Origin: Bdellovibrionales bacterium
GTDB taxonomy: Bacteria > Bdellovibrionota > Bdellovibrionia > Bdellovibrionales > JAGQZY01
Direction of reading: 5' to 3'
NCBI GenBank assembly: GCA_020435205.1
Contig: JAGQZY010000013.1
Coordinates: forward strand, 1 to 42,930
DNA length: 42,930 bases
This document shows, one piece after another, positions 1 to 42,930 of this stretch (within the stretch, counting starts at the first letter, position 1; each line of letters starts with the position of its first letter). A model generated the notes under the pieces. That model worked only from the letters and a program-made list of their open reading frames with translations, was not told the DNA's origin and searched no databases. The position numbers and the translations under genes are program-made.

Positions 1-486
1 CCCATATCTGCTGAAGTCATTAGTCTTGAAGCTGATGGCATGTACAACGAGGGCCTTGAATTGGCTAAAATTCACGATAATGTCGTGGTGAAGATTCCCA
101 TGACCGAAAATGGCCTTATCGCTGTGCGTCGACTAAAGGCGGAAAACATTCCTACCAATGTGACTTTAGTTTTTTCTCCCCTTCAGGCCCTTATGGTCGC
201 TAAAGCTGGCGCCGCCATGGTTTCTCCATTTGTAGGTCGTCTTGATGATATTTCCACCCCGGGCATGGAACTCATTTCTCAGATCCAGGGGATTTATCAA
301 AACTACGATCTTCAGACCGAAATCTTGGTGGCAAGCGTTCGTCATCCTTTACATGTTCTAGAGTCGGCAATGATTGGTGCCGATATCGTTACAATCCCAT
401 ATAATGTTATGCAACAATTGACGAAACATCCACTGACAGACATCGGGATTGAGAAATTTTTAAAAGATGCGCGAGCTAACCAATAA
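1..486 (+). CDS. Transaldolase / fructose-6-phosphate aldolase-like protein, 5' end missing
   Basis: The reading frame is open from base 1, so the gene starts outside the window; 161 residues are visible. The sequence fits the small transaldolase family (TalC/FsaA/MipB type), a TIM-barrel class I aldolase of the non-oxidative pentose phosphate pathway that moves a dihydroxyacetone unit through a Schiff base. The motif VVKIPMT holds the likely Schiff-base lysine (residue 31 of the fragment). It is followed by [19 protein letters not shown] and SPFVGRLDD, which match the family's substrate-site strands, and by [21 protein letters not shown] near the C terminus. The family is usually about 215 to 220 residues, so roughly a quarter is missing. 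The next gene overlaps its end by 20 bases. Family membership is firm; true transaldolase versus F6P aldolase activity cannot be decided here. Confidence 0.88.
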
Positions 487-937
487 ATTTGCTGCCTATT
501 CAAGAGTGGTCACCTGCCTAGTCATGACCACTCTCTTGCTTTCCTGCACCAACAAGAAAAAGACGGTGAATATCCAAGAAATCAACCGCCCTTTAACCCT
601 TGTTCGCAAAGCTGTTGAATACTCTTTGACTGGTGGCCTTTTAAAAATGAGCCGCAATAATCGAGTGTATTTTTCTAAGTACCATAAGCCTGGAACGGAT
701 CTTAACCAGGCCCCCGGAACAAGTCTGAGACGAGCTCAAGTGATTATTGCCATTCTTAATGGTCGACGCCCCTACATTGTTGAAGTTGCCTATCGGATTG
801 AAAAATATGCGAATGGGGGCTTTGTTCTTAGCCATTACGACCAAGGGCTGGCAAAAAGGTATCGAGATCTGGTGGATGAATACCTCGCCTCCCGTCCTGA
901 AGGTGGGGACTTGATTGACGATTTTCGTGTCTACTAA
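467..937 (+). CDS. Small predicted lipoprotein, function unknown
   Basis: This 156-residue protein starts inside the end of the transaldolase-like gene. Its N terminus has Arg and Lys residues, then a hydrophobic run ending in TLLLSC, which reads as a signal peptidase II lipobox with Cys27 as the lipidated residue. An alternative GTG start at 507 would give a shorter signal peptide with the same Cys, and the upstream Shine-Dalgarno match is poor for either. After a lysine-rich CTNKKKT segment the mature protein is a small mixed-charge domain with no family I recognise. Translational overlap suggests co-transcription with the upstream gene. Envelope location is inferred from the lipobox only. 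Confidence 0.7.
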
Positions 938-975
938 ATAAAATTAAGTATAAGCAACATCCACGGACGGACGTA

Positions 976-2985
976 ATGTATAGACAGAAAGATTTGTTCA
1001 TTTTAAAAGCTTTGCGCCTATTGAGTCTTTCTACGTGGTTTATCTTCACCCTTTGCGTTTTCCCAAATCATACTCAAATAAGTTCTTCGTCTTTGGTTAC
1101 GAGCGAAGCTTTTTCGGTTCCATTTTCTGATTTCTCGCCAGCTTATGCAGCATTTGAAGATGAGTTTATGTTCGAGGATGATTTTGTGGTGGCAACAGCT
1201 CTTCCCGCGGGCGAATCAGTCTCTATTGAAAAGATCGAAAAGATTCTTGGCCCCAAAGCTAAAAAATCATTGGCTAAAAAGGCCCTTTCTTTAGCTTCAT
1301 GGGTTTCTTCCGAGCCAGATTCTACTTTACATTCGGATAGTACCAAGAGGTCAAATGCACTGAAAAAAGTAAACGGCGAATTTTCTAAAGACTCCCAAAC
1401 AGAGCTTTCCCTATCAACAATGAAGCTTAGCTTTGGTCCCATGATTGCTGTCAATGATACTCGGACCAGTATTCAAGCCTCAACCAGCCAAACAATGGAG
1501 AAACCAAGTCCAGCCCCAGAGAAAAGTGAAGAACTGAAAACGAAGAGCCTTGAGAACTCTTTTTGGGTGAAGGGAGCTATTGAACTTAAAGATGGGTTGG
1601 CTTTCCTTGGTGCCATGGAAGTGAGTTGGGTAGTCAACGATGAAGAAATTCGCCGCGGCTATATTAATATGGTGGACGGTACCTACGAAATTAATATCCC
1701 TGAAATCATTGGCCAAATTTATATTTCTCTTTACAGTGAAAATGATGAGCTCGTTGGCGAAGGCGTTGTCGATCTGGAAGAGATATCTTCCATCAAAGAA
1801 CTCTCCAGTGCCGATATCGATGTGCGGCCCATCGACTGGAATAAAGCTGGACAAGTTTACGACGCCCACTATATTGGCCCAGGAGTCAAAGCTAGACCTG
1901 TTCAAGAGACAAGGGTTGACCTTTACGCTTTCAATGCCTCAACAGAAACCAATGCGAAGGGCGAAATTCGATTTCCCGATTGGAAAAAGTCCAACTCTCG
2001 CACCCTCGCTTTAGCCTCTAAAAAAGGTTACCGCGACTCCATTTTCCTTATCGACTCTAAGAAAATGGCTAAAACTTTATTGTTCCCCAACTCCTACATA
2101 GATTCTTTTTTTACTTGGCTTGAGGACCAACTGGGAATTTTTAATGTTAAAGACCAAGGAACTATTTATGGCGCCATCGTTTCCAATGGTGAACCTCAGT
2201 CTGGCTTCCAAGTGCATCTTGAAGGCAAGTCTCCCCTTTATTTTATGGATGGTGCGCCCATTGCTTTAAAGGATAAAAAAGTTACGAGCACCAACGGTTT
2301 GTTTGCTTTTGTCGGGCTGGATGATGGCGAGTATCTGGTTCTCATCGAGAAGGACGGTGTGGTCATCGATCGCCAACTGGTCGTAGTTGAGCAGGCTAAA
2401 ATCTCGCCTCTGTGGGTGGATGTCGTTGGCAAGAAAAAGAAGCTCCAGTTCTTCGACCCTATGGACGGCGAGCGTAAACCCAAAGCGATCGTGGCTAGTT
2501 TTTTTGATGGTGAACAAGCCTTAACTAGTAATAATAACGGTGAAATCGTCGGCAAAACAGCCTCAAGTGCTAGTCCCAATTTGGTGGACTACCAAGAAGT
2601 CGATGGATTAGCCTCGACCACATTCATCTCTCGCGAGCGCAAAGTGGAGTGGATTCCTGTGGTTGATAAACATCTTATCAATAAGGTTCTTGGTGTGGAC
2701 ACCCGAACCAATCATGGAGTGGCACTTGCCTTTTTGCAATCACCCATCAAGTATAAAGTTCGTTTCGAAGAGATGGACCCGGAAAAAATCACTTACTTTA
2801 ACCTCAGTGGGCAGGTTATTGATCCAAACATAGAAGTGGCCTATGGGTTTGCTATTTCTGGGTTTCCCCCAGGCTTATACACATTAGTTGTGGAAAGTGT
2901 TGAAGATCCCACCATATTGATGACAGATCTTGTTTTCAATGACCACCAATCCATTTCCATAATTAATAATCGCCTTACTTTATAG
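976..2985 (+). CDS. Large exported protein with repeated beta-sandwich-like segments, function unknown
   Basis: This 669-residue protein has a basic N terminus and a hydrophobic segment at about residues 12-29, consistent with a signal peptide or membrane anchor. A Ser/Thr/Lys-rich stretch (about 60-190) looks disordered. Beyond it are at least three segments shaped like carboxypeptidase-regulatory or transthyretin-like domains: near 200-270 (a DGTYEINIP turn), near 390-475 (GTIYGAIVSNGEPQSGFQV, then TSTNGLFAFVGLDDGEYLVLI) and near 620-665 (YFNLSGQVI, then GFPPGLYTLVVE). The pattern Gly-x-Val...G-x-F-x-F...L-x-x-G-x-Y is typical of such surface beta-sandwiches. No catalytic motif is visible. 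GGACGG lies just before the ATG. The pseudopilin gene follows after a 120-base gap with its own promoter. A surface or periplasmic role is inferred. Confidence 0.72.
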   Translation: MYRQKDLFILKALRLLSLSTWFIFTLCVFPNHTQISSSSLVTSEAFSVPFSDFSPAYAAFEDEFMFEDDFVVATALPAGESVSIEKIEKILGPKAKKSLAKKALSLASWVSSEPDSTLHSDSTKRSNALKKVNGEFSKDSQTELSLSTMKLSFGPMIAVNDTRTSIQASTSQTMEKPSPAPEKSEELKTKSLENSFWVKGAIELKDGLAFLGAMEVSWVVNDEEIRRGYINMVDGTYEINIPEIIGQIYISLYSENDELVGEGVVDLEEISSIKELSSADIDVRPIDWNKAGQVYDAHYIGPGVKARPVQETRVDLYAFNASTETNAKGEIRFPDWKKSNSRTLALASKKGYRDSIFLIDSKKMAKTLLFPNSYIDSFFTWLEDQLGIFNVKDQGTIYGAIVSNGEPQSGFQVHLEGKSPLYFMDGAPIALKDKKVTSTNGLFAFVGLDDGEYLVLIEKDGVVIDRQLVVVEQAKISPLWVDVVGKKKKLQFFDPMDGERKPKAIVASFFDGEQALTSNNNGEIVGKTASSASPNLVDYQEVDGLASTTFISRERKVEWIPVVDKHLINKVLGVDTRTNHGVALAFLQSPIKYKVRFEEMDPEKITYFNLSGQVIDPNIEVAYGFAISGFPPGLYTLVVESVEDPTILMTDLVFNDHQSISIINNRLTL

Positions 2986-2993
2986 CTAAGCTG

Positions 2994-3036
2994 AAACCAA
3001 AAGTTATCTTTATCTAACCTATTTTTTTTGGTTTTT
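2994..3036 (+). terminator. Weak possible terminator after the exported-protein gene
   Basis: AAACCAAAA at 2994-3002 pairs with TTTTGGTTT at 3026-3034, across a loop of about 23 bases that includes a run of T. The stem is AT-rich and the loop long, so it could be only a chance match. It sits 9 bases past the stop codon of the upstream gene and before a separate promoter. Confidence 0.25.
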
Positions 3037-3055
3037 GAAAAGACTTGATTACTCA

Positions 3056-3085
3056 TTGAAGATTATTTTAGATCTCTGCTACAAT
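3056..3085 (+). promoter_or_regulatory. Predicted sigma70-type promoter of the pseudopilin gene
   Basis: A TTGAAG hexamer (3056-3061) and a TACAAT hexamer (3080-3085) are separated by 18 bases. Transcription would start near 3092, leaving a very short leader that carries GGAGG (3097-3101) four bases before the GTG start at 3106. Confidence 0.5.
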
Positions 3086-3105
3086 GATTCTTTTGTGGAG
3101 GACAT

Positions 3106-4245
3106 GTGACCAGTCATGCAAAAGGGATGAGCCTTGTTGAAATGTTAGTGGTTTTGGGGGTTATGGGTGTCATAACGGCCGGAACAGCCGCTGTTATCGG
3201 AAACATGATGCGCACCTCTAACACCATTGAGGCCAAACAAGATCTGAATGCCCTTATTTTTGATGTGCAAAACCGCATCGCCTCCCACCAAGGCTGCCAG
3301 GATGCTTTAGGCATTCAAGCCGGAAAAAAAGCCACTTTCCCAAAATATAATAATAAAAGCGCCAGCCAAAAGAGCACTACTAAGTCAACCCGACCAGGTC
3401 TAGAGATCCCATTTACTCTGACGAATGGTGAGACTATTCAATTGAATCCCAATGGAAAAAAATCGACCAAATTAAAAGGGTATGCTCTGAAAGCTGATCA
3501 TGTATATCTATACGATGCAGAAAATGCTTACACTCTCAACGGCAAAGCTGTCCGACGAGTTAATATTGTTGGCGAGTTCACCGCTCAAAAAAGTGTTACC
3601 GGACCTGGAAGTTATCGACGGGCTTTGGCCAGTATGTTTATTGTGGTGGATAATAACCGCATTGAAGACTGTTTTAGCGTCAATGCGACAGATGATAGTT
3701 CGATGGCCACATTTTGTAAATTGCTTGGTGGAGCCTATAATAAAAATAAAGGGGAGTGTGAAAACACTACTGATGTTAAGTCCGTTTGCCAGTCATTAGG
3801 CGGAACATACGATCCAAAAAGTAAATCCTGCGACACCAGCACTGATTTAAAAGCTGTTTGCCAATCACTGGGTGGTGAGTACAACCCCAAAAAGAAAAGC
3901 TGTGACCAAGTGACTGATATGGTTGCTGTTTGTAAGGCTCTTGGTGGTAAATACAGTTCAAAAAATGAAAAATGTGTGGGTATTGATACAACACCAAGCA
4001 CTGGCGACACAGGAAAAGCCTATTGTACCTGCCGTTCACTTTACAACCTGAATGGGTTAACCGTCTATGACATGGATTTTGTTAGAAAATTTTGCCCCAC
4101 GGGCTCTACTATGTTTCCTCCTGGTAAACAAACTTGGCGTTGTGCCAAGAACAATGCCACGAAAGGAAAAACGGCCACCTGCTCATCAAGTGGCAAATGG
4201 TCTTTTAGCAAAGACTGTGATGGGAAAAAGACCAACAATAATTGA
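3106..4245 (+). CDS. Type IV pilin-like (pseudopilin) protein with four Cys repeats
   Basis: The start is GTG with GGAGG four bases upstream; it gives a six-residue leader ending in Lys-Gly, then MSLVEMLVVLGVMGVITAG. This is a class III prepilin signal: cleavage after Gly7, N-methylation of the new Met1, and the conserved Glu at +5. A hydrophobic helix follows (about residues 8-30). The central region is pilin-like and Lys/Thr-rich. Residues 204-290 hold four copies of a 24-residue unit, Cys-x2-Leu-Gly-Gly-x-Tyr-x6-Cys plus a nine-residue linker. The C terminus (about 305-375) has further Cys residues (CTCRSL, FCP, WRCAKN, TATCSS, KDCD). At 379 residues it is far longer than a major pilin (about 150), so a minor pilin or pilus-tip adhesin is a reasonable inference. 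No other pilus gene is nearby. Confidence 0.82.
   Translation: MTSHAKGMSLVEMLVVLGVMGVITAGTAAVIGNMMRTSNTIEAKQDLNALIFDVQNRIASHQGCQDALGIQAGKKATFPKYNNKSASQKSTTKSTRPGLEIPFTLTNGETIQLNPNGKKSTKLKGYALKADHVYLYDAENAYTLNGKAVRRVNIVGEFTAQKSVTGPGSYRRALASMFIVVDNNRIEDCFSVNATDDSSMATFCKLLGGAYNKNKGECENTTDVKSVCQSLGGTYDPKSKSCDTSTDLKAVCQSLGGEYNPKKKSCDQVTDMVAVCKALGGKYSSKNEKCVGIDTTPSTGDTGKAYCTCRSLYNLNGLTVYDMDFVRKFCPTGSTMFPPGKQTWRCAKNNATKGKTATCSSSGKWSFSKDCDGKKTNNN
3715..3975 (+). repeat. In-frame tandem repeat, 72-base period, four copies (last one partial)
   Basis: The repeat encodes protein residues 204-218, 228-242, 252-266 and 276-290 of the pseudopilin, each a 15-residue Cys-to-Cys loop with the core LGGxY. Three nine-residue linkers of the form x-x-x-Thr-Asp-x-x-x-Val join them. 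The spacing is exact, while the DNA copies have drifted (for example gtttgccagtcattaggcgg versus gtttgccaatcactgggtgg), which suggests selection on the protein. Confidence 0.9.
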
Positions 4246-4424
4246 TCAAGCCCCTCTTTCCCTAAACCCTTGATGTTTTAGAACCCTCGTCCAGACTTAA
4301 AAATACTGACTTTACTAACCTTGAAACGGAGCGCGTGGATCTAAAACTCACGACAGCACAGGATTTTCTTCAAGTTTCATCTTTGATTCTCCGAAATGAC
4401 TTATATGAATAAGAAAGGATTCTT

Positions 4425-4652
4425 ATGAAGAAGATCTCTGAAATCATGGAAGAGCTGGGCTTTCGCCCTGACGGTAGTTATGAAGTCAAAAAGGCCTTTA
4501 TCAAAAATCTTATCCAACAGGCTCAAGTGACAGAACTGGACAGACAGGTGGCAAAAAGAGAGTCTATGAAAGCCACCACCATTGATTCAAAAGCCAAGAT
4601 TGAGGGTTTTGAACAGCTCAACCTTTTTGATTTTGAAAAACAATCATCCTAA
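4425..4652 (+). CDS. Small protein with a C-terminal predicted beta-clamp-binding motif
   Basis: The 75-residue protein has a good ribosome site (AAAGGA five bases before the ATG) and plausible coding character. I do not recognise the family. Residues 1-35 look like a helical module with LGFRPDGSYEVKKAFIKNL. The middle is charged. Near the C terminus, residues 64-68 read QLNLF, followed by Asp-Phe; this matches the QL[S/D]LF type motif by which polymerases, Hda, MutS and other proteins dock on the DnaN sliding clamp. Such motifs commonly sit near the end of an extended tail, as here. A role at the replication fork or in clamp-dependent regulation is inferred from this motif only. The gene stands alone, convergent with sdhB 15 bases away. 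Confidence 0.68.
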   Translation: MKKISEIMEELGFRPDGSYEVKKAFIKNLIQQAQVTELDRQVAKRESMKATTIDSKAKIEGFEQLNLFDFEKQSS

Positions 4653-4667
4653 ATTTTAGGTCTCAGT

Positions 4668-5414
4668 TTAACGGTGCTTCAGAGAGGCCTTCATAAAATC
4701 ACGATTCATGAGTGCAATGTTCTCTAGACTAATGTCCTTTGGACAGGCCATTTCACAAGCACCGGTGTTGGTGCAGTTTCCGAAACCAAGCTCATCCATT
4801 TTTTGAACCATGCTCAAAACCCGACGCTGACGCTCGGCTTGCCCTTGTGGAAGGTGGGCCATGTGAGAGATTTTTGCACTGGTAAAAAGCATTGCCGAAG
4901 AGTTCTGGCAGGCCGCCACACAAGCGCCACAGCCAATGCAAGCCGCAGCGACAAAGGCAAGGTCGGCATCCTCTTTGGGGATAATGATCGAGTGAGCATC
5001 GGGGGCATTGCCCGTATTGACACTAATATATCCACCAGCCTCAATCACCTTTTCAAGGCCCGTGCGATCCACTTTCAAGTCTTTAATCACAGGAAAGGCT
5101 TTGGCGCGAAAGGGTTCAATGGTGATGGTATCGCCGTCCTTAAAAGAACGCATATGTAGCTGGCAGGTGGTTGTAGAGCGTTCCGGGCCATGAGCGTTGC
5201 CGTTAATCACCATGGAGCAGGCCCCACAAATGCCTTCGCGACAGTCGTGATCAAACTCAATGGCCTCTTCGCCCTGTTTTACCAAATCTTGGTTAACCAC
5301 GTCCAACATTTCCAAAAAGGACATATCTTCAGAGACATTCTCAGCCTGGTAATTGAAAAAGTGTCCTTTGTCATTTGCATTTTTTTGACGCCAAATTTTT
5401 AGATTCATTTTCAT
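4668..5414 (-). CDS. sdhB: Succinate dehydrogenase / fumarate reductase iron-sulfur subunit
   Basis: This 248-residue protein carries electrons from the FAD subunit to quinone. The N-terminal ferredoxin domain has the [2Fe-2S] cysteines in [14 protein letters not shown] and the later TTTCQLHM. The C-terminal domain has [12 protein letters not shown] and a second cluster set in [16 protein letters not shown], for the [4Fe-4S] and [3Fe-4S] centres. Length fits the family (about 235-260). AGAGGT lies seven bases before the ATG; an ATG two codons on is also possible. It is the last gene of sdhC-sdhA-sdhB, 11 bases after sdhA. The subunit type resembles Bacillus and epsilonproteobacterial enzymes with a single cytochrome subunit. 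Direction of the reaction cannot be told from sequence. Confidence 0.95.
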
Positions 5415-5425
5415 TGCCGCTACCT

Positions 5426-7333
5426 CTACTTGTAACTTCTTGTGGCTAGTTTGACATTTTCAAAACTTAGGTCTTCCTTGTGAAGAACGTGACCCTTTTC
5501 CCCATATTCCCAGGCAGCGACATAGCAAAAGTTATCGTCGTCGCGCTTGGCTTCGTTTTCTGGAGTTTGGTGTTCTTCGCGGAAGTGGCCCCCGCAAGAC
5601 TCTTCGCGGTTGAGGGCATCCCGAGCCATCAACTCACCAAGCTCTAAAAAGTCAGCAACTCGCCCTGCTTTTTCTAGTTCACTGTTCACATAGTTAGCTG
5701 ATCCAGTGAGTTTAACATCTTGATAAAATTTCTTTCTTAGTTCTGGAATGCGCGAAATCGCATTTTCAAGTCCAGCCTTATTTCGCGACATCCCCACATT
5801 TTCCCACATGATGTGACCAAGCTCTTTGTGAAACTCATCCACAGTTTTTGTTCCCTTCATGCCAATCAAACGATCCAATCGTTCCTTCGATTGCTGGTAG
5901 GCTTCATTCACCTCTGGCATGTCTTCTGAGACTTTGTCTAGATCTGTACTGCCAATGTAGTTTCCTACTGTGTAAGGAAGAATGAAGTAGCCATCAGATA
6001 AACCTTGCATGAGCGCCGAAGCTCCAAGGCGGTTGGCACCATGGTCAGAAAAGTTAGCTTCACCACCAACAAACAAACCTTCCACGTTGCTCATCAAATT
6101 GTAATCCACCCATAGGCCACCCATGGTGTAGTGAACAGCAGGATAAATACGCATTGGCGTTTTATAAGGGTTCTCGCCAGTGATTTTTTCGTACATTTGA
6201 AAAAGGTTCCCATATTTTTCAGAAATCTTGTCTTCACCCTGACGTTTAATAGCATCGGCAAAGTCCAAATAGACGGCTATGCCCGTTTTACCAACGCCTC
6301 GCCCCTCATCCACGCGAAACTTGGCCTGACGAGAGGCCACATCCCTAGGAACGAGGTTACCAAAGCTCGGATAAATTCTTTCCAGGTAATAGTCTCTTTC
6401 AGACTCTGGGATATCCCTTGGTGCTCGCTTGTCGCCCTTTTCCTTGGGGACCCAAACACGACCGTCGTTTCGAAGCGACTCTGACATCAAAGTCAGCTTA
6501 GACTGATGGTCACCAGATACTGGAATACAGGTTGGATGAATTTGCGTGAAACAAGGATTAGCAAAGTAAGCCCCCTTGCGATGGCAGCGCCAGGCTGCTG
6601 TCACATTGGAATTCATAGCGTTTGTTGAAAGATAATAAACGTTACCATAGCCACCCGTGCAAAGAACCACGACATCCGCTAAATGCTTTTGCACTTCACC
6701 CGAGATCAAATCACGAGTGATGATCCCGCGAGCGCGGCCATTGACAATAATAAGGTCGAGCATCTCGTGACGAGAAAACATTTCTACTGTTCCTGCATTC
6801 ACCTGGCGCATTAAAGCAGAATAGGCTCCGAGTAGTAGCTGCTGCCCCGTTTGTCCTCTCGCATAGAAGGTTCTAGACACTTGTGCACCACCAAAAGACC
6901 GGTTCGTTAAAAGACCTCCGTACTCCCTAGCAAAGGGCACCCCTTGGGCCACACAATGATCAATGATTAAATTAGAGTTTTCTGCCAGACGATAAACATT
7001 GGCTTCGCGGGAGCGAAAGTCTCCACCTTTAACCGTGTCATAAAATAAACGATAAACCGAGTCCCCATCATTGGGGTAATTTTTAGCAGCATTAATGCCA
7101 CCCTGAGCCGCAATGGAGTGGGCTCTTCGAGCAGAGTCTTGAATACAAAAGTTTTTGACCTTGTAACCCATTTCACCCATAGAGGCGGCAGCAGCACCAC
7201 CTGCTAACCCAGTTCCCACCACAATCACCGTGTGCTTACGTCGGTTAGCTGGGTTCACTAGTTTCATTTTAAACTTATGGTTTTCCCATTTTTTCTCTAT
7301 CGGACCGTCTGGAATATTAGAATTAAGAGCCAT
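5426..7333 (-). CDS. sdhA: Succinate dehydrogenase / fumarate reductase flavoprotein subunit
   Basis: This 635-residue flavoprotein oxidises succinate to fumarate, or the reverse, in the citric acid cycle and respiratory chain. [19 protein letters not shown] near residue 40 is the dinucleotide-binding loop. [13 protein letters not shown] contains the histidine expected to hold FAD covalently. [11 protein letters not shown] and the later [13 protein letters not shown] are substrate and FAD-site motifs. The C-terminal helical domain ends the protein. Its start ATG lies three bases after the sdhC stop, with GAGG overlapping that stop codon, so translation is probably coupled. Residue count matches the longer b558-linked form of the enzyme. 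Confidence 0.96.
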
Positions 7334-7336
7334 AGC

Positions 7337-7999
7337 CTAACCTCGCAAATTGAAAAACACATAAATGGGTTGAGAAATAAAACCGACCACAACAACAAGG
7401 GCGTAGATCCAACCCAGCTTTTTGATTACCGGCGTATAGCGGGGGTGGTTGCATCCAATGGTTTGAAACACCGACGAGGCGCCGTGACTGAGATGAATAC
7501 CTAAAAGTACCAGACAAAATACATAACCGGCCACATAAGCGGGCTCGCTAAAAACCTCAACCACCAAACGGTGAAGGTCGCGCATGGTTTCTGTTCCGTA
7601 AGTCACATCGTAATGTGGTCCCCATTTAAAAGTGATCAAATGGTAAATAATAAAAAATAAAATAATTGTTCCATGGTAGGCCATTGTTTGTGAGGCAAAG
7701 CTTGGTTTTTTTGCGTTCACTGCCTTTTTTGCATACTTAGCAGGTTTTGCTTTTTTATTTTCTAGGGTGAGGCGAAGACCTAGGCCCACGTGAATAAGCA
7801 AACAGGTCACCAAAAAAATTTCCGTCCCAAAAAGAAGGGGTTTGTTGCTAACAATAGCGTGGCCATATCGATTAAACGCTTCTGGCCCCGCAAAGATGAA
7901 TAAGTTTCCAGCCATGTGCCCAGCGACAAACAAAGTCCACCCAGCTCCAGCCAATCCCATCAGGTACTTGCGACCAATTGAGGAATTCAGTATCTGCAC
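7337..7999 (-). CDS. sdhC: Succinate dehydrogenase cytochrome b558 subunit
   Basis: This 220-residue membrane protein anchors SdhAB and passes electrons through haem b to quinone. About five membrane helices are visible, with histidines in helical settings (FVAGHMAGN, LIHVGLGL, YHGTIILFFIIYHLITF, GIHLSHGA) as expected for di-haem b558 anchors. A lysine- and alanine-rich loop at about residues 80-100 is unusual in composition. The start is GTG, with AAAGGG seven bases upstream. It is first in the sdhCAB operon, and its upstream region is shared with the divergent etfBA operon. No separate SdhD is present, consistent with the single-anchor class. Confidence 0.92.
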   Translation of the reverse strand: MQILNSSIGRKYLMGLAGAGWTLFVAGHMAGNLFIFAGPEAFNRYGHAIVSNKPLLFGTEIFLVTCLLIHVGLGLRLTLENKKAKPAKYAKKAVNAKKPSFASQTMAYHGTIILFFIIYHLITFKWGPHYDVTYGTETMRDLHRLVVEVFSEPAYVAGYVFCLVLLGIHLSHGASSVFQTIGCNHPRYTPVIKKLGWIYALVVVVGFISQPIYVFFNLRG

Positions 8000-8177
8000 A
8001 GCAAATCCCTTTCAACACGAAGTGTTATTTATTCTTTTATAGGCTTAAGTTTTATCGGTTCCACAGGGTTTTGTCCACAGAGAGTGAATCGATATGGAAA
8101 AATTCAATCTATAAATATGCTTTACTTTGTGAGCTGTTTTTAGGAAGAAGAGAGGACTTTTATAGAGGGAGTGTTCC

Positions 8178-8954
8178 ATGAGAATTTTCGTCTGCATCAA
8201 GCAGGTCCCCGATACGGAGACCCGAATTAAGCTTTCGTCGGATAGTCAAAAAATTGAAACGGGAGGAGTAAAGTGGATCATTAGCCCATATGACGAGTTT
8301 GCCATCGAAGAAGCTATTCGTTTTAAAGAAAGTCACGGTGACGCCCAAGTGACAGCTGTGACTCTTGGACCCAAGGCTCGGGTCAACAATGCGCTGCTTA
8401 CCGCCATGGCTATGGGTGCTGATGATTCTATTCTGATTGATTCCGAGCAGGATTTAGATGCGCTCACCACCGCGAAAGCCTTGGCGGCAGCCATCAAAGC
8501 TGAAGGAGACTTCTCTTTAGTTTTTTCTGGAAAAGAGGCTATTGATGATAGCGTTTCTGCGGTGGGTCAGATGGTGGCGCAAATTCTTGAGATTCCTCAT
8601 GCTTCTGTTGTCAGCAAAGCCACCTACGAAGAGGGCAAAGTCACTGCTGAGCGTGAAGTGGAGGGCGGAACCAAAGAAATGACCAAACTGACAATGCCAG
8701 CACTCATTGCTGCCAACAAAGGCTTAAATAAGCCTCGTTTTGCCTCGCTTCCCGGAATCATGAAAGCCAAAAAGAAACCCATCAAAAATGTAACCCTGGA
8801 TGATCTAGGAGTCAGCGCTGGACAAAGTAAGGTCAAGTTTACAAACTTTGCCCTACCCGCAGAAAAGCCTCCCTGCAAAATGATTGAAGGGGATCCACAA
8901 GCACAAGTAAGCGAATTGATTCGTTTACTTCAAGAAGAAGCTAAGGTTCTTTAG
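8178..8954 (+). CDS. etfB: Electron transfer flavoprotein beta subunit
   Basis: This 258-residue subunit forms with EtfA a soluble FAD and AMP-containing electron carrier between acyl-CoA dehydrogenases and the quinone pool. It starts with MRIFVCIKQVPDTETRIKL, the usual EtfB N terminus. GKEAIDDSVSAVGQMVAQI marks the nucleotide site, and the signature region EVEGGTKEMTKLTMPALIA leads to NKPRFASLPGIMKAKKKPI. GAGGGAG lies six bases before the ATG. It heads a run of nine closely packed plus-strand genes. The position beside sdhCAB joins two quinone-reducing systems, and beta-oxidation is the likely use. Confidence 0.95.
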   Translation: MRIFVCIKQVPDTETRIKLSSDSQKIETGGVKWIISPYDEFAIEEAIRFKESHGDAQVTAVTLGPKARVNNALLTAMAMGADDSILIDSEQDLDALTTAKALAAAIKAEGDFSLVFSGKEAIDDSVSAVGQMVAQILEIPHASVVSKATYEEGKVTAEREVEGGTKEMTKLTMPALIAANKGLNKPRFASLPGIMKAKKKPIKNVTLDDLGVSAGQSKVKFTNFALPAEKPPCKMIEGDPQAQVSELIRLLQEEAKVL

Positions 8955-8964
8955 GGGGTATGAG

Positions 8965-9927
8965 ATGAAAAAAATATTGGTTCTTGTTGAAAGCAAAAAT
9001 GGAAAGCTCAAAAAGAGCTCCCAAGAAGTTTTATCCGTTGCCCTCAATAGCAATTATGAAACTTATACCTGCGCTGCTGGTGAAGGTAGTGGTGGCCTAG
9101 GTACGGAACTTGGGGTTTGGGGAGTGCAGAAGCACTATTATTGCACTGATACTTCGGTGGCTCAGTATAATCCCGAAAGTTATCAACAATTTTTTGCACA
9201 AATTTTTGAAACCCTTAAACCTGATGTTGTTCTGGGCACTTCTAATATGTTGGCTCGCGATGTGATGCCCCGATTGGCTGCGCAATTCGATTGTGCCTAC
9301 ATGAGTGATATTACTGAGCTTTCGATAGGTGATGATATTATTTGTAAGCGGCCAATGTATGCTGGCAAATGTATGGCACAAGTCAGCTTTACTGATGAGT
9401 CATCTAAAATTTTATTAGTCAGAGCCAACCAAATTCCTGTGGTTGACGCTAGTAAAGCTGAAAGTACCGAAGCTGTCGCTGTGACCTTGAACGGAACTGC
9501 CGGGAAGACGGAATTGGTTTCTATTGAAAAGGGTGAATCTGAAAAGCTCGACCTCACCGAAGCCGATGTGATTGTTTCTGGCGGACGTGGAATGAAAGAC
9601 GCCGATCAGTTCAAACTACTTTATGATTTAGCTGAACCTTTACATGCCACGGTTGGCGCATCTCGCGCGGTTGTGGATTTAGGTTGGGTTCCTCATTCGC
9701 TACAAGTTGGTCAAACAGGCAAAACTGTAACCCCAACACTTTACATTGCTGTTGGGATTAGCGGTGCCATTCAACACTTAGCCGGAATGAGCGGAAGCAA
9801 ATTTATTGTGGCTATCAACAAAGATGAAAAGGCCCCTATTTTTCAAAAAGCTAGTTATGGTTTAGTGGGTGACCTTTTTGAAATTCTTCCTGTTCTCGCT
9901 GAGAAGGTGAAAGCCCTCAAAGCTTAA
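8965..9927 (+). CDS. etfA: Electron transfer flavoprotein alpha subunit
   Basis: This 320-residue protein is the FAD-binding partner of EtfB. The C-terminal FAD domain is clear: VIVSGGRGMKDADQFKLL, GASRAVVDLGWVPHSLQVG, QTGKTVTPTLYIAVGISGA and QHLAGMSGSKFIVAINKD, with the standard order of motifs. The N-terminal domain carries the partner interface. GGGGGT precedes the ATG, ten bases after the etfB stop. Its stop codon overlaps the next start by one base (TAATG), so coupling with the acyltransferase gene is likely. Length is normal. Confidence 0.95.
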   Translation: MKKILVLVESKNGKLKKSSQEVLSVALNSNYETYTCAAGEGSGGLGTELGVWGVQKHYYCTDTSVAQYNPESYQQFFAQIFETLKPDVVLGTSNMLARDVMPRLAAQFDCAYMSDITELSIGDDIICKRPMYAGKCMAQVSFTDESSKILLVRANQIPVVDASKAESTEAVAVTLNGTAGKTELVSIEKGESEKLDLTEADVIVSGGRGMKDADQFKLLYDLAEPLHATVGASRAVVDLGWVPHSLQVGQTGKTVTPTLYIAVGISGAIQHLAGMSGSKFIVAINKDEKAPIFQKASYGLVGDLFEILPVLAEKVKALKA

Positions 9928-10580
9928 TGCTTAACACTTTGGCTCCTTACCTTCTTTTTGCCATCTACAGGTTGCTTTATTGGACTTGGCGAATACGCAT
10001 TGTTGAGTGCAATGAAGTCAAAAGACGGCTGGCCTCTGGCGAGGGGTTTGTCCTTGCCCATTGGCATGGGGATGAACTTGGCGTTCTACATTTACTCAAG
10101 CGCTACCATGTGGCCACCATCATTTCTTCTAGTAAAGATGGTGATATCATGAACAAAGCCTGTCAGCTTTTAGGTGCAGAAACGGCGCGAGGTTCCTCCA
10201 CCCGGGGCGGCACTTCTGCACTCAAAGGACTTTTGAGGCTGGTAAAAGAGGGGCGCAGACCCAGTCTTGCCGTGGACGGCCCTAAGGGTCCTATACACAA
10301 AGTGAAACCTGGGGTGTTGCAAGTGTCGCGCCTTTCGGGTCTGCCGATCTTCCCGATCTCTTTTTACTCCTCTAGCTCATTTATATTTAAAAAATCTTGG
10401 AACCAAGCCCAACTGCCCTTACCATTTTCCCGCCTCACTGTTTACGTCGGCGAAGGAATGGAACCTGTGAATAAAAGCGATGACGGGCATTCAGAAGAAC
10501 TTTGCCGTGAGCTCGAAAATCGGCTGAACAAAACTCGTAACAAAGCCAAACAAATCGCACAAGGAGACAAAATTGAATAG
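9927..10580 (+). CDS. DUF374-family lysophospholipid/lipid A-type acyltransferase
   Basis: This 217-residue protein belongs to the DUF374 group of the lysophospholipid acyltransferase superfamily, thought to transfer an acyl chain to a lipid or lipid A precursor at the inner membrane. HWHGDE (His45, His47, Asp49) fits the catalytic His/Asp block, and DGPKGPIHKVKPG at about 117-129 is the family's most conserved motif, followed by SGLPIFPISF. The N terminus has a hydrophobic segment at about 5-22. It overlaps etfA by one base and the next gene by eight. The substrate is unknown; an outer-membrane lipid role fits the neighbouring SurA-like genes. Confidence 0.82.
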   Translation: MLNTLAPYLLFAIYRLLYWTWRIRIVECNEVKRRLASGEGFVLAHWHGDELGVLHLLKRYHVATIISSSKDGDIMNKACQLLGAETARGSSTRGGTSALKGLLRLVKEGRRPSLAVDGPKGPIHKVKPGVLQVSRLSGLPIFPISFYSSSSFIFKKSWNQAQLPLPFSRLTVYVGEGMEPVNKSDDGHSEELCRELENRLNKTRNKAKQIAQGDKIE

Positions 10581-11511
10581 GTGGTTGCTGTGTTTTTTTA
10601 TTTTTCTCAGCTCCTGTTTTATTCAAAAAAAGCCTGAACCGATAGTCCTTGCTGTGGGTGAAACTCAATTTAACGCCCAAGAGTTTTCTCTCCACCTTCT
10701 TAGCGAAGCCAAAAATTATAATTCCGTCTTTTTAAAAGATGAGACCTACAGCCAAAATTTAAAAACTCGTGTCGTTGAAAACTTAATTCTCGAAGAACTT
10801 CTTCTTCAGTGGGCAAAGCGGGAAAATAAGGTGATGTCAGATAAGGATGTTGAGGCAGAACTCCTAAGACAAATGCAAGAGTATCCTGACGAAGCTGCCT
10901 TCAAACGGGTTTTTAGCGAACTCAAATTACAAAAGGAACTTCTCAAACGAAAAATTCGGGTGAGCCAGGCCAAAAAAGACTTACTTGCTCAGCTGCAATC
11001 CCAGGAGGAAGTGAGTGGAAAGGCCATAAAATCCTATTATGAAGAGCACAAAGAGAGCTTCAAAATCCCGGCCAGAATTAAACTCCAACAGATTGTATTA
11101 GCCAATGAGTTTCAGGCTAATAAAGTCTTTGACTCCCTAAAAAATGGTAGTGATTTCGAGCAGTTAGCAAAATCTTATTCCATCGGTGAGGAGGGACAAA
11201 AGGGCGGCCATCTCGGCTGGGTTGATAAGGGTACTTTGCCCGTATTCGACGCAGTATTTAAAATACCTATCAAGAGGGTCTCAAAACCACAAAAAAGCCC
11301 TTATGGTTACCATATCTTTCGCCTTCTTGATCGAGTCAAGGGTCGTCAAAAACCTTTCAATGAGGTAAAAGAGCAGATTAGCCAAGTGCTTCAGGAGCAA
11401 GCCGCCGAAGAAAGCTATAAATCGTGGCTAGAAAAACAATTGCAGCTAGTGAGTGTTAGGAAAAATGATGAGTCTATTAAAAACATTCAAATCGATATCA
11501 AAAGCATTTAG
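10573..11511 (+). CDS. Parvulin-type peptidyl-prolyl isomerase lipoprotein (PrsA/SurA-like)
   Basis: The start is TTG, decided by AAGGAG six bases upstream. The 312-residue product opens with a short signal peptide and the lipobox LSSC (Cys15), so it is a predicted lipoprotein. Residues about 20-150 are helical, like the chaperone part of SurA/PrsA. Residues about 162-258 form a parvulin domain with RIKLQQIVLAN, SDFEQLAKSYSIGEEGQKGG, HLGWVDKG and PYGYHIFRLLD. It likely helps fold exported or outer-membrane proteins. It is followed by a second, soluble relative whose start lies inside this gene. The tandem lipidated and soluble pair is notable. Confidence 0.85.
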   Translation: MNRWLLCFFIFLSSCFIQKKPEPIVLAVGETQFNAQEFSLHLLSEAKNYNSVFLKDETYSQNLKTRVVENLILEELLLQWAKRENKVMSDKDVEAELLRQMQEYPDEAAFKRVFSELKLQKELLKRKIRVSQAKKDLLAQLQSQEEVSGKAIKSYYEEHKESFKIPARIKLQQIVLANEFQANKVFDSLKNGSDFEQLAKSYSIGEEGQKGGHLGWVDKGTLPVFDAVFKIPIKRVSKPQKSPYGYHIFRLLDRVKGRQKPFNEVKEQISQVLQEQAAEESYKSWLEKQLQLVSVRKNDESIKNIQIDIKSI

Positions 11512-12442
11512 TTTATCCCTTGCACTCACTCTTGTGGGCCCTATGGCCCATGGAAAAATTTTAGAAAAGGTGTACGCCGTCGTGAATGGCGAAATCATCA
11601 CACTTACCGAAATCAGTGACTACCAGGAAAAATTAAAGCATGGGGGCCTAATCAATGATTTGCTTTTTTCTGATCCTGCAGTTCGTGAAAAAGCTATGAA
11701 AAATCGCGATTTTCTTATCAAGCTTCTGGTTGATGAAAAACTCATCGACTTTGAAGTGAAACAGAATGGATTCTTAGTGACATCTGAGCGCGTAGAAAAA
11801 GAAATTGATGGTATTGCAAAAAAACAAGGGATCTCTCTTGCTCAACTCAAGCAAGCCCTACGCTCTCAAGGTGTGAGCTTTGCGGAATATCAAGATTTTA
11901 TCAAAAAGAGTATTGAAAGAAAACAGCTCATTGAAAAAGAGATCACCAGCCAAATTAAAATTTCTGAACAAGATATCGTTAGCCATTATCTGGCAACCAA
12001 TAAAAATAGTAAACACCAAATTTTTCAATACAACCTCTCTCATATTCTTTTAAAAAACTCTGATGCGGCCAAAGCTAAAGAGCTTGTCGACGAACTGAAA
12101 GAAAAAAAGAATTTTGATGCCATGGTCAAGCAATACTCTACAGATGAAGACACAAAAGACAAACACGGGCAATTTGGAACATTTCAGTCCGGAGAAATGA
12201 TCGGAGCTATTGAAAAGGCTATAAAAGACCTTAAGCCTGGGGATACAAGCGATGTTGTTAAAACACCCATGGGCTTACATATTTTTAAAGTGGTTGATAA
12301 AAAGTTGGTTCAAGATCCAGCTATTGAAAAAAAGAAGCAAGAAATCTATCAAACTCTTTTTGCTAGAGCTTTTAAGGAGCAATTGGATTTTTGGTTAGCC
12401 CATAAGCGAAAAGAGGCTATCATCCAAGTGAATAAATCATGA
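11465..12442 (+). CDS. surA: SurA-like periplasmic chaperone / peptidyl-prolyl isomerase
   Basis: Start chosen at the ATG at 11465 (AGGA four bases upstream); the next ATG at 11468 has better spacing and a GTG at 11453 is possible. The N terminus is a signal peptide with a likely cleavage after Ala-His-Gly (residue 30). It is followed by VYAVVNGEIITLTEI, the usual SurA entry motif, a helical chaperone region, and one parvulin domain (about 180-280: YNLSHILLKN, FDAMVKQYSTDEDTKDKHGQFG, TPMGLHIFKVVDK). E. coli SurA has two such domains; one is common outside the gammaproteobacteria. The protein is expected to escort outer-membrane beta-barrels. It overlaps pdxA by four bases, and surA-pdxA adjacency is also seen in E. 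coli. Confidence 0.85.
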   Translation: MMSLLKTFKSISKAFSLSLALTLVGPMAHGKILEKVYAVVNGEIITLTEISDYQEKLKHGGLINDLLFSDPAVREKAMKNRDFLIKLLVDEKLIDFEVKQNGFLVTSERVEKEIDGIAKKQGISLAQLKQALRSQGVSFAEYQDFIKKSIERKQLIEKEITSQIKISEQDIVSHYLATNKNSKHQIFQYNLSHILLKNSDAAKAKELVDELKEKKNFDAMVKQYSTDEDTKDKHGQFGTFQSGEMIGAIEKAIKDLKPGDTSDVVKTPMGLHIFKVVDKKLVQDPAIEKKKQEIYQTLFARAFKEQLDFWLAHKRKEAIIQVNKS

Positions 12443-13416
12443 AAAAACTTTTTCGTGTGGCTCTCACTAGCGGAGATGTCGACGGCATTGGGCCAGAAGT
12501 CACCGCGAAAGCTCTTGCTAAAGTCAAAAGCCAAAAGGGAATTCAATTTTATTTGTGGCGGTCCCCGCACTTCCCCAGAAAATATCTTCATTTGATCGAT
12601 AAGCATTTTCGACGGCTCGAAGTAAAGAGTTGGCACGAAGCTCTGCAGCAACCTACGGATTTTCATAAGACACTTATCGATATTAATAGTCCACTGCCTC
12701 CAGCCCGCTGGGTTGAGGCTATGGCTAAGGCTGGTCAGATGGGGTCTCTGGATGCTTTGGTCACTGCACCACTTTCAAAACTTGGAATTATTCAAGCTGG
12801 CATGAAGGATTCCGGCCACACTGGGATTTTAAAACGAATCTCCAAAGTCCCTGAAATTTACATGAGCTTTCTTGGCAAACATTTCAATGTTGTTCTCCTC
12901 ACTGGCCACACCTCCATCCGCAAAGCTTACAATCAAATTTCCGCAGAACGCCTAGAACACTGCATGAAGCTGAGCAAGGAATTGCGTGACTGGTTGCCAG
13001 CAGCCGTCCGACACCAACCCATTGGAGTCGTGGGTTGTAATCCCCATGCCGGCGAAGGAGGGGTTATAGATTCCAAAGAACTCGATGTCTTTGGGCCTGT
13101 CCTCAGGAAACTCAATCGAGGCAAAAAGGCCTTTGTAGGGCCCCTCGTCCCCGACGTTTGTTTTCAGGATATCTTTTGGAAGAAGTATTCAGTCTATGTT
13201 GCCAGTTACCATGATCAGGGACTCATCCCCTTTAAAATGGTACATGGTGCTAAGTCTGGAATCCAAATCTCCCTTGGCTTACCATTTGTCCGCACCAGCG
13301 TAGACCATGGCACAGCAAAAGACATCGCCGGGAAAGACAAAGCTGATGAAAGCTCTATGAAGAGAGCCATTGAAATTGCAGTGGATCGTTTAAAGGAAAA
13401 ACCTATCAAGTGGTGA
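12439..13416 (+). CDS. pdxA: 4-hydroxythreonine-4-phosphate dehydrogenase
   Basis: This 325-residue enzyme oxidises 4-phosphohydroxy-L-threonine in the DXP-dependent route to pyridoxal phosphate. GDVDGIGPEV near residue 14 corresponds to the family's GDPxGIGPE motif. Three metal-binding histidines are present in TGHTSIRKAY, NPHAGEGG and YHDQGLIPFK. The C-terminal run ISLGLPFVRTSVDHGTAKD and AGKDKAD is diagnostic. The Asp-Val-Asp in place of the common Asp-Pro-Ala at the first motif is a small oddity. Length is typical. It overlaps surA by ATGA and is three bases before the phosphohexomutase gene. Confidence 0.93.
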   Translation: MKKLFRVALTSGDVDGIGPEVTAKALAKVKSQKGIQFYLWRSPHFPRKYLHLIDKHFRRLEVKSWHEALQQPTDFHKTLIDINSPLPPARWVEAMAKAGQMGSLDALVTAPLSKLGIIQAGMKDSGHTGILKRISKVPEIYMSFLGKHFNVVLLTGHTSIRKAYNQISAERLEHCMKLSKELRDWLPAAVRHQPIGVVGCNPHAGEGGVIDSKELDVFGPVLRKLNRGKKAFVGPLVPDVCFQDIFWKKYSVYVASYHDQGLIPFKMVHGAKSGIQISLGLPFVRTSVDHGTAKDIAGKDKADESSMKRAIEIAVDRLKEKPIKW

Positions 13417-13419
13417 ACT

Positions 13420-14781
13420 ATGTATAAAGATCATATTTTTAGAGAATACGATATTCGTGGGGTCTATGAAACTGACTTCGACACTCAATTTGCTCATACT
13501 CTGGGAAGAGCTTATGCCTCTTTTTTAAAAGACCAGGGCTGCGACAAACTCAGCTTGACCGTTGGCTATGATGCCAGACTTTCTAGCCCACCTATTGTGG
13601 AAGCCTTAGTCGATGGCCTTGTGAGCTCAGGGGCTCATGTTTATAAGCTTGGATTGATCACAACCCCTATGTCCTATTTTTCTATGTTTCACCTTGATGT
13701 GGATGGTGGTTTTATGGTGACTGGCTCACACAACCCTCCTGATTATAATGGATTTAAAATATCCAAAGGGAAATCCACAATTTTTGGTGAAGAAATCCAA
13801 ACTTTAAAAAAATACATAAAAGAAGAACGCTTCATCAGCGGCCAAGGAAAGTCGGAAGATTTAGATATTTCTGGCCCCTATATTGAAAAACATAAAAAGG
13901 AATTTGGAGCTATCAAAGATATCGGGGTGGTTTTAGATTGTGGCAATGGTGCTGCTGGATCCATTGTTCGCAGGCTCTATGAAGCCGTTGGCCTTAAACC
14001 AGAAATTCTTTTTGAAAAACCTGATGGCACCTTTCCAAACCACCACCCCGACCCAACTGTCGAATCCAACATGAAGGATCTGAAAATGGCCGTGGCTGAG
14101 CATTCAGCTCAAATTGGTATTGGTTTCGATGGGGACGCTGACCGAATTGGAATTGTCGATGAAAACGGGCGGTTTATTTTAGGTGATGAGATTATGATGA
14201 TGGTTTCTCGCGATATTCTTTCGCGCACTCCAGGCGCAAAAATTATTGGCGATGTAAAGTGCTCTGATCGCTTGTACGACGACATCGCAAAACATGGCGG
14301 CCAACCTATCATGTGGAAGACTGGCCACAGTCTCATTAAAAATAAAATCAAAGCTGAAGGGGCCCCTTTTGGTGGCGAACTCAGTGGCCATATCTTTTTT
14401 TCTGACCGCAACTTTGGTTTTGATGATGCCCCTTATGCTGGGCTTCGTTTAATAGAAATTTTAGCCAATACAAATAAGTCGATTGATGAACTGCTTGAAG
14501 GGATTCCTAAAAGCTTTAACACCCCTGAAATTCGCTTGGAAACCACTGAAGAGAACAAGGTGGCTTTAGTCCAATCTCTGCAAGCTCACTTTAGGAGCGC
14601 CACGGGAGACTTTAAACTAAATGACATTGATGGCATTCGAGTCAGTTATCCTGATGGATGGGCTCTGGTCAGGTCGTCCAACACTCAACCTGTGATCACA
14701 ATGCGTTTCGAGTCTCATACACAAGAGGGTCTTGATCGCATTGAGAAAAGCATTATGGATTTGGTGAACCCACTTTTATGA
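13420..14781 (+). CDS. Phosphomannomutase / phosphoglucomutase (AlgC type)
   Basis: This 453-residue alpha-D-phosphohexomutase interconverts hexose 1- and 6-phosphates and feeds nucleotide-sugar synthesis for LPS or exopolysaccharide. It opens with FREYDIRGVY. TGSHNPPDYNGFK holds the phosphoserine (Ser103), GFDGDADRIGIVDENG near 240 binds the metal, GGELSGH near 325 selects the sugar, and RSSNTQPVITMRFES near the C terminus binds phosphate. All four active-site loops are intact. Domain order and length fit the AlgC/PMM-PGM group. It overlaps uvrA by four bases. Sugar specificity cannot be decided from sequence. Confidence 0.93.
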   Translation: MYKDHIFREYDIRGVYETDFDTQFAHTLGRAYASFLKDQGCDKLSLTVGYDARLSSPPIVEALVDGLVSSGAHVYKLGLITTPMSYFSMFHLDVDGGFMVTGSHNPPDYNGFKISKGKSTIFGEEIQTLKKYIKEERFISGQGKSEDLDISGPYIEKHKKEFGAIKDIGVVLDCGNGAAGSIVRRLYEAVGLKPEILFEKPDGTFPNHHPDPTVESNMKDLKMAVAEHSAQIGIGFDGDADRIGIVDENGRFILGDEIMMMVSRDILSRTPGAKIIGDVKCSDRLYDDIAKHGGQPIMWKTGHSLIKNKIKAEGAPFGGELSGHIFFSDRNFGFDDAPYAGLRLIEILANTNKSIDELLEGIPKSFNTPEIRLETTEENKVALVQSLQAHFRSATGDFKLNDIDGIRVSYPDGWALVRSSNTQPVITMRFESHTQEGLDRIEKSIMDLVNPLL

Positions 14782-17417
14782 AAAATACAATTGAAGTTCG
14801 AGGCGCGAGAGAGCACAACTTAAAGAACATCAATGTCTCCATCGAAAAAAATGCAATGACTGTCATCACTGGGCTTTCTGGCAGTGGAAAGTCGAGCCTT
14901 GCCTTTGATACCATTTACGCCGAAGGACAGCGGAGATTTATCGATTCTCTTTCGACCTATGCTCGCAATTTCCTTATGCAGTTATCAAAACCTGATGTTG
15001 ATGCCATCGATGGCCTTTGCCCCTCTATCGCTATTGATCAAAAAACAGTAAGCCATAGTCCTCGTTCTACCGTAGGTACTGTCACTGAGATTTATGATTA
15101 TCTTCGCTTACTTTTTGCCAAGGCAGGAACACCCCTTTGTCCTAAACACAAAATTCCCGTAGAAGGACAAACTTTAGATCAGATACTCCATTCCATTTAT
15201 AAAAACTTTCCTGACGGGAAATTGATTATTTTGTCACCTGTTGCCAGAGAAAAAAAGGGGGAATTTAAAAAGGAAGTCGAAAGATGGATCAAACTTGGCT
15301 ATTTACAAGCCAAAATTGATGGAGATTGGGTTTATCTTGAGACTGTTCAAGGACTCAAAAAGACACTCAGACACAACATCGACATCGTTGTCGATAAAGT
15401 TGTCCTGCGCGATGATAAGCAAACTCGTTTAAGGGTTTCGCAGGCTCTTTCGAACGCCATTGCCTTGAGCGATGGACAAGTTGTTATTGAAAGTAAAGAT
15501 GGTGAGCAAGCCAATTTTTCCACCCACTTTGCCTGTCCCAAGTGTGGATATTCCTATACTGAAATTGATCCTCTTTTATTTAGTTTTAACAATCCCAAAG
15601 GGGCGTGCTCGACCTGCAACGGAATCGGAACTATTGATATTGAAGAATATGAAGTTCACGACTATCAACCCGATGTTGGCTCTACTAGCCATACTGAATG
15701 GCGGTTAAATACGGACAACCCTGATTTTGATTGGGCGGACACTTCTGCTTGCCCAGACTGCAAAGGTTCTGGCCTTCGAGAGGAAGCTCTCAATGTCTAT
15801 TTTCAAGATCAAACCATTTTTGATCTCACTCAAATGTCCACTCAAAAACTTTTGCAGCAAATAGAATCTTGGCAAGTGGATGACGAGGATGAAATCACTG
15901 GCCAAATTTTACCTGAACTCAAAGCTCGCCTTGAATATTTATCTAAGGTCGGCGCCGGTTACCTATCCTTGGGGCGAAGGACTAAAACTCTGTCTGGTGG
16001 CGAAGCTCAGCGTATCCGACTGGCCTCACAGGTGGGAGCCCCTTTAGTTGGAGTCTTATATGTATTGGATGAACCTTCTATTGGTTTGCACCCTCGAGAT
16101 CATCACAATGTTTTAATGGTGTTAAAGGAAATCAAAGATCGCGGAAACACGATCATTGTTGTTGAACATGACGAAGATACAATCCGTAGTGCCGATCATA
16201 TTATCGACATTGGTCCCCAGGCGGGACGACTTGGTGGCCAATTGATTTTTAGTGGCTCTAAAGAAGAGCTTCTTGCCTCGACGGGCTTAACTGCTGATTA
16301 CCTCAGTGGGCGCCGTGAAATCCCCTGGCCATCCCACAGACGTAAAGGAAATGGTAAAGATTTAGTTATTAAAGGCGCTTGCGGAAACAACTTAAAAAAT
16401 ATTGATGTCGCTTTTCCATTAGGAACATTGATTGGTGTCACTGGTGTATCTGGGAGCGGAAAGAGCACCTTGATTATTGATACTTTATTTAAAAGTTTAG
16501 CCAATAAATTTCTTAAGAGATCTTTTCTACCAAGTCCTTGTCAAAAAATTGAGGGAATAAAAAATATAGATAATATTATTGAGATTGACCAAAAGCCTAT
16601 TGGTAGGACGCCACGATCATGTCCAGCGACCTACGTGGGTGTATTTCCACTCATTAGAAATTTGTTTGCTCAACTTCCCGAATCAAAAATACGTGGATAC
16701 CAAATTGGTCAATTTAGTTTCAATGTCAAAGGTGGTCGCTGCGAAAGCTGCCAGGGCGCTGGGATCATTCGGGTCGGGATGCAATTCCTTTCCGATGTTT
16801 TTGTCACTTGCGAAATCTGTCAAGGTAAACGCTATAACCCCGAGACACTCTTAGTTAAATATAAGGGCAAGAATATCCATGATGTTCTGGCTATGAATGT
16901 TGGAGAGGCTTTTGATTTTTTTGAAAATCATACTGCTATTCGCAGAAAACTTGAAACTTTGATGAAAGTTGGACTGCACTATATCACCCTTGGACAAAGC
17001 TCAACCACTCTCTCTGGCGGAGAGGCGCAGCGAATCAAGCTCAGCCGGGAGCTTTCAAAAAAAATTAAAGGTCATACTTTGTATATTTTAGATGAGCCCA
17101 CCACGGGACTTCATATTCATGATGTTGCAAAATTGACCGAGCTTCTTGGGGAATTGGTAGACCGTGACAATACCGTTGTTGTCGTTGAACACAACTTAGA
17201 CATCATTAAGTCCTGTGATCATCTCATTGACCTTGGGCCCGATGGAGGCGATCAAGGTGGGGAGCTCTTATTTTCTGGCAGCACTGACGATATTTTAAAA
17301 TGCACTCAAAGTGTTACTGGACAGTACTTAAAAGACATCCGGTCTCGGCCTGATGGCAATACGGAAAGTCTATCCCATAAGAAAAACAGGACCAAATCAT
17401 CAAGTCTCCAACCCTAA
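14778..17417 (+). CDS. uvrA: Excinuclease ABC subunit A
   Basis: This 879-residue protein is the damage-recognition ATPase of nucleotide excision repair. Two ABC modules are present. The first has Walker A GLSGSGKSS (32-40), a signature LSGGEAQRIRLASQ and Walker B VLYVLDEPSIGLHP. The second has GVSGSGKSTL, LSGGEAQRIKLSREL and LYILDEPTTGLH. Zinc sites are CPKCG...CSTCNG with CPDCKGSG, and CESCQGAGI...CEICQGKRYNPE. PIGRTPRSCPATYVGVF is also conserved. It is about 60 residues shorter than E. coli UvrA and has a polar Lys/Ser-rich tail. No own promoter is evident: it overlaps the upstream gene by four bases, so expression depends at least partly on the operon. Confidence 0.96.
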   Translation: MKNTIEVRGAREHNLKNINVSIEKNAMTVITGLSGSGKSSLAFDTIYAEGQRRFIDSLSTYARNFLMQLSKPDVDAIDGLCPSIAIDQKTVSHSPRSTVGTVTEIYDYLRLLFAKAGTPLCPKHKIPVEGQTLDQILHSIYKNFPDGKLIILSPVAREKKGEFKKEVERWIKLGYLQAKIDGDWVYLETVQGLKKTLRHNIDIVVDKVVLRDDKQTRLRVSQALSNAIALSDGQVVIESKDGEQANFSTHFACPKCGYSYTEIDPLLFSFNNPKGACSTCNGIGTIDIEEYEVHDYQPDVGSTSHTEWRLNTDNPDFDWADTSACPDCKGSGLREEALNVYFQDQTIFDLTQMSTQKLLQQIESWQVDDEDEITGQILPELKARLEYLSKVGAGYLSLGRRTKTLSGGEAQRIRLASQVGAPLVGVLYVLDEPSIGLHPRDHHNVLMVLKEIKDRGNTIIVVEHDEDTIRSADHIIDIGPQAGRLGGQLIFSGSKEELLASTGLTADYLSGRREIPWPSHRRKGNGKDLVIKGACGNNLKNIDVAFPLGTLIGVTGVSGSGKSTLIIDTLFKSLANKFLKRSFLPSPCQKIEGIKNIDNIIEIDQKPIGRTPRSCPATYVGVFPLIRNLFAQLPESKIRGYQIGQFSFNVKGGRCESCQGAGIIRVGMQFLSDVFVTCEICQGKRYNPETLLVKYKGKNIHDVLAMNVGEAFDFFENHTAIRRKLETLMKVGLHYITLGQSSTTLSGGEAQRIKLSRELSKKIKGHTLYILDEPTTGLHIHDVAKLTELLGELVDRDNTVVVVEHNLDIIKSCDHLIDLGPDGGDQGGELLFSGSTDDILKCTQSVTGQYLKDIRSRPDGNTESLSHKKNRTKSSSLQP

Positions 17418-17426
17418 GAGGTCACT

Positions 17427-18734
17427 ATGAAAGAGTTGTTTAAGGACCATTTAAATAGAAAACTCACTTATGTTCGTACATTACTCGAACAAGAGCGGCT
17501 CGATAGTCTTATCATTGATAGTGGCTTTCCTATGGATTACTTTCATGACGATCAGTCCGCATTTTTTCGACCCAACCCTCACTTTTCCCACTACTGTCCA
17601 GACACTCAGCCCGGACATCTTTTACAAATCAATAACGATGGAAATCCTTTGTTGGTCTATTTTCAACCTGACGATTTTTGGCATGAGGTAAGACCTTTGC
17701 AAACTACATTTTGGGATGAGTTTTTTGATATCAAGGTTGTTGGAAAAGCTGACGAGCTTTGGGGCCAAATCAATATTAGTCAAGGCAACCATGTTTGCTT
17801 AACGCCTGCACCTGAAAGGGCCGTGGAAATGGGACTTGACCTAGTCAGTGAGGACTTTTTATCCGCTCTGAACTGGGGACGCATTAGTAAAACAGACTAC
17901 GAAGTGATGTGCTTACGCAAGGCTAATGAATTAGCGGCCCTCGGTCACAAAGCGGCAGCTGAGGCTTTTTTTGCTGGCAAATCCGAAAGAGAAGTTTTTT
18001 ACGCTTTTATGACTGGAACACAGGTTTTAGAAAAGGACTTCCCCTACAATCCTATAATTGCTTTCGACGAAAAGTCAGCCATCCTTCATTACCAAAACAC
18101 TCGCACTGAAGGCTCTGGCCAAACCTTTCTTATTGATGCCGGAGCCTCATACAACGGCTATGCCAGCGACATCACTCGCACTTATTTTAGAGACTCTGTT
18201 CTTGATGAGTTTAAACAAATTCATCGAGGTGTCGACGAAAGTCAGCAACGTTTGTGCCAAAAAATTTGCGCTGGTCATTCCTATCCATCCTTACAAGAGG
18301 AAGCCCATTTTGATATCGCTAAAATCCTTTGTGATGTTGGTGTTGTCAAAGGGATAGGGCCTGAAGAGGTTCTAGAATTGGAACTCACTAATGTTTTTTT
18401 TCCTCATGGAGTTGGACACGCCCTCGGCTTACAAGTGCATGATGTTGGCGGAAAACAAAAAAACGAACATGGTCAGCCTGTTCCTGCCAATAGTAAATAC
18501 CCCTATTTGCGGACTTTAAGGGACATTCAAGAGCGCGATGTACTCACTGTCGAACCAGGTCTCTATTTTATCCCCATGCTTTTAAAACCCGTAGAGTCTG
18601 CAAGTAAGATGAGCCAGTTTTTAAACAGATCTCTAATCGATGCTCTAAAACCATTTGGCGGGGTTCGAATTGAGGATGATGTTTTTGCAGGGCCTAGTGG
18701 GCCGGAAAACCTGACTCGCCCCTATTTACCTTAG
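17427..18734 (+). CDS. pepQ: Xaa-Pro dipeptidase
   Basis: This 435-residue M24-family metallopeptidase splits dipeptides ending in proline. The N-terminal creatinase-like domain has the PepQ hallmarks SGFPMDYFHDDQ and HFSHYCPD. The five metal ligands are visible: two Asp in LIDAGASYNGYASDITRTY (near 236 and 247), His in FPHGVGHALGLQVHDVGG (near 330), Glu in TVEPGLYFIP (near 375) and Glu in GGVRIEDDVF (near 415). Length is close to E. coli PepQ (443). AGAGG precedes the ATG. It closes the plus-strand run; its TAG abuts the TAA of the convergent gene with no room for a terminator. Confidence 0.93.
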   Translation: MKELFKDHLNRKLTYVRTLLEQERLDSLIIDSGFPMDYFHDDQSAFFRPNPHFSHYCPDTQPGHLLQINNDGNPLLVYFQPDDFWHEVRPLQTTFWDEFFDIKVVGKADELWGQINISQGNHVCLTPAPERAVEMGLDLVSEDFLSALNWGRISKTDYEVMCLRKANELAALGHKAAAEAFFAGKSEREVFYAFMTGTQVLEKDFPYNPIIAFDEKSAILHYQNTRTEGSGQTFLIDAGASYNGYASDITRTYFRDSVLDEFKQIHRGVDESQQRLCQKICAGHSYPSLQEEAHFDIAKILCDVGVVKGIGPEEVLELELTNVFFPHGVGHALGLQVHDVGGKQKNEHGQPVPANSKYPYLRTLRDIQERDVLTVEPGLYFIPMLLKPVESASKMSQFLNRSLIDALKPFGGVRIEDDVFAGPSGPENLTRPYLP

Positions 18735-20570
18735 TTACGAGGCTTCATCAAATTTTGGAGCCGGCGTCTGTCCAAGGTGTGTGTAAAACTGCCATTGGAT
18801 GGTGTTTTCAATAAAAAATTGAATGTATTTTCCTTTGTCATTGATGGGAAGGTATAGGCTCGGAAGATTTTTTTCTTCTATCAGTCGTTTAACCCTTTTT
18901 AAGGATAGGCTACGACCATTTTTTAAATATCGAACAAATCTTTGGTTTTTTTCTGGGTAGATAAAGGCATCAAAATTAACAGGTGTATCCGGAGGGATAT
19001 TTTGTACATCAATAAATAGCATTCCCTCTCTATCGGATTCATGAAAACTTGGGAAAACTTTTTCTCGGGGGAGAAAAGAAATTAGAATTTGCTTACCAGT
19101 TTCTTCTTCCGCCTTTACTGTAAAATCACAGATTTCATCAACAACACTAAAATAGTCACATTTTGGAATTTGGATATAAAAAGACTGACTGACTTCACCG
19201 CTCTGACCATTTTTTTTCAGGTTGTCTATAATTGTGGTGCGTATATCATTTAAAACATACTCTTCTTCATGATGGGCAAAACTATTCGCTAGCAAGATGT
19301 ATCCTTTAAATTCCCCAATCTCTATAGCGAATGCATGAAGTGCCGAGTTTTGAAAGGCACGAACCCTTTCGAGAGGCTGACCAGAAAAATTATTTGCTAA
19401 AGCCATCTCACAACTTTCTTCTAGGAGACTTTTTTTAACCTGAAATTCTTGGGCCTTCTTTTTTTTCTTCTTTTCTCTTTGGTCTTTTTGAATATCTTTA
19501 TGATCTGCGACCTTAACACCGCCAAAGCTTTTATCCGTGTTTAAATTCTGGTCTTCTGTTTTAGAATTTTCACTGGGTCTTTCAGTTTCACCCACTACAG
19601 ATGAACGAACATCGATTCCCTCTTGAAATTCTTGAGGTTCGAAAGCCTGAACAGGCGGCTGAGATTCAGCGTCTTCTGTATCTTCTTTTTCCATGTCCAA
19701 CTGGCTCATAAAATCTTCTAGAAGAGCTCCTAGGTCGGCCTCTCCAGCATTCTCCTCATTTTCCAAACGGCCCTTTGCATGGTGAACAATGGGGCCTGTT
19801 TGTTCAACAGAATCATTTTTAGAAGCTTCGAGCTCGGAAGCTTTGCCACCTTCGCTGTCCCCGCCAGCTTTAGGAAGTTCAAAACCCCAATTGCCCTGTT
19901 GACTTTGGCCTGTGGAATTGACCTGACTTTTATTCCCGTCACCACCGATATAGGTCATCTGTGAGGCTGGCTGACTGCCATCTTCAGAGCCACCCAACTG
20001 GCTCAAAATCATTTCCATCATAGATGGTTGTGGTTGAATTCCCCCTTGAACATGGGCCCCTGTGTTTCCAAAATTGGTGACATGAATTGATGACGCATTT
20101 TCAATATTTTCCCATTCATTAAGACTTCCAGAAACATGTGTGAATGACCCTTTTTTGTCTGCTGCTAAGCTATCTTTAGCTTTGTGCTTAGTCATTTGGC
20201 TCTTGTTTATAATCAATAATTTCATCCACAAATTATGGGCCGACACTAACCCTGGAATTTTATAATTTGTAGCTGAGTTGTTGATTTTTTTGCGAGTACC
20301 AGCCTCATAATCTTCTCCAATGGCAATGACGGTAGTATTTAAGGCCATATTTAAAATTCTTGGAAATTTTTCTATTGCTGGGTGTGGAAAGTTCATACTA
20401 ATGGCGACGACATCAGGAGGATTTTGCATACAGTTGCCAAGAAACTGTTTCAAATCATAAAAGGCGCGAACGTTAACCGGCCGGGTTTCTGCTAGTTTTT
20501 GGCAAACTCGGTTTAAGGCATTGGGATTGGATCCCAAAATAAAAAGCTCGGTTTTTGGACTATTACCCAT
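18735..20570 (-). CDS. Large protein with N-terminal pseudo-receiver and long acidic linker, function unknown
   Basis: Start taken at the ATG at 20570 (a TTG one codon earlier is possible; no clear ribosome site). Three parts are visible in about 611 residues. Residues 1-120 look like a response-regulator receiver (ELFILGSNPNALNRVCQKL, then PDVVAISMNFPHPAI and TVIAIGED), but Ser stands where the phosphoacceptor Asp belongs. Residues about 125-390 are low-complexity, rich in Gly, Gln, Ser and Glu, ending in a Lys-rich block. Residues about 390-611 form a folded region; FDAFIYPEKNQRFVRYLK with LPSLYLPINDKGKY resembles the N-terminal domain that precedes HD-GYP phosphodiesterases, yet no HD-GYP domain follows. 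A signalling scaffold is the best guess. Confidence 0.72.
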   Translation of the reverse strand: MGNSPKTELFILGSNPNALNRVCQKLAETRPVNVRAFYDLKQFLGNCMQNPPDVVAISMNFPHPAIEKFPRILNMALNTTVIAIGEDYEAGTRKKINNSATNYKIPGLVSAHNLWMKLLIINKSQMTKHKAKDSLAADKKGSFTHVSGSLNEWENIENASSIHVTNFGNTGAHVQGGIQPQPSMMEMILSQLGGSEDGSQPASQMTYIGGDGNKSQVNSTGQSQQGNWGFELPKAGGDSEGGKASELEASKNDSVEQTGPIVHHAKGRLENEENAGEADLGALLEDFMSQLDMEKEDTEDAESQPPVQAFEPQEFQEGIDVRSSVVGETERPSENSKTEDQNLNTDKSFGGVKVADHKDIQKDQREKKKKKKAQEFQVKKSLLEESCEMALANNFSGQPLERVRAFQNSALHAFAIEIGEFKGYILLANSFAHHEEEYVLNDIRTTIIDNLKKNGQSGEVSQSFYIQIPKCDYFSVVDEICDFTVKAEEETGKQILISFLPREKVFPSFHESDREGMLFIDVQNIPPDTPVNFDAFIYPEKNQRFVRYLKNGRSLSLKRVKRLIEEKNLPSLYLPINDKGKYIQFFIENTIQWQFYTHLGQTPAPKFDEAS

Positions 20571-20651
20571 CAAGAGGGTATCGGAAAATTCTACCAGTTA
20601 ATTGAGATATTTAGCGCAATTTCGACCATCGTCGATAAATTAAATTTTAAA

Positions 20652-20680
20652 ACAAAAAAGCGCGGCCATGAAACCGCGCA
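20652..20680 (-). terminator. Rho-independent terminator of the atp operon
   Basis: On the minus strand GCGCGG pairs perfectly with CCGCGC around an eight-base loop (arms at 20674-20679 and 20660-20665), followed by TTTTTTGT. It lies 40 bases past the atpE stop codon and separates atp transcription from the next minus-strand gene. Confidence 0.88.
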
Positions 20681-20719
20681 ATTTTAAGTCTAACTTTAGA
20701 TAACAACTGGACTTTTGGC

Positions 20720-21064
20720 TTAGTTTACACCAAGAGCTTTAGCGATAATACCTGCAATGTTGTTTGTTACAAGGAAGGTAAAGATCACGAGTGATTCCAT
20801 AAGAGCCAGTGAAATGATCAAAGGAATGAAAATCTTACCTTGAGCTGATGGGTTGCGAGCAATACCATCAAGGGCAGCAGCCGCCGCTTTACCTTGACCA
20901 GAAGCCGCTCCAAAGGCTGCAAGACCGATACCGATACCAGCACCAATTGCCATAAGACCCACAAAGTCAGTGTTTCCACCTTTGGCTGCCATTTCCTCTG
21001 CGAAAGCAGGGATAGAAAGCATCATTAATCCAAAACTCACTGCAACTCTGTTTAAAATGTTCAT
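20720..21064 (-). CDS. atpE: ATP synthase F0 subunit c
   Basis: This 114-residue proteolipid forms the ion-driven rotor ring. After a signal-like leader (hydrophobic run ending IPAFA, about residues 1-23) come two membrane helices around the polar loop ALDGIARNPSAQGKI. The ion-binding Glu sits in helix 2 (SLALMESLVIFTFLV). Helix 1 contains SGQGKAAAAA; the Gln lines up with the Gln of Na+-binding rings, and Ser follows the Glu, but the Thr and Tyr ligands of the strict Na+ signature are replaced by Leu and Phe. Proton use is therefore more likely, with some doubt. The leader makes it longer than the usual 75-90 residues, as in several deltaproteobacteria. AAGGAG lies eight bases before the ATG. 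Confidence 0.94.
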   Translation of the reverse strand: MNILNRVAVSFGLMMLSIPAFAEEMAAKGGNTDFVGLMAIGAGIGIGLAAFGAASGQGKAAAAALDGIARNPSAQGKIFIPLIISLALMESLVIFTFLVTNNIAGIIAKALGVN

Positions 21065-21079
21065 CGACGTTTCTCCTTT

Positions 21080-21808
21080 TTAATGATCATCGTGTGCTTG
21101 AGCCATCATGACGTAGGCCATGGATAACAAAGTAAATACAAAAGCCTGAATAAAACAGACCAATAATCCTAAGACGTAAAAAACCATGGGCAACCAATAA
21201 ACCATCCACGAAGGAAGGATTTCCAAAAAGACGCCTAATACAGCGTGGTCGCCAGTCATGTTTCCAGCAAGACGCAATCCAAGGCTAACTGGGCGAAAAA
21301 GGTGGGACACCAATTCAATGAAGAACATAAGAATCAAAAGTGGGATGAACCAAATGGTCACAGGCAAGTGACCTAAGAAATCGTGAATATATTTGAAGCC
21401 CTTCGCCTTAATCCCAATGATATTGTAGGCCAGAAAAGAAAAGATCCCTACAGCAAAAGTCGTATTGAAATTATCCGTGGCGGGTGTCATTCCAGGGATC
21501 AAACCCACCAAGTTGTTTACTAAAATAAAAGTAAAAATAGAGGCAAACAGAGGAATGTATTTGTGGCCATGGCCTGGCCCCAAAACCATTTCCGTGAGTG
21601 ACACAATAAATTCTGTAAGGGTTTCGAAAAAACCTTTGATTGAAAGGCGACCGGCTGGAATAACAGCTTTTTCTCCGGAACCTAAGGCCAAGCGGCCCTG
21701 TACAGAGAGGACAACCAACCCAAGGGTCACGACAGCAGCTGTCGCCACATGAGTGTTGTGGTGCTCAACCCCGGGAATCATCTGCGTCCAATTAAAATGT
21801 ACTGCCAA
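21080..21808 (-). CDS. atpB: ATP synthase F0 subunit a
   Basis: I place the start at TTG (21808), two bases after the stop of the atpI-like gene with AGGA upstream. The longer frame from 21865 would run through the end of that gene and has no homologous look. The 242-residue product begins near HFNWTQMIPGVEHHNTH and has five or six membrane helices. LVNNLVGLIPG, SHLFRPVSLGLRLAGNMTGDH with the essential stator Arg, and the last helix CFIQAFVFTLLSMAYV are diagnostic. It forms the ion half-channels facing the c ring. atpE follows 15 bases on. Confidence 0.92.
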   Translation of the reverse strand: MAVHFNWTQMIPGVEHHNTHVATAAVVTLGLVVLSVQGRLALGSGEKAVIPAGRLSIKGFFETLTEFIVSLTEMVLGPGHGHKYIPLFASIFTFILVNNLVGLIPGMTPATDNFNTTFAVGIFSFLAYNIIGIKAKGFKYIHDFLGHLPVTIWFIPLLILMFFIELVSHLFRPVSLGLRLAGNMTGDHAVLGVFLEILPSWMVYWLPMVFYVLGLLVCFIQAFVFTLLSMAYVMMAQAHDDH

Positions 21809-21810
21809 CT

Positions 21811-22179
21811 TTATTCCTGCTTTGTTTTTTGAAAGCCCAACCACAGAATGCTGGGTAGCACCCAAACCCCATATCCTGCTGCCAAATGCAAAAAGGAGAG
21901 GGAAAAGCTCTCAACCAATTTATAAACTACATATATTAAAATCGGCCATTTGAATACAATGACACCAATAAGCAATGCAATATTTTTTTTGTAAAACCCT
22001 AAATAAACCGCCATTCCCAGGCTCATCAGACTGAAGGTCATTAATGCAACACCAACCACAAAACTCCAGGCGATAGGGCCTTTCCCTATTAATAACGCTA
22101 AGCAGCTAACAAGAATGGCAGTGGCCAGTTGCCAGAGAAAAAAAGACTTAAAGGAATCAATCGGGATCTCGTCTTCCAT
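21811..22179 (-). CDS. AtpI-like small membrane protein of the ATP synthase cluster
   Basis: A start at the ATG at 22179 gives 122 residues; a TTG at 22200 is the alternative, and neither has a good ribosome site. The product has four predicted membrane helices (about WQLATAILVSCLALLI, WSFVVGVALMTFSLMSLG, NIALLIGVIVFKWPILIYVV and AAGYGVWVLPSILWLGF) and a short polar N terminus. In size, topology and position just before atpB it fits ATP synthase protein I (AtpI), which aids c-ring assembly or ion supply in other bacteria. Sequence identity to known AtpI is not obvious by eye, so the assignment rests mainly on context. Confidence 0.7.
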   Translation of the reverse strand: MEDEIPIDSFKSFFLWQLATAILVSCLALLIGKGPIAWSFVVGVALMTFSLMSLGMAVYLGFYKKNIALLIGVIVFKWPILIYVVYKLVESFSLSFLHLAAGYGVWVLPSILWLGFQKTKQE

Positions 22180-22369
22180 AGGCAAGATATATACGCACAA
22201 ACCATAGGGTTAGCACCATCATTATCAACGTCACCAGCACAATATTGGGATCTGCCGAAAGAAGGCCTGAAATATATTCATGAGCCCAGTAGGCCGAGAG
22301 AATATATACCGACAATTCTAGGCCCATTCCCAAGGCCTGCCTTAATGCATCCATCAGCGTCGATTCCAT
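22157..22369 (-). CDS. AtpZ-like small membrane protein
   Basis: This 70-residue protein has two hydrophobic segments (about LELSVYILSAYWAHEYISG and NIVLVTLIMMVLTLWFV) and a basic C terminus (YGRRDPD). Its position before the AtpI-like gene, with a 23-base overlap, and its two-helix hairpin form fit AtpZ, a companion of AtpI in ATP synthase operons. The glycine pattern typical of AtpZ is weak here. It starts 16 bases inside the end of the TPR lipoprotein gene; AAGGG directly abuts the ATG. It is probably real because of the tight overlaps, but the name is tentative. Confidence 0.55.
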   Translation of the reverse strand: MESTLMDALRQALGMGLELSVYILSAYWAHEYISGLLSADPNIVLVTLIMMVLTLWFVRIYLAYGRRDPD

Positions 22370-23154
22370 CCCTTGCCAGTGGGTACTAAACCCATTTTGC
22401 GACGAATGTGGCTTATTTTAGCCGATATGAAATCTGGGCTATGGTAGCTTTCTCGCAACTTCTCTAAGGCAGAAATGGCCTGACTGTACTGAGAAGATTC
22501 TTCGAAGCTCATCGCTAAATGAAGAAGAACGTGGGATTCTTTGGCCATTTTTTCATAGTTTTTGATCACGTTCTGGTAAGTGTCTGCGGCTTCTCGATAA
22601 TGCTTTTGGGCAAAGAGAATATGACCTTTTAAAAGGTGACCTTCAAATAAAAGGCCTTTGTTTTTGGTTCCATCGATGAGAGTTTGCACCTCAAACCTTG
22701 CTTGGTCCAAGTTATTGAGAAAATAATAACATTTTGCCACCATGAGTTGGTTTTGATGTTGATTAAAATTGATGGCAATCAGTTCGTAATAGTGGGTGAG
22801 GGCTTCTTGATAATTTTTTAACTTAAAAAAGTAGCTATCAGCCATCTGCTGCTTAGCACGAACCCTTCCAGCACGATCCTGGGCATGAAGGGCAATGTAG
22901 TTCAACTCGCCAACTGATTTTTCATAATCTCCGGCAGATTCGTAAATATATACTAAATTTTCAGCACTTTTTATTTGTAATCTTAAATCCGAAGATTCTC
23001 TTTTTAGTTTTCGAAAAAGCTCTGCAGCCTTTTGATTGTCTCCATTCTCCAAGGCTTGCTCCGCCTTGGAGAGGACTCTTTGATCTGGCTTTTCAAAGCA
23101 AGCCGTTAAACTAATTAGAATCAATAGGAGCGGGAGTGTCCTCATCGCCTTCAT
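22354..23154 (-). CDS. TPR-repeat lipoprotein, BamD-like in form
   Basis: A start at 23154 (ATG) or 23145 (ATG) gives a compact signal peptide with the lipobox SLTAC; the frame also runs up to 23187, inside gyrA. About 266 residues. After the Cys the protein is a chain of helix pairs of the TPR type, for example [60 protein letters not shown] and [20 protein letters not shown]. Such lipoproteins act as envelope scaffolds, and BamD is one example, but this one lies between gyrA and the atp genes and no partner is evident. It overlaps gyrA by about 44 bases, so read-through transcription from the gyr genes is likely. Confidence 0.8.
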
Positions 23155-25579
23155 CGTGGATAATGGCGACTCCTGTAACGAACTCACCTGTTTTAAGAGA
23201 TATCAAGCGCACACCTTGGGTGTTTCGGCCCATTTTAGATACGTCATTTGAAGACATGCGGATCGTCTGCCCTTGATCTGTAGTGATCACGATATCATCG
23301 GTATCGATCACAGCCTTTGCCGTCACTACTTTACCTAATTTGTCGATAGATTTTTGAGTGATAATACCTGAGCCACCACGCCCTTGTGTTCTATATTCCT
23401 CAACAGGGATACGTTTACCATAGCCACCAGCCGTGCACACCAAAAGATCGACATTCGAATCTTTTGGCAAGACTTCAAGTCCAACAACTTGATCTTCACT
23501 ACTTAAAGTGATGGCTTTGACTCCACGAGCTGTTCGACCCATGGCCCGCACATCACCTTCGTCAAAGCGAATGGATTGTCCTTGCTCCGTCGCAACAAGA
23601 AAATTGCATTTACCATCGGAAACTTTTGCTTGCAGGAGTTCATCATCAAGATCCGTTGTTAAAGCAATAATCCCTGATGGACGAGGGTTAGAAAAGGCAC
23701 TCAATGGTGTCTTTTTAATGATTCCCTTTTTAGTAATCATAACCACGTACTTGTCATCTGCGAATTCATTCACAGGCAAAACCGCCTGCACAGATTCTTT
23801 ATTGATATTGATCACATTAACAACGGCTTTCCCTTTAGAGGTTCGGCTTCCTAGTGGTAGTTTGTGCACCTTCGTCCAATAGACCTTCCCTTTGTCCGTA
23901 AAAATCAAGAGAGTTGTTTTAGTTTCAGCCACAAAGATGGAGGTGACATAATCTTCTTCGCGAGTACCGGCACCTTTTAAGCCTTTGCCCCCTCTTTTCT
24001 GAACCTTATACTGATCAATAGGGATTCGCTTGATGTAACCATTTTGAGTGAGCGTCACCACCATGGTTTCCTGAGCGATAAGGTCTTCATCGTCGATCTC
24101 TTCACTGTCAATTTCCAATTTGGTTCGACGAGGGTTTCCGTATTTGGTTTTGATCTCTAGAAGCTCATCTTTGATGATTCCATAAATTTTTGTCACATCA
24201 GCAAGTACCATTCTGAGCCATTCAATCTTTTCACGAAGCTCTTTAAGTTCATCAATGATTTTTTGCTTTTCGAGGCCAGTGAGGCGGGCCAGTTTCATAT
24301 CTAAGATCGCCTGAGCCTGCTTTTCAGAAAAATCAAATTGATCCATCAAAGCCACTTTAGCAGAAGCCGTCTCCTTGGAAGCACGGATAGTGGCAACAAT
24401 GGCGTCTATGTTGTCCAAAGCTTTTTGCAAGCCTTCTAAAATGTGGGCTCTTCCTTCGGCTTTTTTTAGCTCATAAATACAACGCTTAGTAACGATGTCT
24501 TTTCTATGATTAATAAAGGCTTCAAGTGCTGATTTTAAATTAAAAGTTTTAGGCTGATTTCTTGCATCAAGTGCCAATAAGCGAATACCAAAACTCACTT
24601 GCATCTGGGTATATTTATAAAGGCGATTGAGGATAACATTGGAGTTCTCATTCTTTTTAAGAACGATGACGATTTGCATACCCTCGCGGCTAGATTCATC
24701 ACGAATGTCGGAAATGCCTTCAATCTTTTTATCGCGGACAAGATCGGCGATACTTTCAATAAGGCGAGCTTTATTCACTTGATAGGGAAGCTCAGTAATA
24801 TGAATTTCTTCGCGGTCGCCCTTTTTTTCAATAATTTCAGCGACAGCTTTCAGCTGAATAATTCCATGGCCCTGCTTATAAGCTTTCAAAATTCCCTGGC
24901 GACCAGCAATTGTCCCAGCGGTTGGAAAATCGGGGCCTGGGATCAATTGAATTAACTCATCAATAGACAATTGAGGATCATCAATAAGGGCCACACAACC
25001 ATCGATTACCTCACTTAAATTGTGAGGAGGAATGTTGGTTGCCATACCAACAGCAATACCAGAACTTCCATTCACCAAAAGATTTGGGAACTTGGATGGT
25101 AAAACACTAGGAATCATCAAGGAATCATCATAGTTAGGAACAAAAGGAACCGTTTCTTTTTCAATGTCTTCGAGCAGAGCTTCTGCTAGGCGGGTCATGC
25201 GCACTTCTGTATAACGTTGGGCGGCTGGGCTATCACCATCGATGGACCCAAAGTTACCTTGCCCATCGACAAGAGGCTCGCGCATGGAAAAGTCTTGCGC
25301 CATGCGAACCATGGTATCGTAAACAGCCACATCTCCATGGGGGTGATATTTACCAATCACGTCTCCAACCACACGGGCTGATTTCTTATAGGGCTTGTCG
25401 TGTGTGTTTCGAAGGTCGTGCATAGCAAAAAGAATGCGACGGTGAACTGGCTTTAAACCATCACGAATATCTGGAAGGGCACGACCCACAATAACACTCA
25501 TCGAGTATTGCAGATAAGCTTCCTTCATTTCCGTATTGATATCGATCTGGGAAATACTTTCCTTAATCTCTTCGCTCAT
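23111..25579 (-). CDS. gyrA: DNA gyrase subunit A
   Basis: This 822-residue protein is the breakage-reunion subunit that, with GyrB, introduces negative supercoils. [19 protein letters not shown] opens the winged-helix region, and the active-site Tyr is Tyr123 in AQRYTEVR. The C-terminal beta-pinwheel carries the GyrA box QKRGGKG, which marks it as gyrase and not topoisomerase IV. In the quinolone-binding region the sequence is [12 protein letters not shown]: the position of E. coli Ser83 is Val84 here, while Asp87 is kept as Asp88. AAAGGTAG precedes the ATG, nine bases after the gyrB stop. Length is a little below E. coli (875), mainly at the C terminus. Confidence 0.97.
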
Positions 25580-25588
25580 AAACTACCT

Positions 25589-29168
<3,580 letters not shown>

Positions 29169-29185
29169 AGATGGATTTCACTCCA

Positions 29186-30304
29186 TCAAATGCGCATAGG
29201 CATAACAACACAAGTGTAATTGGTGTCATTCTGTGGGCGAATCAATCCTGGGGATAACTGTGTGTCTAATTCGAGACTCAGCTTATCCTCTTGAAAGCTG
29301 TTAAGAATATCCAAAATGTATTTGGCATTAAAACCAATTTTGAGATCATCACCGGTGTAATCCACCTCGATTTCCTCTTTGGCATCGCCAAGTTCAGGGT
29401 TATTGGAGCTAATTTCCATGCGTCCCTTGGAAAGGGCAATGGTAACCCCTTTCGATTTTTGGTTGGAAAGCAAAGAAACCCGGCGAATGGAACTCAATAA
29501 AGATTCGCGATCAATACTTGCTGTCTTTTTTAAATTCTTTGGAATGAGCTGCTGATAATTCGGGTATTTACCTTCGATCAAGCGGACCATGAGCACAGTG
29601 GATCCGGATTTTACAATCAGCTGTGATCCCTCAACCGCCATCTGTAGCGGCTTGTCTGAAAAATCCATAATCTTTTTTACCTCAGCAAGACCCTTGCGAG
29701 GAATGATCACACCCGATGTGATGATATTGGCCGTCTCACCAGAGGTGAATCGATCCACCAGGCTTAAGCGATGGCCGTCAGTGGCGACCATACGAAATTG
29801 GGTTTTCCCATTGACGGAATTCTTTTCAAAGTAAACTCCATTAAGGTGATAGCGAGTTTCGTCGTTGGAAACACTATATATAGTGCGATCAATCATATCC
29901 ATCAGAACATCTGGGTTTACTTCGATGAAGTCATTAGTTTTGAAAGTGGGAAACACTGGGTATTCCTCAGGTCCAATGCCAACGATGTTAAATACGGATT
30001 TGTTTTGCTTAATTTGCAGACGGTTATTGGACTTGGCTTCCAATTGAATCGGACCGTCGCCTAACTCTCGGATAATATCAAAAAGGTTTTTAGCATTCAC
30101 AGCAATGCGCCCTTCTTTTTCGATGGTCACAGGAGCTTGGTCAGTAAGACTCACCTCAAGGTCTGTTGCAAAAACTTGAAGCACTCCATCAACGGCCTGC
30201 AAAAGTACGTTGATGAGAATGGGCATAGTGTTTCTTTTTTCGACAATGTTTTGAGTTTTACTGAGAAGAGATACCAGATCTTTTTTATCAATCTTAATTT
30301 TCAT
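29186..30304 (-). CDS. dnaN: DNA polymerase III beta subunit (sliding clamp)
   Basis: This 372-residue processivity clamp forms a ring of two subunits with three similar domains each. Marker segments are LVSLLSKTQNIVEKRNTMPI at the N terminus, VRMVATDGHRL-like FRMVATDGHRLSLVDRF in domain 2, YPNYQQLIPK, and the C-terminal YTCVVMPMRI, which lines the hydrophobic groove for QxxLF motifs. AAGGGA lies six bases before the ATG. The origin separates it from dnaA. The small protein at 4425-4652 carries a motif that would dock here. Confidence 0.96.
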   Translation of the reverse strand: MKIKIDKKDLVSLLSKTQNIVEKRNTMPILINVLLQAVDGVLQVFATDLEVSLTDQAPVTIEKEGRIAVNAKNLFDIIRELGDGPIQLEAKSNNRLQIKQNKSVFNIVGIGPEEYPVFPTFKTNDFIEVNPDVLMDMIDRTIYSVSNDETRYHLNGVYFEKNSVNGKTQFRMVATDGHRLSLVDRFTSGETANIITSGVIIPRKGLAEVKKIMDFSDKPLQMAVEGSQLIVKSGSTVLMVRLIEGKYPNYQQLIPKNLKKTASIDRESLLSSIRRVSLLSNQKSKGVTIALSKGRMEISSNNPELGDAKEEIEVDYTGDDLKIGFNAKYILDILNSFQEDKLSLELDTQLSPGLIRPQNDTNYTCVVMPMRI

Positions 30305-30314
30305 TTTGAGTCCC

Positions 30315-30345
30315 TTATATTACTTCTTCTTATTAATTATAAATT
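30315..30345. other. AT-rich stretch, candidate unwinding element
   Basis: The segment is almost wholly A and T with a few C, next to the TAG array and ending close to the dnaN ribosome site. Position and composition fit a DNA unwinding element. Confidence 0.5.
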
Positions 30346-30360
30346 TAGTAGTAGTAGTAG
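30346..30360 (+). promoter_or_regulatory. DnaA-trio-like element, five TAG repeats
   Basis: Five uninterrupted TAG triplets lie on the plus strand, ending at the GC-rich GCCC. In B. subtilis the DnaA-trio is a repeat of 3'-GAT-5' (TAG read 5' to 3') next to a GC-rich patch and DnaA boxes, and guides DnaA onto single strands during melting. Sequence, strand polarity and neighbours agree here. Confidence 0.65.
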
Positions 30361-30376
30361 GCCCTGTCCAAAGGGC
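30361..30376. repeat. Inverted repeat between the trio array and the DnaA boxes
   Basis: GCCCT (30361-30365) and AGGGC (30372-30376) form a perfect five-base-pair stem with a six-base loop. No T-run follows on either strand, so it is not a terminator. It takes the place of the GC-rich patch of the B. subtilis origin. Confidence 0.55.
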
Positions 30377-30415
30377 ACTTTATCTTCTAACTGTTTAAAA
30401 TATTTAAATTCTTTT

Positions 30416-30424
30416 TGTGGAAAA
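30416..30424 (-). promoter_or_regulatory. DnaA box, TTTTCCACA
   Basis: One mismatch to TTATCCACA, on the minus strand. It is the clear box nearest to the TAG array. Confidence 0.6.
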
Positions 30425-30460
30425 TGTCGGAGAAAAATCTCCCTTTTTTTAACCCCAAAT

Positions 30461-30469
30461 TGTGGATAA
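30461..30469 (-). promoter_or_regulatory. DnaA box, perfect consensus TTATCCACA
   Basis: Exact match to the high-affinity consensus, on the minus strand (seen as TGTGGATAA on the plus strand). Confidence 0.88.
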
Positions 30470-30495
30470 CCAGTTTCCAGATTTTAATCATCAAC

Positions 30496-30504
30496 TTATC
30501 CACG
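30496..30504 (+). promoter_or_regulatory. DnaA box, TTATCCACG
   Basis: One mismatch, at the last base. It is on the plus strand, opposite to the two boxes nearer the TAG array. Confidence 0.65.
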
Positions 30505-30507
30505 GTA

Positions 30508-30516
30508 TTATCAACA
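30508..30516 (+). promoter_or_regulatory. Possible DnaA box, TTATCAACA
   Basis: One mismatch at the sixth position, three bases from the previous box in the same orientation. A further weak match (GAATCCACA, minus strand) is at 30542-30550 inside the end of dnaA. Confidence 0.5.
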
Positions 30517-30524
30517 ATCACAAT

Positions 30525-31952
30525 TCACACCCCTGTGATATTGTGGATTCTACTCTGTAAATCTTCGAAATCTCTTTTTAAATCGGAATTTATGCTCAGT
30601 TCTTTTTCCATTTTGCGCAAAGCATTGAGAACGGTGGTATGGTCGCGTCCTCCAAAGGCTCGGCCAATTTCAACCAGGGATTTGTCCAAATGATTTTTGA
30701 TCAAATACATGGAAAGTTGGCGAGCTAATAGCAGTGGCTTGCTGCGATTTTTGGATTTCAAATCAACAACGCGGACCTTAAAATGCTCGGCAGTGAGCTT
30801 TTGGATATCTTCAACAGTGAGCGTTGTTGTTTCATCATGAACAGCCAAAACTTTTTTAGTCAGATCCAAATTGATTTGCAAACCCTGGAGCTCCGAGAAC
30901 ATTTTGACCTTATTGAGGTTACCTTCCAGCTCACGAATAGAGCGCTTAGAAATTTTAGCTATATATGTAGCTACCTCTTCGGAAATGGGGATCATACGTT
31001 TTTCCGCCTTGTAGCGCAGAATGGCCATGCGAGTTTCTAGCTCAGGCATTTGAATATCAGCGATCAAACCCCATTCGAGTCGAGTGCGGATTCGGTCTTC
31101 CAAGCCTTTAATATCTTTAGGCATGCGGTCGCTAGCGACCACGACCTGACGACCCTTTTCAAAAAAATGGTTCAGGGTATGAAAAAACTCCTCTTGCACA
31201 GCTTCCCCGCGGCCCAAGACATGGATGTCATCCATCAATAAAAGATCGCAGCGCTCCCGGTATTTTTGGCGAAATTTATCCATTTCACCCCGACGAATAT
31301 GAGAAACACATTCAGTAAGGAATCTTTCTGCGGAAACATAGGAAATTTTAATATGGGGAAGGTTTTCACGAATGTGGTTTCCAACGGCATGCAAAAGGTG
31401 AGTTTTACCCATTCCAGTGGGTCCACATATAAAGAGAGGGTTATAGCCTTCGGATCCTGGTCTTTGTGCAATTCGGTAAGAGGTGGCGTGGGCAAACTCA
31501 TTGTTTCGACCGACCACAAATGTGGAGAATGTATACTCAGGATTGAGAAAATCCATTTTTTTAGGTGGAGGCGCATGAGTTAAGGCATTGAAAGTACTAA
31601 CTTTTTGTGCATCTGCGTGAGGTTCATTTGTAGACATCACCTGGTGAAGGGCGCTTGGACTTTCTGGATCCACGGGAAGGCTTTTGCCGGTGACTACAAG
31701 TTCCACTTCAAATGGATTTTGGATCAAACAGGAAATTTCTGAACAAATTCGGTCAAATAGGTTCTCAGAGATCCAATATTTATGAAGCTCAGTGGGGACT
31801 CCAAGTTTGAAGCGTTTTGAATTTTCCGAGATATTTTCAATATCTATAAGATCAGTGGGTTCAAACCAGGTTTGCAAGAGTTTGTTACCCGAGTTCTTCG
31901 ATGTGAGGTTACTCTTTACAAGTCCCCAGAATTCTTCTTTTTTTTCTTTCAC
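30525..31952 (-). CDS. dnaA: Chromosomal replication initiator DnaA
   Basis: Start chosen at GTG (31952), with GGGG six bases upstream; a TTG at 31964 extends the frame but has no ribosome site. The product has 475 residues. Domain I lies at the N terminus (LQTWFEPTDLIDIENIS region), and a variable linker follows. The AAA+ domain has Walker A GPTGMGKTHLLHAVG and Walker B LLLMDDIHVL. The C-terminal helix-turn-helix ends in the DnaA signature EIGRAFGGRDHTTVLNALRKM, which reads the boxes found on either side of the gene. Length is normal. A promoter with a DnaA box at its start point suggests autoregulation. Confidence 0.97.
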   Translation of the reverse strand: MKEKKEEFWGLVKSNLTSKNSGNKLLQTWFEPTDLIDIENISENSKRFKLGVPTELHKYWISENLFDRICSEISCLIQNPFEVELVVTGKSLPVDPESPSALHQVMSTNEPHADAQKVSTFNALTHAPPPKKMDFLNPEYTFSTFVVGRNNEFAHATSYRIAQRPGSEGYNPLFICGPTGMGKTHLLHAVGNHIRENLPHIKISYVSAERFLTECVSHIRRGEMDKFRQKYRERCDLLLMDDIHVLGRGEAVQEEFFHTLNHFFEKGRQVVVASDRMPKDIKGLEDRIRTRLEWGLIADIQMPELETRMAILRYKAEKRMIPISEEVATYIAKISKRSIRELEGNLNKVKMFSELQGLQINLDLTKKVLAVHDETTTLTVEDIQKLTAEHFKVRVVDLKSKNRSKPLLLARQLSMYLIKNHLDKSLVEIGRAFGGRDHTTVLNALRKMEKELSINSDLKRDFEDLQSRIHNITGV

Positions 31953-31983
31953 GTTAGACCCCAAAAAACTGAAAAAAATTCAG

Positions 31984-31992
31984 ATATCCACA
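31984..31992 (+). promoter_or_regulatory. DnaA box at the predicted dnaA start point, ATATCCACA
   Basis: One mismatch to TTATCCACA (first base). It lies just downstream of the dnaA -10 hexamer and covers the expected transcription start near 31987, a fitting place for self-repression. Confidence 0.55.
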
Positions 31993-31993
31993 T

Positions 31994-32022
31994 TTCATAG
32001 CAATACCTGCCTACCAGTTCAA
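31994..32022 (-). promoter_or_regulatory. Predicted dnaA promoter
   Basis: On the minus strand TTGAAC (32022-32017) and TATGAA (31999-31994) are 17 bases apart. The predicted leader to the GTG start is about 35 bases. Confidence 0.55.
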
Positions 32023-32026
32023 CAAC

Positions 32027-32055
32027 TTGACGGAATTAACGCTTTATGGTTTAAC
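32027..32055 (+). promoter_or_regulatory. Predicted rpmH promoter
   Basis: TTGACG (32027-32032) and TTTAAC (32050-32055) are 17 bases apart. The -35 box begins five bases from that of the divergent dnaA promoter. The -10 match is only moderate. Confidence 0.45.
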
Positions 32056-32112
32056 CGACCCTTCCAGAATTTTCGTGGAGTGACGTACATTTAGAAGTCG
32101 TATGAGGTAGAT

Positions 32113-32262
32113 ATGAAACGCACTTACCAACCAAAAAGAAAACGCCGCAAAACCACCCATGGTTTCCGTTCCCGTATGGCGACGAAAAGTGGTCAAGAAG
32201 TGATCAATAGACGTCGTGCAAAAGGTCGCAAACGCTTGGCGGTAGCCATTAGCGGTAAATAA
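32113..32262 (+). CDS. rpmH: 50S ribosomal protein L34
   Basis: This 49-residue, strongly basic protein is the smallest subunit component of the large ribosomal subunit. [19 protein letters not shown] and [20 protein letters not shown] match the family almost residue for residue, and the length (44-50) fits. GAGGT lies four bases before the ATG. It heads the plus-strand origin cluster and is one base from the rnpA start, so the two are translated together. Confidence 0.97.
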
Positions 32263-32263
32263 G

Positions 32264-32608
32264 GTGCCATCCCTAAAGCGCCAAAAAGACTTCCAAGTTT
32301 TACGACAACAAGGAAATTTCATCCACGCTAGTCATTGGCTAGCCGTCAGTTACCACAAAAATCAAGAGGGACAGTTGCGGTGGGCATGGACCCTACCGAA
32401 AAAGATCGGCACGGCTGTCACTCGTAATCGATTGAAGCGTTGGGGCCGAGAGTTTGTTGTTAAGAGTAGTGAGAGAGAGTGGGATGTTAACTTCATCTTT
32501 AAAAAGAAAAACCAAGACTTTTACAAAAGTCTCAGCCACGAAGAATTTATTGGCACCTTTGAAAAGGTTTTTCGCAAAATTGACGATCAAGCAAAAAACA
32601 GTCGCTGA
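32264..32608 (+). CDS. rnpA: Ribonuclease P protein component
   Basis: This 114-residue basic protein assists the RNase P RNA in maturing tRNA 5' ends. It starts at GTG one base after the rpmH stop. The family core is visible in [11 protein letters not shown], the strand WLAVSYHK, and the motif [16 protein letters not shown], whose RNR is the most conserved element. The helix after it and the length fit. The rpmH-rnpA order is near universal. The yidD frame overlaps the end. Confidence 0.94.
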
Positions 32609-32828
32609 CTTTTTGTTTGGTTTTTACAAACTTTTCCTTAATCCCATTTTGGGCAATGCTTGTTGCTACTACCCATCTTGCTCCCAATATGCTCGGGAAT
32701 CCTTTCATCGACATAATGCTTTCAAAGCTTTGGCTTTAACTGTTTGGCGTATATTGCGATGTCATCCCTTGAGTCGAGGGGGTTTTGATCCTGTACCCTT
32801 ACCCAGGGAGTTTAAACGTGAACAATAA
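32580..32828 (+). CDS. yidD: Membrane protein insertion efficiency factor YidD
   Basis: The recognisable protein begins near a TTG at 32580, giving 82 residues; the open frame extends up to 32454 inside rnpA, and no good ribosome site decides the start. YidD is a small amphipathic protein that helps YidC insert membrane proteins. The family motif reads [20 protein letters not shown], then [20 protein letters not shown], and ends with [18 protein letters not shown]. All conserved Cys and the HPxxxGGxDPVP tail are present. It overlaps rnpA and the start of yidC. Confidence 0.88.
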
Positions 32829-34416
32829 CGACAGCTTTTTAGACAAAAACACCATTTTAGCTATTGCTTTATCCATTGTTTTTTTCATTGGTTGGCAATT
32901 TTATGTTCAAGAAAAATACCCGCCTCAAGAGGAAAACAAGACTCAAGCAACCACTGCGGTGGATCAGTCTACAGACAACGTAGAACCCAGTCAGCCCGTG
33001 GTAAAAACAGATCCAAAACCCCTCAATGAGTCTACGGAAACAAGAAGTGAAATCCAAAATGCAGAGGAAAATTTTGTAGACTTCCAAGGGGAAAATCTTA
33101 GCTTCAAGATATCCTCTCGCGGGATGGGGTTGTCAGATTTAAAGTTAATTGATTACACCAATCGACAAAATGAAAATATTCATTTTGGTACTTCAGCCAA
33201 TAAGTTTGGGAACTTTGCCACCCTTTTTAAGGGGCAGCCAGTAGATTTTCAAATTCACAAAGAAGGGGACAATGTATTTGTAGGCCGAGGTGAGACACCA
33301 GAAGCCTATTTTGAAAAAAGAATGGAGTTTACTGAATCTCAATATTTTGCAAGGGTCAGTACGAAGGTGCAGTGGAAAACAGGCACGAGAAATCTTCCTG
33401 TTGAAACCTATTTAGGTGATGTGGTTCAAAAGGCTAAAAAGTCTATGTTTCTCCCAGCCTATGAAGGCACAGAGTTTTTTAATATTAGTGAAGGATCTGA
33501 AGAGCGGGAGCGCATCAATTCTGAAAAATCGATGAAAGGGACTTATACCAATGTGACTCTTGCCTCGATTGGTAGCCAATATTTTGCCGTGGCTTTAAAA
33601 GATGAAACTTCTGTTCTTCCGAACTCTCAAGTTTTATATGATCCGGAAAGCCAAATTGCCTCCACGCAAGTGTTACACACGGCTATGGATGGTAAAGATA
33701 TTTTTGAAATTAGTTACTTGGCTTATATGGGGCCCAAAAAATATGACATCTTAAGAGAGATTGATGCCCACCTGACTCAAATGATCAATTATGGGATGTT
33801 TAGTGTGCTCAGCAAGCCCATCTTTTCATTGCTAAAGTGGCTTTATTCGATTTTACAAAACTGGGGATTTTCAATCATTGTTTTAACCATTTTGGTAAGA
33901 ATGTTGTTGTTACCAATTAATGTTTCGGCCTTTCGCTCTATGAAGAAGATGCAGAAAATTCAACCTCAGCTCAAAGCGATCAAAGAAAAATATAAAGATG
34001 ATGCAGCTCGTATTAACCAAGAGACTATGGCCCTTATGAAAAAAGAAAAGGCGAATCCTTTGGGTGGATGTTTACCCATGTTATTACAGCTTCCTGTCTT
34101 TTTTGCTCTGTATTCTGTGCTAGGGCAAAGTGTTGAACTTTATAAATCGCCCTTTATATTTTGGATTCATGACCTTAGTTTCAAGGATCCTTTTTATGTG
34201 CTGCCAATCAGTGTGGCTCTACTTTATTTTTTACAGATGAATTTAACGCCGAATACAACTATGGATCCGGCGCAGGCAAAAATGATGAAGTTCATCCCGC
34301 TTCTGTTTGGCTTTTTTATGATTTCAGTACCTAGCGGGCTGACTCTGTATTTTTTCGTGAACACAGTTTTTGGAATTGGACAGCAACTTTTACTTAAAGG
34401 ACAAGCGGCAGCTTAA
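32818..34416 (+). CDS. yidC: Membrane protein insertase YidC
   Basis: Start chosen at GTG (32818), with GGGAG seven bases upstream; the frame extends upstream to 32785 inside yidD. The 532-residue protein has an N-terminal helix ([20 protein letters not shown]), a large periplasmic domain as in Gram-negative YidC, and a C-terminal five-helix core. The core has the conserved hydrophilic-groove Arg in [17 protein letters not shown], the coiled hairpin [20 protein letters not shown], and [20 protein letters not shown]. It inserts F0 subunits such as AtpE in other bacteria, and those genes lie close by here. Confidence 0.95.
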
Positions 34417-34427
34417 GGAGGTCAAAA

Positions 34428-34967
34428 ATGGGATTTCTTCAAAAAATATTCGGTGGTGGAAAAAGCGGCTCCTACAAAGATGGAATGAATTTAGTGGAAA
34501 CGGTTTTGAGAGGAACTCTTGATAGAGCTAATCTTGATATTTCCTTTGACCTCAAAGAATCTGAAGAAAACGGCAAATTGTTATTGGAAGTGGATTTTTA
34601 TGGTCAGGATGAAAAACTATTTACAGGGAAGGATGGTGCCCTTTTGGATGCTTTTCAGCTGTTTTTAAAAAGAGCCATTCAGAATCACTTCCCCGAGGAT
34701 AATATTTTGGTGAATTGCGATTGCAATAATTTCCGTGAAAATGCTAATCAGGGGTTGATTGAGCTTGCCGAGCGTCTGAAACAGCGTGCAATTGACCAAG
34801 GTAAGTCGGTTTATTTGCGCGCTCTAGCCCCAAAAGATCGCAAAGTTATCCATCAGTTTTTGGCAAGCGATGAAAGAGTGAAAAGTCGTTCCATCGGTGA
34901 TGGACTTTATAAAAAGATTAAAATTTATCCGGTTAAAAATGAGGGAGATAATTCCTCTGCTACCTAG
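34428..34967 (+). CDS. jag: Jag/KhpB-type RNA-binding protein (KH and R3H domains)
   Basis: This 179-residue protein has a strong ribosome site (AAGGAGG). A KH-like domain occupies about residues 20-95, with the loop TGKDGALLDAFQLFLKRA. An R3H domain follows at about 110-172, with YLRALAPKDRKVIHQFLASD and the Arg/His pattern that names the domain. The Jag-N domain found in Firmicutes is absent; instead there is a short Gly-rich start (MGFLQKIFGGGKSG). The protein is a likely post-transcriptional regulator. The neighbours yidC and mnmE are the usual ones. Confidence 0.85.
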   Translation: MGFLQKIFGGGKSGSYKDGMNLVETVLRGTLDRANLDISFDLKESEENGKLLLEVDFYGQDEKLFTGKDGALLDAFQLFLKRAIQNHFPEDNILVNCDCNNFRENANQGLIELAERLKQRAIDQGKSVYLRALAPKDRKVIHQFLASDERVKSRSIGDGLYKKIKIYPVKNEGDNSSAT

Positions 34968-34969
34968 AT

Positions 34970-36376
34970 ATGTTTCGATATGTAGATTTGGTTTCTGATA
35001 CCATTATAGCACCCATCACTGCCCCTGGACATGCTGGGGTGGCGGTGCTTCGTCTATCTGGAGCCAAATCTTTAAAATGGACTCAAGATTTGTGTTCATT
35101 TTTACCAGATTCCCCAGAAAGCCATAAAATCTACGTGGGCTTTCTCAAATCGCAAAGTGATGAGCAACCGATTGATCAAGTGGTGGTGAGTTATTTTGCA
35201 AAGGATCGCTCCTTCACAGGGGATGAAGTTGTGGAAATTTCTTGTCATGGAAACCCACTGATTGTGAACCAAATCACCCACCAATTTTTAAAATTGGGGG
35301 CTCGCAGTGCTGAGCGAGGTGAGTTTAGCTTCCGCGCCTTTCACAACGGTAAGATAGATCTAGTGCAAGCAGAATCTATTCAATCTTTAGTTATGGCGCC
35401 AAGCCAGCTTGGCTCAGGGGAGTCTTTAGATCAGCTCAGCGGCCGCTTGTCAGAAAGCTTTTCAGAGCTCGAAGATCATGTGGTTACGGCTATGGCTCAG
35501 CTGGAAGCGAACATTGATTTTGTTGAGCAAGATATTGAACCTGACAGCTACCCTGCAGTGGAAAAGTATTTGGAAAAGTTTGAAAAGCAAATTTTACCTC
35601 TGATAGATAGCTATGAAGTGGGTAAAAACCTGGAAAAAGGTTTTAGTTTTTTGCTGGTTGGCCCTGCCAACGTGGGGAAATCTAGCCTTTTTAATCGAAT
35701 TTTCAATGAAGATAAAGCGATTGTTACTGATATCGCCGGTACCACTCGTGACCTGATTACGGATAAGACATTTTTTGGCCATTGTGTGGTGGAGTTTACC
35801 GACAGTGCAGGATTACGTAATAGTGAGGATCCTATTGAAAAAGTGGGTGTGGAAAAGACCCTGGAAAAATGGGATCAGTGCCATAGTGCCCTTATTGTTT
35901 TGGATATTAATGAAGTCCACTTGGATTTTTTGCCTGAAAACTTCCCGGCAAAAAAGGGATTTTTTGTTTTCAATAAAATGGACCTTTTACCGGATTCGGA
36001 CAGGGGAAAGAGGCTTTCCCAATTAAAGGATATTTTTGAACAAAGAAACATTCCTTTTGATGAAATGCGCTGTTTTTTTCTGTCTGCTAAAACTGGAGAG
36101 GGCGTCGAAGCTCTTAAGTTAGGTCTGCGGAAGTTCTTAGAAAGTCATCATCGCGACCATGGGGCTATGGTGACTCAAGCACGACACTTTTCACATCTTA
36201 AAAAAGCTATGGAATGGGTGGCATCTGCTCGCGACCTTTTACACCAAGAGGAGAGTCCAGATTTGATATCTCAGGAGTTATCGGGTGCTCTCAGTGAAAT
36301 TCATCAGCTTTTGGGTAAAGAGTTTGAAGATAACATTTTGGATAAAATTTTTAGCGAATTTTGTATTGGTAAGTAG
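34970..36376 (+). CDS. mnmE: tRNA uridine-5-carboxymethylaminomethyl modification GTPase MnmE
   Basis: This 468-residue GTPase, with MnmG, modifies U34 of tRNAs that read split codon boxes. The N-terminal folate-binding domain has [20 protein letters not shown]. The G domain has G1 [13 protein letters not shown]2/G3 region DIAGTTRD and DSAGLRN, and G4 NKMD. The C terminus ends in FCIGK, the invariant CxGK motif with its catalytic Cys. It starts two bases after the jag stop; no clear ribosome site is present, so coupling is likely. Domain order and length are normal. Confidence 0.95.
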
Positions 36377-36378
36377 AT

Positions 36379-38253
36379 ATGAATAAAGGGTTTGATGCTG
36401 TCATTGTAGGTGCCGGGCATGCGGGAATTGAGGCTGCTTCAGCTTGCGCTCGCCGTGGCCTAAAAACAGCCATAGTGACCAACGAAATAGCTAAAACTGG
36501 ATTTATGAGCTGCAATCCATCCATTGGTGGCTTGGGTAAAGGGCACATTGTCAAAGAAATCGATGTTCTTGGTGGCGCCATGGGAAGGGTGGCCGACCGG
36601 GTGACCATTCAATTTAAGAGACTCAATAATAAAAAGGGGCCTGCCGTACGCGGCACCCGAGTGCAGTGTGATAAAGATCTGTATTGTGACAACATGGTGG
36701 ACTTTTTAAAAAGCCATGAAAATCTAAGTTGTATTGAAGCTGAAGTGAAGCGCTTGATCCTTAATGGCGATCAAGTTGAGGGCGTTGTCCTTGACGATGA
36801 GTCCGAGATCCCTGCTCAAGTAGTCATTATTACGACCGGTACTTTTATGAATGGGGTTATGCATATTGGGGATCAGCGGATTCAAGGGGGCCGGGTCGGA
36901 GAAAAGGCTACTATTGGGATTTCTGATCAGTTGGCCTCTTTTGGCTTTGAAGTTTTACGTTTAAAAACTGGAACCCCACCCCGCCTTTTAAAAGAGTCCA
37001 TCAATTGGGATAAGACGAAGGCCCAGTATGGTGATGAAGAGTATCGCCCATTCAGCTTTTTTAGTGCGCGAAAACTACAGCTCCCGCAAATTGCTTGCTA
37101 TTTAACCTACACTAATGAAAAGACTCACGAAATTATCCGGAATAACATTCACCTTTCCCCGATGTTCAGTGGCCAAATTACTGGCCTTGGACCAAGGTAC
37201 TGTCCGAGTATTGAAGACAAGATCACACGTTTTGCCGATAAAAATACCCATCAAACTTTTTTGGAACCTGAGGGTCTCAATAGCTCCTCTATATATTTAC
37301 AAGGAATTTCCACAAGCCTGCCTGAAGACATTCAACTTCAGTTTTTGAAAACCATACCTGGGTTAGAAGATGTCCAAATGATTCGGCCAGGTTATGCCGT
37401 GGAATATGACTTTATAGTTCCAACGGAACTTCATCCAACGTTGGAAACCAAAAAGATTTCCGGTCTTTTTTTAGCAGGGCAAATTAATGGCACGAGTGGC
37501 TATGAAGAGGCTGCGGGCCAAGGACTTTTGGCTGGGATCAATGCCTCTTCAAAGGTTTTAGATAAGGAAGAAATGGTTCTCGGGCGCAGTGAAGCTTATA
37601 TTGGAGTCCTCGTCGACGATTTGGTGACGAAAGGCACTAAAGAACCCTACCGGATGTTCACTTCTCGTGCAGAACATCGGATGGTCCTACGTGAAGACAA
37701 TAATATTGAAAGGCTTTTCGACAAAGCCTGTCGCTATAATTTGCTAAACGATGAGCAAAAATCCATTTTATCGACCATACTGCATCGAAGAGAATCCTTC
37801 TTAAATCGTTTGGATGGGTTTAAGATTTCTCCAACGGAAAAGTCGCTCGATTTATTGAATCAGATCAAGACAAAACCGATCACGAAGCAAATTCCACTTT
37901 CTGATTTATTAAAGAGAGTGGAGGTTAACGCCGAAGACTTAAAAGTTTTTGGTGATGAATTTGTTGAGGATAAGGAGATTATGGAACCTGTTTCCATTCG
38001 AGTGAAATATCGAGGCTATATTTCTCGACAAAATGAAATTGTTGAGCAGACGAAAAAGTTGGAAAAAATGGTCTTGCATTCGGGCCTCAAGTACGAAGAA
38101 ATTAAGGGTCTTTCTACTGAGGAAGTTGAAAAGTTGACCCGTGTTCAGCCGCGCACCATTGCACAAGCCCAACGGATTAGCGGTGTCAATCCATCAGCAA
38201 TCCAAGCTATTTTAGTTTATTTGAAGAGGGAAAGTTTTGAAAATAGACAGTGA
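36379..38253 (+). CDS. mnmG: tRNA uridine-5-carboxymethylaminomethyl modification enzyme MnmG (GidA)
   Basis: This 624-residue FAD enzyme is the partner of Mnm[21 protein letters not shown] is the FAD loop, [23 protein letters not shown] (shown here in part) and [14 protein letters not shown] are signatures, and TGTPPRL and CPSIEDK hold catalytic residues. [20 protein letters not shown] and the C-terminal [18 protein letters not shown] are also conserved. It begins two bases after the mnmE stop, and rsmG starts 17 bases before its end. Length matches the family (about 620-630). Confidence 0.96.
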
Positions 38254-38881
38254 TATCAATGACTTATCTGAGTTCATCCCAGAAGCCAGTCCAGAGCATT
38301 TGGACTTGTTTTTTAAGTTTTTTGAGGTTCTTTGCAAATTCAATTTAACGGTGAACTTGGTTTCCCCTGAGTCGATTAAAAATGCCGGAAAGCGACATTT
38401 TGCTGATAGCTACCAAGGCTTAAGACTTTTTTTGGATCAAGCCCCTGCCAATGAGATTATTTACGATTTTGGAAGTGGTAATGGTTTTCCTGGAGTGATT
38501 GCAGCCATTATGAAGCCGGAGTCTCAATTTGTTTTGGTTGAGCGTGATCGGCGGAAGGCAGAATTTCTGAGGCACCTTTCTTTTGAGCTTGGTTTAAAAA
38601 ATATCAACATCCATGAAGGGAATGCCCATCAGTTGCGAGACAGTGTTGTAAAGTTTGGGATGAGCCGCGCAATGGCTCCGATTCCAAAGTTTTTACTTGA
38701 GCTCCGCAATTGCACAGGCTCAGGTGGCGTGGTCTATTTATTTAAAGGTGAGCATTGGACAACTGAATTTAGCAATATTCCTCCCCAGATTTTTGATTTA
38801 TGGGAAGTGGACCTTTTTGGTTCCTATACCCTGCCTGGTGATGTGATTGAACGTTATATTATCCGCTGCGTACGCTCGTGA
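38237..38881 (+). CDS. rsmG: 16S rRNA (guanine-527-N7)-methyltransferase
   Basis: The start is TTG, decided by AGAGGG six bases upstream and the overlap with mnmG. The 214-residue Rossmann-fold methyltransferase (GidB) modifies G527 of 16S rRNA; loss of the activity gives low-level streptomycin resistance in other bacteria. [13 protein letters not shown] resembles the family N-terminal motif, [16 protein letters not shown] binds S-adenosylmethionine, [17 protein letters not shown] follows, and SRAMAPI lies in the expected place. mnmG-rsmG-parA is a common origin-side order. A parS site begins nine bases after its stop. Confidence 0.9.
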
Positions 38882-38887
38882 GTAGCC

Positions 38888-38907
38888 AATGTTCCACGTG
38901 GAACATT
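38888..38907. promoter_or_regulatory. parS site 1 (ParB-binding palindrome)
   Basis: AATGTTCCACGTGGAACATT is a perfect 20-base palindrome containing the 16-base parS core TGTTCCACGTGGAACA (38890-38905). It differs from the B. subtilis core only by a symmetric T-to-C pair, a variant common in proteobacteria. It lies 600 bases before parA. Confidence 0.93.
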
Positions 38908-38936
38908 CCCCTCCCATGCTTAGTCAGATGACCGAA

Positions 38937-39410
38937 TTAATTCGACCCGATATCTAAGGCCGCTCGATAGCGCTTTTCCCAAGGTTTTTGCATAGGTTTC
39001 AGCTTTTTTTGTAGAAAATACTCGTCGGCTTCTTTTTTAGCCGCTGTTTTTAGATCAGCAACCTTATGTTCCTTGCGAATCCTTAAAGAATTGTATCTCT
39101 GCTTTCTTTTTACGATAAGGTAATCCAGCTCTTGTGAAAGCTTTTTTTGTGCTTCTTCGCCCTCGAGGATCTCCCTTTGAACGCTAGCACGCATTTCTGT
39201 ATCTAAATCAGCATCAAAGTCTTTAAGGACGGCACTCACTTTTGCCAATTCTTCATCAAGCTTCTTTTTTGTTTCATCGAGGTCTTTGATATCCTTAGAT
39301 AGGTCAACAATCATGGGATCGCTGGCTACATTGTAGCTCAATCTAGACTCACAGCCCAAAAAACTAGTGACTAAGATCAAAATAAGAAGGGTTTTGTAAA
39401 AAATCGTCAT
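38937..39410 (-). CDS. Coiled-coil lipoprotein between two parS sites, function unknown
   Basis: Start placed at the ATG at 39410, which gives a 157-residue protein with a clean signal peptide (hydrophobic run to SFLGC, Cys20). The open frame upstream to 39458 would translate the parS palindrome. The mature part is almost entirely charged helix: KDIKDLDETKKKLDEELAKV, then EGEEAQKKLSQELDYLIVKR, a long coiled coil ending in KPMQKPWEKRYRAAL. I recognise no family. The ATG abuts parS site 2, and the only Shine-Dalgarno-like bases (GTGGA) belong to that palindrome. It is the single minus-strand gene among plus-strand ones here. Confidence 0.72.
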   Translation of the reverse strand: MTIFYKTLLILILVTSFLGCESRLSYNVASDPMIVDLSKDIKDLDETKKKLDEELAKVSAVLKDFDADLDTEMRASVQREILEGEEAQKKLSQELDYLIVKRKQRYNSLRIRKEHKVADLKTAAKKEADEYFLQKKLKPMQKPWEKRYRAALDIGSN

Positions 39411-39426
39411 GTTCCACGTGGAACAT
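39409..39426. promoter_or_regulatory. parS site 2 (ParB-binding palindrome)
   Basis: ATGTTCCACGTGGAACAT is a perfect 18-base palindrome with the same 16-base core (39410-39425) as site 1. It lies between the lipoprotein start codon and the predicted parA promoter. Confidence 0.93.
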
Positions 39427-39438
39427 CGGCATTTTCCC

Positions 39439-39468
39439 TTGATAAATGAAGTGGTCATTCGATATTTT
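39439..39468 (+). promoter_or_regulatory. Predicted parAB promoter
   Basis: TTGATA (39439-39444) and TATTTT (39463-39468) are separated by 18 bases. The -35 box is 12 bases from parS site 2, so ParB loaded there could influence its own operon. Confidence 0.42.
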
Positions 39469-39487
39469 TTATAAAAAGGAAGGTTTT

Positions 39488-40303
39488 ATGGCCAAAGTAG
39501 TATGCATAGTTAACCAAAAAGGAGGAGTTGGTAAGACAACCACCTCTGTGAACTTGTCAGCGGCCCTAGCCAATTTGGGTAGGCGAGTACTCATCGTCGA
39601 TTTGGATCCCCAGGGGAATGCATCCAGTGGCCTTGGATTAAAAAGGCATGAGTATCAGGATGCTAACGTCTATCACCTTCTTATTGGAGAAGTAGAGATT
39701 ACTAAGACCATTTACTCCACATCTTTTGAAAATCTGCACATTATTCCAGCCAATGCGGACCTAGTAGGAGCCGAAATCGAGCTTGTGAATGAGCATGAGC
39801 GTGAATATCGCCTAAAAAAGGCGTTTGCAGAGATCTCGGCGGAGTATGATTATATTTTTATTGATTGCCCACCCTCTTTGGGGCTTTTAACTTTGAATGC
39901 TTTAACCTCGGCGGACTCCTTTCTGGTTCCTTTGCAATGTGAGTATTATGCATTAGAGGGCTTAAGCCAGTTGCTCAATACAGCGGGGCTTGTAAAGAAA
40001 AGTCTCAATCCCAATTTGCGAATTGAGGGTATTCTTCTAACCATGTTTGATAGCCGAAACAATCTGAGTCACCAGGTGGTTGGAGAGATACGTAGTCATT
40101 TTAGTGACAAAGTATTCAATTCGATTATCCCTCGTAATGTCAGACTCAGTGAAGCACCGAGTCACGGGTTACCCATATTTGAATACGACCAAAAGTCTGT
40201 GGGCTCTCGTAAATATATGGAATTAGCCAAAGAAATTGAAGATAGAAACGCTGTGGCTACTCAGTCGCTTATCCAAGAGGAGGTTCAGGATGCCCACTAT
40301 TGA
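39488..40303 (+). CDS. parA: Chromosome partitioning ATPase ParA (Soj)
   Basis: Start chosen at the ATG at 39488 with GGAAGG upstream; the frame extends to 39446 without a ribosome site. The 271-residue Walker-type ATPase moves ParB-parS complexes. CIVNQKGGVGKTTTSVNLSA is the deviant Walker A with both lysines, VLIVDLDPQGNASSGLG is Walker A', and DYIFIDCPPSLGLLTLNAL is Walker B. There is no N-terminal helix-turn-helix, so it is the short chromosomal (Soj) type. It overlaps parB by 14 bases. Confidence 0.96.
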   Translation: MAKVVCIVNQKGGVGKTTTSVNLSAALANLGRRVLIVDLDPQGNASSGLGLKRHEYQDANVYHLLIGEVEITKTIYSTSFENLHIIPANADLVGAEIELVNEHEREYRLKKAFAEISAEYDYIFIDCPPSLGLLTLNALTSADSFLVPLQCEYYALEGLSQLLNTAGLVKKSLNPNLRIEGILLTMFDSRNNLSHQVVGEIRSHFSDKVFNSIIPRNVRLSEAPSHGLPIFEYDQKSVGSRKYMELAKEIEDRNAVATQSLIQEEVQDAHY

Positions 40304-41306
40304 TAAGCAAAAGTCATCAAATGTTAAAAAGCAGCGATTAGGCAGAGGTTTGGGTAGTCTCCTATCCACTGGCGCTGATGAGTTTGAAAACGCTGAGCCT
40401 AAAAAAGTAGCAGCCCGTCCCCATGAGAATAAGCCGGCTACGCAAGTGGCTAGTCAAAAGACCAGTCCAGTTATGGAAAAAGCCCCCCAAACCAAAGAGA
40501 TAGACCCATCCCAGAGGGTGTGGAGTTTAGCCATAGACAAGGTGTTTCCAAATAAAACCCAGCCAAGGAAGGACTTCCACAAGGAGCCTTTGCAGGAATT
40601 AGCGGACTCCATCAAGGAGCAAGGGCTGCTTCAACCCATCACTGTTCGCAAAAAAGATGGAAAATATGAAATCATTGCCGGAGAAAGGCGTTGGAGAGCT
40701 AGCCAATTGGCTGGGCTTCATGAAGTTCCTGCTATCGTCAAAGATGTGGACGATAGAAAGTCCATGGAATTGGCTTTGATCGAAAACCTTCAACGGGAAA
40801 ATCTCAACCCTGTGGAAGAAGCCCTTGGTTATCAGCTTCTCATGGACGATTACGACCTTTCCCAGCAAGAAGTAGCTAAAAAAGTGGGCAAAAATAGAAC
40901 CACCGTGACCAATTCCCTACGAATTTTGACCCTCCCCAAGGAGATCAGGGGCTGGATTCGCGAAGGTAAAATGATGGTTGGGCATGCAAAAGTCCTCCTT
41001 TCCCTTGAGGACCCAGTAGACCAGGTGAAATTAGCTCAAAAAACCATGGGTAAAAAGCTTTCGGTCAGGGCTCTTGAAAAAGAAATTCGCAAGCTCGGTA
41101 AATCAAAATCTTCTTCAATCAATGCCATTGGGGTGAGCGAGAGACTGGCGGAAGGACTAGCTACGGACTTGCAAAAAGTGCTGGGCACAAAGGTCAATAT
41201 TCAGTACAAATCCGGCAAAGGAAAAATCGAAATTTCCTTTTATTCTGATGACGAACTTTCGCAATTTTGTGAGCGTATTAAAGAAACATGGCACCTAAAA
41301 AAGTAA
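40290..41306 (+). CDS. parB: Chromosome partitioning protein ParB (Spo0J)
   Basis: Start chosen at the ATG at 40290, with AGAGGAGG six bases upstream, inside the parA end. The 338-residue CTP-dependent DNA clamp loads at parS. The N-terminal QRLGRGLGSLLS is the ParA-stimulating motif, followed by a linker. The CTPase domain has EQGLLQPITVR, GERRWRASQLAG and ENLQRENLNPVEEA. The helix-turn-helix LSQQEVAKKVGKNRTTVTNS reads parS. The C-terminal dimerisation domain is near LGTKVNIQYKSGKGKIEISF. A bactofilin start lies inside the end of the gene. Confidence 0.95.
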   Translation: MPTIDKQKSSNVKKQRLGRGLGSLLSTGADEFENAEPKKVAARPHENKPATQVASQKTSPVMEKAPQTKEIDPSQRVWSLAIDKVFPNKTQPRKDFHKEPLQELADSIKEQGLLQPITVRKKDGKYEIIAGERRWRASQLAGLHEVPAIVKDVDDRKSMELALIENLQRENLNPVEEALGYQLLMDDYDLSQQEVAKKVGKNRTTVTNSLRILTLPKEIRGWIREGKMMVGHAKVLLSLEDPVDQVKLAQKTMGKKLSVRALEKEIRKLGKSKSSSINAIGVSERLAEGLATDLQKVLGTKVNIQYKSGKGKIEISFYSDDELSQFCERIKETWHLKK

Positions 41307-41626
41307 ATCGAGATGAAATTACGGTCCTCATCGAAGGCGGATGCCACTTTGAGGGTCGTTTAGCTTTTGAAGGAACGGCTCGTATCGCCGGAAGCTGCAA
41401 AGGGACCATAAAATCTCCAGATGTTTTAGTGATTGAAAAAGGCGCCCAAGTGGATGCTGAAATTGAAGCTTCAGAGGTTTTAATTTTTGGTGACGCCAAA
41501 GGTAAGATCCATGCTGCTGAGCAGGTTCGCATTGCGCCCCAAGCTTCTTTCCACGGAGAAATTTGCACCCCCATTCTTCACATTGACGAAGGGGCTGATT
41601 TCCAGGGCCACGCTCGAAAACCTTAA
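41288..41626 (+). CDS. Bactofilin (polymer-forming cytoskeletal protein)
   Basis: This 112-residue protein has the repeating hydrophobic pattern of the bactofilin beta-helix: TVLIEGGCHFEGRLAFEGTA, then ARIAGSCKGTIKSPDVLVIE, VDAEIEASEVLIFGDAKGKI and VRIAPQASFHGEI, each turn with small residues and Gly. Tails on both sides are short. Bactofilins polymerise without nucleotides into filaments. In Myxococcus xanthus, bactofilin filaments act as a scaffold for ParABC near the poles, and here the gene overlaps parB by 19 bases, so a link to chromosome positioning is a fair inference. No membrane segment is seen. Confidence 0.9.
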   Translation: MAPKKVNRDEITVLIEGGCHFEGRLAFEGTARIAGSCKGTIKSPDVLVIEKGAQVDAEIEASEVLIFGDAKGKIHAAEQVRIAPQASFHGEICTPILHIDEGADFQGHARKP

Positions 41627-41641
41627 AATCACTGATTTCGC

Positions 41642-41670
41642 TTGACCCCATTTGATATGAAGCATAAGTC
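41642..41670 (+). promoter_or_regulatory. Possible promoter upstream of the atpF' gene
   Basis: TTGACC (41642-41647) and TAAGTC (41665-41670) are 17 bases apart, about 40 bases before the start codon. The -35 match is good and the -10 match modest. Confidence 0.35.
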
Positions 41671-41709
41671 ATAGCTCAACCAAATATCGTTGCAGCTGGT
41701 AAACTTATT

Positions 41710-42162
41710 ATGAGTCAAGTTTTAGAGATTCTTACGTCCCTAGGCATAGATAGCACTTTCTTCTATCAATTTGTTATCTTCTTTATTGCCTTTTTATCCA
41801 TGAATTTTATCGTTTTCCGACCCTATTTGAACGCCCATGACGAGCGGATTCGTCGCACCGTAGGCGGCCAAAAAGAAGCAGAAGATTTGATGCAAAGCGC
41901 TGCAAAAGAAGAGGAAATCTATAAAGCCGAGGCTCGAAAGCTTAACTCCGAAATCCGGGAAATATTTGCAACCTCAAATGCCAAGGCAAAAAAAGAAACT
42001 GAGGAGATCCTCAACCAGGCGAAAACAGAAGCGGATCAAGAAGTGGAAAAGGGCCGCAAAAGCCTAGAAGCCACAATTCAAGAGGTCCGAAAAGAAATGG
42101 AAGCTCATATCCCAGAAATTAGTAAAAAAATTGAAACAAAGTTTACGGGGCCTCTGCAGTGA
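41710..42162 (+). CDS. ATP synthase F0 subunit b' (peripheral stalk)
   Basis: This 150-residue protein has one N-terminal membrane helix (FFYQFVIFFIAFLSMNFIVF) followed by RPYLNAHDERIRRTVGGQKEA, the usual start of a b-type stalk, and then a long charged coiled coil to the end. It pairs with the next gene, a second b-type subunit, as in many deltaproteobacteria, cyanobacteria and alphaproteobacteria. The stalk holds the F1 head against rotation. It overlaps the next gene by four bases. Confidence 0.88.
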   Translation: MSQVLEILTSLGIDSTFFYQFVIFFIAFLSMNFIVFRPYLNAHDERIRRTVGGQKEAEDLMQSAAKEEEIYKAEARKLNSEIREIFATSNAKAKKETEEILNQAKTEADQEVEKGRKSLEATIQEVRKEMEAHIPEISKKIETKFTGPLQ

Positions 42163-42646
42163 AAAAGATCCTTTTTGTATTTATTTTTCTTAGTTTCGCA
42201 ATAGCCCAAGCTTCTGGGGGCGGCGGCCACCATGAAACGGGTGTCCCCATGGGAACCGTGATGTCTCAACTTGTGAACCTTGGACTCCTCATCGCAATCC
42301 TTTTCTTTTGGCAGGGGAAAAACATTGCCAATGCCTTTGCTCAGAAGAAGGAAAACTTTTTGAAGAGCGTTGAAGAGGCCAACTCTGCAAAAAAGGAAGC
42401 CGAAAATAAATTAAAAGAGGTTGAGCACCGTTTGCAGGAGCTTTTGGAAAACTACAAAAAGAGTGTCGACAAAGAAAAAAAAATGCAGAAGAAAGCTATC
42501 GTACTCAAGTCTCCAATGCGCGCAATGACGGCGAAAGAATTAAAACCACGGCTCAAAACTCACTGGAAAGTGAAATTCACAAGCAAATTGAAAATTTGAG
42601 AGTAGAGACATTTAAAAAGTCAGCGGAAAAAGCTGAAAAAGAAGAT
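42159..42646 (+). CDS. atpF: ATP synthase F0 subunit b, frameshifted and cut at its 3' end
   Basis: The protein has a signal-like N terminus (IFLSFAIAQAS), a Gly/His patch, one membrane helix (QLVNLGLLIAILFFWQGK) and a charged coiled coil. The open frame runs to a TGA at 42597-42599, but its last 38 or so residues (from MQKKAIVLK) lose the coiled-coil character. The -1 frame from the A9 run at 42475-42483 resumes it perfectly: NAEESYRTQVSNARNDGERI, then EIHKQIENLRVETF and KKSAEKAEKED up to the junction near 42645. So one A is missing here, or slippage occurs at that run. The C-terminal part of subunit b and the expected atpH and F1 genes are absent because the sequence changes at the junction. 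Confidence 0.82.
42475..42483 (+). other. A9 homopolymer at the atpF frameshift
   Basis: Nine A follow G at 42474. In the atpF frame they read as A-AAA-AAA before ATG, a perfect -1 slippery heptamer. Ten A would restore a single frame. Confidence 0.75.
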
Positions 42647-42655
42647 CCTCAACGG
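42640..42655. other. Abrupt composition junction, probable assembly chimera
   Basis: Left of this point is AT-leaning DNA that continues the atpF coiled coil. Right of it the sequence is 45 of 60 G+C in 42661-42720 and 41 of 60 in 42721-42780. The coding frame also changes across it. The stretch gaagatcctcaacgg could belong to either side, so a short shared sequence may have caused the join. Confidence 0.85.
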
Positions 42656-42930
42656 TCCGCCGCAGGGCGCGGCGCTCGCGAACGGGCGGGCGCTGATCCA
42701 GATCGTCACCGGCCTCAAGGACGGCGAGGGCTACGAAGGCGTGCAGGTCGACTGGGGCCAGGCGGTCAAGACCATGACCGACGGCTCGGTCGACGCGATG
42801 GTGCTGCCGGTCTACCTGCCGGACCCGCGGATGACCCAGGCCTCGGCCTCGGGCGCGATGACGCTCTACTCGGTGCCGATGGAGATCATCGCCGGCGAAG
42901 CCTTCCAGAAATACATCACCAGCCCGGGGA
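42642..42930 (+). CDS. Fragment of a TAXI-family TRAP transporter solute-binding protein, foreign to the window
   Basis: In the frame starting at 42642 an unbroken translation runs to the window end with almost every third codon base G or C. It reads KKILNGPPQGAALANGRALI, then GYEGVQVDWGQAVKTMTDGS, DAMVLPVYLPDPRMTQASAS and VPMEIIAGEAFQKYI. This matches the middle of TAXI-type (TRAP-associated extracytoplasmic immunogenic) binding proteins, which deliver a small ligand to a TRAP membrane unit. Neither start nor end is present. Codon use points to a high-GC organism, perhaps an alphaproteobacterium, unlike every other gene here. Confidence 0.78.

What the first reader, a model, noticed from the sequence alone, without database searches (positions are those of the whole stretch)
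30315..30516. DnaA-trio-like array in the dnaA-dnaN gap, with B. subtilis-like order
Five perfect TAG triplets (30346-30360) sit between a GC-rich hairpin and an AT-rich stretch, on the dnaN side of a DnaA-box cluster that includes one perfect consensus box. Established knowledge: in B. subtilis the same order (boxes, GC-rich patch, 3'-GAT-5' trios, AT-rich DNA) guides DnaA onto single strands. The spacing from the nearest good box to the trios is about 55 bases, larger than in B. subtilis, so the link may differ. This is a concrete origin model for a group with few studied origins.
Basis: partly seen in the sequence, partly recalled or inferred. Interest (0 to 1): 0.6.

Follow-up and report, generated by a model that had tools for sequence, protein, structure and literature searches.

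The report
Conserved replication origin in Bdellovibrionales
The repeat is part of the chromosome's replication start site: a five-fold DNA motif that helps the starter protein DnaA pull the strands apart, kept across a whole order of Bdellovibrio-like bacteria, together with a conserved element nearby that looks like a DNA-bending site and appears not to have been reported.

Summary
Five TAG triplets at 30346-30360 (+) lie in the dnaA-dnaN gap. This 15-mer occurs once in the 2.83-Mb genome. The polarity is right for DnaA-trios: 3'-GAT-5' reading away from the boxes. The array is under selection: among 115 dnaA-dnaN gaps of the order Bdellovibrionales, 53 have all five triplets and 83 at least four, at a near-fixed 163 (161-166) nt from the dnaA stop. 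A GC-skew switch at dnaA in a closed relative supports oriC.

One point needs correcting. The '55-base spacing' and 'GC-rich hairpin' are not the conserved architecture. In relatives a DnaA box sits 3-4 nt from the trios; in the window that slot holds the degenerate CTTTGGACA (30365-30373) followed by GGGC. The hairpin is missing in the genus-mate.

Trios in this clade are not new: B. bacteriovorus oriC, with mapped unwinding and four trios, was published in 2016.

Apparently unreported: a conserved element (window 30388-30400) that fits the IHF consensus, exactly 15 nt from DnaA box 2 in 91 of 92 genomes. It lies between box 1 and box 2, as IHF lies between R1 and R5M in E. coli oriC. Proposed: a BUS-type unwinding module combined with an IHF-bent DnaA platform.

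The parts
30346..30360 (+). DnaA-trio array, five 5'-TAG-3' (3'-GAT-5' read away from the boxes); CTAx5 on the dnaA-sense strand
30361..30364 (-). GC-rich spacer (GGGC on the dnaA-sense strand) between box 1 and the trios
   Evidence: 3-4 nt G/C-rich spacer in most relatives; the last base is C in 91%
30365..30373 (-). box 1 slot: degenerate DnaA box CTTTGGACA (4 mismatches to TTATCCACA, 2 to NNWTCCACA)
   Evidence: aligned slot holds GTTTTCCAC/GTTATCAAC/AATCCACA in relatives; genus-mate L003 has GTTTGAACA
30330..30345 (.). A/T-only stretch next to the trios (unwinding element)
   Evidence: (almost no G or C at +18 to +28 across the order)
30388..30400 (-). IHF-like core TTTTAAACAGTTA (2 mismatches to WATCARNNNNTTR)
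30416..30424 (-). DnaA box 2, TTTTCCACA, pointing to the trios; 15 nt from the IHF-like core
30461..30469 (-). DnaA box 3, TTATCCACA (perfect), pointing to the trios
30496..30504 (+). DnaA box TTATCCACG, opposite orientation
   Evidence: hot spot at -144
30508..30516 (+). DnaA box TTATCAACA, opposite orientation
   Evidence: hot spot at -156
30542..30550 (-). box-like GAATCCACA inside the dnaA 3' end; third codon positions of the last eight dnaA codons are unusually conserved across the order
   Evidence: B. bacteriovorus boxes 7 and 8 also lie there (PMC5124646)
30525..31952 (-). dnaA (GTG start inferred)
29186..30304 (-). dnaN

Best explanation
This is the unwinding core of oriC in a Bdellovibrionales bacterium. 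DnaA binds two opposed groups of boxes in the dnaA-dnaN gap. From the DUE-facing boxes (boxes 3, 2 and the weak box 1) a DnaA oligomer extends across the short GC-rich spacer onto the + strand. There each protomer captures one 3'-GAT-5' trio, opening the adjacent A/T-only stretch for helicase loading (basal unwinding system, BUS). Inferred on top of this: IHF, or HU, binds the conserved element between box 1 and box 2 and bends the DNA, so that DnaA on the strong box 2 is brought next to the DUE. That would also explain how a genus with a decayed box 1 can still open its trios. Shown here: the sequence, polarity, conservation and spacing. Inferred: DnaA filament growth, IHF binding and bending.
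For: (TAG)5 is unique in the genome. Among 115 order gaps, 53 have 5/5 CTA and 83 at least 4/5; in the 106 usable ones the middle base is kept at all five positions in 81. Trio columns carry 1.0-2.0 bits against about 0.2 in the least conserved neighbouring columns. The dnaA-stop-to-trio distance is 163 nt (161-166) while trio-to-dnaN varies from 23 to 198. The box 1 slot is within 3 mismatches of TTATCCACA in 49 of 69 non-redundant gaps. Genera outside the order also show box + CTA array. DnaA keeps B. subtilis trio-contact residues E183, I193, R202 and E228, with I190 as V (residues from PMC10721633). GC skew is positive at 0.1-1.9 Mb and negative (one sample ~0) at 2.1-3.9 Mb of closed relative G017, so it switches at dnaA. 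Element at -39..-27: IHF consensus within 2 mismatches in 59 of 69 gaps, against a mean of 3.3 and maximum of 11 at control positions; 15 nt from box 2 in 91 of 92. IhfA is over its cut-off in 126 of 141 order genomes and an IhfA and an IhfB-like protein are encoded here.
Against: Box 1 of the window itself is poor and might not bind DnaA; no good box lies within the 16-bp limit used in the BUS survey. B. subtilis N187 is T here and K222 is G. The second IHF position is mostly T rather than A, and 0.2% of permuted consensuses score as well as IHF. IhfB is under its curated cut-off. No binding or unwinding data exist for this organism.
Confidence: 0.85

Rival explanations
1. Same trio module, but the conserved element at 30388-30400 is bound by another protein (a lineage-specific initiator regulator) or is a promoter, not an IHF or HU site.
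For: The element extends to TTART at -46..-42, outside the IHF core; the IHF match is imperfect at one position; a sigma70-like hit starts here in 36 of 106 gaps.
Against: Strong position-specific IHF enrichment; IhfA nearly universal in the order; sigma70-like hits are as common or more so at other positions; location between two co-oriented boxes matches E. coli IBS1 between R1 and R5M.
Confidence: 0.35
2. In this genus the real DUE-proximal box is TTTTCCACA at 55 bp and the link to the trios differs from B. subtilis.
For: It is the nearest box with at most one mismatch; the box 1 slot has decayed in both genus members.
Against: The box at this distance is conserved across the order in addition to box 1, so it is box 2, not a displaced box 1; the GGGC spacer and box remnant are still in place.
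Confidence: 0.25
3. A chance trinucleotide repeat or microsatellite without function.
For: Short tandem repeats arise by slippage (general knowledge); no tool result favours it.
Against: Unique in the genome and conserved in sequence, number and distance across some 60 genera.
Confidence: 0.01

Closest known systems
Bdellovibrio bacteriovorus oriC (Makowski et al. 2016, PMC5124646)
   Same: [quoted passage not shown] boxes extending into the dnaA 3' end; trios next to box 1 with a short GC-rich spacer; unwinding mapped to the DUE.
   Different: They report four trios; the likely Bdellovibrio genus here (g16, name inferred) shows five CTA. No IHF site was described there. Box 1 is much weaker in the window.
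B. subtilis basal unwinding system (incC, boxes 6/7 and trios; PMC6669920, PMC8287927, PMC10721633)
   Same: Order and polarity: co-oriented box, GC-rich spacer, 3'-GAT-5' trios, AT-rich DNA; most trio-contact residues of DnaA kept.
   Different: No close tandem box 6/7 pair: box 2 lies about 50 bp away with an IHF-like element between. IhfA is over its cut-off here, whereas among the 14 named control genomes only two pass.
E. coli oriC left half (DUE-R1-IBS1-R5M; PMC10380432)
   Same: An IHF site between two co-oriented boxes next to the DUE, with 15 nt from IHF core to distal box in both, and an opposed second half of the box array.
   Different: E. coli has no CTA array, its oriC is not beside dnaA, R1 to IHF core is 18 nt against about 13 here, and the IHF core reads in the opposite direction.

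Membership tests
BUS (DnaA-trio origin) | At least three 3'-NAN-5' trios, mostly GAT | tested here: met
   Five GAT
BUS (DnaA-trio origin) | Trio polarity 3' to 5' leading away from the boxes | tested here: met
   Boxes at 30365-30469, trios at 30346-30360, + strand
BUS (DnaA-trio origin) | Co-oriented DnaA box within 16 bp of the trios, at most 2 mismatches to the standard or species motif | tested here: inconclusive
   Window CTTTGGACA: 4 mismatches to TTATCCACA, 2 to the B. bacteriovorus motif NNWTCCACA; 32 of 69 non-redundant relatives within 2 mismatches of TTATCCACA
BUS (DnaA-trio origin) | DnaA residues that contact trios | tested here: met
   E212, V219, I222, R231, E258 kept or similar; N187 is T216
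BUS (DnaA-trio origin) | DnaA- and trio-dependent strand separation | not testable with these tools
   Needs a strand-separation or P1 assay
chromosomal oriC | GC-skew switch at the site | tested here: met
   Sampled skew of closed relative G017; cumulative skew in the window is lowest at about 29-31 kb
E. coli-type IHF-assisted oriC | IHF consensus between the DUE-proximal box and the next co-oriented box | tested here: met
   59 of 69 gaps within 2 mismatches, 15 nt from box 2 in 91 of 92
E. coli-type IHF-assisted oriC | IhfA and IhfB encoded | tested here: inconclusive
   IhfA over cut-off; IhfB best match but 100.6 bits against a cut-off of 115
E. coli-type IHF-assisted oriC | IHF binds and bends the site, stimulating unwinding | not testable with these tools
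   Needs footprinting or ChIP

The most novel reading that the evidence does not exclude
Bdellovibrionales origins combine two mechanisms studied separately in B. subtilis and E. coli: a DnaA-trio unwinding module plus a fixed IHF bend that brings DnaA on box 2 to the DUE. In this genus the bend has taken over from a decayed box 1.
Probability: 0.45. Interest if true: 0.6.

Novelty: new member of a known kind. Interest (0 to 1): 0.42.

Why it matters
Trios (B. subtilis BUS) and IHF bending (E. coli) are usually presented as separate ways of opening an origin. An order whose origins keep both, with near-invariant spacing in a roughly 230-bp gap, gives a compact natural system in which each part can be removed in turn. 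B. bacteriovorus is a laboratory organism whose DnaA has been purified and whose oriC has been cloned and mapped, so the IHF prediction can be tested directly.

Tried and rejected
Hairpin as a functional part: rejected, the 5' arm GCCCT is GCGGT in genus-mate L003; folding it was attempted but the call failed on a length limit. Chance repeat: rejected. Promoter for the conserved upstream element: sigma70 hits are not specific to it. A link between weak IhfA and weak trios in the small-genome lineages was noticed but not tested, because overall divergence confounds it.

Full report
OBSERVATION. The - strand reads dnaA (30525-31952), a gap of about 220 bp, then dnaN (29186-30304). Five TAG triplets lie at 30346-30360 (+), which is CTAx5 on the dnaA-sense strand. 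This 15-mer occurs once in the 2.83-Mb genome. With up to 3 mismatches it matches only at this site in the window, against 0.14 expected. The boxes lie on the dnaA side and the A/T-only stretch on the dnaN side, so reading away from the boxes the + strand is 3'-GAT-5', the polarity of DnaA-trios.

TAXONOMY. Named records of the closest relatives are Bdellovibrionia, Bdellovibrionales and Bdellovibrionaceae; the genus-mate has 88% DnaN identity. A BUS survey found candidate modules in 85% of 2070 origins (PMC8287927).

CONSERVATION. I extracted 123 dnaA-dnaN gaps, 115 after removing re-fetched duplicates. Nine were set aside because the array is weak or the anchor unreliable, leaving 106. In these, 53 have 5/5 CTA and 83 at least 4/5; the middle base is kept at all five positions in 81. 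None of the nine set aside reaches 4/5. The dnaA-stop-to-trio distance is nearly constant (median 163, 5-95% 161-166) while trio-to-dnaN runs from 23 to 198. So the array is tied to the DnaA boxes and not to dnaN. Trio columns carry 1.0-2.0 bits and the least conserved columns between elements about 0.1-0.3. Box hot spots are two opposite boxes at -156 and -144 and two DUE-facing boxes at -108 and -64; the window has all four. Genera outside the order but in the same phylum also show box + spacer + CTA array.

CORRECTION OF THE SPACING. In relatives a DUE-facing box occupies -13 to -5, followed by 3-4 mostly G/C bases and the first CTA. In 49 of 69 non-redundant gaps this slot is within 3 mismatches of TTATCCACA, against 0-13 at control positions. 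The window has CTTTGGACA and its genus-mate GTTTGAACA in the slot. The box at 55 bp is the conserved box 2.

AN IHF-LIKE ELEMENT. Between box 2 and box 1 the order keeps an element whose core (-39 to -27) reads W-W-W-Y-A-R-N4-T-T-R. This fits the IHF consensus WATCARNNNNTTR / TAAnnnnTTGATW (PMC10380432), except that position 2 is mostly T. In non-redundant gaps 59 of 69 are within 2 mismatches, against a mean of 3.3 and maximum of 11 elsewhere. Scanning the E. coli oriC sequence, the 13-mer between R1 and R5M (GATCAACAACCTG) also has 2 mismatches; that it is IBS1 is my assignment from its position. Box 2 to core is 15 nt in 91 of 92 gaps; in E. coli the core-to-R5M distance is also 15 nt. The window core is TTTTAAACAGTTA at 30388-30400. 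The genome encodes IhfA (131.7 bits, over cut-off), an IhfB-like protein (100.6 bits, under cut-off 115) and an HU-like protein. IhfA is over cut-off in 126 of 141 order genomes. Literature searches found no report of an IHF site in a Bdellovibrio oriC; a 2023 review lists IHF Bd1639 and says only that NAPs may regulate replication. The library lacks most subscription journals, so 'unreported' is provisional.

ORIGIN AND INITIATOR. Sampled GC skew of a closed relative is positive at 0.1-1.9 Mb and negative, apart from one near-zero sample, at 2.1-3.9 Mb, so it switches at dnaA. The window's cumulative skew is lowest around 29-31 kb. The DnaA is a standard DnaA. Of the B. subtilis residues that touch trios (PMC10721633), E183, I193, R202 and E228 are kept, I190 is V, N187 is T, N196 is G and K222 is G.

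MECHANISM. DnaA on boxes 3, 2 and 1 nucleates an oligomer that captures the trios and opens the A/T stretch. IHF or HU at the element probably bends the DNA so that box 2 supports this, which may be how a genus with a weak box 1 manages. The first part rests on conservation and close precedent (0.85); the IHF part is inference (about 0.5).

VERDICT. A real and strongly conserved origin element, of a known kind and already reported in the related B. bacteriovorus. What this adds is order-wide fixed geometry, the correct box spacing, and a testable IHF-site prediction.

Noticed in passing
window 30525-30548 and the dnaA 3' ends of relatives: The last eight codons of dnaA (ATC CAC AAT ATC ACA GGG GTG TGA) keep their third positions across the order far more than most codons upstream, so DnaA sites probably overlap the coding end, as with boxes 7 and 8 of B. 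bacteriovorus.
   Followed up: partly
L113, L114, L115, L117, L119, L121: Small-genome lineages of the order (about 1.4-2.0 Mb) have weak or rewritten trio arrays and lower-scoring or below-cut-off IhfA, while several still keep the IHF-like element.
   Followed up: partly
gap position -46 to -42 in relatives (window about 30403-30407): A conserved TTART just upstream of the IHF-like core is not part of the IHF consensus and remains unexplained.
   Followed up: no
L184-L187, L192, L193, L200: Genera outside the order but in the same phylum carry box + CTA arrays, several with a TTR at the same distance, so the layout may be older than the order.
   Followed up: partly
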